Shown here piece after piece: positions 1 to 64,000 of a stretch of DNA of 64,000 nucleotides (position 1 is the first letter of the stretch; each line of letters begins with the position of its first letter). Source of the stretch: Natronomonas marina (GTDB lineage Archaea > Halobacteriota > Halobacteria > Halobacteriales > Haloarculaceae); the NCBI RefSeq assembly GCF_024298905.1, contig NZ_CP101154.1, forward strand, positions 2,108,001 through 2,172,000, read 5' to 3'. The notes beneath the pieces are model-generated. The model worked only from the letters and a program-made list of their open reading frames with translations, had not been told where the DNA came from and searched no databases. Made by a program: the position numbers and the translations under genes.

Positions 1-264
1 GCCGCGGACGCCGCCGCGCTCCGGCTCGCGTGGCTGATGGACAACGGCGAACAGGCCATCCAGGAGTCCTCCATCGTGAAGTACCTCGCCTCGAACGTCA
101 TGTTCGACATCGCGGACGACGTCGTCCAGGTTCACGGCGGTAACGGCCTCTCCGAGGACAACCCCTTCATGGACGAACTCCAGACCGCCCGCATCCTCCG
201 CATCGTCGAGGGGACCGACGAGATCCAGCTGAACACCATCGCCAAGGAACTCGGCGTGAACTGA
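1..264 (+). CDS. Acyl-CoA dehydrogenase, C-terminal fragment (5' end outside window)
   Basis: The reading frame is open from base 1 and ends at a TGA, so only about the last 87 residues are present. They form the C-terminal helical domain of the acyl-CoA dehydrogenase family, flavoenzymes that introduce the 2,3 double bond into acyl-CoA thioesters. Visible motifs are VQVHGGNGLSEDNPF (FAD/substrate helix) and RIVEGTDEIQL, whose EGT contains the glutamate that acts as catalytic base in MCAD-type enzymes. The substrate chain length cannot be told from this piece. The next gene starts two bases after the stop and is probably co-transcribed. Family assignment is secure; function is inferred from the family. 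Confidence 0.93.
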   Translation, partial: AADAAALRLAWLMDNGEQAIQESSIVKYLASNVMFDIADDVVQVHGGNGLSEDNPFMDELQTARILRIVEGTDEIQLNTIAKELGVN

Positions 265-265
265 G

Positions 266-547
266 ATGTCGCTCCGGTCCGCCGCTCCGCCGTGGCCGCG
301 AACCGTCCGTGCGGAACTGGCGGCGACCGACTGGGACCGCCACCCCGTCGTCGACGTGGTCACGTTCGCGCCAGCCACCTCCCGCGGCCTGGAGGGAGAC
401 CGCCAGCGAATCGAGGTGTACCGCTACCGCGAGGCGCCCGAACTCGCCGTCTACGAGAACGACGAGCGGACCTTCCACGTCGAGCGGCTGACCCGCCCGC
501 TGTACGAGCGTCTCGCGGACGGTCCGGCGGCGGCCGGAACCGATTAG
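266..547 (+). CDS. Small conserved-type haloarchaeal protein of unknown function
   Basis: A 93-residue soluble protein with no signal peptide or membrane segment. I do not recognise a named domain. Its start lies one base after the stop of the acyl-CoA dehydrogenase, indicating a shared transcript. The composition is typical of haloarchaeal coding DNA, with a balanced acidic/basic mix and the central motif YRYREAPELAVYENDERTF resembling a small beta-rich fold. It could be an accessory protein of the dehydrogenase or just a passenger. Confidence 0.7.
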   Translation: MSLRSAAPPWPRTVRAELAATDWDRHPVVDVVTFAPATSRGLEGDRQRIEVYRYREAPELAVYENDERTFHVERLTRPLYERLADGPAAAGTD

Positions 548-571
548 TTCCCCGTCGTCGTCGGGCCGACC

Positions 572-1030
572 ATGCTGGGACTGCTCAGGGGCGTCGTGCG
601 CGGCGCGGTCGCGTGGCTGGTCGGCTGGGCGCTCACCTTCGCGGCTGTCGTCGTCGGCGTCGTCGACAGGAGCGGGGTCGACGGCGCGGCCGCGGCCTAC
701 GTTCGCGCCCACGCCGTGCCGCCGGAGGCGACCGCCGGCGTCGCTATCCCCGTCGTCGCGGTCGGCGTCGCAGGCCTCCGTGCCGGACGCAGCACCCGAT
801 CCGGCGTGACCGGCCGGGTCCGGTCGCTCGTCCAGTCGGTCCGCGGGACCGAGCGCAACCGGGCGAAGACCGCCGCCGTCGCCGGCGGCCTGCTGGCGGT
901 CGGGTACGCGGTCGTCGGCGTCGCCCTCTCCCTCGTCGTCGGTGGCGCGGTCGGCGGCGCTCTCGTCGGCGGTATCGCGTACGGACTGGCCGTCGGCGTG
1001 CCGACCGCCGTCGTCGGCGCCTTTTACTGA
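572..1030 (+). CDS. Small multi-pass membrane protein of unknown function
   Basis: 152 residues with four likely hydrophobic segments: about residues 10-32, 55-72, 103-122 and 125-150. The last two are rich in Gly, Ala and Val. A basic stretch (GRVRSLVQSVRGTERNRAK) between segments two and three is probably cytoplasmic. No family was recognised. A TATA-like GATTAGTT lies about 27 bases upstream of the ATG, inside the end of the preceding gene, so it may have its own leaderless transcript. Its 3' end overlaps the 3' end of the convergent redoxin gene by 7 bases. Confidence 0.75.
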   Translation: MLGLLRGVVRGAVAWLVGWALTFAAVVVGVVDRSGVDGAAAAYVRAHAVPPEATAGVAIPVVAVGVAGLRAGRSTRSGVTGRVRSLVQSVRGTERNRAKTAAVAGGLLAVGYAVVGVALSLVVGGAVGGALVGGIAYGLAVGVPTAVVGAFY

Positions 1031-1509
1031 GCGGGCAGGTCCTCGACGGCCGTCTCTATCTCCTCGCGGGGCACCGGATGAATCCACTCGTCGGTGTCCC
1101 AGGCGTGCCGGACGACGCCCTCGCCGTCGAGGACGAATATCGCTCGGCGGGGCGTTCTCGTGCCAGCCATCCCCTCGCGCTCGACGAGGAGGTCGTACGC
1201 CGAGGCGACGTCGCCCTCGAGGTCGGAGAAAATCGAGAAGGGGCTGTCGAGTTGCCTGAGGAACTCGTTGATCGAGTAGGGACCGTCCCGGACGACGCCG
1301 GAGACGGTGACGCCGTCGAAGGCGTCCCAGTCGGCCTTCTCGTAGCGAATCCACCAGTTCTGTGCGATGGCCGAGAAGACGAAGCCGTCGAAGACGAGGA
1401 CCGCCCCCCGCTCGCCGATGCGGTCGGCCAACGCCGTCGCCCTGAACGTCTCGCCGTCACACAGCAGTGCCTCGAACGCCGGAGCCCGCTCGCCGACTGA
1501 CGGTGGCAT
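1024..1509 (-). CDS. Redoxin/AhpC-TSA family protein lacking the peroxidatic cysteine
   Basis: 161 residues with the peroxiredoxin-like thioredoxin fold: N-terminal VGERAPAFEALLCDGE, a central beta strand VLVFDGFVF, then SDLEGDVASAYDLL and the late strand RRAIFVLDGEGVVRHAW, all in the order expected for AhpC/TSA proteins. The position that normally carries the peroxidatic Cys (P-x-x-x-T-x-x-C) reads FVFSAIAQNWW, and the only cysteine is Cys17. A cysteine peroxidase role is therefore unlikely; a binding, chaperone or other role is possible. The start is supported by a TATA-like GTTTAAGTT about 27 bases upstream, making it leaderless. It diverges from the glutaredoxin gene. Confidence 0.85.
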   Translation of the reverse strand: MPPSVGERAPAFEALLCDGETFRATALADRIGERGAVLVFDGFVFSAIAQNWWIRYEKADWDAFDGVTVSGVVRDGPYSINEFLRQLDSPFSIFSDLEGDVASAYDLLVEREGMAGTRTPRRAIFVLDGEGVVRHAWDTDEWIHPVPREEIETAVEDLPAQ

Positions 1510-1592
1510 ACGGCCACATCCGACCGTCGGAACTTAAACACGGTGTCCGTGGGCGGCGCCGGATTTTTGCCCCGGCGGCCGAAGGTGTGGGT

Positions 1593-1868
1593 ATGTCCAT
1601 CACGCTCTACCGGCTGGAGGGCTGTCCGTTCTGCGAGTTCGTCGTCGACAAACTGGACGAACTGGACCTCGAGTACGACAGCGTCTGGGTCGAGGGTCCC
1701 CACTCGAAGCGCGACGAGGTGAAGGCCATCACCGGCCAGCGACAGGTGCCGGTCGTGGTCGACGACGACTACGGCGTCTCGATGAGCCAGTCGTCGCGCA
1801 TCTTCGAGTTCCTCGAGACGACCTACGGCGACGCCGACTCGCCCGAGGAGGTCGAGGCGGCGTTCTGA
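1593..1868 (+). CDS. Glutaredoxin-family thiol-disulfide oxidoreductase
   Basis: 91 residues, a complete glutaredoxin/thioredoxin-like domain with the dithiol active site CPFC at residues 11-14 (LEGCPFCEFV), the cis-Pro motif QVPVVVDDD, and the conserved GVSMSQSSRIFEFLE helix. It should exchange protein or small-molecule disulfides in the cytoplasm. Haloarchaea use gamma-glutamylcysteine rather than glutathione, so the physiological thiol is uncertain. The ATG at 1593 was chosen over in-frame upstream starts because TATA-like GATTTTTGC lies 27 bases before it and family homology begins at this Met. Confidence 0.92.
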   Translation: MSITLYRLEGCPFCEFVVDKLDELDLEYDSVWVEGPHSKRDEVKAITGQRQVPVVVDDDYGVSMSQSSRIFEFLETTYGDADSPEEVEAAF

Positions 1869-1892
1869 CTCCGGCAGGACCGTCGCGGCCGC

Positions 1893-2294
1893 TCACTCGT
1901 CTATATCGTGGGGGTTGAGCCCGGGGTCCTCGACCGGCGGCGCGCCGACCGAGAGGACGACCCCTCGGTCGTCGCCGGTGTAGCGGTGGCCGTGGCCGAT
2001 CTTCGGGCCGGCAGCCCACAGCGCCCCCTCCTCGACGTCGACGTACTCCTCCTCGCCGGAGCGACCGAGTTTCAGCGAGAACTCCCCCTCGACGACGTAG
2101 TAGAGCTCCTCCTGCTCGCTGTGAGCGTGGTACTGTATCTCCTCTCCCGGCTCGAAGTACCACACCGTCACCCGCATCTCCTCGAGCCCCAGCAGGTCGC
2201 CGACGGGCTTTATGTCCAGGTCCGGCGGTAGGGCCTCTATCTCCGAAAGGTCGGTCACGGGCGCCTCCTCGAGGTCGATCACTTCGTACTCCAT
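1893..2294 (-). CDS. Cupin-domain protein
   Basis: 133 residues with a single cupin beta-barrel. The first cupin motif is visible as GEEIQYHAHSEQEELYYVV (metal-binding His-x-His and Glu) with the following EGEF, and the second as GALWAAGPKIGHGHRY. Such small cupins bind a metal and act as sugar isomerases, dioxygenases or small-molecule sensors; the sequence does not say which. An AT-rich TATA box (CCTTTTTGTAGG) is centred about 28 bases upstream of the ATG, fitting a leaderless monocistronic transcript. Confidence 0.88.
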   Translation of the reverse strand: MEYEVIDLEEAPVTDLSEIEALPPDLDIKPVGDLLGLEEMRVTVWYFEPGEEIQYHAHSEQEELYYVVEGEFSLKLGRSGEEEYVDVEEGALWAAGPKIGHGHRYTGDDRGVVLSVGAPPVEDPGLNPHDIDE

Positions 2295-2407
2295 GGCGGG
2301 TTGCCGAACGCTCCCGACCTACAAAAAGGTACGCTCGGGGTACGTTCGCCGGCATCCTCACGCTCGGACGGCTTGTGCTCCCGAGCTACGGAGGGGTACC
2401 TCGGGGG

Positions 2408-3163
2408 CTACTCCAGGACCGCGTCCGCCAGCCGGGGCAGCGCCTCGGTGACGTCCGCCCGGAAGTCGTACTCGGCGCGGTCGGAGATGGCCGTCTCCTC
2501 GAGGTTGACGACGACGATGGTGGCGCCCCGCTCGGCCGCCGTCCGCGGCAGCGAGGCGGCGGGCTCGACGGCGAGCGAGGAGCCGACGACGAGGTAGGTG
2601 TCGGCGGACTCCGAGAGCGACTGCGCCCGGAACAGCGCATGGTCGGGTAACTGCTCGCCGAAGAGGACGACGTCGGGTTTCAGCACCTCGTCGCAGTGGT
2701 CGCAGGTCGGCGGGACGGTCCCCTCCCGGACCCGCTTGAAGACGGGGTCAGCGTCCTGACGGCGGTTACAGCCCGTACAGACGACGCGGCGGCCGTTGCC
2801 GTGGATCTCGACGGGGTCCTCGCTACCGGCCGCCTGGTGGAGCCCGTCGACGTTCTGCGTGACGAGGCCGTCGAGAACGCCGCCGGTCTCGAGCCGTGCG
2901 AGCGCCTCGTGGGCGGCGTTTGGCTCGACGCCGTCGCCGAACATCTCCTCGACGAGTTCCGCGCGGTCGCGCCAGAAGCCCTCCGGGTCCGCCCGGAACC
3001 GCGAGACGTGGAACTCCTGGGGGTCGTACTCCGTCCAGAGGCCGTCCTCCGAGCGGAAGTCGGGGAGGCCGGAGGCCGTCGAGACGCCGGCGCCGGTCAT
3101 CGCAACGACGGAGTCGGCGTCGCGGATGGCCCCGGCCGCGAACTCGAGTTCCCGCTGGTCCAT
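2408..3163 (-). CDS. Sir2-family NAD-dependent protein deacylase
   Basis: 251 residues, the normal length of a prokaryotic sirtuin. Motifs in order: NAD-binding GAGVSTASGLPDFRS (about residues 25-39), TQNVDGLHQAAGS with the catalytic His in the following EIHGNG, a zinc ribbon CTGC...CDHC (about 130-156), VLFGEQLP, the Rossmann GSSLAVEPA and VVVNLEET. It should remove acyl groups from protein lysines with release of nicotinamide and O-acyl-ADP-ribose. In haloarchaea possible targets include chromatin proteins and acyl-CoA synthetases; the adjacent acyl-CoA dehydrogenase makes the latter attractive but unproven. A TATA-like GCTTTTCTAC lies 27 bases upstream of the start. Confidence 0.95.
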   Translation of the reverse strand: MDQRELEFAAGAIRDADSVVAMTGAGVSTASGLPDFRSEDGLWTEYDPQEFHVSRFRADPEGFWRDRAELVEEMFGDGVEPNAAHEALARLETGGVLDGLVTQNVDGLHQAAGSEDPVEIHGNGRRVVCTGCNRRQDADPVFKRVREGTVPPTCDHCDEVLKPDVVLFGEQLPDHALFRAQSLSESADTYLVVGSSLAVEPAASLPRTAAERGATIVVVNLEETAISDRAEYDFRADVTEALPRLADAVLE

Positions 3164-3250
3164 GCCCGCCGTTCAGCGCCGACGTAGAAAAGCGAACCGC
3201 CTCTCGTGTCCCCCGGGGCCGGGATTCGCCGCCGGTGACCCCGAGGGACC

Positions 3251-4441
3251 TCACTTGTAGGCGCTCACGCCGGTCAGCTCCTTGCCGACGACGAGCTTCT
3301 GGATGTCCGTCGTGCCGTCGGGAATCGTCATCGTGCGGGCGTCGCGGTAGTACCGTTCGAGGGGGTACTCCTCGGAGAGGCCGTTGCCGCCGTGGACCTG
3401 CAGCGCCGTGTCGGTCACGTCGACGCTCTTCTCGCAGACCCACCCCTTCGCCAGCGAGGAGAACATCCGCGCCTCGGGGTCGCCCTCGCCGACCTTCCGG
3501 GCCGTCTCGTAGGTGAGCAGCCGGCCGGTCTCCAGCCCCGCGCGAATCTCGTACAGTTTCTCCTGGACGAGCTGGTGGCCGCCGATGGGCCCGCCGAACA
3601 CCTCCCGCTCCTTGGCGTAGTTGAGGGCGTCCTCGTAGGCGGCCTGCATGATGCCGACCGACATCGCCGCCATCCCCGTCCGCATGTAGGAGAACATCGC
3701 GTTCAGCGGGTTCTGCGTCTGGAACATCTCGTTGTCCGTGATGTCCGACTCCCCGGAGGCGACCATGTTCGTGACGGCGTTCATCAGTTTGTTGTCCTCG
3801 GAAACGCGCACCTCGTCGAAGAATATCTGGCCCGTCGGCGAGCCGTTCCAGCCGAGTTTGTGGAGTTCGCGCGTCTCGACGTCGTTGGTGACGCAGTCGA
3901 CGATGAAGAAGTCCCGCTGGCCCAGTTCCTCGTCGTGAGCGACGACCAGCGCCATGTCCGCGATGGGGGCGTTCGATACCCACGTCTTCTCGCCGTCGAT
4001 GACGTACTCGTCGCCGTCCTTCTCGGCGGTCGTGGCGGGACTGCGCGTGTCGCTGCCGCCGTCCGGCTCCGTGACCGCCATGCAGCCGATACACGAGCCG
4101 TCGTCGAGTTTGTCACCGAGCGCGTCCTGGGTTTCCTCGCCGGCGTATGCGGCGAACAGCGTCGGGAAGGACATGTTCAGCGTGACGTTGAGCGAGGGCC
4201 AGATACGGGAGATCTCCTCGCTCGTGACGGCGTAGGTGAGCGGGTCGGCGAACCCGTCGCCCTCGACGTCGCCCGGCCCGATGCCGAGTTCGCCAAGCAT
4301 CTGCTGGTACTGGATAGCCTCGTCCTTGCTCATCGGCTCGCGGTCGGCCTCCGGCAGGTCCGGCGCGATTTCGGCCTCGAGGAACTCCCGCAGGGAGTCC
4401 CGTATCATCTCGTGTTCCTCGTCGAGGTGGGCGTGTCGCAT
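3251..4441 (-). CDS. Acyl-CoA dehydrogenase with Asp at the usual catalytic Glu position
   Basis: About 396 residues covering the full family: N-terminal helices, the FAD-contacting beta domain (CMAVTEPDGGSDT, then KTWVSNAPIADM) and the C-terminal helical domain with ALQVHGGNGLSEEYPLER. The segment that reads YEGTxxIQ in MCAD/SCAD-type enzymes is TIPDGTTDIQK here, so Asp replaces the standard catalytic Glu. Either the base is provided elsewhere, as in isovaleryl-CoA dehydrogenase, or activity is altered. The start at 4441 (MRHAHLDEEHEM) is preferred over an ATG six codons upstream because a TATA-like GCTTAGCC lies about 27 bases before it. It diverges from the MBL hydrolase. Confidence 0.93.
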   Translation of the reverse strand: MRHAHLDEEHEMIRDSLREFLEAEIAPDLPEADREPMSKDEAIQYQQMLGELGIGPGDVEGDGFADPLTYAVTSEEISRIWPSLNVTLNMSFPTLFAAYAGEETQDALGDKLDDGSCIGCMAVTEPDGGSDTRSPATTAEKDGDEYVIDGEKTWVSNAPIADMALVVAHDEELGQRDFFIVDCVTNDVETRELHKLGWNGSPTGQIFFDEVRVSEDNKLMNAVTNMVASGESDITDNEMFQTQNPLNAMFSYMRTGMAAMSVGIMQAAYEDALNYAKEREVFGGPIGGHQLVQEKLYEIRAGLETGRLLTYETARKVGEGDPEARMFSSLAKGWVCEKSVDVTDTALQVHGGNGLSEEYPLERYYRDARTMTIPDGTTDIQKLVVGKELTGVSAYK

Positions 4442-4541
4442 ACCACGGTGTTGCGGCACGACCGGCTAAGCGGTTTACCGTCGCATGGGAGGGCGTTTAT
4501 TGGTCGGGACCGGTGTCACGACGCCAGCGGCCGAGCGACCG

Positions 4542-5846
4542 ATGCAGCGCACTCGACGCAACGATTACGGGGCGGCGTGTCGAGCGGCCCACATGGTCGA
4601 AAACGCGATCGAGACGGTCGCGGCCGTCGAGGCCGGCGTGCGCGACCCCGAGGTCGTCAGGGTGACCGATCGAACGTACTTCTGTCCGCTGTTCAGCGGC
4701 GTCACCGCCTTCGAGACGGACGCCGGGCTCGTCCTCGTGGACACCGGTCTCGAGCGGCTCGCCCCGCACATCGCCGAAGCGTTCCGCGAGTACACCGACG
4801 CGCCCGTCCACACCGCCGTCTACACGCACGGCCACGTCGATCACGCCTACGGCCTGGCGCCGTACCTCCTCGAGGGTCAGTCTGATCCCGAGGTGGTCGC
4901 ACACGAGGCCGTCGCCGAGCGGTTCGCGCGCTACGCCCGGACGCGGGACCACAACGAGGCCATCAACGCCCGCCAGTTCGGCGGCACGGTCGAGCTGGCC
5001 GACACGATGTACGAGGAGGGGTCGCCGTTCGGCTGGCCCGACTACCCGCCGACCACCGAGTACCGCGACGACCTCGTCCTCACGGTCGGCGGCGAGCGGT
5101 TCGAACTCCACCACGCCCGCGGCGAGACCGACGACCACACCTGGCTGTACTGCCCGGACCGCGAGGTGCTCTGCCCCGGGGACTTCTCGATCGGCGCCTG
5201 CCCGAACGCGGGCAACCCGCAGAAGGTCCAGCGGTATCCGGACGAGTGGATCGACGCGCTCCGCGAGATGGCCGCAGAGGACGCGCGGCACCTCTGTCCG
5301 GGTCACGGCGACCCGATCGTCGACGACCCGGACGCGATCCGGACGCGCCTCGTCCGGACCGCGGCCTATCTCGAGGCGCTGGTCGAGGACGCGCTCGCGG
5401 CCCTGAACGACGGCTCGCCACCCCACGTCGACATCGTCCACGACGTGGACTACCCCGAGACCGACGCCGAGTGGCTCGCCCCACAGTACGACGACCCGGA
5501 GTTCGTCGTTCGCTCGGTGATCCGCCGCTACGGTGGCTGGTGGAGCGGTCGGCCGTCGGAGTTACAGCCGGCACGACGCGCGGCCCTCGCCTCGGAGGTC
5601 GCGTCGCTCGGGGGCGGCGCCGAGGCCCTGGCCGCCCGCGCGGAGGAACTCGCGGACGCGGGCGAGTTCCGGCTCGCCGGCCACCTCGCCGATTTCGCGC
5701 TGGAGGCCGCCCCGGAGGACGAGTCGGTCGCGCCCGCCGTCAACCGCGTGTACGCGGCGCGAGCAGAGCAGGCCGCCAGCCTGATGGCCGAGAACCTCTA
5801 CCGGTCGGCCGCGTCGTACGCCGCCGACCGGCGCCCGTTCCGCTGA
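4542..5846 (+). CDS. MBL-fold hydrolase, alkyl-sulfatase-like
   Basis: About 434 residues. The N-terminal metallo-beta-lactamase domain carries VYTHGHVDHAYG (zinc-binding HxHxDH), HHARGETDDHTWLYCP and LCPGHGDPI, the third and fourth metal motifs. The C-terminal part, from about LQPARRAALASEV onward, is a helical region with RAEELADAGEFRLAGHLAD, resembling the dimerisation domain of class III alkyl sulfatases (SdsA1/BDS1 type). Those enzymes hydrolyse alkyl sulfate esters; the true substrate here is unknown, and alkyl sulfatases usually also have a C-terminal SCP2-like domain that this protein lacks. Start choice among Met codons at 4485, 4542 and 4593 is uncertain; 4542 was taken as the most conservative full-length option. 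Confidence 0.85.
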   Translation: MQRTRRNDYGAACRAAHMVENAIETVAAVEAGVRDPEVVRVTDRTYFCPLFSGVTAFETDAGLVLVDTGLERLAPHIAEAFREYTDAPVHTAVYTHGHVDHAYGLAPYLLEGQSDPEVVAHEAVAERFARYARTRDHNEAINARQFGGTVELADTMYEEGSPFGWPDYPPTTEYRDDLVLTVGGERFELHHARGETDDHTWLYCPDREVLCPGDFSIGACPNAGNPQKVQRYPDEWIDALREMAAEDARHLCPGHGDPIVDDPDAIRTRLVRTAAYLEALVEDALAALNDGSPPHVDIVHDVDYPETDAEWLAPQYDDPEFVVRSVIRRYGGWWSGRPSELQPARRAALASEVASLGGGAEALAARAEELADAGEFRLAGHLADFALEAAPEDESVAPAVNRVYAARAEQAASLMAENLYRSAASYAADRRPFR

Positions 5847-6005
5847 CGCGTTCGCGGGGTCGCCGCAGTCGGGGGCGCCTCGGTCGGGTCGACGTGCGTC
5901 ACCTGGCGTCCGCGAGACCGATGACCACTCCGGGGTCCGGCATCATCCCGATGGCGGTCGGGCGGCTGGCGACGCCGGCCCGCGCCACCGGGTCCTGCAT
6001 CGGGA

Positions 6006-7427
6006 CTATCGGCCCGGTAACTCGACGCGGCCGCCCTCCGTCTCCGTCTCCGGGAACATCTTGCCCGGGTTGAGGATGTCGTTGGGGTCGAGCGCGCCCT
6101 TCACGGCGCGCATCGCCTGGACGCCGCCCTTGCCGTGTTCGAGTTCGAGGAACTTGCGCTTGCCCATGCCGATGCCGTGTTCGCCCGTCGCCGTGCCGCC
6201 CCACTCGATGGCCCGCTCGACGATGCTGTCGTAGACGTCCTCGGCGCGGGCCTCGGCCTCGGCGTCGTCGGGGTCGACGAGGGCGGCGTAGTGGACGTTG
6301 CCGTCGCCGGCGTGTCCGAAGCAGGGCAAGAGGAGGTCCCGCTCGTCGGCGAGGTCCTTGGCGTAGCGGACGATGTCGGGGTACCTGCTGATTGGGACGG
6401 TGACGTCGCCGGGATGGCGGGGTTCGAGGTCGGGGTCGTACTGCTGGACGGCGAAGGCGAGTTCGTCCCGGGCGCGCCATATCTCGTCCATCCGGTCGTC
6501 GCTGGCAATCTCGAACTCGGCGACGTCGTGGGCCTCGAGGATAGTCTCGAAGAAGTCGATCTCCTCGTCGATGCCGTGGTTGGCGTGGAACTCGAAGAAG
6601 ATCATCGCCCCCTCGGGGAGGCCGGTGTCGAAGTAGTCGTTCGCCATCTCCGCCGCGAGCGGGTCGATGAGCTCGATTTTCGCGGTGTCGACGCCGGAGC
6701 GGACGGCGTCGTAGACGGCCTCGGCGGCGTCGTCCATCGACTCGAAGACGGCGCGGCCGCCCTTGATCTGCTCGGGACGGCCCTCCAGTTCCAGCGTCGC
6801 GCGGGTGACGACGCCGAGCGTGCCCTCGCTGCCGACGACGAGGTCCTTGAGGTTGTAGCCCGAGGAGGTCTTGACGGCCTTGCTGCCGGCCTCGAGGACG
6901 GTGCCGTCGGCGAGCACGACCTCCAGTTCGAGCACCCAGTCGGCGACCTCGCCGTACTTGACGGTCTTCTGGCCGGAGGCGTCGTTGACGATCATCCCGC
7001 CGACAGTCGAGAGGTTCGCCGACGACGGCATCGGCGGGAAGAACATCCCGTGTTCGGCGACCGTGTCGTCGACGACGTTGCCCATCACGCCCGGTTCGAC
7101 GTCGATCTGGAAGTCGTCGGGCCGGACATCGAGGACGTCGTTCATCCGCGTCATGTCCATGCTGACTCCCCGGAACAGCGGGACGGCGTTGCCCTCCAGC
7201 GACGTGCCGGCGGCGTAGGGGGTGACCGGCACCTCGCGCTCGCTGGCGGCCTCGAGGACGGCCGAGACGTCGGCAGTCGAGGCCGGCCAGACGACGGCGT
7301 CGGGGGTGACGCCCAGGCCGGCCTCCTGTGCCACCCAGTCGGCGGCGTGGCTCTCGCGGGCCGACTCGTCGAACGAGACCGCACCGTCGAGGTCCAGGTC
7401 GGACAGGAACGAACAGTCGTGCGTCAT
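6006..7427 (-). CDS. FAD-linked oxidase, glycolate/D-lactate dehydrogenase type (GlcD-like)
   Basis: 473 residues of the FAD-binding PCMH/FAD_binding_4 family. The N-terminal flavin domain shows VVWPASTADVSAVLEAA, TPYAAGTSLEGNAVP and the pyrophosphate-contacting FPPMPSSANLSTVGGM and GYNLKDLVVGSEGTLGVVT; the C-terminal FAD-oxidase domain ends with GHAGDGNVHYAAL and GEHGIGMGKRKFLE, signatures of GlcD/LldD-like enzymes. It should oxidise a 2-hydroxyacid such as glycolate or D-lactate. No iron-sulfur partner (GlcF) is adjacent. A TATA-like CATTTAAGCC is centred about 27 bases upstream of the ATG. The intergenic region shared with nadE contains GTGGTGT-type motifs near both starts. Confidence 0.93.
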   Translation of the reverse strand: MTHDCSFLSDLDLDGAVSFDESARESHAADWVAQEAGLGVTPDAVVWPASTADVSAVLEAASEREVPVTPYAAGTSLEGNAVPLFRGVSMDMTRMNDVLDVRPDDFQIDVEPGVMGNVVDDTVAEHGMFFPPMPSSANLSTVGGMIVNDASGQKTVKYGEVADWVLELEVVLADGTVLEAGSKAVKTSSGYNLKDLVVGSEGTLGVVTRATLELEGRPEQIKGGRAVFESMDDAAEAVYDAVRSGVDTAKIELIDPLAAEMANDYFDTGLPEGAMIFFEFHANHGIDEEIDFFETILEAHDVAEFEIASDDRMDEIWRARDELAFAVQQYDPDLEPRHPGDVTVPISRYPDIVRYAKDLADERDLLLPCFGHAGDGNVHYAALVDPDDAEAEARAEDVYDSIVERAIEWGGTATGEHGIGMGKRKFLELEHGKGGVQAMRAVKGALDPNDILNPGKMFPETETEGGRVELPGR

Positions 7428-7550
7428 ACCGACACACCACGCCCGTATCGGCTTAAATGTATACGGAGCGACCGGTCGACGCGGCGGGCGACTGCTGTGT
7501 CTTTTCTATTCCCCTTATTCACACCTATTACAGTATTGAGTGTACGAACA

Positions 7551-7594
7551 TGTGGTGTAGAAAGATTTAAATTCGATATACCACACCATTGTGG
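7551..7594 (+). promoter_or_regulatory. Candidate operator: TGTGGT/ACCACA dyad around TATA box, nadE promoter
   Basis: TGTGGT at 7551-7556 and its inverted copy ACCACA at 7580-7585 lie symmetrically around TTTAAA (7566-7571), the likely TATA element. A further TGTGG half-site at 7590-7594 forms CCACA-N4-TGTGG with the second. This is the geometry of a repressor that blocks TBP or transcription factor B access. The regulator is not identifiable from the sequence. Confidence 0.5.
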
Positions 7595-7610
7595 CGTGTT
7601 TAAAGAACAA

Positions 7611-7694
7611 ATGTCCGTAGAATCCGACGCGACTGGAACGGCCGATTTCGACCACCCGGTGCTGCACGTCTCGACCGACGACCACCGGGAATGA
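7611..7694 (+). CDS. 27-residue small ORF overlapping the start of nadE
   Basis: Starts at the first ATG downstream of the TTTAAAT promoter and encodes 27 residues, beginning MSVESDATGTADFDHPVL. Its stop overlaps the nadE start in an ATGA arrangement (nadE ATG at 7691-7693, TGA at 7692-7694), the classic layout for translational coupling. The composition is acidic, like real haloarchaeal proteins. It may be a leader peptide that sets nadE expression or a small protein in its own right. No homology could be tested. Confidence 0.55.
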   Translation: MSVESDATGTADFDHPVLHVSTDDHRE

Positions 7695-8563
7695 TAACCT
7701 CGGTCGAGGAGATCCCGGAACTCGCTTTCCGCACCGAGGAAAGCGAACTGGAGACGCTCCGTGCGGAGATCGTGTCGTTCCTCCGGGACCAGGTCGACGG
7801 GGCGGACGCCGACGGCGTCGTCGTCCCGGTGAGCGGAGGCATCGACTCGACGCTCTCGGCGCATCTCTGCGTCGAGGCTCTCGGCCCGGAGGCGGTGACG
7901 GCGCTCGTGTTGCCGTGTACGCTGACGGACGCGGAGAACACCATCGACGCCCAGTCGGTCGTCGAGCGCCTCGGTGTCGAGCCGACGAAGATCCAACTCC
8001 AGCCGATGCTCGACATGTTCGAGGACGCGGTGGCGCCGGAGATATCCGAGCAGGCGGACCGCCGGGCCATCGGCAACGTCATCGCCCGCCTGCGGATGGT
8101 CGTGGCCTACTACGCCGCGAACGTGACCGGCCGGCTGGTCTGTGGCACCTCGAACCGGACGGAACTCCTGCTCGGGTACTTCACGAAGCACGGTGACGGC
8201 GCCGCCGACATACGTCCCATCGCCGGTCTCTACAAGACCGAGGTCCGTGCGCTGGCGCGGCACCTCGACGTGCCGACCGACATCGTCGAGAAGACGCCGA
8301 CTGCGGGACTGTGGGCCGGACAGACCGACCGAAGGGAACTGGGCGCCCCGTACGGCCTGCTCGACGTTATCCTCCACGAACTCGTCGAGAACGACCTCGG
8401 CGTCGAGGGCACCGCCGCCACGCTGGGCGTCGACGAGTCGTTCGTCGCTCGCTACGCCCACCGCGTCCTCGAGAACGGCCACAAGCGCGAGCCGGTGCCG
8501 ACCCCGAACGGCGACCGAACCGGCGGCGACGCCCTCTTCTGCGAACTCGAGGGACGGGCCTGA
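7691..8563 (+). CDS. nadE: NAD+ synthase, ammonia-dependent
   Basis: 290 residues of the adenine-nucleotide alpha-hydrolase (PP-loop) fold. Visible are VPVSGGIDSTLSAHL (ATP pyrophosphate loop SGGxDS), the invariant CGTSNRTELLLGYFTKHGDG and IAGLYKTEVRALARHL, and TAGLWAGQTDRRELG. It adenylates nicotinate adenine dinucleotide and amidates it to NAD+. There is no N-terminal glutaminase domain, so it should use free ammonia. The start at 7691 overlaps the stop of the preceding 27-codon ORF; no other promoter is seen, so translation is probably coupled. It is typically essential in this lineage. Confidence 0.96.
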   Translation: MITSVEEIPELAFRTEESELETLRAEIVSFLRDQVDGADADGVVVPVSGGIDSTLSAHLCVEALGPEAVTALVLPCTLTDAENTIDAQSVVERLGVEPTKIQLQPMLDMFEDAVAPEISEQADRRAIGNVIARLRMVVAYYAANVTGRLVCGTSNRTELLLGYFTKHGDGAADIRPIAGLYKTEVRALARHLDVPTDIVEKTPTAGLWAGQTDRRELGAPYGLLDVILHELVENDLGVEGTAATLGVDESFVARYAHRVLENGHKREPVPTPNGDRTGGDALFCELEGRA

Positions 8564-8678
8564 GCGGCACCCTCCCGGGACGGAGACGGTCCCCGGCGTC
8601 GCCGGGTGGCTTTAACACTCTTTGTTCATCTCCGTCGGCTTGCTTACATTGATAAGGTCGGGGGCCGCAGGTCCGTCC

Positions 8679-9656
8679 ATGTCGATGCGAGCCATCGAGG
8701 TCACGGAGTACGGCGACGCCGACGCGCTGACGGTATCGGAAGCGGAGGTACCGGACCCCGGCGAGGGCCAGGTCCGTATCGAGGTCCGGGCGGCCGGCAT
8801 CAACTTCGCCGACATCATGCAGCGCCGCGGCCACTACCAGGGCGGTCCGAAGCCGCCCTACGTCCCCGGTATGGAGGTCGCAGGCGTCGTCGACGCCGTC
8901 GGCGAGGGGGTCAACCGCGAGGAGGGCGAGGCCGTCGTCTCGCTCGTCGAGGGGCGCGGGTACGCCGAGTACGCGCTGGCCGACGCGCGCGGCCTGCTCG
9001 ATATTCCCGGCGACATGAGCTTCGAGGAGGCCGCCGGCTTCCCCGTCCAGTGGCTCACCGCCCACAACTGCCTCCACGAGTGGGGCGGCCTCGAGGAAGG
9101 CGAGACGGTCCTCGTCCACGCCGCAGCGGGCGGTGTCGGCTCCGCGGCGGTCCAGTTGGCCGACGACGCCGGCGCGACGGTGCTCGGCACCGCCTCAACC
9201 CCCGAGAAACTCGAGATGGCCGCGGACCTGGGGATGGATCACGGCATCCGCTACACCGAGGAGGACTTCGTCGAACGGGTCGACGACATCACGGACGGCG
9301 AGGGTGTCGACCTCGTACTGGACGGCATCGGCGGCGAGACGACCGACCGGAGCCTCGACGCCCTGACATCCTTCGGCCGGATGGTCTCGTTCGGCGCGGC
9401 CGCCGGCGAACCCGGCCGGCCCAACACCGCCGACCTGCTGTTCGGCAACAAGACCGTCATCGGCTACCACCTCGGGCGCGCCATCGCCGAGAAGCCGATG
9501 CGCGTGATGGGCGCGGTGCCGGAGCTAACCCAGTTGCTCGGGGACGGCACCCTCGCGGTCCAGGTCGGCCACACCTTCGACCTCGAGGCCGCCGCCGAGG
9601 CCCACGAGTTCATCGAGGACCGCAACTCCTCCGGCAAGGTCGTGCTGATCCCGTAG
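8679..9656 (+). CDS. Quinone-oxidoreductase-like zinc-free medium-chain dehydrogenase
   Basis: 325 residues, MDR superfamily, quinone oxidoreductase (zeta-crystallin/QOR) subgroup: GroES-like N-terminal domain with GINFADIMQRRGHYQG and PYVPGMEVAGVVDAVGEGV, then a Rossmann domain with VHAAAGGVGSAAVQLA, and DLVLDGIGGETTDRSL. The zinc ligands of alcohol dehydrogenases are absent, as expected for QOR. It probably reduces quinones or enones with NAD(P)H. The ATG at 8679 is supported by the TATA-like CTTACATTGAT centred 28 bases upstream; upstream in-frame Met codons would lie in the promoter. Confidence 0.93.
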   Translation: MSMRAIEVTEYGDADALTVSEAEVPDPGEGQVRIEVRAAGINFADIMQRRGHYQGGPKPPYVPGMEVAGVVDAVGEGVNREEGEAVVSLVEGRGYAEYALADARGLLDIPGDMSFEEAAGFPVQWLTAHNCLHEWGGLEEGETVLVHAAAGGVGSAAVQLADDAGATVLGTASTPEKLEMAADLGMDHGIRYTEEDFVERVDDITDGEGVDLVLDGIGGETTDRSLDALTSFGRMVSFGAAAGEPGRPNTADLLFGNKTVIGYHLGRAIAEKPMRVMGAVPELTQLLGDGTLAVQVGHTFDLEAAAEAHEFIEDRNSSGKVVLIP

Positions 9657-9665
9657 CGGCCGTCG

Positions 9666-10279
9666 GTGGGGGTCGCCGGCGCTGCCGGGGGGACCGGGAT
9701 GGTCGGTACTGCGAGCGCGCTGCACTTCCAGACCACGGCCGCGGCGGAAGTGACCAGCGACTCGAGTTCCGACGCCTGGCGTGAAAACGACTGCATCACC
9801 AGCCACGAGTTCAAAGTCGATTCGGATAACAGTTCTACGAGCATCGATTTCTGTGAACCCAACAGCGGCATATACCCATCCGAGAACGGTAAAGAAGTCG
9901 AAATCAATTGGGATGCTGTGGCGCAATCGCGGTGGACACGCTGGCGGCTGCCATCGAGCAACCGATCGATATCCTGATAACTGCCGCAGCTATCGTGGAC
10001 CTCTCGGACTACCAGGGTAACGGGACGGCCACCGCCACGATGAGTCACAACCGGCGGACAGCCGACAACAGCCACCAGCGGTCAAAAACGAAGGTCCAGG
10101 GTACCTTCGAACTGAACGTCCCCGGAGGCGAAGACTGCACCCTCGACATCACGTCTAGCACCTCGATATACGACCCCTGTGACCGGGTCGGCGACCAAAC
10201 GGATCCCGACGAATGGACCCAGGCACAGACCTACCGCATATACGCAGACGACGACAGTGTGCAGCAACGGTACTGGTAG
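9666..10279 (+). pseudogene. Disrupted gene for a secreted or surface protein
   Basis: Two reading frames join to make one plausible product. Frame one (GTG 9666 to 9977) encodes a small hydrophobic start VGVAGAAGGTGMVGTASAL followed by a polar region with Cys (RENDCITSHEF, SSTSIDFCEP). Near 9905-9935 the coding character moves to another frame that runs to the TAG at 10279 and contains DILITAAAIVDLSDY, VQGTFELNVPGGEDCTLD and DPCDRVGDQTDPDEW. The N-terminus resembles the tail of a haloarchaeal Tat or lipoprotein signal lacking its RR start. Base composition is visibly lower in GC than the neighbours, which suggests acquired DNA. No family was recognised. It is probably a decayed gene with a one-base frameshift. 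Confidence 0.5.
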
Positions 10280-10375
10280 GACACGACTGCCAACTGCCGG
10301 ACACCCGTCAGGCGATTCCGAGTGAGGGGGGCGTATATCCAAAGTGTTTTCTCCGGGCGAGTCCCCGATTCGTGT

Positions 10376-10792
10376 ATGGATGGCGGCGGCTCTACGGACA
10401 TGACGCTCGCGTTCGAACTCGAGGCGCTCAAGCGGCTGGCGCGGCCGGAGGAGGTGTTCTCCGACGCCCGCACCTGGAGCGAGTACGTCGGGGTGGTCTC
10501 GGAGAAGCCGACCTACGTCGTGACGAACTTCACCCGGAAGAACCGGATCCGACAGGACTTCTTCTCGGGGCCCCGGGGCCGCGAGGAGAGCCTCGAGAAC
10601 GTCAAGACCCAGTTCGACACCGAGCGGCACGTCTTCGTCGGCGTCGACGACGGCGACGAGACCCTCGCCGAGGAGGTCGGATGGGAGTTCCTGCCGGTCG
10701 AGCGAGCAGCCGAGGCCGCCGGGTGGGAACTGGGCGATCCCGAGACCGACGACGAGACGGTCGACGACGAGGGCCGCGACGACTGGCCCTGA
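10376..10792 (+). CDS. Haloarchaeal conserved protein (DUF7124-like)
   Basis: 138 residues, soluble and acidic, resembling the DUF7124 family of haloarchaeal proteins: TDMTLAFELEALKRLA, WSEYVGVVSEKPTYVVTNF, TRKNRIRQDFFSGPRGREE and FDTERHVFVGVDDGDE. The C-terminus is an acidic tail. Function is unknown; the central RKNRIRQDFFSGPRGR stretch is strikingly basic for this proteome and could bind nucleic acid or phosphate. The ATG at 10376 was preferred because homology starts there and AT-rich GTGTTTTCT lies about 30 bases upstream. The family name is from memory. Confidence 0.8.
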   Translation: MDGGGSTDMTLAFELEALKRLARPEEVFSDARTWSEYVGVVSEKPTYVVTNFTRKNRIRQDFFSGPRGREESLENVKTQFDTERHVFVGVDDGDETLAEEVGWEFLPVERAAEAAGWELGDPETDDETVDDEGRDDWP

Positions 10793-10872
10793 GGATCGGC
10801 CGTCGGTGACGCGTAGCACTACCGGGGCGGCGTACGGACGTTTTTAAGTAGTGGGCGAGCGGTGGGTCGGAT

Positions 10873-11739
10873 ATGTCGCTGGATATCGGCGAGGCGTTCG
10901 GCGAGGGGCTCTCGCGGCTCTCCACCCGAGCCGGCCTCTCGCTCGCCGTCGTCTTCGCCCTCGTGGCGCTCGTGTCGGCCGTCCTCTCGCAGACGCTCCA
11001 GATCGAGGCCCTGGAGGCGATGCTGGAGACGTTCCGGGCAGCATCGCCGGAGCAACTCGACCTGACCCAGGCGGAGTACGACCGACAGATAGAGGTCCTC
11101 GAGACGCAACTCCAGACGGTCAGAGAGACGTCCCCGCTGGCGCTGGGAGTGCCGCTCTCGGTCGCCGCCGGGGGGCTGCTCGTGGTCGCGTTTCTCGCGG
11201 AGGCGGTCTCGATCGTCGCGGTCCGGGCGTTTGCGGCCGACGACCCCGAAGCCGTCGCCCTCGGGGACGCCACTGGCGGTCTCGGGCTGGCGACGCTGAA
11301 CGGCTTCGTCGGCGGTATCGTCGTCTGGGGGCTCATCGCGGTCGGCTCCGTGTTCCTCCTGGTCCCCGGGCTCTTCTTCGCCGTCGTGTTTTACTTCCTC
11401 CGGCAGCGGATCGCCCTCGAAGACGAGAACTTCGTCGACGCCCTGGCGGCCTCCTGGCGCCTGACGAAGGGCAACCGGCTCAACGTGTTCGCGCTCGGGT
11501 TGCTCGTGGTCGTCGTCTCGCAGATCGATCTGATGGCCAGCCTGGTCCTCGCGCCGGTGTCGGCCGTCGCCGCGACCGTCGTCTCGGCCGCCATCGGCGG
11601 CGTGCTCGCGGCCTTCGGAGCCGCCGCCGTCACCCGCGGCTACCTACAGTTGACCGAGCGAGAGCCACCGGACGAGGCCGAGAGGACGGCGGGCGACCCC
11701 TACGACGGCGCGCTCGGACCCGAGGACATCCCCGAGTAG
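10873..11739 (+). CDS. Multi-pass membrane protein with GPDPase/YciC-like membrane domain
   Basis: 288 residues with about six hydrophobic segments (near 20-40, 90-112, 135-160, 165-185, 210-235, 240-262). Between segments is a predicted coiled helix (LEAMLETFRAASPEQLD ... LETQLQTVRETS), and a cytoplasmic loop ALEDENFVDALAASWRLTKGNRL typical of the membrane domains found in YciC/GPDPase-membrane-domain families and haloarchaeal relatives. The C-terminus is acidic. Its role is unknown. The TATA box GTTTTTAAGT lies about 28 bases upstream of the ATG, giving a leaderless single-gene transcript. Confidence 0.78.
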   Translation: MSLDIGEAFGEGLSRLSTRAGLSLAVVFALVALVSAVLSQTLQIEALEAMLETFRAASPEQLDLTQAEYDRQIEVLETQLQTVRETSPLALGVPLSVAAGGLLVVAFLAEAVSIVAVRAFAADDPEAVALGDATGGLGLATLNGFVGGIVVWGLIAVGSVFLLVPGLFFAVVFYFLRQRIALEDENFVDALAASWRLTKGNRLNVFALGLLVVVVSQIDLMASLVLAPVSAVAATVVSAAIGGVLAAFGAAAVTRGYLQLTEREPPDEAERTAGDPYDGALGPEDIPE

Positions 11740-11784
11740 TCCGACCACAGCGCTATTGATCCGGTAGGACGAACGTTCGGGGGT

Positions 11785-12120
11785 ATGACTGACACCGAAC
11801 TCGACGTGGAGATAGAAGTCGAGGTAGAGGTCGACGGCGACGAACTCGAGATAGCGGTCGGCGACACCGAGGAAGCCGAGGCGGAACTGTCGACGGACGG
11901 TCTCGAGATAGAGATCGAAGCCGAAATCGAGGCCGTGGCAGTCGACGACGACGAACACGAAGAGCCGCGGGAGGACGACGAGGAAATCAGCGACGACAGC
12001 GACAGTGACGAAGAGGAAGAAGAAGATGACGAGGACGACGCGGACGAAGGGGAAGGGGACGAGGACGACGAGGACCGAGAAGACGAAGAGGACGAAGGGG
12101 AAGGGGACGAAGACGAGTAG
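11785..12120 (+). CDS. Hyperacidic low-complexity protein
   Basis: 111 residues, almost half Asp and Glu. The first half alternates acidic and beta-branched residues (ELDVEIEVEVEVDGDELEI, LEIEIEAEIEAVAV), a pattern of amphipathic beta strands. The second half is a disordered acid tail (DSDSDEEEEEDDEDDADEG). The frame is supported by Met at 11785 and by third-base variation (GAG/GAA, GAC) that keeps the acidic code. Function is unknown; candidates are a cation buffer, histone-like-protein mimic or solubility tail. No homologue was recognised. Confidence 0.65.
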   Translation: MTDTELDVEIEVEVEVDGDELEIAVGDTEEAEAELSTDGLEIEIEAEIEAVAVDDDEHEEPREDDEEISDDSDSDEEEEEDDEDDADEGEGDEDDEDREDEEDEGEGDEDE

Positions 12121-12129
12121 CCGGGCCGG

Positions 12130-12783
12130 TCAGTCGGTGGACTCCTCGCCACCGTCGGGCTGGCCCATGGGGGCCGGCTCGGTGTCGGGGGCGCGCCCGG
12201 GGAGCCAGTCGCCGATGTTGGCAGCGACGTAGTCCCGGCCGCCGAGCCCGAACGCGATGCCGATAGCGAGCGCGACACCGGCGGCCAGGCCCCACGCGGC
12301 GGCCTGCGCGAACGTGTTGAGGATTCGGACGTCGACGCCCATCGTCCCCAGCCCGATGACGGTCACGACGAAGTAGAGAAAGACGCGCAGTCCGTCGGCG
12401 AAGACATCGGTGTAGCTGGTTTCCGTGACGGTCTCGGTGTGTGCGACGACGTCGGCGACGAAGTCCGCGAGGACGAACCCGACGACGATGATGAGCGCGC
12501 CGGCGACGAACGCCGGCAGGTACGAGACCGCGGCCGAGATCCACTCCGAGAGGAGTTCGACCGCGAGGGCGTCCGCCGCCGCGAGTAGCGCCAGCGCGTA
12601 CACGAAGTACCCCCGACGCGACCGAGGCTCCGCGACACCGCCTTCTCGCTGCCACCCAGGGCGCCGCCGAGTGGCGTCTTCATGACGAGTCGGTCGAGTT
12701 CGGTCCGGTTCCGTACGGCCCGGACAACCCTCGCTCGATGCCCGGCCACCACGACCGACGGGGACGACGACCACCACGGCCAC
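12130..12783 (-). pseudogene. Mechanosensitive-channel-like membrane protein with compensated frameshifts
   Basis: The open frame runs from GTG 12783 to 12130. Its C-terminal half is a clear haloarchaeal small-conductance mechanosensitive-channel relative: YFVYALALLAAADALAVEL, VSYLPAFVAGALIIVVGFV, and a final glycine-rich helix AAWGLAAGVALAIGIAFGL. The middle of the frame (EGCPGRTEPDRTRP to SRRG) is not channel-like, while another minus frame of the same DNA gives the expected linker NRTELDRLVMKTPLGGAL and SEKAVSRSLGRVGG. Two indels therefore appear to enclose about 43 codons, one at the five-C run 12610-12614, and the frame is restored downstream. The first transmembrane segment is cut by the start. 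The gene is probably inactive or altered, or the assembly has errors. Confidence 0.6.
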
Positions 12784-12863
12784 GACGACGGGAGTGACGA
12801 GTCCCCCGACGGGGGGTCGGGCGGGAACGCTGTTTTTAACCGGGTTCGACGCCGAGTGGCGGT

Positions 12864-13394
12864 ATGGCAGAACCGCGCGTGCCCGGCGGCGGCTCCGGGA
12901 GCCTGGAACTTCCCTGTGGCGAGACGATTCACGCCCACGACCTCGACATGGGGATGCGCGAAATCCGGTGTGACTGCGGGGAGCGCCACGCCGTCGTCGT
13001 GGACGTCCACCCCGTCTCGCGGTTCGTTCCCGAGTCCATCGTGGACGTGCTCCGGGAGACCGTCGAGACCGACGACGAGTTCCCGGAGTTCGGGACGCCG
13101 CATGTGATGGGCATCGTTCTCGAGGAGTTCCCCGAGGAGGTCGCCGTCGCCGACGTCGCCGAGGACGGCCACGTCGGCTACGCGCTGCTGTGGGTGACCG
13201 GCTTCGACTCCCGTCGCCTCCACGAAATCGTCGTCGAGTTGCTCGTCGAGCTGATGGAGCACGCGGTCAGTCACGGCGACGAGTCGACCGCCACCGAGTT
13301 CGAAGAGCAGATGCTGGAGTTCGACGTCGAGACCTTCGTCGAGGAGTACCGCGCCGAGCGGGACTTCGAGTCCGAGGTCGACACGCCGGTGTAG
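12864..13394 (+). CDS. Haloarchaeal conserved protein (DUF5815-like)
   Basis: 176 residues, soluble, with a short Gly-rich start, a small metal-site-like stretch (LELPCGETI, REIRCDCGERHAVVV) and a long helical C-terminus (LHEIVVELLVELMEHAVSH, EFEEQMLEFDVETFVEEYR). It resembles the DUF5815 family found across haloarchaea; function is unknown. The three cysteines could bind one zinc with His. A strong TATA box GTTTTTAACC lies about 28 bases upstream and abuts the decayed channel gene on the other strand. Confidence 0.82.
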   Translation: MAEPRVPGGGSGSLELPCGETIHAHDLDMGMREIRCDCGERHAVVVDVHPVSRFVPESIVDVLRETVETDDEFPEFGTPHVMGIVLEEFPEEVAVADVAEDGHVGYALLWVTGFDSRRLHEIVVELLVELMEHAVSHGDESTATEFEEQMLEFDVETFVEEYRAERDFESEVDTPV

Positions 13395-13513
13395 ACGTGT
13401 CACGGTGTAACACAGTTTTGCGGCGAATTGTCAGACGTTCCCACGCGAGCGACCAGCGTCCCGTCTCCCGGTTTTCGTCAGTCGGGCGTCCGACGATTGT
13501 CTGACGGGGTGTT

Positions 13514-13768
13514 ATGGTACGCCGGCCCATGCGTAAGAACATGCGCATACGCCGGGGTGAGTTCGAGCGGATACGGTCCGTACTCTCGGAGGCGGACCCC
13601 GAGGAGCCGCTGACGGCCCGGGAGATACTGAACCTGCTCGAGGAGCACGGCGAGGAGTTCGACAGCGCTCACCGCGTTGCGACCGTCCTCGGTCGGGAGG
13701 CCGAGGCCGGCGAGGTCGAGGTCATCGACGGCCAGCCGTACCGCTACCGACTCGGCGAAGGTAGCTGA
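13514..13768 (+). CDS. Small winged-helix-like protein of unknown function
   Basis: 84 residues as given; shorter starts at 13529 or 13541 are possible, and TTATGG 27 bases before 13541 fits a leaderless start there. The sequence RGEFERIRSVLSEADPEEPLTAREILNLLEEHGEEFDSAHR... reads as two helices plus a helix-turn-helix, ending with a two-strand wing (GEVEVIDGQPYRYRL). This is the shape of a minimal winged-helix DNA-binding protein, though no family was recognised. The N-terminal RRPMRKNMRIRR is basic. It stands alone between two promoters. Confidence 0.65.
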   Translation: MVRRPMRKNMRIRRGEFERIRSVLSEADPEEPLTAREILNLLEEHGEEFDSAHRVATVLGREAEAGEVEVIDGQPYRYRLGEGS

Positions 13769-13964
13769 GGGTCGGCGGCACGGGAGCGGGTGGCCGTATC
13801 CGTCGCTCTGGTCCAGCAGTGCGAACCTCGTAACCCGAGGTCGCGTTTTCCGAACGCTCGTCAGCCCTGCGGCCGGAGTTCGTCCGGTTCCGGCCCGCTT
13901 CCGGCGAGGCTCGCACGATTCGAAATTCGTACTTGCGCTACGAAATCCGCATCTTTTCGCCGGG

Positions 13965-13971
13965 CTTATTA
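13965..13971 (+). promoter_or_regulatory. TATA box deciding the carB start
   Basis: CTTATTA is centred 28 bases before the ATG at 13996, the spacing of haloarchaeal leaderless transcripts. It therefore favours 13996 over the in-frame ATG at 13987 and earlier starts. A small TTCGTA/TACGAA inverted repeat lies about 20-35 bases further upstream and might be regulatory. Confidence 0.6.
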
Positions 13972-13995
13972 CGATGTGCGAACTCGATGGGGGTA

Positions 13996-16900
13996 ATGAC
14001 CGACGACGAGGACCGCACCATCCTGCTCATCGGCAGTGGACCGATCCAGATCGGACAGGCCGCGGAGTTCGACTACTCCGGCGCACAGGCGTGCCGGGCG
14101 CTCCAGGAGGAGGGCGCCCGGGTCGTCCTCGTCAACTCCAACCCCGCGACCATCATGACCGACCCCGAGATGGCCGACAAGGTGTACGTCGAACCCATCA
14201 CGCCAGAGGCCATCGCCGAGGTCGTCCGCGAGGAAAAGCCCGACGGCGTCATCGCGGGACTGGGCGGCCAGACCGGGCTGAACGTCACCGCCGAACTCGC
14301 CGAACAGGGCGTCCTCGACGAGCACGACGTCGACATCATGGGGACGCCGCTGGACACCATCTACGCCACCGAGGACCGCGAACTGTTCCGCGAGCGGATG
14401 CGGAAGATCGACGAACCGGTCTGTCGCTCCGAGACCATCGAGTCCATGGACGAACTCGAAGAGGCGGTCGAGGCCGTCGGCGGCCTCCCCGTCATCGCCC
14501 GCACCGCCTACACGCTGGGCGGCTCCGGCTCCGGCGTCGTCGACGACATGGACGAACTCCGCGAAATCGTCCGCAAGGGCTTCCAGCTCTCCCGGAACCA
14601 CGAGGTCCAGATCACCGAGTCCATCGCCGGCTGGGTCGAACTGGAGTACGAGGTGATGCGGGACGCCGACGACTCCTGTATCATCATCTGCAACATGGAG
14701 AACATCGACCCGATGGGCATCCACACCGGCGAGTCGACGGTCGTCACCCCGTCGCAGGTCATCCCCGACGAGGCCCACCAGGAGATGCGGGACTCGGCGC
14801 TGAAGGTCATCCGCGAACTCGGCATCCAGGGCGGCTGTAATATCCAGCACGCCTGGCGCGACGACGGGACGCCCTCCGGCGAGTACCGCGTCGTCGAGGT
14901 CAACCCCCGCGTCTCCCGCTCGTCGGCTTTGGCCTCGAAGGCGACCGGGTATCCCATCGCCCGCGTCACCGCCAAGGTGGCGATGGGCAAGCGCCTCCAC
15001 GAGATAGACAACGAGATTACCGGCGAGACCACCGCCGCCTTCGAACCCGCCATCGACTACGTGGTCACGAAGGTGCCGCGGTGGCCCAAGGACAAGTTCT
15101 CCGACGTCGAGTTCGAGTTGGGCCCGGCGATGAAGTCGACGGGCGAGGCGATGTCCATCGGCCGGACCTTCGAGGAGTCGCTGCTGAAGGCGCTGCGCTC
15201 CTCGGAGTACGACCCGGCCGTCGACTGGACGACCGTCGACGACGAGGAACTCGAGTCGGCGTACCTCGAGACGCCGACGCCGGACCGCCCGTACGCGATG
15301 TTCGAGGCCTTCGACCGCGGCTACTCCGTCGAGGAGGTCGTCGAGTCGACCGGGATCTACGAGTGGTACGTCGAGCGGTTCAAGCGCATCGCCGAGGCCG
15401 CCGACGCCGCACAGGACGGCGACTTCCAGACCGCCGCCGACGCCGGCTTCACGAACCAGGAGGTCACCGCCATCGCCGGCGGGGAGTTCAACGACACCCA
15501 CGCCTCCTGGATACCCTCGGAGGTCGACGACGGCGACGACGAGGAGGGCCAGCGCCTCGAACCCGACGGCGGCGAGGCGGGCGGGGTCGCGTCCGGCGAC
15601 GTCACCGTCGACGACGTCGAGGACGCGACCTCCCGGCGGACGTACAAACAGGTCGACACCTGCGCCGGCGAGTTCCGCGCCTCCACGCCGTACTACTACT
15701 CGGCGCGTGAACCGCCGACGGGCCAGGGCGCGAGCGAGGTCCAGGTCGACCGCGACGTCGAGTCGGTCGTGGTGGTCGGCGGCGGTCCCATCCGCATCGG
15801 GCAGGGCGTCGAGTTCGACTACTGTGCCGTCCACGCCGTCCGTGCCCTCCGGGAGGTCGGCATCGACGCCCACGTCGTCAACAACAACCCCGAGACGGTC
15901 TCGACGGACTACGACACCTCCGACGGCCTGTTCTTCGAGCCCATCACCGCCGAGGAGGTCGCCGACATCGTCGAGGAGACCGACGCCGACGGGGTGATGG
16001 TCCAGTTCGGCGGCCAGACCTCCGTCAACGTCGGCGAACCGCTCGAGGACGAACTCCGGCGCCGCGACCTCGACTGTGAAATCATGGGCACCTCAGTCGA
16101 GGCGATGGACCTCGCGGAGGACCGCGACCGGTTCAACGAACTGATGGACGAGCTTGGAATCAGCCAGCCGGAGGGCGGCACCGCGACCAGCGAGAGCGAG
16201 GCGCTGGAGCTGGCCCACGACATCGGCTATCCCGTCCTCGTCCGGCCCTCCTACGTGCTGGGCGGCCGCGCGATGGACGTCGTCTACTCCGACGAGGAAC
16301 TGCAGGAGTACATCGAGGAGGCGGTTCGCGTCGCGCCGGACAAGCCCATCCTCGTCGACGAGTTCCTCGCCGACGCCGTCGAACTCGACGTCGACGCGGT
16401 GGCCGACGGCGACGACGTCCTCATCGGCGGCATCATGGAGCACGTCGAGGCCGCCGGCGTCCACTCCGGCGACTCCGCGTGCATGATTCCGCCGCGGTCG
16501 CTGTCACAGGAGACGCTGGAGCGCGTCCGCGAGGTGACCCTCGAAATCGCGCGCGCGCTGGACACCGTCGGCCTGCTGAACGTCCAGCTGGCCGTGCGTG
16601 ACGGCGAGGTGTACGTCCTGGAGGCCAACCCCCGTTCCTCGCGGACCGTCCCGTTCGTCTCGAAGGCGACTGGCGTCCCCATCGCCAAACTGGCAGCGAA
16701 GGTGATGGCCGGCCAGACGCTCGACGAACTCCGCGTCCACGAGCAGGTCCCCGAGCACGTCTCCGTCAAGGAGGTCGTGCTCCCGTTCGACCGCCTGCCG
16801 GGGTCGGACCCCCGGCTCGGTCCCGAGATGAAGTCCACCGGCGAGGTGATGGGCACCGCCCGCTCGTTCGGCAAGGCCTACCTGAAGGCGCAGTCGTCGA

Positions 16901-17256
16901 CCGGCAAGCCCATCCCGACGGAGGGCACCGCCGTCGTCGACCTCGAGACGCTGCGCGGGATGTCCCAGAAGAACGAGGACATCTCCGACATCCGGGAGGG
17001 CGCCGAACGCCACTTCGACGTCTACGAGAAAGAGGACTTCGAGGACCTGCCCCAGGCGCTCCGGGACGGCGAGGTCGATGTCATCTTCTCGCGTGACCGC
17101 GACGTGCTGGAGGTCGCCGTCGAGGAGACCATCACCTACTTCTCGACGGTGCCGAGCGCCCGCGCCGCCATCGAGGCCATCGAGACGCAGGACGAACCGC
17201 TCGACGTGATGGCGCTGTCCGAGCGGCCGACCGAGCGGCGCAACTGGGGCGAGTAG
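13996..17256 (+). CDS. carB: Carbamoyl-phosphate synthase large subunit
   Basis: 1,086 residues with the duplicated ATP-grasp structure. The first half starts [20 protein letters not shown] and contains the ATP-grasp core ([37 protein letters not shown]). The second half starts [19 protein letters not shown] and has [15 protein letters not shown] and [18 protein letters not shown]. A C-terminal MGS-like regulatory domain follows (about residue 930 on). It makes carbamoyl phosphate from bicarbonate, glutamine-derived ammonia and two ATP for arginine and pyrimidine synthesis. An acidic insert near the middle ([15 protein letters not shown]) is a halophilic feature. The small subunit gene carA is not adjacent and not in this window. 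Confidence 0.98.
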   Translation: [1086 protein letters not shown]

Positions 17257-17285
17257 GCCCGGGGGCGGCCGCCCCGGTCGGACGG

Positions 17286-18536
17286 CTATCTGTCGCCGAA
17301 CACCAGCGTCGACGCCAGCACCAGCGCCGCCGCCGCGAACCCGGCGAACAGCAGGAAGACGGTGGCGGGGGTGCTGTAGGTGAGGACGACCCCCGCGAGC
17401 GACGCGCCGAGGGCGCCGACGCCGAAGATTGCCAGGTACGTGTAGCCAAAGGAGAGGCCGCGCCGGTCCGGCGGCGAGTACGCCGCGATGGTGGCCTGGC
17501 TGAGCGGCTGGAGACCGAACAGCGTGAAGCCGAGGGCGGCGCTGACGGCGACGAGCGACCAGGCCGCGCCGGCGGCGGGGACGAACAGCAGCGCGACGGC
17601 GACGAGTACGGCCAGCATCCCGGCGAGTCCCCGCTCCGGTTCGACGGCGTCGGTGAGCCGACCGCCGACGTACTGGCCGGCGACGCCGACCACGAGAAGC
17701 CCGGTGAACAGGTACCGGGAGAGGCCGAGTTCGGCCGCCGCCGGCCCGGCCGACAGCGGACCGACGGCGGGCGTCTCGCCGCCGACGAGCGGCGCCAGGA
17801 ACCCGCCGAGCAGTTCCGGCAGGAAGGTCAGCACGCCGCGGTAGTAGAGCCCGTTGAACAGGACGATGCCGAGCACCGTCAGGAAGCCGGCGGTGAACAG
17901 CCCCCGGGAGGCCGCCACGAAGTCGCGGAGCGACTCGACCTCGGTCGTGGGTGCCTCGCCGCCGTCGGCTATCTCCGCCGTCCGGTGTTCCTCGAGGTCG
18001 ACGCGGAGGCCGGCGACGCCCGCCACCACGCCGGGGACGGCCAGGACGAGGACGGCCGTCCGCCAGTCGAACGGCACGAGCAGCAGCGCCACGACGAACG
18101 GCCCGCCGGCGATGCCGACGTTGCCGGCCATGCCGTGATAGGCGAAGGCGGCGCCCCGCTCGTCGACGCCGTTGCTGATGAGCGCCAGGCCCGCGGGGTG
18201 GTAGACGCTGGCCGCCAGCCCCCACGCGCCGAGGGCGACGACGACACCGCCGACGCCCGGTGCGAGACTCAACAGCGCGAAGGACAGCCCCATCCCCAGC
18301 AGGCAGGCGGCGATGAGCCGTCGTGAGCCGAACCTGTCGGCGAGCACGCCGCCGGGGATGGCGCCGGCACCGAACAGCGCGTACCCGACGGAGACGGCGG
18401 CGCCGAGCGTCGCCGCCGTGACCGAGAACTCGACCAGCCAGACGGTCACCAGTATCGGTACGGCCAGTTCGTAGGTGTGGACGAGTCCGTGACCGACCAT
18501 CGTGAACCCGGTGATGCGACGGTCGTTCCGGTTCAT
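17286..18536 (-). CDS. Major facilitator superfamily transporter
   Basis: 416 residues with about twelve hydrophobic helices in two sets of six. The MFS loop 2-3 signature appears as GGVLADRFGSRRLIAACLL, and the loop between helices 8 and 9 has YVGGRLTDAVEPERG. N-terminal GFTMVGHGLVHTYELAVPI resembles the opening helices of haloarchaeal MFS exporters of the drug/sugar phosphate types. Substrate cannot be inferred. The ATG at 18536 was chosen because upstream codons encode a non-membrane, basic stretch that matches intergenic sequence. The gene runs towards carB and ends 29 bases from it (convergent). Confidence 0.88.
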   Translation of the reverse strand: MNRNDRRITGFTMVGHGLVHTYELAVPILVTVWLVEFSVTAATLGAAVSVGYALFGAGAIPGGVLADRFGSRRLIAACLLGMGLSFALLSLAPGVGGVVVALGAWGLAASVYHPAGLALISNGVDERGAAFAYHGMAGNVGIAGGPFVVALLLVPFDWRTAVLVLAVPGVVAGVAGLRVDLEEHRTAEIADGGEAPTTEVESLRDFVAASRGLFTAGFLTVLGIVLFNGLYYRGVLTFLPELLGGFLAPLVGGETPAVGPLSAGPAAAELGLSRYLFTGLLVVGVAGQYVGGRLTDAVEPERGLAGMLAVLVAVALLFVPAAGAAWSLVAVSAALGFTLFGLQPLSQATIAAYSPPDRRGLSFGYTYLAIFGVGALGASLAGVVLTYSTPATVFLLFAGFAAAALVLASTLVFGDR

Positions 18537-18914
18537 CGGTTCCCGTCCTGTGAGCCCGCCTTGGTCGCGGGACGGCGGACGGCACCCGCCGCCACTCGTC
18601 CGGCGCTTCCGGCGCGTCCGTTCATCGAGTGAACCAACGGACCCACTATTCAATGCGGTTTCCATTGATTTTCCTGGGTCCAGCGGGCCACTCGCTTCGG
18701 TTTCCGAACCGTCCCGTCGCCAGCCGGCCGGCGCCATCCACGGGTCGCGGCCCGGCCGACCCGAATTGGACGATCGAGAGCCGCTGTGGAGCGTTCTCGA
18801 CGCGTGACTTCCGCCGTCCCGTTCGGATTCGAAACCCCGGAACGGGCGGTCGCCTCCGGGTCGACGCCGATCCCACGGAAAGAATTAGAACGGTGTCGTG
18901 CGACGCCACACCGG
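18537..18914. other. Intergenic region between MFS and membrane-protein genes
   Basis: 378 bases between two divergent genes. It must hold both promoters; AT-richer patches near 18645-18675 (CACTATTCAATGCGG) and 18880-18892 (AAAGAATTAGAA) are the best candidates, the second about 27-30 bases before the start at 18915. Open frames across it on both strands are arginine/proline-rich shadows. No RNA gene or repeat was seen. Confidence 0.5.
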
Positions 18915-19316
18915 ATGAGCGAGGACCCTCTCGATGACGGCGTGATCACGCCGGAACGGCTCGGACAGCTGGCGCTCGTCGGGAACGTCCCGATATTCGC
19001 CTACCTCGGCCGCCTCCTCTTCGAGGACGTGCTGTTCGGTGGCGTCGTGGGCCTGCTCGTCGGCGTCGGGACGCTGTTGCACCTCCCGTACTTCCTGTAC
19101 CGCTCGACGCCGACGGCCGCCGACGTCGACGGGGCGTACGCCCGCCGCGGTGCCGCCGGGATGGCGCTGGACGCCGGCGGCGTCGTCGCCTTCGGGAGCC
19201 GGTTCGTCGTCGAGAGCGCGGCCCTCGCGCTGGCCGTCGGGGGTCTCGTGGCCCTCGTCGTCTTCGTCCCGCTCCAGTACGCCCTGCCGCCGGTGGGCGC
19301 CGGGACGGCGGCCTGA
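18915..19316 (+). CDS. Small membrane protein of unknown function
   Basis: 133 residues. Hydrophobic segments occur at about residues 20-58 (LALVGNVPIFAYLGRLLF and VLFGGVVGLLVGVGTLLHL) and 83-128 (MALDAGGVVAFGSRF, LALAVGGLVALVVFVPL), consistent with four helices. No family was recognised. The start is at the ATG preceded by AAAGAATTAGAA. It is followed 50 bases later by the HD-domain gene on the same strand. Confidence 0.7.
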   Translation: MSEDPLDDGVITPERLGQLALVGNVPIFAYLGRLLFEDVLFGGVVGLLVGVGTLLHLPYFLYRSTPTAADVDGAYARRGAAGMALDAGGVVAFGSRFVVESAALALAVGGLVALVVFVPLQYALPPVGAGTAA

Positions 19317-19366
19317 CGCCCGGTGCGTTCCCACAGCGTTTAGCCGGCGGCGGCCGTTTCGGCCGC

Positions 19367-19918
19367 ATGGACATCGAGGGAGTGTTTCCCGAAATCGAGA
19401 GCATCGAGGACGACAGCCTGCGGACCGGCGTGGCGACGGCCTGGACGACCGCGGCGGGCGTCAACGGGCTGGACGTCGAGGAGTTGCCCCAGCAGCCGTG
19501 GCTGCCGCCCGAAGCGCGGCCGGAGGAGGCCGAGCCGTTCGGACTCGTCGAGCACGTCCGCGACGTGACCGCCTGTGCGGTCGGGCTGGCGGAGTCGCTG
19601 TTGCAGCGGCACCCCGACTTCGAAATCGACCTCGATACCGTCCTCGCGGGGGCGCTGATTCACGACGTCTCGAAGCTCTACGAGTTCGATGCGACCGACC
19701 GAACGGAACTCGGCGAGTTGCTCGGCCACCCCTACTACGGCGTCGCGGTCGTCTCGCAGGCGAACCTGCCGGTCGAGATGGCCCACGTCGTGCTCTCGCA
19801 CTCGCCGAAGACGACCGTCGAGCCGGCGACCCTGGAGGCGAGGCTGGTCCGTCGGGCCGACGAGGCGGCCGCGGCGGCGGCCCGCGCGAGCGCCGGGGCG
19901 AGCGCCGGTCAGGAGTGA
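19367..19918 (+). CDS. HD-domain phosphohydrolase-like protein
   Basis: 183 residues. The HD superfamily signature is GLVEHVRDVTACAVGLAESL (first His) and, about 40 residues on, VLAGALIHDVSKLYEFD, the metal-binding HD doublet; a later MAHVVLSHSPK may supply further ligands. The C-terminus is an Ala-rich low-complexity tail. HD proteins hydrolyse nucleotides or phosphate esters; the substrate is not evident. A small membrane protein gene follows 44 bases downstream. Confidence 0.87.
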   Translation: MDIEGVFPEIESIEDDSLRTGVATAWTTAAGVNGLDVEELPQQPWLPPEARPEEAEPFGLVEHVRDVTACAVGLAESLLQRHPDFEIDLDTVLAGALIHDVSKLYEFDATDRTELGELLGHPYYGVAVVSQANLPVEMAHVVLSHSPKTTVEPATLEARLVRRADEAAAAAARASAGASAGQE

Positions 19919-19962
19919 CCGTCGGGGGTAAACCCTAACTCGGCCGTGCCGAACCGTCGGGC

Positions 19963-20337
19963 ATGAGCGACGAGACGGCGTCCGGCGAGACGGACGAACG
20001 GCAGCGAAAGCAGCTTCGACGGGTCGGCTACGGCATCGCCGTCTCGGGCATCCTGACGGCGCTCGTCGCCCTCGTCAGCACGAATCCGGGACCCATCGTC
20101 CTCTACGGTCTCCTCGCGGTGGCGATTGGAACGTTCGTCCTGGAGTCCATCGAGGGCGGTTCCGCCGGTGGGCTCTCGCTCGGCCTGCTCGTCGGCTCCT
20201 TCGGCGGCTGGCTGTGGCCGAGGATCGACGGCGGCAGCTACCTCGCGCTGGGTGGCACGCTCGTCGTCGTCGGTCTCGTCAACGCCGCGGTGACGCCGTA
20301 TTTCCGGGAACTCGGCGAGCGGCTGGCCGGGCGGTGA
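19963..20337 (+). CDS. Small membrane protein of unknown function
   Basis: 124 residues: an acidic/basic N-terminus (SDETASGETDERQRKQLRR) followed by about four hydrophobic helices between residues 22 and 112, ending with a short basic tail. No family was recognised. It may share a transcript with the HD-domain gene. The sequence GGSAGGLSLGLLVGSFGGWLW is glycine-rich, as in small helical-bundle proteins. Confidence 0.72.
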   Translation: MSDETASGETDERQRKQLRRVGYGIAVSGILTALVALVSTNPGPIVLYGLLAVAIGTFVLESIEGGSAGGLSLGLLVGSFGGWLWPRIDGGSYLALGGTLVVVGLVNAAVTPYFRELGERLAGR

Positions 20338-20489
20338 CGGCCGTCCGGTCGGCCCCTGGTTCCTCGAGGCTCCACAACGGCTTTACCTGGCTCCTCCCAA
20401 TCGCGTGCAATGGCAGACTGGACGGAGCAATCGGCCAACTCGTGTGTATGACGTACACGAGAGGCGTCAACCGGCTCAGTACACGGAGG

Positions 20490-20495
20490 TTTATG
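20490..20495 (+). promoter_or_regulatory. TATA box of the DUF433/DUF5615 operon
   Basis: TTTATG is centred about 28 bases before the ATG at 20521, consistent with a leaderless transcript that carries both genes of the module. Confidence 0.5.
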
Positions 20496-20520
20496 TTGGA
20501 ACCCGCCCTATCCTCGAGTG

Positions 20521-20799
20521 ATGGCCGAAATCGTCCGAACCGACGACGTGCTCGGTGGGGACCCCCGCATCGAGGGAACGCGGGTGGGCGTCCTCCACGT
20601 CTACGAGCTGGTAGTGGAAGGCGAACACTCTCCCGTCGACGTCGCTGACCAGCTCGATCTCTCACTAGGCGAAGTGTACTCGGCCCTCGCGTACTACCAC
20701 GAGCATCCCGACGAGATGCGAGAGGTTCGACGTTCGCAGGAGGACGCCGAGGTCAGCCTCGCGGAGGCGTCCCTGTCTCCCCCGGAACCGGCGAAGTAG
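20521..20799 (+). CDS. DUF433-family putative antitoxin
   Basis: 92 residues with the DUF433 pattern: EIVRTDDVLGGDPRIEGTR, VGVLHVYELVVEGEHSPVD and the helix-turn-helix-like LDLSLGEVYSALAYYHEHP. DUF433 proteins occur in front of PIN-like DUF5615 toxins and are thought to be their antitoxins and autorepressors. Here the DUF5615 gene starts three bases after the stop. The C-terminal third (VRRSQEDAEVSLAEA) is a likely flexible tail that would bind the partner. Confidence 0.85.
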   Translation: MAEIVRTDDVLGGDPRIEGTRVGVLHVYELVVEGEHSPVDVADQLDLSLGEVYSALAYYHEHPDEMREVRRSQEDAEVSLAEASLSPPEPAK

Positions 20800-20801
20800 C
20801 C

Positions 20802-21152
20802 GTGTCCGTTCTCACCGACGAACACGTTCCCAGCGTATTCATCACGACCCTTCGGTCGAACGGACACGGGGTCGTCAAAGCCAGGGAAGCATTCGGAGAG
20901 GCTACCGACGACGAGCAGTTACTCCGTTTCTGCGGTGAGAACGGTCTCCCGTTCATCACGCACGACAGGAAGGACTTCGCGGGAAGTCTCGCCGACACCG
21001 TAGACCACGCGGGAATCGTGATATACACCGACGCGAACTATCTTCGAGACGACCCCGAGAGTGCCGTCCGCACCCTCGAACGAATCTTCGCTCACTATCC
21101 GCTCGACGAACTGAGGAACGAACTCGTCTGGCTCGACCAGTGGCGTCGGTAG
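20802..21152 (+). CDS. DUF5615-family PIN-like toxin candidate
   Basis: 116 residues starting at GTG. The Mut7-C/DUF5615 PIN-like fold shows the conserved acidic start VLTDEHVPSVFITTLRSNG, then DDEQLLRFCGENGLPFITHD with an acidic residue following (RKDFA), and VIYTDANYLRDD. PIN domains are metal-dependent RNases, and DUF433/DUF5615 pairs are predicted type II toxin-antitoxin modules. It is unproven whether this one is toxic. The gene for the replication factor C large subunit follows 45 bases later with its own TATA box. Confidence 0.83.
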   Translation: MSVLTDEHVPSVFITTLRSNGHGVVKAREAFGEATDDEQLLRFCGENGLPFITHDRKDFAGSLADTVDHAGIVIYTDANYLRDDPESAVRTLERIFAHYPLDELRNELVWLDQWRR

Positions 21153-21197
21153 CACCGCTCCGCAACCACTAAACGCACCCCAGCCAACCACCTGCTA

Positions 21198-22661
21198 ATG
21201 GTCGATTGGACCGAGACGTACCGCCCGACGACGCTGTCGGAGGTGCGGGGCAACGACAAGGCCCGCGACGCCCTGAAGGAGTGGGCCGAGACGTGGGACG
21301 AGCACGGCGAGGCGGTCGTCCTCCACGGCTCGCCGGGCGTCGGCAAGACCTCGGCGGCCCACGCGCTGGCCAACGACATGGGCTGGCCCGTCCTCGAGAT
21401 GAACGCCTCCGACGCCCGCACCGCCGACGAGATAGAGCGGTTCGCGGGCCGGGCGGCCTCGAACACGACGCTCGGCAGCGAGCGCCAGCTCGTCATCCTC
21501 GACGAGGCGGACAACCTCCACCACCACAAGGACCGCGGCGGCGCCGCCGCGATGACGCGGCTGGTCAAGGAGGCCACCCAGCCGATCGTCCTCATCGCCA
21601 ACGACTACTACGAGATGTCCTCCGGCCTCCGGAGCGCCTGCCGTGACATCGAGTTCCGGGATATCTCTTCGCGCTCTATCGTGCCGGTCCTGCGGGACAT
21701 CTGCCGGCGGGAGGACGTCACCTTCGAGGAGTCGGTGCTGGAGACCATCGCCGACCGGAACCGCGGCGACCTCCGGGGCGCCATCAAGGACCTCCAGTCC
21801 CGCGTGAAGGACGGCGCGGTGCTGGCCGAGGCCACCGAGGGCGAGCGCGACCGGACCGAGGACATCTTCACGTTCCTCGACGCCGTCCTCAAGGAGGAAT
21901 CGGCCGAGGAGGCCCTCCAGACGGCCTACAACGTCGACGAGACGCCCGACGACCTGCTGCTGTGGATCGAGGACAAGGTCCCGAAGGTGTACGAGGGGGC
22001 CGAACTGGCCGACGCCTACGAGCACCTGGCGGACGCCGACGTCTGGCTGGGCCGGGTCCGGGCGACCCAGAACTACACCTACTGGCGGTACGCGACCGAC
22101 AACGTGGCCGCGGGCGTGGCGTCGGTCCGCCGCTCCGAGCGCGGCGGGTGGACCCGCTACGGCGGCGCCCCCTACCGCTCCTCGCGGGACTCGACGCGGG
22201 ACTACGTCGCCGAGCGAATCGCAAAGACTGCCGGCGTCTCGACGGGCACCGCTCGCCGCGAAATCGTGCCCTACCTCGCGGCGATGACCCACCACTGCAA
22301 GAACCGGGAGTTGACCGTCCGGATGACCGCCCGCTACGAACTGGAGGCCGAACACGTCGCCTTCGTCACCGGGTCCGGGAAGACCACGAACAAGGTCCAG
22401 GGCATCGTCGAGGAGGCCGAGGAGCGGCGCGAGGTCGAGGCGGTCGAACACTCCGGCGGCGCCTTCGCGGCCGTCGAGGGGAGCGCCGCGGAAGCGGAGT
22501 CGGGCGAGGACGACGACGGCGACGACGCCGGGGGGACGCTGGCGGACTTCGGTGCGACCGACGGGACGGCGGCCGAGACAGACGAGGGTACCGCGAACGA
22601 CGGGGACGACGAGGCAGCCGAATCCGACGACGGGCAGGCCGGTCTCTCCGATTTCATGTAG
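21198..22661 (+). CDS. rfcL: Replication factor C large subunit (clamp loader)
   Basis: 487 residues. AAA+ ATPase: Walker A HGSPGVGKTSAAHALAND (about residues 43-60), Walker B LVILDEADNL, sensor IANDYYEMSSGLRSACRD, and the RFC lid/collar domain rich in helices through about 400. The C-terminal tail is an acidic linker ending with GQAGLSDFM, a PIP-box-like motif for binding the PCNA clamp. With RfcS (not in this window) it loads PCNA at primer ends. The TATA-like CTAAACGC is about 27 bases upstream of the ATG. It abuts the convergent transporter permease gene. Confidence 0.97.
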   Translation: MVDWTETYRPTTLSEVRGNDKARDALKEWAETWDEHGEAVVLHGSPGVGKTSAAHALANDMGWPVLEMNASDARTADEIERFAGRAASNTTLGSERQLVILDEADNLHHHKDRGGAAAMTRLVKEATQPIVLIANDYYEMSSGLRSACRDIEFRDISSRSIVPVLRDICRREDVTFEESVLETIADRNRGDLRGAIKDLQSRVKDGAVLAEATEGERDRTEDIFTFLDAVLKEESAEEALQTAYNVDETPDDLLLWIEDKVPKVYEGAELADAYEHLADADVWLGRVRATQNYTYWRYATDNVAAGVASVRRSERGGWTRYGGAPYRSSRDSTRDYVAERIAKTAGVSTGTARREIVPYLAAMTHHCKNRELTVRMTARYELEAEHVAFVTGSGKTTNKVQGIVEEAEERREVEAVEHSGGAFAAVEGSAAEAESGEDDDGDDAGGTLADFGATDGTAAETDEGTANDGDDEAAESDDGQAGLSDFM

Positions 22662-23639
22662 TCAGTCGCGCTCGCCGGGACTGCCGACGCCGGGAATCGA
22701 GACGCGCGCCTCGAAGCGGCTCATCGCCACCGACAGCGTCAGCACCAGCGCCAGGTAGAGTATCGCGACCCACAGGTAGATGTCGATGACCCGTATCGTG
22801 TCCGAGGCGATGCTGTCGGCGCGTTTGAACAGTTCCGTGACCGCGATGAACGCCGCCAGCGAGGAGTACTTGACGAGGTAGACGAGTTCGTTCGTCCACC
22901 CCGGGATGGCGTAGCGGAGTCCCTGCGGCAGGATGACGTGACGGATGCTCTCCAGGCGGGAGAGTCCGACCGACCTGGCGGCGGTCATCTGCCCCGACTC
23001 GACGGACTGCAGCGCCGACCGGATGTACTCGGCCTGGTAGGCGCTGCTGTTGATGGTGAACCCGATGACGGCGACCCAGACGGCGGCACGCGGGACGATT
23101 CCGGTGCCGACGCCGGGCACGAGACGGACGACCTGCGAAGTCGGCAGCCCGAAGTACAGCACGAACAGCTGTGCGAGAAGCGGCGTCCCACGGAGGAGTT
23201 CGGTGTAGGTCAGCGCAACCCACCGCGAGACCGCGCCGCCGTAGGTCCGGGCGACCGCGAGCGGGACGGCGATGACCAGCCCCAGCAGTATCGACAGCAC
23301 GGTCAACAGGACGGTGAGCCTGGCGCCGGTGGCGAGTTCCGGCATGACGCTCATCCCGAAGGCGAGGAAGTCGAAGAGACCCGCGAGCGTGCCGTAGACG
23401 CCGGCCAGCGGCCCGCCGCCGGCCGCCAGTTTCTCCAGGCTGGCGGCGCCATTCGCGAATATCTCCGGCGGGACGAACGGCTCGCGGTCGCTGGTGTTGA
23501 CGCCGGGCGCGACGAAGAGGTCGTGGGTCCAGCGAACCAGGAGCCATCCCCAGAAGACGACGCCGACGGCGAACAACAGCAGCCGTCGCGTGCCCGGAAT
23601 CTCGCCCAACTCGACGCCGCGGACCGTCCGCTCGCTCAT
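22662..23639 (-). CDS. Polar amino-acid ABC transporter permease with long N-terminal extension
   Basis: 325 residues, about 80 longer than the partner permease. The first ~110 residues are unusual: a membrane helix (LLLFAVGVVFWGWLLVRW) and an extracytoplasmic segment, then the HisM/GlnP permease domain with TVLLTVLSILLGLVIAV, the EAA-type loop RSVGLSRLESIRHVILPQG and SIASDTIRVIDIYLWV. It forms the membrane channel with the second permease. Its start overlaps the stop of the ATPase gene by four bases (ATGA), so translation is coupled. It ends immediately at the rfcL stop on the other strand. Confidence 0.93.
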   Translation of the reverse strand: MSERTVRGVELGEIPGTRRLLLFAVGVVFWGWLLVRWTHDLFVAPGVNTSDREPFVPPEIFANGAASLEKLAAGGGPLAGVYGTLAGLFDFLAFGMSVMPELATGARLTVLLTVLSILLGLVIAVPLAVARTYGGAVSRWVALTYTELLRGTPLLAQLFVLYFGLPTSQVVRLVPGVGTGIVPRAAVWVAVIGFTINSSAYQAEYIRSALQSVESGQMTAARSVGLSRLESIRHVILPQGLRYAIPGWTNELVYLVKYSSLAAFIAVTELFKRADSIASDTIRVIDIYLWVAILYLALVLTLSVAMSRFEARVSIPGVGSPGERD

Positions 23640-24364
23640 GCGTCCAACTCGCCGAGGAACTGGCGGGTTCGTTCGTTCTCCGGGCGCTCGAAGAGCTGTT
23701 CGGGCGGTCCCCGCTCGGCGACGACGCCGTCGTCGAGGAAGGTGATGGTGTCGGCGACCGACCGGGCGAAACTCATCTCGTGGGTGACGACGAGCATCGT
23801 CATGCCCTCGTCGGCCAGGTCGAACATCACGTCGAGCACCTCGCCGATGAGTTCGGGGTCGAGCGCGCTCGTCGGCTCGTCGAACAGGAGCAGTTCCGGC
23901 TCCATCGCCAGCGCCCGGGCGATGCCGACGCGCTGTTTCTGCCCGCCCGACAGCTCCGCCGGGTAGGAGTCGGCCTGCTCGGCCATGCCGACCCGGGCGA
24001 GGTTCTCCTCGGCGAGCGAACGGGCCGCCTCCGCACCCATCCCCCGGACCTTCCGGAGACCGAGCGTCACGTTACCCAGCGCCGTGCGGTGGGCGAACAG
24101 GTTGAACCCCTGGAACACCATCCCGACGCGCCGCCGAAGGTCGTCGACGTCCATCTCGTAGACGGACTCGCCGTCCAGGCGGATGTCGCCGTCGTCGATG
24201 TCGGTGAGCCGGTTGACACACCGGAGCAGCGTCGACTTGCCGCTCCCGCTGGGGCCGACCACCACCTCGACGTCGGTGCGGTCCATCCCGTAGCTGATGC
24301 CCTTGAGCACCTCCTCCTCCCCGAAGGACTTGTACACGTCGTCGAACTCGAGCAGTCGGCTCAC
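23636..24364 (-). CDS. Polar amino-acid ABC transporter ATP-binding protein
   Basis: 242 residues, a complete GlnQ/HisP-type ATPase: Walker A VGPSGSGKSTLLRCVNRL, Q-loop VGMVFQGFNLFAHRT, signature LSGGQKQRVGIARALAMEP, Walker B LLLFDEPTSALDPEL, and the H-loop MLVVTHEMSFARSVAD. It powers uptake of one or more amino acids. The gene lies between two permease genes, one base from the upstream permease and overlapping the next. Confidence 0.97.
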   Translation of the reverse strand: MSRLLEFDDVYKSFGEEEVLKGISYGMDRTDVEVVVGPSGSGKSTLLRCVNRLTDIDDGDIRLDGESVYEMDVDDLRRRVGMVFQGFNLFAHRTALGNVTLGLRKVRGMGAEAARSLAEENLARVGMAEQADSYPAELSGGQKQRVGIARALAMEPELLLFDEPTSALDPELIGEVLDVMFDLADEGMTMLVVTHEMSFARSVADTITFLDDGVVAERGPPEQLFERPENERTRQFLGELDA

Positions 24365-24365
24365 G

Positions 24366-25103
24366 TCAGGACTCCCCCGTCGGTACCGCGTACCGCGCTT
24401 CGAGTCGGTCGAGCGCCCGGTTCGTCGTGAACGTCAGCACGAAGTAGATTGCGCTGATTGCGATGATGACCTCGGCGACGGCCTCCACGTCGGGGCGGAG
24501 GAACAGCTGGTACCCCCGGTACAGGAGCTCCCCGAGACCGATGGCGAAGGCGATGCTCGTGTCCTTCAGCACGATGGTGAACTCGTTTTGGAACCCCGGA
24601 ATCGACCGCCGAAGCGCCTGCGGGAAGACGACGTGGCGGACCGCTTCGAGCTTCGAGAGTCCGACCGAGCGGGCGGCCTCGATTTGTCCCTCGTCGATGC
24701 TCTGGATGGCGCCACGGAACACCTGCGACTGGTAGGCGGCGCTCCGGAAACCCAGCGCGGCCGTCGCCGCCAGGAGCGCCTGGCCGTTGATTTCGAACCG
24801 GTCGACGAGCAGCCACCCACCGAGACCGACGCTCCCGATGTCGGGCCAGGGGATGCCGAAGAAGAACAGCACGATGAGGACGACGATGGGCGTCCCGCGG
24901 AGCAGCACGCCGGCACCGCGAACCAGCGAGTGGAGCAGACCGTCGCCGTACACCTCGGTGGCCCCGGCGGGGAACCCGGCCAGGAACCCGAGCGCGAGGC
25001 TCCCGACGGTGAGAAGCACCGTCACGTAGAGCCCCTGTGCGAGCACCCACCAGTTGTCGGCGACGACCGCCCAGTCGCTCGCCTGTAGCGGTGCGAACTC
25101 CAT
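24366..25103 (-). CDS. Polar amino-acid ABC transporter permease
   Basis: 245 residues with five or six hydrophobic helices, of the standard HisM/GlnP length. It contains the EAA loop RSVGLSKLEAVRHVVFPQA, RGTPIVVLIVLFFFGIPW, and the C-terminal FVLTFTTNRALDRLEARY. It pairs with the 325-residue permease as the channel. The start is seven bases after the end of the binding-protein gene; the run of four genes is one operon. Confidence 0.95.
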   Translation of the reverse strand: MEFAPLQASDWAVVADNWWVLAQGLYVTVLLTVGSLALGFLAGFPAGATEVYGDGLLHSLVRGAGVLLRGTPIVVLIVLFFFGIPWPDIGSVGLGGWLLVDRFEINGQALLAATAALGFRSAAYQSQVFRGAIQSIDEGQIEAARSVGLSKLEAVRHVVFPQALRRSIPGFQNEFTIVLKDTSIAFAIGLGELLYRGYQLFLRPDVEAVAEVIIAISAIYFVLTFTTNRALDRLEARYAVPTGES

Positions 25104-25110
25104 CGGGCGA

Positions 25111-25950
25111 TTACCGCTGTGCGAAGTTCTCGGCGACGGGCACGTCGATGATGACGGCGTCGATGTTGCCGCTCTCGAGGTCGTTGACGGCGAGTTCGTA
25201 GTTGTCGTAGGTCCGCTTGTTGTCCTCGGCGATGATGCCGTCCTCGATGAGTTTGTCGACCTCGTCCTCGCCGGTGGTACCGCTCTGGGCGCCGACGACG
25301 CGGCCCTCCAGGTCCTCGCGGCTCTCCGGGCTGAAGTCCCCGTCCGACTGGACCAGGACGCCCTGGTTCGCCTCGTAGTAGGGGTTCGAGAAGTTTATCT
25401 GCTCGTCGCGCTCCTCGGTGATGGTCATCGCCGCCGCGATGAGGTCGATGTTGCCGTCCCGGAGCGCGGGGATGAGGCTGTTGAACTCGAAGGTCTCGAA
25501 GCCGCCGAACTCGTAGTCGGTCCGGGCGACGACCGCCTCGGTCAACTCCACGTCGAACCCGACCAGTTGTCCCTCGTCGTTGTTGAACTCGAAGGGCGCG
25601 AATCCGGGGGCGGTGCCGGCGACGATGGTGCCGGCACCGGTTCCGCCGTCGGCGCCCTCGGTGACGTCGCCGGCGTCCTCGCCGGAGCCGAAGTACTCCT
25701 CGATGAGCGAGTCGTAGACGCCGTCGTCCCGGACCGCCTGCAGGCCGGCGTTGACGGCCTCCAGTCTGGCGCTGTCGTCCTCGCGGACGCCGAGTCCGTA
25801 CTGCTCGCCGGTCTGGATTGTGAAGGCGACTTCGACCCCACCGCCCCCGTTGCCGCCGTTGCCCATACAGCCAGCGATCCCGAGCGCCAGACCACCAGCG
25901 CCGACCGTCTTCAGGTACGCACGACGGTCCACGTCGAATTCGCGTGCCAT
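25111..25950 (-). CDS. Amino-acid ABC transporter substrate-binding lipoprotein, apparently circularly permuted
   Basis: 279 residues. The N-terminus is a Tat-type signal (RRAYLKTVGAG) with a lipobox ending GIAGC at Cys28. The standard order of the family is TIVAGTAPGFAPFEF, then ALRDGNIDLIAAAMT, VVGAQSGTTGEDEVD and finally a C-terminal block with VAFTIQTGEQYGLGV and NAGLQAVRDDGVYDSL. Here that last block is at residues 39-88, directly after the lipobox, joined by a Gly/Asp/Glu linker (89-104) to the N-terminal strand, and the protein ends at VPVAENFAQR, exactly where it is missing. It should still bind a polar amino acid outside the membrane. A TATA-like TTAAAACGG lies about 27 bases upstream of the start. 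Confidence 0.92.
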   Translation of the reverse strand: MAREFDVDRRAYLKTVGAGGLALGIAGCMGNGGNGGGGVEVAFTIQTGEQYGLGVREDDSARLEAVNAGLQAVRDDGVYDSLIEEYFGSGEDAGDVTEGADGGTGAGTIVAGTAPGFAPFEFNNDEGQLVGFDVELTEAVVARTDYEFGGFETFEFNSLIPALRDGNIDLIAAAMTITEERDEQINFSNPYYEANQGVLVQSDGDFSPESREDLEGRVVGAQSGTTGEDEVDKLIEDGIIAEDNKRTYDNYELAVNDLESGNIDAVIIDVPVAENFAQR

Positions 25951-26092
25951 ACCCGTGTGCTTGGGTGAACTCCGTTTTAACCTTTCGACCGACGCCGGGC
26001 AAATGCGGCGGAACGGAACGACTCGGACGCTTTGTCGGTCGTTCGACCAGCGACTCGCAGCCGAACCGGACGAATGAAGAATATCGCCGGCG

Positions 26093-28348
<2,256 letters not shown>

Positions 28349-28494
28349 GTCCTAGGTCCCGTCCAGCGGCCCCAAAAAGCTACCCAACGGCGCAGCGTTG
28401 ACGACAGCGCCCGGCCGGAACCGACCGTCGCGGCCCGGTGTGGAGAGGTGTCGCCGGCGAAGCAGTTAATAGCCGACCGGAACGCACCACGACC

Positions 28495-29691
28495 ATGGAC
28501 ACCAAGGGGGTCGGAGCGGTGGGGGCGCTCCTGCTCGTCGGGGGAATCCTCGGCGTCATCGGCGTGGTCCCGACCGTCAGCCACCACATCGCAGTCCAGG
28601 AGAACCAGCCGACCGAGGCGACGATCCAGTCGACGGACATCGCCGTCAAGACCGACGACGACGGCGACCGGTCGTATCGGCCGGTCGTCACCTACGAGTA
28701 CACGGTCGACGGGGAGACCTACACCAGCGACAACGTCTATCCGGGGGGATTCACCCGCTGGGACGACAGCCGGGGGCCGGCGGAGAACGTGGTCAGCCAG
28801 TACGACCCCGGCGACCAGGTGACCGTCCAGTACCGCCCCGGCGAACCCGGGAACGCCTACCTCCGCAACGACGGGATGCCGGGCGCCTGGCTCGCCGGCG
28901 TCGGCTGTGCGCTCGTCGTCGCGCTGGGCGGTCTGGGTCTCGTCAAGACCGGCTTCACCCGGCGGAAACAGCGGACGCTGATGCGGGACACCCCGACCGA
29001 GGACGTCGAGGCGCTGTCGGTCGGCCCCTCGGAGGTCAAGGGGTCGGCGCTGGCCGCCGACGGGCCGATACAGGCACCGTTCTCCGACGAGGAGTGCGTC
29101 GTCGCCGACTACGAGATCGAGGAGTACGACGACAACGACGACGATCCCGGGAACTGGCACACCGTCGAGTCCGGCGTCCTGCACACGCCGTTTCTCGTCG
29201 ACGACGGGACCGGTCGGGTCCGCGTCGAACCGCACGACGAGGCGACCTACGAACTCGATCCAGACGACTGGACGACGACCTACGTCGACAGCGGCGACCG
29301 GGGACCGGCCCCGGTCCAGCAGTTCGTCGACGCCACCGAGGGACTCTCCTATCCCGCCGACGCCACCGGGAAGGACAACGACAGGCGGTACAAGCAGAAC
29401 CTCGTCCGGGACAAGGAGAGCGTCTACGTCTTCGGCACCGCACAGCCCCGCGACGGTGACGTCGGTGGGAGCAACGCCGACCGCCTCGTCGTCCGGAAGG
29501 TCGGCGAGGACGACGCCCTCGAGGAGACGATGTTCCTCATCTCCGACGACGAGGAGGCCGACCTGGTCGACCGCCGCGAGTGGGCTGGCTGGCGGCTCCC
29601 GGTCGGCGGTCTCTTCACCGTCGCCGGCTTCGCCATCGCGCTGTTCCTCCTCGGTCCGCTCGCCGGCCTGGAGTTGCCGGTCGTGTTCTGA
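28495..29691 (+). CDS. Membrane protein with DUF3592 and GIDE/MUL1-like domain
   Basis: 398 residues. An N-terminal helix (about 7-28) is followed by an extracytoplasmic DUF3592 domain: ATIQSTDIAVKTDDDGDRS, RPVVTYEYTVDGETYTSDN, DPGDQVTVQYRPGEPGNAY. A second helix (ALVVALGGLGLVKTG) leads to a GIDE/MUL1-like beta domain with GPIQAPFSDEECVVADYEI and VLHTPFLVDDGTGRVRVEP, and a final pair of helices. In eukaryotes this domain sits on a mitochondrial E3 ligase; no RING is present here. Role unknown. The start follows AGTTAATAG at 27 bases. The heme A synthase gene is 77 bases downstream. Confidence 0.82.
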   Translation: MDTKGVGAVGALLLVGGILGVIGVVPTVSHHIAVQENQPTEATIQSTDIAVKTDDDGDRSYRPVVTYEYTVDGETYTSDNVYPGGFTRWDDSRGPAENVVSQYDPGDQVTVQYRPGEPGNAYLRNDGMPGAWLAGVGCALVVALGGLGLVKTGFTRRKQRTLMRDTPTEDVEALSVGPSEVKGSALAADGPIQAPFSDEECVVADYEIEEYDDNDDDPGNWHTVESGVLHTPFLVDDGTGRVRVEPHDEATYELDPDDWTTTYVDSGDRGPAPVQQFVDATEGLSYPADATGKDNDRRYKQNLVRDKESVYVFGTAQPRDGDVGGSNADRLVVRKVGEDDALEETMFLISDDEEADLVDRREWAGWRLPVGGLFTVAGFAIALFLLGPLAGLELPVVF

Positions 29692-29768
29692 CCGCCGGCG
29701 AGGGGCGTTCGGCCACCGGACCGGCCGCTTCCGCGGGGTATATACTCCCGGAGTTCCGACGCTCGACC

Positions 29769-30605
29769 ATGGACTTCCGCCGGCTGTTGCTCGGGACGAC
29801 CGTCGCCACCGCGGTCACGGCGCTCGTCGGGGTGGTGACCGCGACCGCCGGGGCCGGCCTGACCTGCGAGGCCCGGTGGCCGCTGTGTGACGGCGCCGTC
29901 TTCGGCCTCTTTCCCGCGAACTTCATGTCGTTCATCGAGTGGTCTCACCGGCTCGTGGCGATGATAACCGGATTCCTCATCGTCGGCTCGACGGTGGCTG
30001 CCTGGCGGGGCGGGCGACAGCGCCGCGTCCGGCTTGCGACGCTCGTGGCGCTGCTTTTGACGCCGATACAGGTCGTCTTCGGCGCCTTCACCGTCCTCGT
30101 CAGGGAGTTCGTCTTCGGTTACTCGATTCTGGTGTTGACGCTGCACTTCGCTCTGGCGTCGGCCATCCTCGCGGCGCTTGTGGCGGCGACGGTCTGGACC
30201 TACGCCGCCGAGACGGCCGTCTCCCCGGACCGCGTCCGGCAGGCCGGCGCCGCGGCGCTGCTGGCCTTCCCGGTCATGGTCGCGCTGACGCCGCGGCTGT
30301 TCGTCACCTTCGGCGAGGTGGCGCAGTTCGTCTACTACGCCGTCGGCTTCGGTACCTTCGCCGCGCTCGTCGTCGTGGCCCTGTGGGGCCGCGAACTCGA
30401 CGCGAGGCTCGTGTCGGCCGCCGGCGGCCTCGGGGCCGCGCTCGTCGTCGGCCAGCTCGTCGTCGCGCGGCGGGCCTTCGGCGACACCGGCCAGCTACTC
30501 ATCCTCGGACTCTCCTTTGCCGCCTTCGCGCTGACGGTGCTCGCCGTCCGGCGGACCCGCCGCGTCGAGACCACCGTCGCGCCCGTCGAGTCGGTCGGGA
30601 ACTGA
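29769..30605 (+). CDS. ctaA: Heme A synthase (COX15/CtaA family)
   Basis: 278 residues with seven or eight hydrophobic helices. Key features are the extracytoplasmic Cys pair in TCEARWPLCDG, the heme-ligand region FIEWSHRLVAMITGF, and a second His in LTLHFALASAIL. Only part of the usual second half of heme-binding histidines is visible, as in the shorter archaeal type. It oxidises heme O to heme A for terminal oxidases. The TATA box GTATATACT is centred 27 bases upstream. The heme O synthase and oxidase genes are not in this window. Confidence 0.9.
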   Translation: MDFRRLLLGTTVATAVTALVGVVTATAGAGLTCEARWPLCDGAVFGLFPANFMSFIEWSHRLVAMITGFLIVGSTVAAWRGGRQRRVRLATLVALLLTPIQVVFGAFTVLVREFVFGYSILVLTLHFALASAILAALVAATVWTYAAETAVSPDRVRQAGAAALLAFPVMVALTPRLFVTFGEVAQFVYYAVGFGTFAALVVVALWGRELDARLVSAAGGLGAALVVGQLVVARRAFGDTGQLLILGLSFAAFALTVLAVRRTRRVETTVAPVESVGN

Positions 30606-30627
30606 CCGCACCGGCGGCCCGCCGCGG

Positions 30628-31497
30628 CTACTCGGTCGTCCGGTCGAGGTAGTGCAGCACGCCCGCCACGTCCCGCTGGACGGTCGGACTCTGCCACTCG
30701 CTGCCCAGCGAGTCGACGATGGCCGACACGTCGTCGCCGTACTCCCCGCGTCGCTCGGCGACGAGGTCGACCCACTCGGGCAGCATCGCCTCGTAGCGGT
30801 CGAGTTCGCCGACGGCGTCCTCGCCGCCCGGTCCGACGTGGCCGTAGAAGTTCACCGACGGCTCGAAGGCCCGCAGCCGCCGGACGGTCTCGAGGTTCGT
30901 CTCCAGGTCGAAGCCCGGCGGCGGCGTCGTCGGCCGCATCTCGCCGGCAACGTACATTCCGGCGGCGTCGATGGAGAACAGGCCCTCTGTGGCGGGGTCG
31001 AACGCCGCGAAGTGGTGCGGCGCGTGGCCGGGGGCGTCGACCAGTTCCAGTTCGCGGTCGCCGACGTCGAGGCGTTCGCCGCCGGCGACGGTCCGGCACC
31101 GTTCGGGGTCGAGCAGTTCCGGGTCGCCGTAGGCGTCCTCGACGCCCATGGCCCGGTCGACGCTGCGCTTGAGTCGCGCCAGTTCCCCGGGGTCGGTGAG
31201 GTAGGGCAGCCCCCGCTCGTGGAGGTGGAAGGTGGCGTTCGGGAGTTCGGCGGCGAGGTGCCCGGCGCCGCCGGCGTGGTCGAGGTGGACGTGGGTCACG
31301 AGGACGTGCTCGACGGCGGCCCGGTCGATGCCGATTTCCTCGAGCGCGTCGTAGACGTGCGGCGGCGAGTTCGCCGACCCGGTGTCGACGAGGAACGGTT
31401 CCGCCGCGTCGACGACGTACAGCGTGAGCGCGCCCGGCGTTCCGAGTAGCTCGGGGTCGACGGCGTAGACGTCGCCGACCGCGTGTGAGACCGTCAT
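30628..31497 (-). CDS. MBL-fold metallo-hydrolase
   Basis: 289 residues with the MBL core. The first zinc motif is LVTHVHLDHAGGAGHLAAE (HxHxDH), followed by the third-ligand region VDAPGHAPHHFAAFD and SIDAAGMYVAG. The C-terminal helices resemble glyoxalase II-like hydrolases of broad specificity. Substrate is unknown. The gene is convergent with ctaA and diverges from the phosphoglycolate phosphatase gene 55 bases away. Confidence 0.9.
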   Translation of the reverse strand: MTVSHAVGDVYAVDPELLGTPGALTLYVVDAAEPFLVDTGSANSPPHVYDALEEIGIDRAAVEHVLVTHVHLDHAGGAGHLAAELPNATFHLHERGLPYLTDPGELARLKRSVDRAMGVEDAYGDPELLDPERCRTVAGGERLDVGDRELELVDAPGHAPHHFAAFDPATEGLFSIDAAGMYVAGEMRPTTPPPGFDLETNLETVRRLRAFEPSVNFYGHVGPGGEDAVGELDRYEAMLPEWVDLVAERRGEYGDDVSAIVDSLGSEWQSPTVQRDVAGVLHYLDRTTE

Positions 31498-31552
31498 CGG
31501 GCGCGGCTACGAGGGGGGCAGGCTTGATACCTGCGGCGACCGACGTGCCGAC

Positions 31553-32239
31553 ATGGTCCCGCCGCTCGTCGCCGACATCGACGGCACGCTCACCCGACCG
31601 GACAAGTCCATCGACCCCCGCGTCTTCGACCCGCTGCGGGCGTGGGAGGCGCCGGTCGTCATCGCCACCGGGAAGTCCTTCCCCTATCCGGTCGGTCTCT
31701 GTGAGTTCCTCGGGATTCCGCTGAACGTCGTCGCGGAGAACGGCGGGTGCGTCTACGTCGAGGACGCCGACGAGGTGGCGTACAACGGCGACCCCGAGGG
31801 TGCCGCGGCCGTCGCGGCGGCCTATCGAGAGGAGGGGTACGACCTCGGGTGGGGCGCGGTCGACGCGGTGAACCGCTGGCGGGAGACCGAACTCGCCGTC
31901 TCCCGGGAGCAGCCGCTGGCGCCGCTCGAGCGCATCGCCGCCGACCACGGCATGCACGTCGTCGACACCGGCTACGCCTACCACGTCAAGTCGCCCGACG
32001 TGGACAAGGCCACGGGGCTCGAGTCGGCCGCCCGCTTTCTGGACCGGGACCCGACCGAGTTCGTCGCCGTCGGGGACTCGGAGAACGACGCGGCCGTCTT
32101 CGGTCTCGCCGGCCGGTCGTACGCGGTCGCTAACGCCGACGACGCGGCCCGGTCGGTCGCCGACGTGGTGACGGAGGCGTCCTTCGCCGACGGCTTCCTC
32201 GAGGCGCTGGAGTCGGTCCGGGCGGACGGACGGTTATAG
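31553..32239 (+). CDS. Phosphoglycolate phosphatase, archaeal type
   Basis: 228 residues of the HAD superfamily, type IIB (Cof-like): motif I LVADIDGTLTRPD (nucleophile Asp and acid Asp), motif II VVIATGKSFPYPVGL, and motif IV FVAVGDSENDAAVFGLAGR. The length and N-terminus match the archaeal phosphoglycolate phosphatase described in Thermoplasma acidophilum. It removes phosphate from 2-phosphoglycolate, a by-product of DNA repair or oxygenase activity. The promoter CTTGATAC lies about 27 bases upstream. It is probably monocistronic. Confidence 0.92.
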   Translation: MVPPLVADIDGTLTRPDKSIDPRVFDPLRAWEAPVVIATGKSFPYPVGLCEFLGIPLNVVAENGGCVYVEDADEVAYNGDPEGAAAVAAAYREEGYDLGWGAVDAVNRWRETELAVSREQPLAPLERIAADHGMHVVDTGYAYHVKSPDVDKATGLESAARFLDRDPTEFVAVGDSENDAAVFGLAGRSYAVANADDAARSVADVVTEASFADGFLEALESVRADGRL

Positions 32240-32360
32240 ACGCCTCGGTATCCCACTGGAGTGGTAGGTGACGGAACGGCCCTCACACGCCGGCTACACC
32301 CCCGTCTGCCACCGTTTCGGGGGAATCCTTTTAGCGGTGTGGTCGTAATCCACATCCAGC

Positions 32361-34010
32361 ATGAGCGCCGACCGCGCCGCGCTCCGGCGGGCGCTGGAGC
32401 GCGGCGAACGGGAGGGCGGCAGCGTCGAGTTCAAGGAACGGCTCACGCGTGCGGTACACCTCGCCGACGGCCGGCTGGAGTCGCTGGTCGCACAGCTACG
32501 CCACCGGGTGCTGTCGGGCGACGGCGAGGCGACCTACGTCGTCGGCGTCACCGACGACGGCGGCGTCGCGGGCATCTCACCGGAGGCGTTCTCCGAGTCG
32601 ATGGACGTCCTCTCGCTCATCGCCGACGAGGCCGGCGCCCACATCGACGACGTCCAGACGTGGGGCGTCGCCCCCGACGGCGGGACCGCCCAACGGGGCG
32701 CGGGGAGCGAGACCGAAACCGACGGGCTGGTCGGCGTCGCGACGCTGAAGGAGGGCGCCGTCCTCGACGTCGACGACGACCACATCGTCGTCGGGACGGC
32801 CGGCCACGTCGACCACGGCAAGTCGACGCTGGTCGGCTCGCTGGTGACGGGCGACCCCGACGACGGCCAGGGCGGCACCCGGAGCTTCCTCGACGTCCAG
32901 CCCCACGAGATGGAGCGGGGGCTGTCGGCGGACCTCTCGTACGGCGTCTACGGCTTCGACGACGAGGGCGCCGTCCGGATGGACAACCCCCACCGGAAGT
33001 CCGACCGCGCCCGCGTCGTCGAGGAGGCCGACCGCCTCGTCTCCTTCGTCGACACCGTCGGCCACGAGCCGTGGCTCCGGACCACCATCCGGGGACTCGT
33101 CGGCCAGAAACTCGACTACGGCCTCCTGGTCGTCGCCGCGGACGACGGCCCCACCAAGACCACCCGCGAGCACCTCGGTATCCTCTTGGCGACCGAACTC
33201 CCGACCGTCGTCGCGGTCACGAAGGCCGACGCCGTCTCCGAGGAGCGCCGCCGGGAGGTCGAACGCGAGGTCGAGCGGCTCCTCCGGGACGCCGACCGGA
33301 CGCCCCTGCCCGTCGAGCGGTACGGCGTCGAGACCGCAATCGAGGAGATAAACGAGCAGGTCGTCCCCGTCGTCTCGACGAGCGCGGTGACGATGGAGGG
33401 ACTCCCCGTGCTGGACGAACTGTTCGAGCACCTGCCGAAGACCGGCGAGACCGAGGGCGACTTCTCGATGTACATCGACCGGACGTACAACGTCACCGGC
33501 GTCGGGGCCGTCGCCTCGGGCACCGTCCGGTCGGGCACCGTCGAGACCGGCGACGAACTGCTGGTCGGCCCGCTGGCCGACGGCGCCTTCCGCGAGGTGG
33601 AGGTCCGCTCCATCGAGATGCACTACCACCCCGTCGAGGAGGCCTCCGCCGGCCGCATCGTCGGCATCGCGCTGAAGGGCATCGGCGAGGCCGACTTGGA
33701 GCGCGGGATGGTGCTGCTCCCGCGGTCGGCCGACCCCACGCCCGTCCGGGAGTTCACCGCCGAGGTGATGGTGCTGAACCACCCGACCCGCATCCACGAC
33801 GGCTACGAACCGGTCGTCCACCTCGAGACGGTGAGCGAGACCGTCTCAATCCACCCCGAAGACGGCCAGTTGCTCCCCGGCGACAGCGGCACCGCCCGCG
33901 TCCGCTTCAAGTTCCGGCCCTACCTGATCGAGGAGGGCCAGCGGTTCGTCTTCCGGGAGGGCAGTTCGAAGGGCGTCGGTACCGTCACGGACGTCACGCC
34001 CGCCGAGTGA
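32361..34010 (+). CDS. GTPBP1-family translational-type GTPase
   Basis: 549 residues. The N-terminal ~110 residues (EREGGSVEFKERLTRAVHL, DGEATYVVGVTDDGGVAGI) are the domain also found in the eukaryotic GTPBP1/GTPBP2 proteins. The GTPase domain has the G1 loop VVGTAGHVDHGKSTLVGSL, G3 FVDTVGHEPWLRTT, and G4 AVTKAD; EF-Tu-like beta domains II and III follow. These proteins act in translation rescue or mRNA surveillance in eukaryotes; the archaeal role is unknown. The start follows CCTTTTAGC at 28 bases. It is leaderless and not part of an operon. Confidence 0.9.
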   Translation: MSADRAALRRALERGEREGGSVEFKERLTRAVHLADGRLESLVAQLRHRVLSGDGEATYVVGVTDDGGVAGISPEAFSESMDVLSLIADEAGAHIDDVQTWGVAPDGGTAQRGAGSETETDGLVGVATLKEGAVLDVDDDHIVVGTAGHVDHGKSTLVGSLVTGDPDDGQGGTRSFLDVQPHEMERGLSADLSYGVYGFDDEGAVRMDNPHRKSDRARVVEEADRLVSFVDTVGHEPWLRTTIRGLVGQKLDYGLLVVAADDGPTKTTREHLGILLATELPTVVAVTKADAVSEERRREVEREVERLLRDADRTPLPVERYGVETAIEEINEQVVPVVSTSAVTMEGLPVLDELFEHLPKTGETEGDFSMYIDRTYNVTGVGAVASGTVRSGTVETGDELLVGPLADGAFREVEVRSIEMHYHPVEEASAGRIVGIALKGIGEADLERGMVLLPRSADPTPVREFTAEVMVLNHPTRIHDGYEPVVHLETVSETVSIHPEDGQLLPGDSGTARVRFKFRPYLIEEGQRFVFREGSSKGVGTVTDVTPAE

Positions 34011-34094
34011 GCCGCGGCGGTCTGCCGCCGCCCGGTCCCCGTCGGGCGGCGGGGGCGCGCAAGGCTGGTAACCCGGCCCCACGTAGGTACGACC

Positions 34095-35060
34095 ATGCGC
34101 CGCCTCCCGCTGCGGGTCCTGATGGTCCTCACCGGACTCTCGCTTCTCGTCGTCTACCTCCTGGCGGCGGCGCTGGGCTACCGGCTCCTCCTCGTCGCGT
34201 GGGCACAGCGGCCGTCGCCGCTCCGGGTCGCGGCGTACTTCCTCGTGGCGACGGTCCTGTTCGGGCTCCTGAGCTACCAGTCCGGCACGGCGGGGCTGCT
34301 CCGCGAGTTGGACGCCACGAAGCTGTCGCCCGCCGAGGCCCCGCGGCTTCACGAGCGACTCGAACGCCTCCGGACCGCCTTCGACGTCGGTGACGTGAGC
34401 GTCCACGTCGCCAACTTCGAGGCGCCGAACGCCCTCGCGCTGGGGGGAGCCGGCGGCGGCGCACTGGTCGTCGACGGGGACCTCTTCGCGCTGCTGGCTC
34501 CGGCCGAACTCGACGCCATCCTGGCTCACGAACTCGCCCACATGGAGGGCCGCGACGCGCTGGTCCAGACGCTCGGTTACACGACCGTCAGGACCGGCGG
34601 CGGCGTCCTGTTTCTCGCGTTGCTCCCCGTCGGGGTGGTCGCGGGCGGACTCGCCCGGGCGCTGTCGTGGGTTCGTGGCCGGCCGCCACGACCCTTCGGC
34701 CAGCACCTCGCCGCCGTCCAGTTCGCCGTGGCCCGGGCGACCGTCGCCGTGCTGTTCGTGCTGACGGCCGTGCTCCGGGCGCACTCCCGGCACCGGGAGT
34801 ACCGCGCCGACGACCGCGCCGTCGAGGTGACCGGCGACTCCATCGCGCTGGCCCGCGCCCTGGTGAAGATTCAGCGGGCCGCCACGCCCGGGTGGGGACC
34901 GCTGTCGTCGCTGTACGTCCACGGCGACCAGGCGGGGATGCTCACGCGACTGCTGGCGACGCACCCGCCGATGGACGAGCGGGTCGGACGGCTCGTCGAG
35001 CGGGCCAACCGGCAGGGACGACGACAGCGACGGCCCCCCGCGGAACGGCCGCCGTCGTAG
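34095..35060 (+). CDS. M48-family membrane metalloprotease (HtpX/Ste24-like)
   Basis: 321 residues with two N-terminal helices (about 8-35 and 45-65), then the zinc site HELAH at residues 145-149 (LDAILAHELAHMEGRDALVQ) and a third ligand in RHREYRADDRAVEVTG. Two more hydrophobic segments at 165-185 and 215-235 flank the latter. Such proteases degrade misfolded membrane proteins. The extracytoplasmic tail ends with VERANRQGRRQRRPP. The gene is convergent with the HAD hydrolase, four bases away. Confidence 0.9.
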   Translation: MRRLPLRVLMVLTGLSLLVVYLLAAALGYRLLLVAWAQRPSPLRVAAYFLVATVLFGLLSYQSGTAGLLRELDATKLSPAEAPRLHERLERLRTAFDVGDVSVHVANFEAPNALALGGAGGGALVVDGDLFALLAPAELDAILAHELAHMEGRDALVQTLGYTTVRTGGGVLFLALLPVGVVAGGLARALSWVRGRPPRPFGQHLAAVQFAVARATVAVLFVLTAVLRAHSRHREYRADDRAVEVTGDSIALARALVKIQRAATPGWGPLSSLYVHGDQAGMLTRLLATHPPMDERVGRLVERANRQGRRQRRPPAERPPS

Positions 35061-35064
35061 CCGC

Positions 35065-35733
35065 TCACGCCTCGTCGAACAGGTCGGGGACCTCCGGGAG
35101 CGCCTCGACGGTGTGGTCCGGTTCGGGATCCGGTGCGGCGGTGCCGTCGGCCAGCCAGACCGCGCCGACGCCGGCGGCGCGGGCGCCGGCCACGTCCGAC
35201 GACAGGGAGTTGCCGACGTGGTAGGTCCGGTCCGGGCGGGCGTCGAGCGCCGACAGCGCCTCGTGGAACGGTTCGGGCGAGGGTTTCGCGGGGGCGTCGT
35301 AGCCCGCGTGGACGACCACGTCGAAGGCGTCTGTCACGCCCAGCGCGTCGAGTTTCGCCGACTGCATCTCGGGGGCGCCGTTGGTGACGACGCCGAGCGG
35401 GAGGTCGTCGAGCGCCGACAGGGCACGGTCGACGCCGTCCAGCGGTTCGACGTTGCCGTGGTCGCGCTCGTCGGCGTAGGCGCGGGCGACGCGGCGGCCG
35501 GCCTCGGGGTCGCGGCCCTTCTCGGCGGCGATAGCCGCGAAACACCGCTCGCGGAGGTCCGTCATCGAGTCGCTGTCGTCGACGAACTCCGGGTAGCGGT
35601 CGTGGTACTCCGCCCGCGTGATGAACGGCTCGTGGCCGGTCCGCTCGAAGGCCGCCGCCAGCAGTTCCGACCCGGAACGGCGGTACCGGCAGAGCGTGTC
35701 GTCGACGTCGAAGAGAACCGCATCGTGGGACAC
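35065..35733 (-). CDS. HAD-superfamily hydrolase
   Basis: 222 residues, HAD type IA: motif I VLFDVDDTLCRYRR (nucleophile Asp), motif II LPLGVVTNGAPEMQS, motif III Lys AKPSPEPFHEALS, motif IV HVGNSLSSDVAGARAAGVGAV. Substrate is unknown; haloacid-dehalogenase/PGP-like phosphatases share this layout. The GTG at 35733 was chosen because the TATA-like GTTTTTGAC at 35756-35764 is 27 bases before it; the much longer open frame upstream is a shadow of the PQQ-repeat gene. Confidence 0.88.
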   Translation of the reverse strand: MSHDAVLFDVDDTLCRYRRSGSELLAAAFERTGHEPFITRAEYHDRYPEFVDDSDSMTDLRERCFAAIAAEKGRDPEAGRRVARAYADERDHGNVEPLDGVDRALSALDDLPLGVVTNGAPEMQSAKLDALGVTDAFDVVVHAGYDAPAKPSPEPFHEALSALDARPDRTYHVGNSLSSDVAGARAAGVGAVWLADGTAAPDPEPDHTVEALPEVPDLFDEA

Positions 35734-35755
35734 GGTCGACGATACGCGAGCCAGT

Positions 35756-35764
35756 GTCAAAAAC
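35756..35764 (-). promoter_or_regulatory. TATA box fixing a GTG start
   Basis: On the minus strand this reads GTTTTTGAC, centred 27 bases from the GTG at 35733. It supports the shorter HAD hydrolase. It sits between the HAD gene and the stop of the propeller protein, so the two are not one transcription unit. Confidence 0.55.
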
Positions 35765-35771
35765 GACGCGT

Positions 35772-38700
35772 CTACGCTTCGTCGTCGCTGTCGAGGAGAT
35801 ACCGGTAGAGTCCTCCGGTGGCCGCCATCGCTCCCGGGGCGAGCCAGCCGGAGAGTCCGCCGTCCGCGTCCGTCGGCGTCCGGGTAATGTCGGAAGACTG
35901 AACCCGGACGGTTGCAGCCGCCAGGTCGCTGGCGCCCTCGTTGTCGGTCACCCGGAGTCGGACGGTTGCTTCGCCGGCTTCGGGGAACCGGTGGGTGACC
36001 GTCTCGCCCGACGCCTCGAACTCGCCGTCGTCGTCGAGGTCCCACTCGAATGTCTCGATGGACCCGTCCGGATCCACCGATCCGCGGCCGTCCAGCTTCA
36101 CCTCGGCTCTGGCGGCCGGTTCCGGCGGGCCATCGAGGATGGCCCGGGGGCGCTTGTTTTCCGCCGGCCCGGTGCGGACGGAGAGTCTGGTCTCGACGGT
36201 CTCCCGCGAGTCGTCTCCGTACACGCCGACGTAGTACGTGCCCGAGGATTCGGCGTCGTAAACGACCCGTCGGCCCTCCTCGCCCGCGCGTGCGACTTCA
36301 CGGAGGCCGCCGTCGTCCACCGTGTCGACGTGTACCGTGACGTCGTCGGCGTCCGACGCCGGAACACGGACGGAGAGCCGCTCGCCCGCATCCAGTTCGG
36401 TCGCTATGCGGGCCGGGTCGGACGCCGAGACGGCCACCCCCAGCTCCTCGTTTTCGACCGTCTCGGCGTTCGCGTACGTCGGGGGTATCGCGTCGGTCGA
36501 CTCCCCATCGGACTCGCCGCCCGGCCCGGAATCGGGGTCGCCCGCCTCGCTGCCGTCTCCGGACACCGTCCCGGCGGCCGAAGCCGGACCGTCGACCCAG
36601 CCGGTCCGGTCGACGTGTATCGACGGCGCATAGCTCCGCCAGGCGAGCGGTCCCTCACGGAGCCGAGCAGTGACCTCGTAGGGGCCCAGCGAGCCGCCGG
36701 CCTCGACGAGCAGGTAGTAATCGCCGGTCCCGCGGTTCTTCCAGTTGGCCTCCAGCCGCTCGGGGCCCTGTCGGTCGAGCGCAGTGCCACCCGACGGCGC
36801 CGTCGGCTCGGGCCGGTCGGCGAAGAGCGCGGCCGTGAGACCGTCGTCGAGGGAGCGTTCGGACGCCCGCACCTCGACGATGAGGTTGTAGCCGTCGAAC
36901 TCCTCGGGAACGTCGAGTTCGAGCAGCCCGTAATCGGCCGGAACGTCCATCGAGTCGACCGCCTTCGAGTACGTCTCACCGTCGAAGCCGTCGTACCCCA
37001 GCGGTTCGCCCACCGACAGGGCGATGTTTTCGGGGTCGCCGTCGAGCCACGAGCGCGTCGCGGCGTAGTCGGCAACCAGCACGAGCCGGAGCTGTTCGAC
37101 GACGCGTCGGACCGCAACGTAGTCGCCGAAGTTCGTTCCCGGGGCCCTCGACGTGTCGTAGACGCTCCGGAGATAGGTCGGCAGCGCGTCGTAGAGGTCC
37201 TCCATGTGGGTCCGTCGGTTCGAAAAGAGCTCGTCGCGTTCCTCGCTGTCGGTCGTCTCGAGGAGCGCTTCCGTGTCATCGGCCAGCAGGAGCAGCTGCT
37301 CTCTGATCTCCGAGAGCGGTGTCGACTGTACTGCGGTACCGGTTCCCGCCGTGTCGAGTGCCGTGAGGATGCCGACGAGCTGGTCGAGGAGTGTCACGAG
37401 ACTGGTAGCAAGCGATCCCGAACCGGCGCCCGCGAACGTCTCGAGGGTCGATGTCAGCGACTCCATTGCGGCGTCCCCGAAGGTGGGCGCCAGCGCCGAT
37501 AGCGCCTCCGCTGCCTCGTCGGCCGCTTCGGTCTGCCACCACCCCGGATTCAGACCCTCCTCGCGCATCCCGGCGTAGGTGCCGGCGATGTCCTCGACGA
37601 CCAGCGGAGCGTTGTTCACCCGCAGTGTCACCGTCGCTTCGCCGACCGGGACGCCGTCACCGGTCACTACTTCGAACCGGAGTTGGTACTCGCCGTCGGT
37701 GACATCGTCGGCGACGCCCAGCGAGGCGTCGGCCTGGACGCCACCGTCGGTCGACCGCCGATCGACGATTGCGACGGTCTCCCCGGACGACACGACGAGG
37801 GGGTCTGACGCTCCGTCGGTCGGCCCGAGGAACCGGACGTCCAGTGTCGGCGGAACGTCCCCATTGCTGACGACCGAGAACGTGGCGTCGGCGGACTCGC
37901 CGGCCGCGACCAGGTCGATGTCGGCCGAAACGTCGCCGCCGACCGACTCGACCGTGAGGGTGACGGTGTCCCGTGCCTCGTTTCCCGCCTCGTCCTCGAC
38001 CAGACCGGCGAACTCGTAGTCGCCCTCGGCGTCGGCCGGAACCTCGTAGGTGACGACCGCAGTGTCCGTCTCGCCAGGCGGCAATACGTCGAATGCGCCC
38101 GGCTCACCGACGACCGACCACGCTTCGGAGGGCGGGGAGATGTACCCCTGTAGACCCCTCGCGGTGGCGTCACCCTCGTTGGTCAGCCGGAACTCGACGG
38201 TGACCGTGCGTCCCGCTCGCGCGGACGCGGAGACCAGCTCCAGCCGGAGGTCCGGGTCCCGTTGTGGGTCGGGCCGCCCGCCCGGTTCCCCGCCAGCCCA
38301 GACGTGGTGGTGGCCGATCGTCCCGAGGTTCACTCTCGTGCCGGCGCTGTGACCGCTTTCCGGCTCCTCGACGACGGTCGGCGACCGGACGACATGCCCC
38401 GTCTCGAACCGCCACCGTCGGTCGCCGGTCTCCGCGTCGAGCGCGTAGACGTTGCCGTCGTTGGAGCCGACGTAGACCGTGCCGTCGAAGAGCGTCGGAG
38501 ACGACGTCACCTCGCCGTTCGTGGCGTGTCTCCACTTCTCTTCGCCGGTTTCCGCTTCGAGCGCGTAGACGTTGCCGTCGTTGGAGCCGACGTAGACGAC
38601 CGCCTCGCCGAACGTCGGCGACGAGTAGACACTGTCGCCGGTTTCGAAGGCCCACCGCTTCTCGCCGGTGTCGGTTGCGACCGCGTAGACGTTGCCGTCC

Positions 38701-39503
38701 CAGCCGCCGACGTAGACGGTCGGGTCAGACTCCGCTCTCTCGGGGGACGGGACCGTCGGCGACGACGACATGTTCCCGCCCGACCGGAACTGCCAGACCG
38801 TCTCTCCGGTGTCGGCGTCCATCGCACGGAGGACGTCGTCCATTCCGCTCACGTAGACCGTCCCGTCGGTGACCGTCGGCGAGGAGTAGATGCCGGCATT
38901 GCTTCCGTCGGTGCCGGTGTCGAACGTCCACAGTTCTGTTCCCCGGTCGGCGCTCACCGCGTGGACGTCCGGGTCGCTGGTCCGGCCGGACCCGACGTAG
39001 ACCGTCCCGTCGACCACCGAGGGCGCCGACGCGACGTGACTGCCGGCACCGTAACGCCACTCGGCCTCGCCGGTTCGGGCGTCGACCGCGTGTAGATCAC
39101 CGTCCCAGGCGCCGACGTAGACGGTCCCGTCGACGACTGTCGCGTTCGAGCCCACACCGCGCGAGCCGCCGACGCCGTACTGCCACTGTTCGGACCCGTC
39201 CTCGGCGTCGAGTGCATAGAGAGTGCCCCCCTTGGAGCCGACGTAGACCGTCCCGCTGACGACGGTCGGCCCGTGGCGCACCTCACCGTCGGCCGAGAAC
39301 TGCCAGGAGTTGTCGCCGCCGTCGGCGTCGATCGCGTAGACGTTGCCGTCCCACGAACTGGCATAGACTGTCGGTCCCGACGCCTCCGCCGTCGCGCGCC
39401 CGGTTGCCAGTGCCGTCGTCCCCACGACGCCGCCGCTCGCTTTCAGCACGTCGCGCCGGTCAAGTTCGAGTTCGCGTCCGCCCAGCCGTCTGATGCCCCT
39501 CAT
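35772..39503 (-). CDS. Large exported PQQ-type beta-propeller protein with PPC and PKD domains
   Basis: About 1,243 residues. A Tat signal (LDRRDVLKASGGVVGTTAL) starts it. Residues about 30-380 contain about nine PQQ-like propeller repeats of the form TVYVGSNDGNVYALDAETG. Then come beta-sandwich, CARDB-like modules (about 400-620), a helical coiled region with Ala/Glu (about 640-790), a PPC-like segment (IATELDAGERLSVRVPASD) and a PKD domain (KLDGRGSVDPDGSIETFEW, HRFPEAGEATVRLRVTDNE), ending in a short hydrophobic segment (WLAPGAMAATGGLYRYLL). It is probably a cell-surface protein with adhesive or binding function. The ATG at 39503 was preferred over GTG 39539. Confidence 0.88.
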   Translation of the reverse strand: MRGIRRLGGRELELDRRDVLKASGGVVGTTALATGRATAEASGPTVYASSWDGNVYAIDADGGDNSWQFSADGEVRHGPTVVSGTVYVGSKGGTLYALDAEDGSEQWQYGVGGSRGVGSNATVVDGTVYVGAWDGDLHAVDARTGEAEWRYGAGSHVASAPSVVDGTVYVGSGRTSDPDVHAVSADRGTELWTFDTGTDGSNAGIYSSPTVTDGTVYVSGMDDVLRAMDADTGETVWQFRSGGNMSSSPTVPSPERAESDPTVYVGGWDGNVYAVATDTGEKRWAFETGDSVYSSPTFGEAVVYVGSNDGNVYALEAETGEEKWRHATNGEVTSSPTLFDGTVYVGSNDGNVYALDAETGDRRWRFETGHVVRSPTVVEEPESGHSAGTRVNLGTIGHHHVWAGGEPGGRPDPQRDPDLRLELVSASARAGRTVTVEFRLTNEGDATARGLQGYISPPSEAWSVVGEPGAFDVLPPGETDTAVVTYEVPADAEGDYEFAGLVEDEAGNEARDTVTLTVESVGGDVSADIDLVAAGESADATFSVVSNGDVPPTLDVRFLGPTDGASDPLVVSSGETVAIVDRRSTDGGVQADASLGVADDVTDGEYQLRFEVVTGDGVPVGEATVTLRVNNAPLVVEDIAGTYAGMREEGLNPGWWQTEAADEAAEALSALAPTFGDAAMESLTSTLETFAGAGSGSLATSLVTLLDQLVGILTALDTAGTGTAVQSTPLSEIREQLLLLADDTEALLETTDSEERDELFSNRRTHMEDLYDALPTYLRSVYDTSRAPGTNFGDYVAVRRVVEQLRLVLVADYAATRSWLDGDPENIALSVGEPLGYDGFDGETYSKAVDSMDVPADYGLLELDVPEEFDGYNLIVEVRASERSLDDGLTAALFADRPEPTAPSGGTALDRQGPERLEANWKNRGTGDYYLLVEAGGSLGPYEVTARLREGPLAWRSYAPSIHVDRTGWVDGPASAAGTVSGDGSEAGDPDSGPGGESDGESTDAIPPTYANAETVENEELGVAVSASDPARIATELDAGERLSVRVPASDADDVTVHVDTVDDGGLREVARAGEEGRRVVYDAESSGTYYVGVYGDDSRETVETRLSVRTGPAENKRPRAILDGPPEPAARAEVKLDGRGSVDPDGSIETFEWDLDDDGEFEASGETVTHRFPEAGEATVRLRVTDNEGASDLAAATVRVQSSDITRTPTDADGGLSGWLAPGAMAATGGLYRYLLDSDDEA

Positions 39504-39613
39504 TGGAGCCGACCACCGTCCGACTCGGGTGGCTGGCACGCATCCCCACGAAACATCCAGATGCGGAAAACCGATTCGAATACTAAAAGCTTCCGGATAT
39601 TCACCCGGACGAT

Positions 39614-40675
39614 TCAGCGGTGCCGTTCGAGGAAGTTGCCGAGCCGTCCGAGACCGGCTTCCAGTTCCGCAAGCGGCAGCCCGTAGCCGATGCGGAACCG
39701 CCCGGGGAGACCGAACGCCTCCCCCGGCGCGAGCACGACCGACTCCTCGGCGACGAACTGCCGGCAGAACGTCTCGCCGTCCGGGAAGCCGTCAGGCACC
39801 TCGACGAGGGCGTTGACGCCGCAGTCGGGGTTCGACCACGCCAGGCCCCGCTCGTCGAGGAAGTCGGCGACGACCGCGCGGTGGTCGGCGGCCAGCGCCC
39901 GACTCTCTGCCAGCAGTTCCTCGCGCTCGTCGAAGGCCTGGCGGGCGACGTGCTGGCCGATTTTCGGCGGCGAGATGGTGGTGTAGTCCTTCCATCGCTC
40001 GGCGCGTTCGACCACGGACTCGGGCCCGCAGAGCCAGCCGAACCGCAGGCCTGCGAGGCCGAAGGGCTTCGAGACGCCGGCCGTCGAGAGGCCGTACTCG
40101 CCGAACCCCGCGACCGGCGGAATCGGCTCGTCGGCCAGGAGACGGTACACCTCGTCGCACAGCAGGTAGGTGTCGTTGTCGGCGCAGGCATCGTAGACCG
40201 CCCGGACCGCTGACTCGTCGTGGTAGCGGCCGGTCGGGTTGTTGGGGTTGTTGAGGACGACGAGGTCCGTCTCCGGGCGGAGTGCCTCGACGACGGCGTC
40301 GGGGTCGAGCCGCCAGTCCTCGCCGAGCGGCACCTCGGTGACCTCGCCGAGCGACCGCGGGACCGCCGTCAGCGACCCGTAGGTCGGCGTGACGACGACG
40401 GCGTGGGACTCGACGGTCCCGAGGAACGCCAGGAAGTTCGCCTCCTGCGTGCCGCAGGTGAACAGCGTCTCGACCGCCGAGCGGTCGTGGAGGGAGCCCA
40501 CGGCCGCCCGGAAGTCGGGGTCGCCGGCCGTCGGAACGACGTACCCCAACTCGCCGGGGGCGGTGTCGAAGCGGGCGGCGGACAGCGAGCGGACGCCGCT
40601 CTCGGCGAGCATGAGATCGGCGCCGGCCTCGTGTTCGGCGAAGAAGCGTTCGAGTGCGAACGGCTCGATGTCCAT
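39614..40675 (-). CDS. Pyridoxal-phosphate aminotransferase, class I/II
   Basis: 353 residues of fold type I. Signatures: CGTQEANFLAFLG, VVLNNPNNPTGRYHD, LLCDEVYRLLAD, and the PLP lysine in STAGVSKPFGLAGLRFGW, plus the arginine-containing GRFRIGYGLPL at the end. It is in the size class of aspartate and aromatic/histidinol-phosphate aminotransferases; exact substrate cannot be chosen. The gene diverges from fumC, with a 155-base region holding both promoters. Confidence 0.9.
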   Translation of the reverse strand: MDIEPFALERFFAEHEAGADLMLAESGVRSLSAARFDTAPGELGYVVPTAGDPDFRAAVGSLHDRSAVETLFTCGTQEANFLAFLGTVESHAVVVTPTYGSLTAVPRSLGEVTEVPLGEDWRLDPDAVVEALRPETDLVVLNNPNNPTGRYHDESAVRAVYDACADNDTYLLCDEVYRLLADEPIPPVAGFGEYGLSTAGVSKPFGLAGLRFGWLCGPESVVERAERWKDYTTISPPKIGQHVARQAFDEREELLAESRALAADHRAVVADFLDERGLAWSNPDCGVNALVEVPDGFPDGETFCRQFVAEESVVLAPGEAFGLPGRFRIGYGLPLAELEAGLGRLGNFLERHR

Positions 40676-40800
40676 ACCGGCCGGTCGTGGGCAGCGAACA
40701 AAAGAACGCCGCCGGCCTGCCCGTCGAGTCGGCGAGTCCCTCCAGGTTCCGGCGGTGACCGAGCGGACGAGCGGCCGCCAGTGTGGGAGCTTTCGATGCG

Positions 40801-40806
40801 TTTTAC
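40801..40806 (+). promoter_or_regulatory. TATA box of fumC
   Basis: TTTTAC is centred 28 bases before the ATG at 40831, fixing the start and giving a leaderless mRNA. Confidence 0.55.
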
Positions 40807-40830
40807 CGCCCCCGACGAGACGGGTCAGCC

Positions 40831-42243
40831 ATGACCGACGACGAAGACTACCGCGTCGAACGGGACAGTCTCGGCGAGATGAAGGTGCCGGAGGACGCCT
40901 ACTGGGGCGCCCAGACCCAGCGGGCCGTCGAGAACTTCCCCATCTCGGGACTCACCTTCCAGCGACGGTTCGTCCGGGCGCTCGGGATCGTCAAGAAGGC
41001 GGCCGCGAAGGCCAACCTCGAACTCGACCTCGTCCCCGAAGAGAAGGGCGAGGCCATCATCGAGGCCGCCGACGAGGTCATCGTCGGCACCCACGACGAC
41101 CAGTTCCCGGTCGACGTCTTCCAGACCGGGTCGGGGACCTCCTCGAACATGAACGCCAACGAGGTCATCGCCAACCGCGCGACCGAGATTTACGGCGGCG
41201 AGGTCGGCTCCCGGGAGATTCACCCCAACGACCACGTCAACTACGGCCAGTCGAGCAACGACGTCGTTCCGACGGCGATGCACGTCGCCAGCCTGGAGGC
41301 GATAGAGAAGGACGTCGTCCCGGCCCTGGAGACGCTGGCCGACGAACTCGAGGCCAAGGAGTCCGAGTTCGACGGCGTCGTCAAGACGGGTCGGACCCAC
41401 CTCCAGGACGCCACGCCGGTCCGCCTCGGCCAGGAGTTCGGCGGCTACCGGACGCAGATTCAGAAGGGGGTAAAGCGGGTCGCGGGCGTCCGCGACCACC
41501 TCGGCGAACTCGCCCTCGGCGGGACGGCGACGGGGACGGGGCTCAACACCCACCCCGACTTCCCCGCGCTGGCCGCGCAGTTCATCTCCGCGGAGACGGG
41601 GCTGGAGTTCCGGGAGGCCGACAACCACTTCGAGGCGCAGGCTGCCCACGACGCGATGGGCGAGGCCCACGGCGCCCTGCGGACCGTCGCGGGGTCGATG
41701 AACAAGATCGCAAACGACCTCCGGCTGCTGGCGTCCGGCCCGCGAAACGGTCTCGGCGAGATCGAGCAGCCGGAGAACCAGCCCGGTTCGTCCATCATGC
41801 CCGGCAAAATAAACCCGGTCGTCGCAGAGTCGGTCAACCAGGTCCACAAGCAGGTCGTCGGCAACGACGCGGCGGTCTCGGCGGGCGCCGCCCGCGGCGA
41901 ACTCGATTTGAACCTCTACAAGCCCGTGCTGGCGTACAACTTCCTCCAGAGCGCGAACCTGATCGCCAACGCGGCCGAGACGTTCGGCGAGCGTTTCGTG
42001 GCGAAACTGGAGGCCAACGAGGAGCACTGCCGCGTTCGCGTCGAGCAGTCGATGGCGCTTGCGACGGCGCTGAACCCCGCCATCGGCTACGATGCGGCCT
42101 CGAAGGTCGCAAAGCAGGCGCTCGCGGAGGGCAAGTCCGTCCGGGAGGTCGCCGTCGCCGAGGGCTACCTGACCGAGGAGGAGGCCGACGACGTGCTCGA
42201 CCCGGCCGCGATGACCGAACGGGTCATCCTCGGCGACGACTGA
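40831..42243 (+). CDS. fumC: Class II fumarate hydratase
   Basis: 470 residues, the size of iron-independent fumarases. It contains the active-site regions GTSSNMNANEVIANRA, HPNDHVNYGQSSNDVVPTA, TGRTHLQDATPVRLGQE, and the superfamily signature GSSIMPGKINPVVAE. It interconverts fumarate and malate in the TCA cycle; the product feeds the malic enzyme elsewhere in the window. The mRNA starts at the ATG. Confidence 0.97.
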   Translation: MTDDEDYRVERDSLGEMKVPEDAYWGAQTQRAVENFPISGLTFQRRFVRALGIVKKAAAKANLELDLVPEEKGEAIIEAADEVIVGTHDDQFPVDVFQTGSGTSSNMNANEVIANRATEIYGGEVGSREIHPNDHVNYGQSSNDVVPTAMHVASLEAIEKDVVPALETLADELEAKESEFDGVVKTGRTHLQDATPVRLGQEFGGYRTQIQKGVKRVAGVRDHLGELALGGTATGTGLNTHPDFPALAAQFISAETGLEFREADNHFEAQAAHDAMGEAHGALRTVAGSMNKIANDLRLLASGPRNGLGEIEQPENQPGSSIMPGKINPVVAESVNQVHKQVVGNDAAVSAGAARGELDLNLYKPVLAYNFLQSANLIANAAETFGERFVAKLEANEEHCRVRVEQSMALATALNPAIGYDAASKVAKQALAEGKSVREVAVAEGYLTEEEADDVLDPAAMTERVILGDD

Positions 42244-42372
42244 CGACGGAGCGCCGCTCTACGGCCCTGCCTTCTCGCGGGGGAAGGTTCATCCGTATTA
42301 AATCCTTCGGCGCCGTTCCGACATCTGCAGACGCTCGCACGTATTAGGGGGATGTGGTGCCTGGTCGTCAGT

Positions 42373-42864
42373 ATGTCATCGAACCGCGGCCAGCGACCCA
42401 CCGAGCGAACCGAGACCGATTCGGTCAGTCTCTCGAGCCTCCGGGCCGAGATGGACGGAACCGTCGACGCCGACGACGAGACGGCCGTCTCCGAGATCGC
42501 GTCGGCCGCCGACCGGTCGGTCCTCTCCGAGGAGTTCTCCTTCCAGGAGGAGCGCATCAAGGGGTCGCTCGACGAACTACTGGTGGTGCTCGCGGGCGTC
42601 CGTTCCTCGGACACCCACGGCAAACAGCTCATCGAGGACCTCGACGACCAGTTCGACACGTCGCTCAGCCCGGGGACCGTCTACCCGCGGCTCCACGACC
42701 TCTGTGACGAGGGCGTCCTCGAGCGGCGCGAACTCGTCCGGACGAAGGAGTACACCATCGACGACCCCGAGGCCGCCCGCGAGACCATCGCCGAGTCCGC
42801 CCGCCAGCACCTCGCGCTCGGCCTGGCGTTCAAGGCCGCCCTCGAAGAGGGCGACTTCGCGTAG
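42373..42864 (+). CDS. PadR-family transcriptional regulator with N-terminal extension
   Basis: 163 residues. The C-terminal ~95 residues form a PadR/winged-helix domain: LDELLVVLAGVRSSDTHGK, HGKQLIEDLDDQFDTSLSPGT, YPRLHDLCDEGVLERRELV. The first ~60 residues are acidic and probably disordered. The ATG at 42373 fits TATA-like TATTA about 31 bases upstream. Its target is unknown; the gene lies between fumC and gatE and may regulate either or neither. Confidence 0.85.
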   Translation: MSSNRGQRPTERTETDSVSLSSLRAEMDGTVDADDETAVSEIASAADRSVLSEEFSFQEERIKGSLDELLVVLAGVRSSDTHGKQLIEDLDDQFDTSLSPGTVYPRLHDLCDEGVLERRELVRTKEYTIDDPEAARETIAESARQHLALGLAFKAALEEGDFA

Positions 42865-42928
42865 CGACCGCCGGTCGGCGGCCGCGGGATGGTGTCTTTT
42901 TTGACGTTCGCCGCCGCACTCGCTGGTA

Positions 42929-44782
42929 ATGAGCCACGACTACGAGGACCTGGGCCTCGTCGCCGGGCTGGAGATACACCAGCAACTCGACACGGCGACG
43001 AAGCTCTTCTGTAACTGCCCGACGGCGCGCCGCGAACCGGAGGAGTCCGTCCGGTCGTTCACCCGGTATCTCCACCCGACGAAGTCCGAACTCGGCGAAC
43101 TCGACGAGGCCGCCCTCGAGGAGTCCCGCGTCGACCGGGAGTTCGAGTACCTCGCCTTCGACTCGACCTGCCTCGTCGAGGAGGACGACGAACCGCCCCA
43201 CCGACTCGACGGGGAGGCGCTGCGGACGGCGCTGGAAATCGCGGTGCTGCTGGACTGTGAGGTCGTCGACCAGGCCCACGTAATGCGGAAGATAGTCGTC
43301 GACGGCTCCAACACCTCCGGCTTCCAGCGGTCGGCGCTGCTTGCGACCGACGGCGAAATCGAGACCTCGGAGGGTCCCGTCGGCATCGCCGACATGCTGC
43401 TCGAAGAGGAGTCCGCCGCCCGCATCGAGGAACGCGACGGCGGCGTCACCTACGGGCTGGACCGACTCGGCATCCCCCTCGTCGAAATCGGCACCGAACC
43501 GGACATCCGCTCGCCCGCCCAGGCCAAGGACGCCGCCGAGCGCATCGGCATGCTGCTCCGCTCGACCGGCAAGGTGAAACGCGGCCTCGGCACCATCCGC
43601 CAGGACGTCAACGTCTCCATCGAGGACGGCGCCCGCGTCGAGTTGAAGGGCGTCCAGAGCCTCGACGACATCGACGACATCGTCGAACGCGAGGTCGGCC
43701 GCCAGGTCGAACTGCTGGAGGTCGCCGAGGAACTGCGGGACCGCGACGCCGCGGTCGCCGACCCCGAGGACGTGACGGCGGTGTTCGAGGACACCGACAG
43801 CGGCGTCATCGCCGGCGCCGAGACCGTGATGGCCGTCCGGCTGTCGGGCTTCGACGGTCTCGTCGGCCGCGAGATTCAGCCCGACCGACGGCTCGGTACC
43901 GAACTGTCCGACCACGCGAAGCGGCACGGCGCCGGGGGAATCTTCCACACCGACGAACTGCCCGCCTACGGCGTCACCGAGGCGGAGGTGGCGGAGTTGC
44001 GCGAGGCCGTCGATGCCGGCGACGACGACGCCGTCGCAATCGTCGCCGCCGACCGCGAGGTCGCCGAGAGCGCGATCGAGGCCGTCGCCGACCGTGCCGG
44101 GGTCGCCATCCACGAGGTGCCCGAGGAGACCCGCGGCGCCAACGAGGACGGCACCTCCCGCTACCTGCGGCCGCTGCCCGGCGCCGCCCGGATGTACCCC
44201 GAGACGGACGTCCCGCCCGTCGAACCGGACCCCACCGAGGTCGAGGCGCCCGAACTCCTGACCGAGAAGGTCGACCGGTATCAGGCCCAGCACGGTCTCG
44301 GCGCCGGTCTGGCCGAGCAAATCGCCTACAGCGAACACATGCCGACCTTCGAGGCCGCCGTCGAGCGGGGCGTCGACCCGACGACGGCCGCCGACACGCT
44401 GGAGGGGACGCTCACCGAACTCCGCCGTGACGACGTGGCCGTCGGGAACCTGACCGACGAGCACCTCCTCGCGGTGCTGGAGCGCGTCGAGGCCGGCGAC
44501 CTGCCGAACGAGGGCATCGGGCCGGTGCTGTCGACGCTGGCCGACGACCCCGACCTGTCCGTCGAGGCGGCGATGGACGAGGCCGACGTCGGCGGCGTCG
44601 ACCGCGAGGCGGTCCGCGAGGCCGTCGTCGCCGTCGTCGAGCGCAACGAAGAACAGGTCGAGGCCGAGGGCATGGGCGCCTTCTCGGGGCTGATGGGCGA
44701 GTGCATGGGCGAGTTGCGCGGGAAGGCCGACGGCGAGGTGGTCTCGGAACTCCTGCGCGAGGAGATCGGCAAGCGGGCCTGA
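42929..44782 (+). CDS. gatE: Glutamyl-tRNA(Gln) amidotransferase subunit E
   Basis: 617 residues, the archaeal-specific subunit that recruits misacylated Glu-tRNA(Gln). It carries GLVAGLEIHQQLDTATKLF, CNCPTARREPEES with the Cys pair of the zinc site, VDGSNTSGFQRSALLATDG, GIPLVEIGTEPDI, a beta-barrel insertion characteristic of GatE, and the YqeY-like C-terminal helices (LEAVVERNEEQVEAEGM region). With GatD (not in this window) it amidates Glu-tRNA(Gln) to Gln-tRNA(Gln), the route used because haloarchaea lack GlnRS. The promoter TCTTTTTT is about 29 bases upstream. Confidence 0.97.
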   Translation: MSHDYEDLGLVAGLEIHQQLDTATKLFCNCPTARREPEESVRSFTRYLHPTKSELGELDEAALEESRVDREFEYLAFDSTCLVEEDDEPPHRLDGEALRTALEIAVLLDCEVVDQAHVMRKIVVDGSNTSGFQRSALLATDGEIETSEGPVGIADMLLEEESAARIEERDGGVTYGLDRLGIPLVEIGTEPDIRSPAQAKDAAERIGMLLRSTGKVKRGLGTIRQDVNVSIEDGARVELKGVQSLDDIDDIVEREVGRQVELLEVAEELRDRDAAVADPEDVTAVFEDTDSGVIAGAETVMAVRLSGFDGLVGREIQPDRRLGTELSDHAKRHGAGGIFHTDELPAYGVTEAEVAELREAVDAGDDDAVAIVAADREVAESAIEAVADRAGVAIHEVPEETRGANEDGTSRYLRPLPGAARMYPETDVPPVEPDPTEVEAPELLTEKVDRYQAQHGLGAGLAEQIAYSEHMPTFEAAVERGVDPTTAADTLEGTLTELRRDDVAVGNLTDEHLLAVLERVEAGDLPNEGIGPVLSTLADDPDLSVEAAMDEADVGGVDREAVREAVVAVVERNEEQVEAEGMGAFSGLMGECMGELRGKADGEVVSELLREEIGKRA

Positions 44783-44786
44783 GCGG

Positions 44787-45542
44787 CTACGGTTCGTCGC
44801 CGTCGCCGTCACCCCGCGGGATCTCGCCGGACGCCCGCATCGCGCCGCGGCGCAACACGCCCCGCAGGGTGCGGGCCTCCCGACCGGTCGGCTGGCCGCG
44901 GGCGACGAGGCGTCGAAAGAGCCGGTTCGTCTTCTCGACTTTCTCCTCGGGGTGGCCGACGTCGTGGAGGTAGTCGTCGAACGTCTCGTAGAGACCCTCT
45001 ATCTCGTGTTCGTTCGCTCGCTCGTGGGCCTCCTCGGGGTGCTGGGTCGCCTCGACGGTCAACTCCCGCAGTTCGTACAGCACGATGGTCGCCGCCTGTG
45101 CGAGGTTGAGGACAGGATAGTCGTCGGCGGCCGGGATCGAGCAGACGCGGTCCAGACGGGCGAGTTCCTCGTTCGTGAGACCGACCCGTTCGCGGCCGAA
45201 GACGATGCAGGCGTCGGCGTCGAGACCGCCGAGTTCGTCGGGCAACTCCGCGGGCCGGACGAACGGGTAGCGGACGTGCTTGGTGGCGTCCTCGTTGGTG
45301 ATGGCGGTGGTGCCGACGGTGTAGAAGTTCTCGACGAGGTAGTCGAACTCGACGGTCTCGGCGTTCGGGAGGACGTCCTCGCGGGCGTGGCCGGCGAAGC
45401 CGTAGGCCTCGCCGTCGGGGTCCAGTTCCGGCGGGTCGACCAGGTACAGCTCCGAGAGACCGAAGTTCTTCATCCCGCGGGCGATGGTGCCGACGTTGCC
45501 GGGCGTCTCCGGGTCGACGACGGCGACGGCTATCTCGACCAT
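44787..45542 (-). CDS. trmJ: TrmJ-type tRNA methyltransferase (SPOUT family)
   Basis: 251 residues. The SPOUT knotted domain shows motif 1 VDPETPGNVGTIARGMKNF, motif 2 CIVFGRERVGLTNEELA and motif 3 YPVLNLAQAATIVLYEL. TrmJ methylates the 2'-hydroxyl of nucleotide 32 in tRNA. The C-terminal ~90 residues are helical and dimer-forming in relatives. The gene shares a promoter region with none of its neighbours: upstream of it a second minus-strand gene ends one base away, so they are probably co-transcribed. Confidence 0.92.
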   Translation of the reverse strand: MVEIAVAVVDPETPGNVGTIARGMKNFGLSELYLVDPPELDPDGEAYGFAGHAREDVLPNAETVEFDYLVENFYTVGTTAITNEDATKHVRYPFVRPAELPDELGGLDADACIVFGRERVGLTNEELARLDRVCSIPAADDYPVLNLAQAATIVLYELRELTVEATQHPEEAHERANEHEIEGLYETFDDYLHDVGHPEEKVEKTNRLFRRLVARGQPTGREARTLRGVLRRGAMRASGEIPRGDGDGDEP

Positions 45543-45543
45543 C

Positions 45544-46059
45544 TCACGTCACGTCGGAGTAGTCCATCCCCAGCGCGTCCAGGTCCTCGTCGTCGATCTC
45601 CTCCAGGGCCGCCTCGAGTTCGGGGACGTCTTCGCCCATGTCGGGGGCGGGAACCCGGTCGGGTTCGGTGTCGACGTGGTCGAGGCCGCCGTACCCCTCC
45701 GGGGCGCGGTTGCCGGCCGCGAACCACTCGTGGAAGTAGTCGGCGAAGTGTTCGTCGCCACGGTGGTCGCTGCCGCCCGCCTCGCGGTACCAGTAGAGGA
45801 AGTCCGCCTCGTGGTCGGGACAGAGCAGCACCTCCCCGAGCGGTTCGCCGTAGACGATGCGGGCGACGTTGCAGTCGGATTTCGACTCGCTGAGCAGGTA
45901 ACAGGCGTCGCAGGGCTCGCCGGCGACGACCCGGAGGCGGATGAGCCGTTCGCGCGTCTCGTCGCTCACTTCCTCGAGCGGCCGTATCTCGCCGTCGTCG
46001 TCGAACACCTCCTCCTCGTCGAAGCGCCAGCCCCGCAGCGCGATGGAGACCTTTCCCAT
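45544..46059 (-). CDS. Haloarchaeal protein with CxxC zinc-site-like motif
   Basis: 171 residues, beginning MGKVSIALRGWRFDEEEVF. A possible metal site is formed by EPCDACYLLSESKSDC and LLCPDHEADFLYWY. Acidic and helical C-terminus. It appears in haloarchaea next to trmJ, but I cannot name the family with confidence (possibly DUF7095). The start at 46059 is favoured over the upstream ATG at 46086 because CTTATGAG centred on 46086 gives the 27-base leaderless spacing. Its stop lies one base before the trmJ start. Confidence 0.75.
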   Translation of the reverse strand: MGKVSIALRGWRFDEEEVFDDDGEIRPLEEVSDETRERLIRLRVVAGEPCDACYLLSESKSDCNVARIVYGEPLGEVLLCPDHEADFLYWYREAGGSDHRGDEHFADYFHEWFAAGNRAPEGYGGLDHVDTEPDRVPAPDMGEDVPELEAALEEIDDEDLDALGMDYSDVT

Positions 46060-46164
46060 ACGCGGGGATTCGAGGTCGGCGCTCATAAGCCCGTCCGTCC
46101 GGCTCGAAACGGTCGCAGTCGCCGGTATCGGACGGCTTTACTCGCGGGCGCCCGAACGCCGCGT

Positions 46165-47289
46165 ATGCGAACGGTAGACGCCGCCGGACTCGGCATCGGC
46201 GACGAGTACCCGCCGCGAATCATGGGCGTGCTGAACGTCTCGGCGGAGTCCCCGTACGACCCGAGCGTCTTCGACGACCCCGGCGAGGCCGCCGAATACG
46301 TCGACCGGGAGCTCATAGGGGAAGGTGCCGACATCGTCGACGTCGGCCTGGAGTCGGCCAACAAGCGCTTCGAGGTGCTGTCGGCCGAGGGGGAACTCGA
46401 CCGCCTGGAGACGGCCGTCGAGACGCTGGAGAGTACCTCCGGCGACGCCGTCTGGTCCATCGAGACCCGCTACCACGAGGTCGCCGAGGCCGCACTGGAC
46501 CGCGGCTTCGAGATGGTCAACGACATCTGCGGCTTCGCCGACCCCGAGATGCCCCGCGTCTGTGCGGAGTACGACGTCGCCGTCTCGAAGATGGCGTCGC
46601 CGCCGGACCTCGAACGCCCCGGCGCCGTCGAGGACGTGAACGACATCTACGACGCCCTGGAACTGAACGGCTTCACGGACAAGACCATCGTCGACCCCGC
46701 CTTCGGCGGGTGGTCGGAGGCGAAGACCATCGCCGACGACCGCGAGACCTTCGACAGACTCCGGGAGTTCCGCGGGTACGGCCGGCCGATACTCGTCTCG
46801 ATCAACCGGAAGAACTTCCTGCGGACGATAGCGGATCGGGACACCGAGGAGGCGCTGCCCGTCTCGCTTGCGGCCACCTCGATGGCCGTCGAACGGGGCG
46901 CCCACGTCGTCCGGACCCACGACGTCGCCGAGACCCGCGACGCGGCCTTGGTCGGCGAGGAGTTTCGAACCGAACGGCTCCGCGACCCCGAAGTCGGCGT
47001 CGAGGAACTCGACGTGCGGACCGACCGCGAGTTCGCCCGCCACCTCGACCGCGTCGGCGGCGACGGCGAGGACAGCGTCGTCACCCACGTCGTCGAGTTC
47101 CGCCTCCCGCCCGGCCCGGAAGATTACGTCGCCAGCCGGGGCGAACGGGCCGGAATCGGCGTCTACGTCGGTGAGGCGCTGTTGTTGGTGGGCACCGCCG
47201 CCGAGTTCCGGTCGCTCCGGGGGATCGTCGAGGGGGGACCCGACGCCGCGGTTCGGGCCGTAGAGAGCGTCTGCACCGACGTGGAGTAG
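46165..47289 (+). CDS. folP: Dihydropteroate synthase
   Basis: 374 residues. The TIM-barrel DHPS domain begins PRIMGVLNVSAESPYDP (pABA/pterin binding) and contains GADIVDVGLESANKRFEVL, VNDICGFADPEMPRVCAEY and VSINRKNFLRTI (pterin-binding Lys), and then an extra C-terminal module of about 100 residues (from GVEELDVRTDREF) with VVTHVVEFRLPPGPEDY that is seen in haloarchaeal DHPS proteins. It joins pABA and a pterin pyrophosphate to give dihydropteroate. The TATA-like CTTTAC lies 27 bases upstream. The next gene encodes the pterin pyrophosphokinase. Confidence 0.93.
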   Translation: MRTVDAAGLGIGDEYPPRIMGVLNVSAESPYDPSVFDDPGEAAEYVDRELIGEGADIVDVGLESANKRFEVLSAEGELDRLETAVETLESTSGDAVWSIETRYHEVAEAALDRGFEMVNDICGFADPEMPRVCAEYDVAVSKMASPPDLERPGAVEDVNDIYDALELNGFTDKTIVDPAFGGWSEAKTIADDRETFDRLREFRGYGRPILVSINRKNFLRTIADRDTEEALPVSLAATSMAVERGAHVVRTHDVAETRDAALVGEEFRTERLRDPEVGVEELDVRTDREFARHLDRVGGDGEDSVVTHVVEFRLPPGPEDYVASRGERAGIGVYVGEALLLVGTAAEFRSLRGIVEGGPDAAVRAVESVCTDVE

Positions 47290-47329
47290 TCTGACGGCCG
47301 GCAGACGGATGGCGTGCGCGACGAGAAAG

Positions 47330-47336
47330 CTTATAC
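47330..47336 (+). promoter_or_regulatory. TATA box of the pterin kinase transcript
   Basis: CTTATAC predicts transcription start at about 47360, 75 bases before the ATG at 47435. Most promoters in this window start mRNAs at the ATG, so a leader of this length is unusual. Confidence 0.5.
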
Positions 47337-47359
47337 CAGAGCGACCGGAAAGACCGGGT

Positions 47360-47434
47360 GGACGCCCGGAGGACACATCTGGGTAGGGGTACCTTGGTGT
47401 CCTCGGGGCCCAGTCTTCACGCCCCGTAGTGGCA
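47360..47434 (+). promoter_or_regulatory. Candidate structured 5' leader with two mutually exclusive hairpins
   Basis: Arms GCCCGGAGGACAC (47364-47376) and GTGTCCTCGGGGC (47397-47409) pair over 13 positions with one mismatch; inside lies GGTA/TACC closing a GGGG loop. CGGGGC (47404-47409) can instead pair with GCCCCG (47421-47426) just before the start codon. The two hairpins use the same bases, so only one can form. This is the layout of a riboswitch or attenuator. The ligand, if any, is unknown; pterin or folate would fit the downstream gene. Confidence 0.5.
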
Positions 47435-48118
47435 ATGCTATACGAGGAGTGGAAACCCGTCTACGAGGCGATACTGGCGGATTTCGGTTACGACGCGGCC
47501 GACGACGAGCGGGCACGCGACGCGCTCTACGAGACGCTGGAGGGAACGGAGCCGCTCGGCGTCGAGGACCTGGACCTGGGCGGAACCGTCGCCGTCTGTG
47601 GCGCTGGACCCTCACTTCCGGGGGACCTGGCGGTCGCTCGCCGGGCCGACAGCGTCGTCGCCGCATCGACGGCCGCCGACGTGCTCCGGGAGGCCGGCGT
47701 CGCCGTCGACTGCATGGTCACGGACCTCGACAAGAACCCCGACTCGGCCCGTGAGTTGACGGCCGCGGGGACGCCCGTGGCGGTCCACGCCCACGGCGAC
47801 AACGTCGCGGGCATCCGGCGGCTGGTTCCCGACCTCGACGCCGCCGCGGTCCTGCCGACGACCCAGACCGAACCCCGACCGCCGGTCGTCAATCCGGGCG
47901 GGTTCACCGACGGCGACCGGGCCGCCTTCCTGGCGGACGCCAGCGGCGCCGATCGCCTCGTCTTCGCCGGCTGGGACTTCGACGACCCGACGGTCGGCGC
48001 CGAGAAGTCCCGGAAGCTCCGGTGGGCCGAGCGACTGCTCTACTGGCTCGAACGTCGGCGGAACGAACGCTTCGACGTGCTGGACGGCCGTCGGGACCGC
48101 ATCGAACTGCCGATATAG
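47435..48118 (+). CDS. mptE: 6-hydroxymethyl-7,8-dihydropterin pyrophosphokinase, archaeal MptE type
   Basis: 227 residues of the DUF115/MptE family: DLGGTVAVCGAGPSLPGDL, DSVVAASTAADVLREAGVA, DCMVTDLDKNPD, VHAHGDNVAGIRRLVPD, NPGGFTDGDRAAF, and DRLVFAGWDFDDP. It transfers pyrophosphate from ATP to hydroxymethyl-dihydropterin, supplying the substrate for the dihydropteroate synthase encoded just upstream. The family is the archaeal replacement of bacterial FolK. The ATG at 47435 is preceded in frame by GTG 47429; the ATG is used here. The gene is the end of a folate branch in which upstream steps are elsewhere. Confidence 0.9.
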   Translation: MLYEEWKPVYEAILADFGYDAADDERARDALYETLEGTEPLGVEDLDLGGTVAVCGAGPSLPGDLAVARRADSVVAASTAADVLREAGVAVDCMVTDLDKNPDSARELTAAGTPVAVHAHGDNVAGIRRLVPDLDAAAVLPTTQTEPRPPVVNPGGFTDGDRAAFLADASGADRLVFAGWDFDDPTVGAEKSRKLRWAERLLYWLERRRNERFDVLDGRRDRIELPI

Positions 48119-48173
48119 GTCCCGGCGGCTGCCGCCGCACGGTTTATGCTCGCCGGCCGAAAAGGAAGCCCGA

Positions 48174-49139
48174 ATGGAACCTCGTCTGGACGCCGGGACG
48201 GTCGAACGCATCGAGTTCGACATCGAGTGGCCGCCCGGAACAGCCTTCGCGTACCTGCTGGTGGCCGAGGAGCCGATCCTCGTCGACGCAGGCTCCCCCG
48301 GCGAGACCGGGTGGAACGCCCTCGCTTCGGGAATCTCCGACGCCGGGTACGCTCCCGAAGAGATCGAACACCTGCTCGTCACGCACCCACACACGGACCA
48401 CGCGGGACAGGCGGCAACGCTGCTCGACGCAGCCGACCCGACCGTGTACGCGCCCGTGGGTGTCCGAGCGCGCCTGTCCCGTGACGTCGACGACCTCGCG
48501 GCGACGGTTCGGCGGAACGCGACCGCGGCGGGCGTCCCGGACGTCGAGGCCCACGTCGACCGGGCGGTCGACTCGCTCCGGCGGAACCGAGCCTGCCTGC
48601 CGCCCGAGCGAATCGACGTCGAAGTGGCGCCCGGCGAGCGTTTTTCTGCCGGTGACACCGTCTTCGAGGCGGTCCACGTCCCGGGGCACCAGGAGAACCA
48701 GGCAGCCTTCCTGACCGACGGGCTGCTGTTCGCCGGCGACGCCGCGGTCGAGCCGTTCCGGCCGGCTGCGCTCCACGTCGGCTTCGACGAGGGCCACACG
48801 GAGTCGATAGACGCCTTCTACGAGGGGCTGTCGGCGCTGTCTTCGGTCGAACCCGACGTCGAGCGGGTGTATCCCGGCCACGGTCCGGTCTTCGAGGACC
48901 TCGCGGGGGCCGTCGCCAGGGACCGCGAGTCGCTGGATTCGGTCGTCGCGGACTGTCGGGCCGTCGTGGAGTCCCTCGGGGTAGCGACGGCCCACGAGGT
49001 GACCGCCGAACGGGTCGGAACACTGGACGGCCGGGAGTACACCGTCTTCGAGTCGGTCGGCGCGCTGGCACGACTGCGGCGCCAGGGCGTCCTCGACGCC
49101 GAGACCGAGGAGGGGGTCCACCGGTTCCGGCCGGCGTAG
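48174..49139 (+). CDS. MBL-fold metallo-hydrolase
   Basis: 321 residues. Zinc motifs LVTHPHTDHAGQAATLL, VFEAVHVPGHQENQAAFLT and LFAGDAAVEPFRP are in order; a C-terminal winged-helix-like segment (ALARLRRQGVLDAETEEGV) matches the LACTB2-like group, some of which are endoribonucleases. It could act on RNA or small thioesters; the sequence does not decide. The gene is 55 bases from the end of mptE and in the same orientation. Confidence 0.9.
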   Translation: MEPRLDAGTVERIEFDIEWPPGTAFAYLLVAEEPILVDAGSPGETGWNALASGISDAGYAPEEIEHLLVTHPHTDHAGQAATLLDAADPTVYAPVGVRARLSRDVDDLAATVRRNATAAGVPDVEAHVDRAVDSLRRNRACLPPERIDVEVAPGERFSAGDTVFEAVHVPGHQENQAAFLTDGLLFAGDAAVEPFRPAALHVGFDEGHTESIDAFYEGLSALSSVEPDVERVYPGHGPVFEDLAGAVARDRESLDSVVADCRAVVESLGVATAHEVTAERVGTLDGREYTVFESVGALARLRRQGVLDAETEEGVHRFRPA

Positions 49140-49186
49140 CACGTCGACGGGGGAAAACACATTACGGACGAGCCGGAAACGCCGAT

Positions 49187-49399
49187 ATGGTCCCCGAATC
49201 CGAGAGCGGTTGCGACAAGTGCGGGCACACGGAAACCGAGGTCGGTACCATCTCGACGACCGGCGGCGGTGTGAGCAAGATGTTCGACATTCAGACGAAC
49301 AGCTTCAAGGTCGTCTCCTGTAGCAACTGCGGGTACTCGGAGCTGTACCGCGACGACACGGCCGGCTCCAGCGACATCGTCGACGTCTTCCTCGGCTGA
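49187..49399 (+). CDS. Small zinc-ribbon protein
   Basis: 70 residues with two Cys pairs: GCDKCGHTETEVGTI and VVSCSNCGYSELYRD, a rubredoxin-like zinc ribbon. Between them is ISTTGGGVSKMFDIQTN. Similar archaeal proteins are listed as predicted nucleic-acid-binding zinc ribbons (nucleotide or RNA-linked), without assigned function. The last base of its stop is the first base of the start of the next small gene, so the two should be translated together. Confidence 0.85.
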   Translation: MVPESESGCDKCGHTETEVGTISTTGGGVSKMFDIQTNSFKVVSCSNCGYSELYRDDTAGSSDIVDVFLG

Positions 49400-49554
49400 T
49401 GGAGGGCGTCGTCTTCCTTCTGGTCGGCGTCCTCGCGCTCGTCGGGCCGCTCGTGCTGTACTCGCTGGTCAGGAAGGAACACGAAAGCCGCGAGGAGATG
49501 GGCCGCCGAGAGGCCGAACGCGCCGCCAGGCGGGACCTCGACGAGGAGCGATAG
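49399..49554 (+). CDS. 51-residue membrane-anchored helical protein
   Basis: An ATG that overlaps the zinc-ribbon stop by one base starts a 51-codon frame: one membrane helix (about 4-24, VFLLVGVLALVGPLVLYSL) and a strongly charged amphipathic helix (KEHESREEMGRREAER and on to DLDEER). It was found by reading the sequence and is a plausible small membrane-bound partner of the zinc ribbon. There is no family match from memory. Confidence 0.65.
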   Translation: MEGVVFLLVGVLALVGPLVLYSLVRKEHESREEMGRREAERAARRDLDEER

Positions 49555-49627
49555 CCGAACCGGTATCCACTCGTGGGCGGAACGAACCCGCTCGAAATCC
49601 GCTCCCACCCGAAGCTTTAGGCGCCGG

Positions 49628-51508
49628 ATGGGCGAACCGACCGACGTGCTCCCGCTGGTCGCCGGCACCGGACTGACGACGGGCATGCTCGTCGTCTTCG
49701 GGGTCATCCTCGCCGCGCTCGTGCTGTTCGTGACCGAGCCGGTCCCCATCGACATCACCGCCGTCGGGGTTCTCGTGGCGCTCGTGGTGCTGGAGCCGTG
49801 GACCGGCGTCACGCCCACGGACGGTCTCTCGGGCTTCGCTTCGACGGCGACGGTGACGGTGCTTGCGATGTTCGTCCTCTCGGAGGGCATCCGCCGGACG
49901 GGCGTCGTCAACCGGATCGGCAAGGCCATCGCCGAGCGGTTCGGCGACAGCCCGTTCGGCCAGCTCGCGGCGGTGCTCGGTCTCGCGGGGGGAACGGCCG
50001 GCTTCATCAACAACACGCCCGTCGTGGCGGTGATGATACCGATGGTGACGGAACTGTCCGACAGGACCGGCATCTCCCCCTCGAAGCTCCTCATCCCGGT
50101 GTCGTACGCCTCGATGATGGGCGGCATGCTGACGCTCATCGGCACCTCCTCGAACATCCTCGCCTCGGACGTCTACGACCGGATCGGCGGTGCCGCGACC
50201 GAGCCGTTCTCGATGTTCGAGTTCACGGCGCTGGGCGCCCTCGTGCTGGTGGCGGGGACGGCCTACCTGCTGGCGTTCGGTCCCCGTCTCCTCCCCGAGC
50301 GCATCGTTGCGGGCGAAGACCTCACCGACGAGTTCGGGATGACCGAGTACCTCACCGAGGCTGTCGTTCGGGAGGACTCGCCGATGGTCGGCCGGTCGGT
50401 CGAGATCGCCCTCGCGGACGTCAAGGTCGACGCCGACATCGTCCAGCTCATCCGCGGCGGGCGGGCGTTCAACGAGCCGCTGGACCGCAAGGAGGTCCGT
50501 CCCGGCGACATCCTGGTCCTTCGGGTCGACCGCGAGAGTCTCGTCGAGTTGCTGGACGCCGAGGGGCTGGACCTGGCGCCCGACGCCGAGGTGACTGACG
50601 ACGTCCTGGCAGCCGAGGAGGAGACCGCAGCCGAAATCGAGACGGCCGACGAGGAACAGCGTCTCGTCGAGGTCGTCCTCACGCCGGACACGAACCTCAT
50701 CGGCGAGACGCTGGAGTCGCTGAACTTCCGCCAGCGGTACGACGCGTCGGTGCTTGCCATCCGGCGCGGCCGCCGGGTCATCCACGAGCGGATGGACGAG
50801 CGGCGGCTCCGGGCCGGCGACACGCTGCTCATCCAGGCCACCGAGGACACCGCCGGGCGGTTCGGCCGGGACCGCAACTTCGTCGTCGCCGGCGAACTCG
50901 TCCGGCCCGACTTCCGCTCGGAGCGGATTCCGGTCGCGGTCGGTATCGTCCTCGCGGTCGTCGCCGTCGCCGCGCTCGGCATCGCCCCCATCGCCATCTC
51001 CGCGCTCGGCGGCATCGTCGGGATGGTCGTCACCGGCTGCGTGAAGCCCAACGAGGTCTACGACGCCGTCGACTGGAACGTGATCTTCCTGCTTGCGGGA
51101 CTCATCCCGCTGGGGGTCGCAATGGAGGCGACGGGCGCGGCCGCCTGGCTCGCTGACCTCGTGGTCGCCGGAAGTGCGAGCCTCGGCGTCGTCGCCCTGC
51201 TGGGAGCCTTCTACCTCTTTACCGCTCTCGTGACGAACGTCGTCAGCAACAACGCGAGCGTCGTGTTGATGGTGCCGGTGGCCTACGACGCCGCCATTCA
51301 GGTTGGCGCCGACCCCTTCGCGTTCGTGCTGTCGGTCACGTTCGCCGCCTCGACGGCGATGCTGACGCCCATCGGCTACCAGACGAACCTGATGGTCTAC
51401 GGCCCCGGTGGCTACCGGTTCACCGACTTCGCCCGGGTCGGCGCGCCGCTGCAGTTGCTGTTGACCGCCGTGACGACGCTCGGCATCGTCTGGCTGTACG
51501 GTATCTGA
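49628..51508 (+). CDS. SLC13/DASS-type permease with two RCK_C (TrkA-C) domains
   Basis: 626 residues. Two groups of hydrophobic helices flank a large soluble middle (about 230-420) containing two RCK_C domains: MVGRSVEIALADVKVDAD with GGRAFNEPLDRKEVRPGD, and LIGETLESLNFRQRYDASV with RLRAGDTLLIQATED. The permease signatures are GFINNTPVVAVMIPMV and TNVVSNNASVVLMVPVAYD. Close relatives include sulfate and dicarboxylate transporters gated by cytosolic ligands. The RCK domains should bind a nucleotide or divalent ion that controls transport. A K+ channel gene with RCK domains follows. Confidence 0.9.
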   Translation: MGEPTDVLPLVAGTGLTTGMLVVFGVILAALVLFVTEPVPIDITAVGVLVALVVLEPWTGVTPTDGLSGFASTATVTVLAMFVLSEGIRRTGVVNRIGKAIAERFGDSPFGQLAAVLGLAGGTAGFINNTPVVAVMIPMVTELSDRTGISPSKLLIPVSYASMMGGMLTLIGTSSNILASDVYDRIGGAATEPFSMFEFTALGALVLVAGTAYLLAFGPRLLPERIVAGEDLTDEFGMTEYLTEAVVREDSPMVGRSVEIALADVKVDADIVQLIRGGRAFNEPLDRKEVRPGDILVLRVDRESLVELLDAEGLDLAPDAEVTDDVLAAEEETAAEIETADEEQRLVEVVLTPDTNLIGETLESLNFRQRYDASVLAIRRGRRVIHERMDERRLRAGDTLLIQATEDTAGRFGRDRNFVVAGELVRPDFRSERIPVAVGIVLAVVAVAALGIAPIAISALGGIVGMVVTGCVKPNEVYDAVDWNVIFLLAGLIPLGVAMEATGAAAWLADLVVAGSASLGVVALLGAFYLFTALVTNVVSNNASVVLMVPVAYDAAIQVGADPFAFVLSVTFAASTAMLTPIGYQTNLMVYGPGGYRFTDFARVGAPLQLLLTAVTTLGIVWLYGI

Positions 51509-51598
51509 GCGCCGGGGCGTCGGCGGTACCCGCCGGAACGCCGCTTGCGACGCCGACGGAGGGATGGCCTCTTTAGGTCCCGTTCCGACAGCCCCAGT

Positions 51599-53227
51599 AT
51601 GGACAGCTGGCAGCGCCGGACCCTGCTGTACTCGGCGGCGCTCCTCGGGACGATGCTCGCCTACGCCGTCGCATACTACTACGGGATGCGGGTGCTGGAG
51701 GGCGAGCCCACCACGTTCCTCCACGCCCTGCAGGTCGTCGTCGAGACGTTCACCACGACCGGGTTCGGCTCCGACGCCCCCTGGGAGACGCCCGGAATGA
51801 ACCTGCTGGTCATCGTCATGGACCTCACCGGCGTCGCGCTCATCTTCCTGGCGCTTCCCGTCTTCGTCTTCCCGCTGTTGGGTGACGCCCTCTCGACGAC
51901 GGTTCCGACGAGCGTCGAGGGGCTCTCGGACCACGTCGTCGTCTGCACCTACACCTCCCGCGCCGAGAGCCTCATCGGCGAACTCCGGTCCCGCGACGTC
52001 GACTACGTCGTCGTCGAACCGGACCGCGAACAGGCGCTGGAACTGTACGAGGCCGGCTACACCGTCGTCAACGCCGACCCCGAGGACGCCGAGGCCCTCG
52101 AGGGGGCCTGTCTCGAGGACGCCCGCGCGCTCGTGGCCGACGTCTCCGACGAGGTGGACACGAGCATCGTCCTGACCGCCCGCGAAATCGCCGACGACGT
52201 GACGGTGATAAGCGTCGTCGAGGAGCCCGACAGAGAGCGGTACCACCGGCTCGCCGGCGCCGACATCGTCGTCTCCCCGCGGCCGCTCCTGGGACAGAGC
52301 CTCGCCTCGAAGGTGACGAGCGCCGTGACCGCAAACCTCGACGACGCCGTCGAGATCGGCGACGACTTCGAGATCGCAGAACTGGCCGTCCAGCGCGGGA
52401 GCCGTCTCGCCGGCAGTACGCTCGCCGACAGCGGCATCCGCGAGCGGACGGGCGCGAACGTCATCGGGGCGTGGTTCGAGGGGGAGTTCCGGAGTCCCGT
52501 CTCCCCCGACGATACCCTCACCGACGGGACCGTGCTGCTCGTTTCCGGCGAGAACGCACAGCTGTCGGAACTCCGCTCGCTCACCCGGTCGCCGGTCAGA
52601 CGCGTCGAGCGCGGCGAGGTGGTCGTGCTGGGATACGGCGAGGTGGGCCGGACCGTCACGGACGTCCTCGAGAACGCCGACTGCGAGTACACCGTCGTCG
52701 ACCTCGAGGACGGCGACGGCGTCGACGTGGTCGGCGACGCCACGGAGCCGGAGACGCTCCGTGCGGCCGGCATCGAGGACGCACGGTCGGCCGTCCTGGC
52801 GCTGCCGGACGACACCGTCGCCGAGTTCACCACGCTCGTCATCGACGACCTCTCGCCGGACACCGAGGTCGTCGCCCGCGTCGAGGACGCCCAGAACGTC
52901 ACGAAGATGTACCGGGCCGGCGCCGACTACGTCCTGGCGCTGTCGACGGTGACCGGTCGGATGGTCGCCTCGGCGCTGCTGGAAGAGCAGGTGCTGACGC
53001 CGGACCTGCAGATCGAACTCGTCCGGACGACCGTCGCCGAACTGGACGGCGTGAGCCTGGCGGAGGCCGACGTCCGGGCACGGACCGGCTGTACGGTCGT
53101 GGCCGCCGAACGCGACGGCGAGCTGATAACGGACATCGACGCCGACTTCGTCGTCGACGACGGCGACACGCTCATCGTGGCCGGCACGGACGAGGGGATA
53201 CAGCGGTTCAGCGAACTCGCCGGGTAG
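51599..53227 (+). CDS. Two-transmembrane ion channel with two RCK (TrkA-N/TrkA-C) units
   Basis: 542 residues. Two helices (about 8-27 and 74-95) enclose the pore loop VVETFTTTGFGSDAPW, where TTGFGS takes the place of the K+ filter TVGYGD. Two RCK repeats follow: VVVCTYTSRAESLIGELRS with a first TrkA-C, and VVVLGYGEVGRTVTDVLEN (Rossmann GxGxxG) with a second TrkA-C (LDGVSLAEADVRARTGCTV). The first RCK lacks a clean GxGxxG motif and may have lost nucleotide binding. It should act as a ligand-gated K+ or cation channel. It ends next to the convergent FAD gene. Confidence 0.9.
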   Translation: MDSWQRRTLLYSAALLGTMLAYAVAYYYGMRVLEGEPTTFLHALQVVVETFTTTGFGSDAPWETPGMNLLVIVMDLTGVALIFLALPVFVFPLLGDALSTTVPTSVEGLSDHVVVCTYTSRAESLIGELRSRDVDYVVVEPDREQALELYEAGYTVVNADPEDAEALEGACLEDARALVADVSDEVDTSIVLTAREIADDVTVISVVEEPDRERYHRLAGADIVVSPRPLLGQSLASKVTSAVTANLDDAVEIGDDFEIAELAVQRGSRLAGSTLADSGIRERTGANVIGAWFEGEFRSPVSPDDTLTDGTVLLVSGENAQLSELRSLTRSPVRRVERGEVVVLGYGEVGRTVTDVLENADCEYTVVDLEDGDGVDVVGDATEPETLRAAGIEDARSAVLALPDDTVAEFTTLVIDDLSPDTEVVARVEDAQNVTKMYRAGADYVLALSTVTGRMVASALLEEQVLTPDLQIELVRTTVAELDGVSLAEADVRARTGCTVVAAERDGELITDIDADFVVDDGDTLIVAGTDEGIQRFSELAG

Positions 53228-54472
53228 TCACTCGGGGGCCGCCGCTTCCTGGAACGCCTCGACGTCGATGGACTCATCCAGCAGGCGGTCCGTCTGCCCG
53301 GAGACGTCGGTTTGACTCCGGGCGAGCTGTTTCAGCGCCGACTGTGCCGAGAGGTCCCCGATGAGGACGCCGCCGATGACGCGACCGTCCTTGAGGGTGA
53401 CGCGCCGCCAGGTTCCCTCGTCGTACTTGCGCTCGACGGTCTCGTCGCCGAGCGTCGGGTGGCCGAAGGAGAGGAATGGGAAATCGAAGTGGGTGATCGA
53501 GTACGAGGAGACCCACTCGAAGACCTCTTCATCGCCGTCGGCGGCCATGTTGGTACCGGCGACCGAGCCCTGCTCCTTGGCGGACCCCCAGGCGCCGTTC
53601 TGGGCGCGCTCGCCGAGGATGACGTCGTGGAACTGCGTGATGTCGCCGGCGGCGTAGACGTCCTCGACGCTCGTCTGCATGTACTCGTCGACGACGATGC
53701 CGTTGTCGCACTCGATGTCCGTGTCCCGGATGAACTCGGTGTTGAAGTTCAGGCCGATGGCGACGCCGGCGAAGTCGGCCTCGAACCGCTCGCCGTTGGG
53801 GTCGACGGCCGCGGTGACGTGGCCCTCCTCGTCCGTCTCGAAGTGGTCGACGCCCGAGTCGAACACCGGCGTGACCCCCTTCTCCCGGAGCGCGTCGTGG
53901 ATTATCTCGGCGCCCTCCTCGGAGAGGGCGTACCGCCACCAGGCGTTGCCGCGCATCAGGTAGTGGGCCTCGACGTCCTGTGCGCCGCAGATGGCCGCGA
54001 GGTCGATGCCGAGCAGTCCCGCGCCGACGACGACACCCGTCTCGGCGCTCTCGGCGCTGTCCTTGATGGCGCGGGCGTCCTCGAAGGTCCAGAAGTGGTG
54101 GACGCCCTCGGCGTCGCTGTTGTCGACCGGCAACTGCGTCGGCGTCCCGCCGGCCGCCAGGAGGAGTTTGTCGTACTCGTAGGCGTCGCCCTCGTGGGTG
54201 TACACCTCGTGGGCGTCGGTGTCGACCCCAGTGACGACGGTGTCCAACTGGAGGTCGATGTCCCGGTCGGCGTACCACTCGGGGTCGTGAATCGACACCG
54301 GTGCCGCCGGGAGTTTGCCCTTCGCGAACTCCTTTATGAGGATGCGATTGTAGAGGGCCTCCCCCTCCTCCGTGATGACGGTGACCTCGGCATCCGGGTC
54401 GGCCTCGCGGAGCGTCTCCGCCGCCGAGGATCCGGCGATGCCGTCACCGATAATGACGTACGACGCACACAT
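53228..54472 (-). CDS. FAD/NAD(P)-dependent oxidoreductase
   Basis: 414 residues of the pyridine nucleotide-disulfide reductase-like class. An FAD Rossmann at the start (YVIIGDGIAGSSAAETLR), a second NAD(P) Rossmann (ETGVVVGAGLLGIDLAAIC), then VDEYMQTSVEDVYAAGDIT with the FAD-pyrophosphate motif. The C-terminal region (SITHFDFPFLSFGHPTLGD) resembles nitrite reductase/rubredoxin reductase-type flavoproteins. No redox cysteine pair is at the usual position. Partner unknown. The start was chosen at MCASYVIIGDG, since upstream codons are poor and atypical. Confidence 0.9.
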   Translation of the reverse strand: MCASYVIIGDGIAGSSAAETLREADPDAEVTVITEEGEALYNRILIKEFAKGKLPAAPVSIHDPEWYADRDIDLQLDTVVTGVDTDAHEVYTHEGDAYEYDKLLLAAGGTPTQLPVDNSDAEGVHHFWTFEDARAIKDSAESAETGVVVGAGLLGIDLAAICGAQDVEAHYLMRGNAWWRYALSEEGAEIIHDALREKGVTPVFDSGVDHFETDEEGHVTAAVDPNGERFEADFAGVAIGLNFNTEFIRDTDIECDNGIVVDEYMQTSVEDVYAAGDITQFHDVILGERAQNGAWGSAKEQGSVAGTNMAADGDEEVFEWVSSYSITHFDFPFLSFGHPTLGDETVERKYDEGTWRRVTLKDGRVIGGVLIGDLSAQSALKQLARSQTDVSGQTDRLLDESIDVEAFQEAAAPE

Positions 54473-54638
54473 GACCGCGGGTAAGACACCCGGCCTAATG
54501 TGAATTGCTATGTGCGGTTCCTCACGGGACGGCGGGGCGCCCCCCGGCCCCCGAAACCGTCCGACCTCCGCGACCCGCGACCGCCGCCGACATTCCGGCT
54601 CCGAGAGGTTGAAGTCTCCGAGGACCCCAGTTGCGGGC

Positions 54639-55229
54639 ATGAAGATACGCCAGAACGTCCGCCACTGGGCCGCGAAGAAGGCCCTGACGACGCCCGTCCT
54701 CGGCGACATCGCCAACGACAAACTGGTCGACCTGCACACGAAGATCTTCCTCGAGAAGGCCGACGAGGAACGCCGCGAAGAGCGACGCGAGCACCTCGAC
54801 GAGTTCTTCGACGCCACGATGGACACCTACGTCGCGGCACTGCAGGCGGGCTACACCGAGGCCGAGGCCCGCGAGATCACGCACGTCCAGGCCAACTTCG
54901 ACTTCTTCGTCCACGGCTGGACCGAGATGATGGAGATTCCGGGCGGCGAACTCGAGGACCACTACCGCCGCTACGAGTCGTTCTTCGTCGAACACGACAT
55001 CACCATCGACGACTCCCTCGGGGCGTTCCGGCCGGCCGACGGAATCGCCGACGCACCCGAGACGCCGGAGAAACTGGAGCGGGCCGAGTACGAGAACGCC
55101 ATCGCGGGCTTCGCCGACGACGTCTACGTCGAGACCGAGACGGGCGAGACGGTCGTCGGCGGGACGGCGGAACCGGACGACGTCGACCCGACCGAGGCGC
55201 CCGGCGTCGACGAGGACGCCCAGGCCTAA
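54639..55229 (+). CDS. DUF6149-family haloarchaeal protein
   Basis: 196 residues, helical and soluble: MKIRQNVRHWAAKKALTTP, ANDKLVDLHTKIFLEKADE, LDEFFDATMDTYVAALQAG and FDFFVHGWTEMMEIPGGEL. It resembles the DUF6149 family restricted to haloarchaea, of unknown function. The last 40 residues are an acidic, probably disordered tail. Its stop overlaps the stop of the convergent small membrane-protein gene by four bases. Confidence 0.83.
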   Translation: MKIRQNVRHWAAKKALTTPVLGDIANDKLVDLHTKIFLEKADEERREERREHLDEFFDATMDTYVAALQAGYTEAEAREITHVQANFDFFVHGWTEMMEIPGGELEDHYRRYESFFVEHDITIDDSLGAFRPADGIADAPETPEKLERAEYENAIAGFADDVYVETETGETVVGGTAEPDDVDPTEAPGVDEDAQA

Positions 55230-55477
55230 GCGAGGTCGGGTCGCGGTTCGGCGGGCTCCTCACCGGCGTCGGCGAGGCCGCGGGCGTACGATTCGACGCG
55301 GGACCTCGCGCGCCCGGCCAGGGACCCGACGACGACGCCGCCGACGGCGGCCGAGACGGCAACCGGGTGTGCGGCGGCCACCAGCAGCGTGAAGAAGCCG
55401 CCGAGAACGGCGGCGGCGACGACGGCGTAGCGGACGGCGGACGGGACCGGAGCGCGGGTGCGTTGTGGCTCTCTCAT
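55226..55477 (-). CDS. Small membrane protein of unknown function
   Basis: 83 residues with two hydrophobic helices (about 16-35 and 40-55) and a basic then acidic tail (RARSRVESYARG, PAEPRPDLA). No family recognised. The TATA-like GATTATACTTATG is in the AT-rich region upstream, about 30 bases before the ATG. Confidence 0.65.
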   Translation of the reverse strand: MREPQRTRAPVPSAVRYAVVAAAVLGGFFTLLVAAAHPVAVSAAVGGVVVGSLAGRARSRVESYARGLADAGEEPAEPRPDLA

Positions 55478-55555
55478 ACACGTAGACGCACGGGCCGTAT
55501 CGACATAAGTATAATCTGAAGAACATTTCTGTAACCGAGTTTACTGAACTGGATT

Positions 55556-56884
55556 TCAGTGACTCGACTCGACGAGGCGGTCGGCCGCGGCGTAGCCGGC
55601 CTCGATGGCTCCGTCGAGGCTCCGCTCGGGGTACTGGGCCCGCGAGGCCATCCCCGCGTAGTAGACGCCGGGCGCGACCGCCTCCCCGAGGTCGTACGGG
55701 ACGACCATCTCGAGGTAGCCCCGTTCGTAGACGGGTGCCGTCTTGGGATTCCGGCCGATCCGGATCCAGTTGACGGTCTCGCGGTCGAAGTCGGGGAACA
55801 TGTCCTCGACGCCGTCGAGCCACAGCTTCTCGACGGCCTCGTCGTCGAGCTGCCACAACTGCTCGGCGGGGTCCTGGACGTAACTGGCGACGTACAGGAG
55901 GTGTTCGCCGCCGTACCGCTCCGGCGGGACGAAGTTGGTGTGCTCGATGAGCGCGCCGAAGGGAGCATCGTCGGCGACGTTGAGCCAGTAGGTGTCCATC
56001 AGCCGCTCCTCTATCGAGACGACCGCACACACCGAGCCCTGGAAGTCGATGTCGCACTCGTAGCCGGTCAGCGCCTCCAGGACGTCCGGCATCGTCGCCA
56101 CGACGACGGCGTCGACCTCATGCGTTTCGGCGCTCCCCTCCCGCTCGACGGTCAGGGACTCGACCCCCGCCCGCTCGCCGTCCCCCTCGAAGCCGATGTC
56201 GGTCACGGGAGCCTCCGTGACGACGTTCTCGCGGCCGACGGCCTCGACGAGCGCGTCCAGCAGGACGCCGAAACCGCCCTCGAGGTAGCCCAGCACCTCC
56301 CCGCGGAGCAGGTCACGCTCGCCGCGGAACTTGACGCGGCCGAGCAGCCACGCCGCCGAGACGTCCTCCTTCCGACTGCCGAATTTGGCGTCGAGCAACG
56401 GCTCGAAGAAGTACTCGTAGACGCCCCGGGTCGTGTGTTCCAGCAAGAAGTCCTTGATCGGGACGTCCTCGAACTCCTCGAGGTTCTCGTAGGTGTCCCG
56501 GCGGGGGACGCCGCCGCGGACGTCGATTCCCAGCGTCAGCATCGTCAGCCGGAACTTGTCGTACACCGACAGGTAGGGGTAGGCCGCGATTTCCCACGGC
56601 GTGTCCAGCGGGTGGGCGACGCCGTCGACGTAGTAGGCGTTCTCGCCGATTCGCCACTCGATTCGGTCGCCCAATCCCAGGTCCTCGGCCAACTCGACGA
56701 TGGTCTCCTCGGACTTCGAGAGGTGGTGGTAGAACTTCTCGATTCGGTCGCCGCGGGTCTCGTAACTGGCCGCGAGACCGCCGACCCGGTCGCCGGCCTC
56801 GAAAACGGTGACCTCGTGGCCCGCCGTCTGGAGCCGATAGGCGGCCGCAAGCCCGGCGAGGCCGCCCCCGACGATACCGATCAT
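55556..56884 (-). CDS. FAD-dependent amine-oxidase-like protein (protoporphyrinogen oxidase/desaturase type)
   Basis: 442 residues. The FAD dinucleotide-binding start is IGIVGGGLAGLAAAYRLQT with EAGDRVGGLAASYETRG; a late FAD motif lies in VYYAGMASRAQYPERSLDG. The central domain (FYHHLSKSEETIVELAEDLG) and the region FFEPLLDAKFGSRKEDV match the haloarchaeal NAD(P)/FAD-dependent oxidoreductases that resemble phytoene desaturases and UDP-galactopyranose mutase-like flavoproteins. Substrate unknown. The gene diverges from homoserine kinase with a 166-base spacer. Confidence 0.88.
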   Translation of the reverse strand: MIGIVGGGLAGLAAAYRLQTAGHEVTVFEAGDRVGGLAASYETRGDRIEKFYHHLSKSEETIVELAEDLGLGDRIEWRIGENAYYVDGVAHPLDTPWEIAAYPYLSVYDKFRLTMLTLGIDVRGGVPRRDTYENLEEFEDVPIKDFLLEHTTRGVYEYFFEPLLDAKFGSRKEDVSAAWLLGRVKFRGERDLLRGEVLGYLEGGFGVLLDALVEAVGRENVVTEAPVTDIGFEGDGERAGVESLTVEREGSAETHEVDAVVVATMPDVLEALTGYECDIDFQGSVCAVVSIEERLMDTYWLNVADDAPFGALIEHTNFVPPERYGGEHLLYVASYVQDPAEQLWQLDDEAVEKLWLDGVEDMFPDFDRETVNWIRIGRNPKTAPVYERGYLEMVVPYDLGEAVAPGVYYAGMASRAQYPERSLDGAIEAGYAAADRLVESSH

Positions 56885-57050
56885 GTGGGGTGGTCAGCCC
56901 CGGACGGAAAGGGCCTTTCGGGTCGTCAGCGTTCCGGGGCGCCCACGGCGGGTCGTCTCCCGCCAGCAGGGCACTGATGCGGGCACACTTTGTCGGGCCG
57001 GACGGCCGCGGGGTCGCTACCTTTTTGCCCGCTGTCCCGGAACGTCGGGT

Positions 57051-57926
57051 ATGCTCACCGTCCGGGCCCCCGCGACGAGCGCGAACCTCGGCAGCGGGTT
57101 CGACGTCTTCGGGGCGGCCCTGGACCGGCCCGCGGACGTGGTTCGTCTCGAACGGGCCGATCGCACCACCATCGAGGTGACCGGCGCCGGCAGCCAGTAC
57201 ATCCCGGAGGACCCCGAGAAGAACACCGTCGGCGCCGTCGCGGAGGCGCTGGACGCGCCCGCCCGCATCGAGATAGACAAGGGCGTGCGCCCGGCCTCGG
57301 GACTGGGGTCGTCGGCTGCATCCGCGGCGGCCGCCGCGGTCGGTCTCAACGAACTGTACGGCCGCGGTCTGACGCGGGAGGAACTGGTCCCCATCGCCGC
57401 CGAGGGGGAGGCCGTCGTCTCCGGGGCGGCCCACGCCGACAACGTCGCGCCCTCCATCATGGGCGGGTTCACCATCGCCCGCGAGGACGGCGTCACGGCC
57501 GTCGACGCCTCGATTCCGCTCGTTGCGTGTCTGCCCGAGATCGTCGTCTCGACGCGGGACGCACGCGAGGTGGTGCCGGACGGGGCCACGATGGACCAGC
57601 TCGTCGGCGTGGTCGGTAGCGCCGCGACGCTGGCGGTCGGGATGGCCCGCGACGACCCCACCCTCGTCGGCACGGGCATGGAGGGCGGCGTCGTCACGCC
57701 GGCCCGCGCCGAACTCATCACGGGCTACGACGCGGTCCGGGAGGCGGCCTTCGACGCCGGCGCGACGGGCGTCACCATCTCGGGCGCGGGTCCGGCCGTC
57801 CTCGCGGCCTGCCGCGAGCGGGACCGTCGAGCAATCGCCGGCGCGATGATAGACGCATTCGAGGACGAGGAGGTCGACGCCCGCGCCTACCAGACGAAAA
57901 TTGGCGAGGGCGCGACGATTCACTGA
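57051..57926 (+). CDS. thrB: Homoserine kinase
   Basis: 291 residues of the GHMP kinase family: VRAPATSANLGSGFDVFGA, the ATP-binding loop RPASGLGSSAASAAAAAVG and the C-terminal GATGVTISGAGPAVLAACR. The N-terminal start matches ThrB better than other GHMP kinases. It phosphorylates homoserine on the way to threonine. The TATA-like CTTTTTGCC lies about 27 bases upstream of the ATG. Confidence 0.94.
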   Translation: MLTVRAPATSANLGSGFDVFGAALDRPADVVRLERADRTTIEVTGAGSQYIPEDPEKNTVGAVAEALDAPARIEIDKGVRPASGLGSSAASAAAAAVGLNELYGRGLTREELVPIAAEGEAVVSGAAHADNVAPSIMGGFTIAREDGVTAVDASIPLVACLPEIVVSTRDAREVVPDGATMDQLVGVVGSAATLAVGMARDDPTLVGTGMEGGVVTPARAELITGYDAVREAAFDAGATGVTISGAGPAVLAACRERDRRAIAGAMIDAFEDEEVDARAYQTKIGEGATIH

Positions 57927-58101
57927 TCGAAACGGTGAGGTAATCGAATCTAGCAAGCATCCGCGAGGCGCGCGGAGCGCGCCGAGCGGTTCCCCCGGCG
58001 ACGAGGCCGGAGGCCGAGTAGCCGGCAGGAGTTTTTCCCCAAGTTTTTGCGACCGAGTGGGTCGCGCGGAGCGCGACCCCGAGGGAGTAAAAAGTGGGTG
58101 T
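57927..58101. terminator. Candidate bidirectional terminator with GGA-loop palindromes
   Basis: Between convergent thrB and acyl-CoA dehydrogenase lie GGCGCGC-GGA-GCGCGCC (57967-57983) and GGGTCGCGC-GGA-GCGCGACCC (58059-58079), with a smaller GGCC-GGA-GGCC between them. T5 tracts at 58032-58036 and 58044-58048 serve the plus strand, and A5 at 58089-58093 is a T-tract for the minus strand. Archaeal terminators rely on T-tracts; the hairpins may add to it or be a dispersed repeat. Confidence 0.5.
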
Positions 58102-59256
58102 TTAGAAGCCCTTGCCCTGCAGCTCGCGGGCGATGATCATCTTCTGGATCTCGGTGGTGCCCTCGTAGATCTGGGTGATCTTGGCGTCGCGGTAGAACCG
58201 TTCGACGTCGAAGTCGTCGACGTAGCCGGAGCCGCCGTGAATCTGGACGGCCTCGTTTGCCGCGTCGACGGCGATGCGGGAGGCGAACTCCTTGGCCATC
58301 GACGCGAGTTTGGTCAGCTGGCCGTCGGCGTGGTCGACGGACCAGGCGGACTTGTAGGTCAGCTGGCGGGCGGCCTCGGTCTCGGTGTGCATGTCGGCGA
58401 GTTTGTGCTGGATGGCCTGGAAGTCGCCGATGGGCTGGCCGAACTGCTCGCGCTGCTGGGCGTACTCCAGCGCGCGCTCGGCGGCGCCCTTGGCGATGCC
58501 GACGCCCTGGGCGGCGACGGCGGTTCGGGTCTCGTCGAAGAACTGCATCTGCTGGAGGAAGCCCATGCCCTCGGTGCCGACGAGGTTCTCCTCGGGCACG
58601 CGCACGTCGTCGAGGATGAGTTCGGCGGTGTCCGAGGCGCGAATGCCGAGTTTGCCGGTGATCTTGTCGGCCTCGAAGCCGTCGCGGTCGGACTCGACGA
58701 TGATCTGGCTGAAGCCGTTGTAGCGGCCCTCGGCGTCGGGGTCGGTCTTGCAGAGGACGACGAAGTAGTCACCGACGGAGCCGTTGGTGATCCACATCTT
58801 GTTGCCGTTGATGACCCACTCGTCGCCGTCCTTCTCGGCGCGCGTGCTGACGCTCGAAACGTCGGATCCGGTGTCGGGCTCGGAGATGGCGGCGCCCATG
58901 ATGGCGTCACCGGTGGCGATCGGTTCGAGGTACTCCTCTTTCTGCTCCTCGGTGCCGAACTCGATGATGGCCTCGCTCCCGAACCCGGTCGAGGAGAGAC
59001 AGAGACCGATGCCGGGGTCGGCGGCGAACAGTTCCTCGACGACGATGGCGGTGTCGAGGACGTCGTAGCCGGCGCCACCGTAGTCGAAGGGAATCTGCGG
59101 ACCGAGCAGTCCCATCTCGGCAGCCTTGTCGACGACCTCCCAGGGGTACTTCTCCTCGCGGTCGTACTCCTTGGCGACCGGCAGGATCTCGTTTTCGGCG
59201 AACCGCTGCACCTCGCTTTTCAGTTGCTGCTGTTCCTCCGATAGTTCGAAGTCCAT
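58102..59256 (-). CDS. Acyl-CoA dehydrogenase (short/medium-chain type)
   Basis: 384 residues, complete. GAAISEPDTGSDVSSV and KMWITNGSVGDYFVVLC mark the FAD/substrate strands, VQIHGGSGYVDDFDVERF the C-terminal helix, and IYEGTTEIQKMI carries the catalytic glutamate. It is the most canonical of three family members in this window and probably takes part in fatty-acid oxidation. The TATA-like CTTTTATGC lies about 27 bases before the start. A PadR regulator gene is just upstream on the same strand and may control it. Confidence 0.96.
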   Translation of the reverse strand: MDFELSEEQQQLKSEVQRFAENEILPVAKEYDREEKYPWEVVDKAAEMGLLGPQIPFDYGGAGYDVLDTAIVVEELFAADPGIGLCLSSTGFGSEAIIEFGTEEQKEEYLEPIATGDAIMGAAISEPDTGSDVSSVSTRAEKDGDEWVINGNKMWITNGSVGDYFVVLCKTDPDAEGRYNGFSQIIVESDRDGFEADKITGKLGIRASDTAELILDDVRVPEENLVGTEGMGFLQQMQFFDETRTAVAAQGVGIAKGAAERALEYAQQREQFGQPIGDFQAIQHKLADMHTETEAARQLTYKSAWSVDHADGQLTKLASMAKEFASRIAVDAANEAVQIHGGSGYVDDFDVERFYRDAKITQIYEGTTEIQKMIIARELQGKGF

Positions 59257-59417
59257 ACGCTATAGTTAGACTGGAAGCATAAAAGGCCAACTTTTCCTAA
59301 CGACGTTTGCAGCATCCTACGTCGCTGTTTACAACAATAACCGTGTACTGACGGGTAGTTTATTTTGATGCCCGAACCACGGTCTCGGGTCGTACCGGTG
59401 TCGTCGGCCGACGACGG

Positions 59418-59696
59418 TCACTCGAGGTCGACGTACTGGTCTTCCCACTCGCGGCGGGCCTCCATCTCACGGCGGCCGCGGCGCGTGAGCGTATAGAAGT
59501 TCGTCCGCCGGTCGCGCTGGCCCTTCTCGACGAGCCCCTTCTCGACGAGGGTATCGAGGTTGGGGTAGAGCCGTCCGTGATGGATTTCCTTTTCGTAGTA
59601 GTCCTCGAGTTCCTCTTTGATCGCCAGCCCGTGGGGATCCTCCCGCCCGGCGATGACGTAGAGCAGATCTCGCTGGAATCCTGTCAGGTCGTGCAT
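59418..59696 (-). CDS. PadR-family transcriptional regulator
   Basis: 92 residues, a minimal winged helix: LTGFQRDLLYVIAGREDPH, GLAIKEELEDYYEKEIHHG, RLYPNLDTLVEKGLVEKGQ and the wing RRTNFYTLTRRGRREME. It is typical of haloarchaeal PadR-like repressors. Its target may be its own gene or the neighbouring acyl-CoA dehydrogenase. The intergenic DNA upstream is AT-rich with CGCTTAAATATACC about 35-48 bases before the start. Confidence 0.9.
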   Translation of the reverse strand: MHDLTGFQRDLLYVIAGREDPHGLAIKEELEDYYEKEIHHGRLYPNLDTLVEKGLVEKGQRDRRTNFYTLTRRGRREMEARREWEDQYVDLE

Positions 59697-59920
59697 CGGT
59701 AAGTTCTATCTACCTGTTACTGTCGTATTCGCTTAAATATACCGGATTATCTCCCCGGTGTGTGCCTACGATACGGCGAGAGGGTCCCTCTGAGTGTCGT
59801 TTAGCTGAACGGACCGGGATGTAAGCGGCCGAACCTGCGTGATAGATGTCGGGATTGAAAAACGTCTGACAGCCGTTCTTCCCATCCAGCTAGTTTTTCC
59901 TCGGGGCGGTACGTCCCGCC

Positions 59921-60190
59921 ATGGAGGAAATCCTCTTCGAGACCGAGCGGAGCCAGTCCCGAGGCGAGATAGCGGACCTGCTACGGACGGTAGCCGACCG
60001 ACTGGAGTCCGGCGAGTCGCTCGAACTTTCCGCGGGCGACGAATCCGTCACCGTCGACGTGCCGGACCGTCCGGTGTTCGAGGTCAAGGTGGAGCGAGAA
60101 CAGGAGGGGACGGCGTCGGAACTCAGCGTCGAGTTCGAACTGGAATGGGACGAGAACGGCGGCGAGGATGGTGACCTAGAGATAGCCTGA
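59921..60190 (+). CDS. Amphi-Trp domain protein
   Basis: 89 residues. The domain starts ILFETERSQSRGEIADLLR, continues TVADRLESGESLELSAGDE and VTVDVPDRPVFEVKVERE, and ends with ELSVEFELEWDENG, the amphipathic strand with Trp that names the family. It is a small haloarchaeal/bacterial protein of unknown role, often near acetyl-CoA or DNA metabolism genes. The TATA-like GCTAGTTTTTCC is about 27 bases upstream. Confidence 0.85.
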   Translation: MEEILFETERSQSRGEIADLLRTVADRLESGESLELSAGDESVTVDVPDRPVFEVKVEREQEGTASELSVEFELEWDENGGEDGDLEIA

Positions 60191-60365
60191 CCTGTCGAGC
60201 GTCGTTCAGCGAGAGAGGAAAGCGACCCGACCAGCGAAAAGTTGGTCGGGCGCTTGCCGCCCTGAATTGGTCCCCGCTGACGCTTCGGCCCTCCAAGCGA
60301 AGCGTCACCTGAATCCAGTGGCCGTCGCATCATAAATCTACCGGCCACGATGTACAGTTCCGTAC
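60191..60365. repeat. Two tandem perfect hairpins; candidate small RNA or mobile-element remnant
   Basis: CCCGACCA (60226-60233) pairs with TGGTCGGG (60243-60250), and TGACGCTTCG (60278-60287) pairs perfectly over ten bases with CGAAGCGTCA (60298-60307). The two hairpins lie 27 bases apart in a 175-base gap with no coding frame. They could be the 3' end of the amphi-Trp mRNA, a small RNA, or the palindromic end of an IS200/IS605-like element; no transposase gene is nearby. Confidence 0.45.
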
Positions 60366-60512
60366 TCAGATGTACTCCTCTTCGAGCACCCATCCCAGTG
60401 CCCGCTTGTAGTACGTGAACATCTGTCTGACCCCCTCGTGGTTCATGTCCTCGTCGTCGAGTTCGTTCTTCAGAAATTCGTACTGCTCGCGGATCTCCTC
60501 TTCGTCGCGCAT
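60366..60512 (-). CDS. Small conserved haloarchaeal protein of 48 residues
   Basis: Starts MRDEEEIREQYEFLKNELD and ends with QMFTYYKRALGWVLEEEYI. It is a short helical protein; the pattern of charged and aromatic residues is strong and it reads as one helix-turn-helix hairpin. The start at 60512 follows CTTTCATTTG centred about 27 bases upstream, so it is probably leaderless. No function known. Confidence 0.7.
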   Translation of the reverse strand: MRDEEEIREQYEFLKNELDDEDMNHEGVRQMFTYYKRALGWVLEEEYI

Positions 60513-60597
60513 ACCGGACCGTCGGCCGCCCGTCAAATGAAAGTTCGCGCCCCGGAACGACCGGAAGCCCCAACCGACCGCCGCTCGCAGGTCGCGT

Positions 60598-61551
60598 ATG
60601 CGCGTCCACGTCATCGCAACGGGCGGTACCATCGCCTCGACGACCGACGGAAGCGATTCGGGCGCGGCGCCCACGCTCTCCGGGGAGGACCTCCTTGAGG
60701 CGGTGCCCGGTCTCGACACCCACGCCGACGTTACCGTCGAGACAGTCGCCGACCGGCCGGGCTTCGACATGTCGCCCGACGTCTGTGCCCGGGTCGCCCG
60801 ACGCATCTCTAACCTCGACGCCGACGTCGACGGGTTCGTCGTCACGCACGGAACCGACACCCTCGCGGAAACCGCCCGCTATCTCGACCTCACCTGCGAG
60901 GCACCGGTCGTGGTCACCGGCGCCCAGCGTCGACCGGACGAACTGGGCAGCGACGGTCCGACCAACCTCCGGACGGCCGTCCGGGCGGCGGCACACGAAC
61001 GGCTCGCCGATGCCACCTGTGTCGCCTTCGACGAGGAACTCCACGCCGCCGCGCGGGTCCGGAAGAGCCACACCGCCGCCCTCGACACCTTCCGCTCTCC
61101 GGAGACCGGCCCGCTGGCCCGCTTCACCCGACGGCAGGTCCACTGGTACCGGGACCCGGATGCCGGGACCGACCGACTGCCGATTCCCGACGACCACCCC
61201 GTCGTCCCCGTCGTCGTGTCCGCGTCCGGCGTCGGGCGGGCCGGCTTCGACGCCGCCGTCGACCAAGGCGAGGCCGTCGTCGTCGCCGGCACCGGCCTCG
61301 GGAACACGACCGAAGCGCTCGGGCACGCCATCGCGGACGCCGACTGTCCCGTGGTAGTCGCCTCGCGGTGTCACGCCGGGCCGACCGAACCCGTCTACGG
61401 GACGCCCGGCGGCGGCGCGACGCTCGCAACTCACGACCACGTCCGGTTCTCCCACGCGACGCCGTGGGCCACCCGCATCGAACTCGTCCTTGCGACGGCC
61501 GCCGGACGGGTCGACGAGCGGTTCGACAGTTTCCCGCCCGGGGATGTTTAG
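60598..61551 (+). CDS. L-asparaginase
   Basis: 317 residues. The active-site threonine region is HVIATGGTIASTTDG (first catalytic Thr), and the second is VTHGTDTLAETARYLDLT, with TGAQRRPDELGSDGPTN between. It hydrolyses asparagine to aspartate and ammonia. No signal peptide is seen, so it is cytoplasmic. It is followed 24 bases later by a zinc-ribbon gene. No operon partner for asparagine synthesis was found. Confidence 0.94.
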   Translation: MRVHVIATGGTIASTTDGSDSGAAPTLSGEDLLEAVPGLDTHADVTVETVADRPGFDMSPDVCARVARRISNLDADVDGFVVTHGTDTLAETARYLDLTCEAPVVVTGAQRRPDELGSDGPTNLRTAVRAAAHERLADATCVAFDEELHAAARVRKSHTAALDTFRSPETGPLARFTRRQVHWYRDPDAGTDRLPIPDDHPVVPVVVSASGVGRAGFDAAVDQGEAVVVAGTGLGNTTEALGHAIADADCPVVVASRCHAGPTEPVYGTPGGGATLATHDHVRFSHATPWATRIELVLATAAGRVDERFDSFPPGDV

Positions 61552-61575
61552 GAGCCTCGACCCACAGTACCGAGC

Positions 61576-62286
61576 ATGAAAGTCCGCGGCCAGCGCGAGT
61601 GCAAGGAGTGCGGAACCAGGTGGTCCTACTACGACACCGGCGAGGCCGCCTGCCCCGACTGCGGGAGCCTCTACAGCGTCGGCGTCGACGACGAGCGGTC
61701 CCTCCATACGGCCACGGCGGCGACGCTGGACCTCACCCCGGTCCGGCGCGAGGTCGACGAGGCGCCGCTGCGCCGTCTCGCGTCGCTGGCCGCCGAACGC
61801 TGCCGGGAGTTCACCCGCGGCTACGGCTTCATCGAGGCCGGAACGCTCCAGTCGCTCGACGACACCTACCTCGCGGCGACGGAGCTACAGCACGTCGGGA
61901 GCGAACTCGAACGCCGTCTGGAGATCGCCGACGACGAGGAACTGTACTTCACCGAGCTACTGCGGGCCGACGAGGGGGAGCGACCCTCACCGGAGGCGGT
62001 GCCGGAGGGCCTGCGCGGGATGCGGGGGCTGGCATACGCCGACGCGGTCGGGGAGTACCGCTCAGACCTGCGGACCTACCTCCGCGAACACCCCGACGAC
62101 GCCGCCGAGCGGGTGCTCGGACGGGTCACCGAGCACGCAAAGAGGATTCGAGCCCTCGAGGGTGACGTTCCGCCGCGCGAGGCCGAGTCGCTCGTCGCAG
62201 CCGTCCGGGACGTGAGCCGATACCTGAGAGAGGGCGAGGAGGCCGCCCTCGCCGAGGCAGAGGCCAGACTCGACGGCCTCGCCTGA
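61576..62286 (+). CDS. Zinc-ribbon haloarchaeal protein (DUF7117-like)
   Basis: 236 residues. The N-terminal TFIIB-type zinc ribbon is formed by CKECGTRWSYYDTGEAACP with DCGSLYS. The rest is helical: LRRLASLAAERCREFTRGY, YLAATELQHVGSELERRLE and a C-terminal coiled segment rich in Ala and Glu. It resembles a family labelled DUF7117 in haloarchaea; function is unknown, and the zinc ribbon suggests a nucleic acid or protein-binding role. The start follows the asparaginase stop directly. Confidence 0.78.
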   Translation: MKVRGQRECKECGTRWSYYDTGEAACPDCGSLYSVGVDDERSLHTATAATLDLTPVRREVDEAPLRRLASLAAERCREFTRGYGFIEAGTLQSLDDTYLAATELQHVGSELERRLEIADDEELYFTELLRADEGERPSPEAVPEGLRGMRGLAYADAVGEYRSDLRTYLREHPDDAAERVLGRVTEHAKRIRALEGDVPPREAESLVAAVRDVSRYLREGEEAALAEAEARLDGLA

Positions 62287-62303
62287 CCGCCCGAGTCGCG
62301 GTG

Positions 62304-62310
62304 CTTTTTC
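62304..62310 (+). promoter_or_regulatory. TATA box of the leader ORF upstream of the LeuA-like gene
   Basis: CTTTTTC is centred 27 bases before the ATG at 62334, which predicts that transcription starts at the leader ORF and not at the LeuA-like gene. Confidence 0.55.
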
Positions 62311-62333
62311 CCCCGGCCGCCGGAGTCGATGCC

Positions 62334-62438
62334 ATGGTCCGACCACTCACCCACGAGGTGACACCGCGAGCCCAGCGGCGCGCTCGGAACGCGACGACCG
62401 TTCTCGGCACCGGGGAGGCGTCGTATGAGAATCTGTGA
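62334..62438 (+). CDS. 34-residue leader ORF overlapping the LeuA-like gene
   Basis: Starts MVRPLTHEVTPRAQRRARN and ends GTGEASYENL, basic with a small charged centre. It overlaps the next start (62425) by 14 bases in another frame, so ribosomes finishing it would be near the LeuA-like start. The promoter spacing favours translation of this ORF. It may be a leader peptide or a short stable protein. Confidence 0.5.
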   Translation: MVRPLTHEVTPRAQRRARNATTVLGTGEASYENL

Positions 62439-63501
62439 CATCACGCTCCGGGCGTCGGCGAGAGCGTCGGGCAACGGGTATACCGCCGACCAGCGCGTCG
62501 AGACCGGACGGGCCCTGGATCGACTTGGCGTGCCGCTCGTCGGAACCGGGTCGCCCTCGAGTAGTGCGGTCGCACGCGAGACGCTCCGACGGCTCGCTTC
62601 GGACCTCTCGGCGGACGTCGTCGCCCTCTGTGAGCCAACCACCGACGACGTCGAGGCGGCACTGTCGGCCGACGCCGACGTGGTTGAGGTGGCGATTCCC
62701 GTCTCGGATTCACGTCTCGAGGCCGTCCTCGGCTGTTCGCGCGACGAGGCCTTCGACCGCGCGGAGGCGGCCCTCCTCCGGGCCCACGAGGGCGGTGTCG
62801 ACGCCCACCTGACGCTCTCGGACGCATTCCGGGCGGAGGTGCCGGCCATAGCCGGTGCCTTCGGGCGATTCGACTGTCCGGTCGTCCTGGCCGATTCGGT
62901 CGGCGCCCGGACGCCCCCGTTCGTGGCCGGCTTCCTCCGGACGCTGGCCGACGCGAGCGCCGACCTCACGCGGGCCGGCGTCCGCTTCCACGACGATCTC
63001 GGCTGTGCGACGGCGAACACCATCGTGGCCGCCGAGACCGGCATCGACCGGGTCGACACGTCGGTCGCCTCGCTCGGCGAGCGGGCCGGCGTGGCCGCGA
63101 CCGAGGAGGTCGTCGCCGCGACGGAGACCGCCGGCGGCGACGCGGGCATCGTCGAAGAGGAGACCGTCCCCGCCTGCGAGGACGTCCTCCGGACGCTGGA
63201 CGAATCGGTCGACGAGCGAAAGGCCGTCCTCGGCGAGGCGGCGACGACCCACGAGGTGAGAGCCGGGGCGGAAGCGGTGCTGGACGACCCCTCGGCGTTC
63301 GAGGCTTTCGACCCGGAGACGGTCGGTGGCCGACGGCGGCTGGTGTTCGGCGAGTCGACGGGCCGTGAGGGGGCGAGACGGCTACTGGAGCGGGCCGGGC
63401 AAGAGCCGAGCGAGGACGCGATAGAGTCGCTGCTCGAACGGCTGTCCGAGGAGGGACCGATCGAACTCGACGAGGCGCTGGCGTTCGCGGCGGACGCGTA
63501 G
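62425..63501 (+). CDS. LeuA/HMGL-like protein lacking canonical metal ligands
   Basis: 358 residues. The TIM-barrel HMGL-like domain is clear (ALDRLGVPLVGTGSP, GCATANTIVAAETGIDRVD, VASLGERAGVAATEEVV), matching isopropylmalate/homocitrate/citramalate synthases. The catalytic R-D-G-x-Q motif reads R9-A-S-A-R13, so the metal-binding Asp is replaced by Ala; the HxHND motif reads R187-F-H189-D-D, so the first histidine is Arg. The C-terminal part is not like the usual LeuA regulatory domain. Acyl-CoA condensation by the standard mechanism is therefore doubtful. It may be a non-catalytic or redirected member. Confidence 0.82.
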   Translation: MRICDITLRASARASGNGYTADQRVETGRALDRLGVPLVGTGSPSSSAVARETLRRLASDLSADVVALCEPTTDDVEAALSADADVVEVAIPVSDSRLEAVLGCSRDEAFDRAEAALLRAHEGGVDAHLTLSDAFRAEVPAIAGAFGRFDCPVVLADSVGARTPPFVAGFLRTLADASADLTRAGVRFHDDLGCATANTIVAAETGIDRVDTSVASLGERAGVAATEEVVAATETAGGDAGIVEEETVPACEDVLRTLDESVDERKAVLGEAATTHEVRAGAEAVLDDPSAFEAFDPETVGGRRRLVFGESTGREGARRLLERAGQEPSEDAIESLLERLSEEGPIELDEALAFAADA

Positions 63502-63600
63502 GCGTACAGGCGACACCGAATCTCCCGGAGCGACGTGTCGCGCTCCCGCGGAACGCTCCGGGGCGGTTCAATCGAGCACGCCGGTGCTGCTCCCGTCCTC

Positions 63601-64000
63601 TTACATAAATTCGCGGGCGAGCCGGACGACCAGGTCGCGGTCGAAGGTGTTCTCCGGGACGTCGCCGTGCCAGGCGGCCTCGTCGATGCCCTCACCCGGT
63701 CGGCCGGGGTCGGCCGCGATGTCGGTCGATACCGGGTCGGCGAGGAAGGTCGCAAACCGGAAGTCGAAGGTGGCCGCGCTCCCGTCGCGCCGGAACGTCT
63801 GCTCGGCGATGGCACCGAGTCCCGTGATTTCGGCGTCGACGCCGGTCTCCTCGCGGACCTCCCGTACGGCGCCAGCCTCGGGGGTCTCGTCGGACTCCAG
63901 GCGCCCGCCGGGCAGCAGCCAGATGTCGCCCTCCCGGACCAGCAGGACCCGCCCGCTGTCGACGACCAGCGCGCCGACCCCCCAGGCGCCGTCGTCGCCG
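63601..64000 (-). CDS. NUDIX hydrolase, N-terminus outside window
   Basis: The frame enters at the right edge and ends at TAA 63601-63603, giving at least 132 residues. The Nudix box is [19 protein letters not shown] followed by [12 protein letters not shown], matching GX5EX7REUXEEXGU. It should hydrolyse a nucleoside diphosphate derivative. The end reads [13 protein letters not shown]. The true start is beyond base 64000. Confidence 0.93.

Follow-up and report, generated by a model that had tools for sequence, protein, structure and literature searches.

A circularly permuted substrate-binding lipoprotein gene inherited within one clade of Natronomonas

The transporter locus and the order of the protein parts

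The 64,000-nucleotide stretch of the Natronomonas marina genome that was analysed (the window) contains, at 25111..25950 (-), a whole gene encoding a circularly permuted SBP_bac_3 lipoprotein of 279 amino acids. The three genes that follow it encode a GlnP/HisQ-like ABC permease (BPD_transp_1; 24366..25103 (-)), located 7 bp past the stop codon of the binding protein gene, a GlnQ-like ABC ATPase (23636..24364 (-)) and a second, GlnP/cystine-permease-like, BPD_transp_1 permease (22662..23639 (-)) that has an N-terminal extension of ~95 amino acids. Both permeases have HEQRo_perm_3TM matches above the cut-off; none of the NCBIfam models reaches its cut-off with the binding protein. The upstream gene, maeB (26093..28348 (-)), encodes a malic enzyme-PTA hybrid and lies outside the transporter, providing a syntenic marker.

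Residues 1 to 29 of the binding protein (25864..25950 (-)), delimited from the sequence and by alignment with orthologues, constitute a signal peptide with a lipobox. With RR at positions 9-10, and an AGC lipobox in which Cys28 would be the lipidated residue, the sequence pattern predicts export of the Tat type. A Gly/Asn spacer (residues 30-38; 25837..25863 (-)), the length of which differs among permuted orthologues, separates the lipobox from a block that runs from VEVAFTIQTGEQYGLGV to YDSLIEEYFG (residues 39-88; 25687..25836 (-)) and that, in other family members, is the C-terminal block of the domain. The initial annotation had placed this block directly after the lipobox region, as the Pfam and phmmer matches described below confirm, and its limits in the DNA (25836-25687) are retained; the first residue, 39, is however that of VEVAF, slightly before the VAFTIQ quoted originally. 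An acidic, Gly-containing linker of 20 residues (89-108; 25627..25686 (-)) then joins what were originally the C- and N-termini, and leads into the remaining part of the domain (residues 109-279; 25114..25626 (-)), namely the N-terminal part of lobe 1, the first hinge and lobe 2. The acidic/Gly stretch is followed by GTIVAGTAPGF, and the chain ends at NFAQR, so that the 279-codon ORF stops, as first described, where the displaced block would normally start.

The profile for this family, PF00497, matches the encoded protein in two inverted pieces. Residues 109-248 correspond to profile positions 1-106, and a profile search of the genome aligned the DNA for the upstream piece with positions 97-131. 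The same inversion is seen with phmmer against the closest solved relative, AncQR (PDB 4zv1), in which residues 107-275 align with chain positions 10-173 and residues 34-88 with positions 178-232. When the sequence was rotated, by placing residues 39-88 after residues 105-279, PF00497 matched once, without a break (1-131/132), 4zv1 aligned without interruption over positions 10-232, and the PF00497 score was 118.8 bits versus 113.9 bits for the protein as encoded, with a gathering cut-off of 26.4 bits. A collinear full-length PF00497 domain is therefore absent as encoded and present only after rotation. The displaced block is up to 60% identical to the corresponding region of ordinary-order homologues, with E-values down to 2e-16, and because of these strong matches, and the recurrence of the same order in five more genomes, a chance match can be dismissed. 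The gene is a clean circular permutation in which no part of the domain has been lost, and rotation restores the standard family match, as the initial reading had proposed.

Distribution and inheritance of the permuted order

In addition to the window, the permuted order is present in five independently assembled genomes from the same genus (loci L006-L010, genes L014-L018). All five homologues align over the full length of the window protein (residues 1-279) with 77-81% identity and have the same junctions, so that the relatives with this order that the initial annotation had suggested seeking do exist, giving six genomes in all that belong to one clade. The ordinary order was found in all 45 other distinct haloarchaeal homologues with loci that were inspected, including those in sister genomes of the same genus. 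An order-wide search gave a strong match in 153 of 392 genomes, with full-length matches of the permuted type only in the Natronomonas clade. No other permuted gene was detected when 295 genomes from the phylum were searched with the junction piece, and no independent permutation was found in plasmids; these order, phylum and plasmid searches favour close homologues, and the full check of block order applies to the fetched loci. One other near-full-length match, in genome G297 (L055), has the ordinary order on inspection.

In a tree constructed from de-rotated binding protein sequences, the six permuted proteins form one clade (support 100/97), with the ordinary-order protein from G017 as its sister (96/95), consistent with one change. 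The same six-genome clade is recovered in the maeB tree (98) and in the tree based on the permease plus ATPase (99). The permutation has a single origin, ancestral to one clade of Natronomonas.

A join of two gene fragments in the wrong order, during assembly or binning, might be considered, given that the five other permuted genomes are apparently metagenome bins. The same order and junctions are, however, present in six assemblies that differ by up to ~20% at the DNA level, the window genome consists of two contigs and is 99.98% complete, and the frame is open throughout with a dN/dS well below 1; the probability of such an artefact is negligible. Since the permuted order recurs in six assemblies, this is a true, inherited evolutionary rearrangement and not an error. 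The initial annotation had anticipated that the ordinary order in close species, together with evidence of misassembly, would speak against a permutation. The ordinary form does occupy this locus in sister species, but finding the permuted one in six assemblies effectively excludes misassembly.

The surrounding gene order, a haem-synthase-like gene, maeB, the binding protein gene, permease, ATPase, permease and rfcL, is common to the permuted genomes and to ordinary Natronomonas. An ordinary orthologue is present in Natronomonas gomsonensis (L012). Both the signal peptide and a conserved stretch immediately preceding the start codon have been kept in the permuted genes, in which no more than about a dozen bases separate the new stop codon from the start of the downstream permease gene. 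The motif GTCGAAAnnTTnAAA, at 25974-25989 (-) in the window, is located upstream of the start codon of the binding protein gene and also precedes this gene in L006-L008, L012 and L066, and so is found in both permuted and ordinary genomes; it is possibly a promoter or a regulator site for the operon. The ~95-residue extension of the second permease likely adds a membrane helix ahead of the usual 3TM domain, and tblastn coverage suggests that it is also present in ordinary genomes.

Selection, predicted structure and membrane anchoring

Pairwise dN/dS values for the whole gene range from 0.17 to 0.39, there are zero stops or frameshifts in the six permuted species, and the permuted gene is under purifying selection. 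Of the 35 N-block positions conserved in the family, all six permuted proteins retain 31, and of the 8 such C-block positions they retain 5. When the six proteins are aligned, 17 of 20 linker columns are invariant, whereas the post-lipobox spacer has 6 of 13, the displaced block 23 of 50 and the remaining sequence 112 of 171. Ordinary homologues have, ahead of the domain, a tether of low complexity that varies in length. The conserved linker is now presumably a structural loop that joins the old ends. Values of dS for the linker (25627-25686 (-) in the window, and the equivalent regions of L006-L010) are mostly 0.07-0.3 versus ~0.4-0.6 gene-wide which, with only 19 codons, hints at a possible constraint at the DNA or RNA level, or at chance.

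The ratio of C-block to N-block distance has a median of 1.82 for permuted pairs as compared with 1.12 (maximum 1.71) for 712 ordinary pairs. As the pairs are not independent, this only suggests that, when scaled to the remainder of the protein, the displaced block diverges more rapidly than its counterpart in ordinary homologues, which could reflect a relaxed constraint on the block. This raised divergence, and the low confidence of the AlphaFold model described below, would also be consistent with a gene decaying after the rearrangement, with the transporter then served by another binding protein. We consider this very improbable: the dN/dS values and intact frames argue against it, as do the conservation of the linker and of the operon with the permeases and ATPase, and a profile search of the 99.98%-complete window genome identified no second SBP_bac_3 protein, making the permuted gene the only one. 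Assembly error and a pseudogene are thus effectively excluded, the former by the six assemblies and the latter by the dN/dS values and intact frames.

In a model of the ordinary orthologue, the cut falls between a helix (217-226) and a strand (229-235). In the Type II layout known from the GlnBP and LAO structures, this site lies inside lobe 2, just ahead of the second hinge crossing. On the ordinary-order model, residues 39-88 correspond to the last strand of lobe 2, the second crossing of the hinge, a strand of lobe 1 and the two terminal helices. Given that the new ends would lie in lobe 2, the lipidated N-terminus is predicted to emerge from lobe 2, and the lipid anchor has probably shifted to lobe 2 from lobe 1. 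The suggestion in the initial annotation that anchoring might be changed can thus be refined to a probable switch of lobe. The number of hinge crossings is predicted to be unchanged. AlphaFold modelling of the permuted chain with an 11-row alignment gave a pLDDT of 53.8 and pTM of 0.47, with PDB matches at a TM of about 0.3-0.4, and the elements of secondary structure appear in the expected order in this model. With a similarly thin alignment, the ordinary orthologue gave a pLDDT of 70.5, pTM of 0.64 and TM of up to 0.78. The poor model of the permuted chain, put down to the shallow alignment, leaves the Type II fold a prediction but is not counted against it.

The gene very probably encodes a functional substrate-binding lipoprotein of a family 3, polar-amino-acid ABC importer that was permuted once and has been maintained by selection, with its fold and function as predictions. 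The chain would fold as an ordinary two-lobed, Type II 'Venus flytrap' in which the 20-residue linker would connect the former C-terminus to the former N-terminus on lobe 1, with the binding residues and two hinge crossings retained. The flytrap would close on a polar amino acid and pass it to the heterodimeric permease encoded by the neighbouring genes, and the lipid tether would be attached to lobe 2 rather than to lobe 1. It is conceivable, but rather doubtful, that, with the tether now holding lobe 2 to the membrane, the conserved linker on lobe 1 has become a site of functional contact, either with the permease or from lobe to lobe, and that the permease interface has been re-tuned accordingly. 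If the permutation has changed function in this way, the clade represents a recent natural experiment on the geometry of anchoring in ABC import.

The displaced block might, alternatively, be swapped between two chains, forming an obligate dimer. The arginine-binding protein of T. maritima (ArgBP), whose sequence is closely related and for which structures have been solved, swaps its C-terminal helix, which can then pack against a second chain (PMC4022495). A portion of this C-terminal element can thus pack without its native connectivity, although the swap is interchain and the gene order is ordinary, and the element therefore tolerates a changed connectivity. The constant-length 20-residue linker should, however, give the block enough reach to pack in cis, and a monomer is presumably the norm in this family, making an obligate swapped dimer improbable.

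Related systems and the proposed origin

The permuted protein belongs to the same sequence family as the Type II binding proteins of family 3 (PF00497), such as T. maritima ArgBP and LAO/HisJ/GlnH. It has the same domain content as these proteins, the same lipoprotein type of export and the same type of operon, and it has largely kept the positions conserved in this family. It differs from the members examined, in which the block is C-terminal, in having the block N-terminal, ends in lobe 2 and the 20-residue linker. Most natural circular permutations come to light in comparisons of distant relatives that diverged long ago. In Natronomonas, a single genus, the permuted form and the ordinary one are orthologous and share a locus, and the cost and consequences of permutation should therefore be testable with native partners.

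The open-access literature yielded no report of a natural permutation in family 3 or in Type II binding proteins, in accord with the initial annotation, which knew of no natural example in this family; there is one in a different class. TpMglB-2 (Tp0684) of Treponema pallidum is a naturally circularly permuted, lipid-anchored, Type I glucose-binding protein that binds its ligand and changes conformation, in which the first three strands of the N-lobe have been relocated to the C-terminal end, with the gain of a fourth hinge crossing (PMC4990184). Permutations of this type are present in many treponemes and Gram-positive bacteria, and the authors proposed the designation 'Type Ic' ('Cluster Bc') and speculated that the permutation might suit membrane anchoring (PMC4990184). 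Both cases are natural permutations of a membrane-anchored ABC substrate-binding lipoprotein, with ligand binding kept in TpMglB-2. The Natronomonas protein differs from TpMglB-2 (Type I, cluster B) in fold class, cut site and direction of the rearrangement, and ordinary orthologues persist at the same locus in sister species. As it matches family 3 (Type II) and not the sugar-binding families, it falls outside Type Ic and Cluster Bc. Natural permutation of ABC binding proteins is thereby extended from one sugar-binding (Type I) group to an amino-acid (Type II) family, and the clade offers a natural test of whether the choice of the lobe tied to the membrane matters.

The permuted gene likely originated by duplication, fusion and truncation, a route favoured over relocation of the tail. 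A tandem duplication would have been followed by an in-frame fusion of the two copies, after which copy 1 would have lost its front part beyond the signal peptide, and copy 2 its tail. The analysis turned up no fused tandem intermediate, but a precedent is provided by the order of SBD1 and SBD2 in GlnPQ (PDB 6h30; GlnP of Enterococcus and Lactococcus), where the SBD1 C-block, a linker and the SBD2 N-block follow each other in the same order as in the permuted protein. GlnPQ differs in having two whole domains fused to the permease, with no truncation.

It is quite possible, if not the favoured explanation, that the 150-bp tail was instead cut from the end of the gene and pasted into the lipobox spacer, giving a protein that works identically. 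The present spacer (about 10 amino acids) and linker (20 amino acids) together approximate one ordinary post-lipobox spacer (about 27-32 amino acids in L012 and L019), and such a move would have left the promoter region and signal peptide in place. Duplication is, however, one of the two main documented routes to protein permutation (PMC3320104), and genome G018 has two adjacent ordinary-order copies of the gene (L067, about 7454-7969 and 8369-9118), a tandem duplication at the same locus, although the second copy, with an N-block identity of only ~43% to the window protein, is too diverged to be a direct intermediate.
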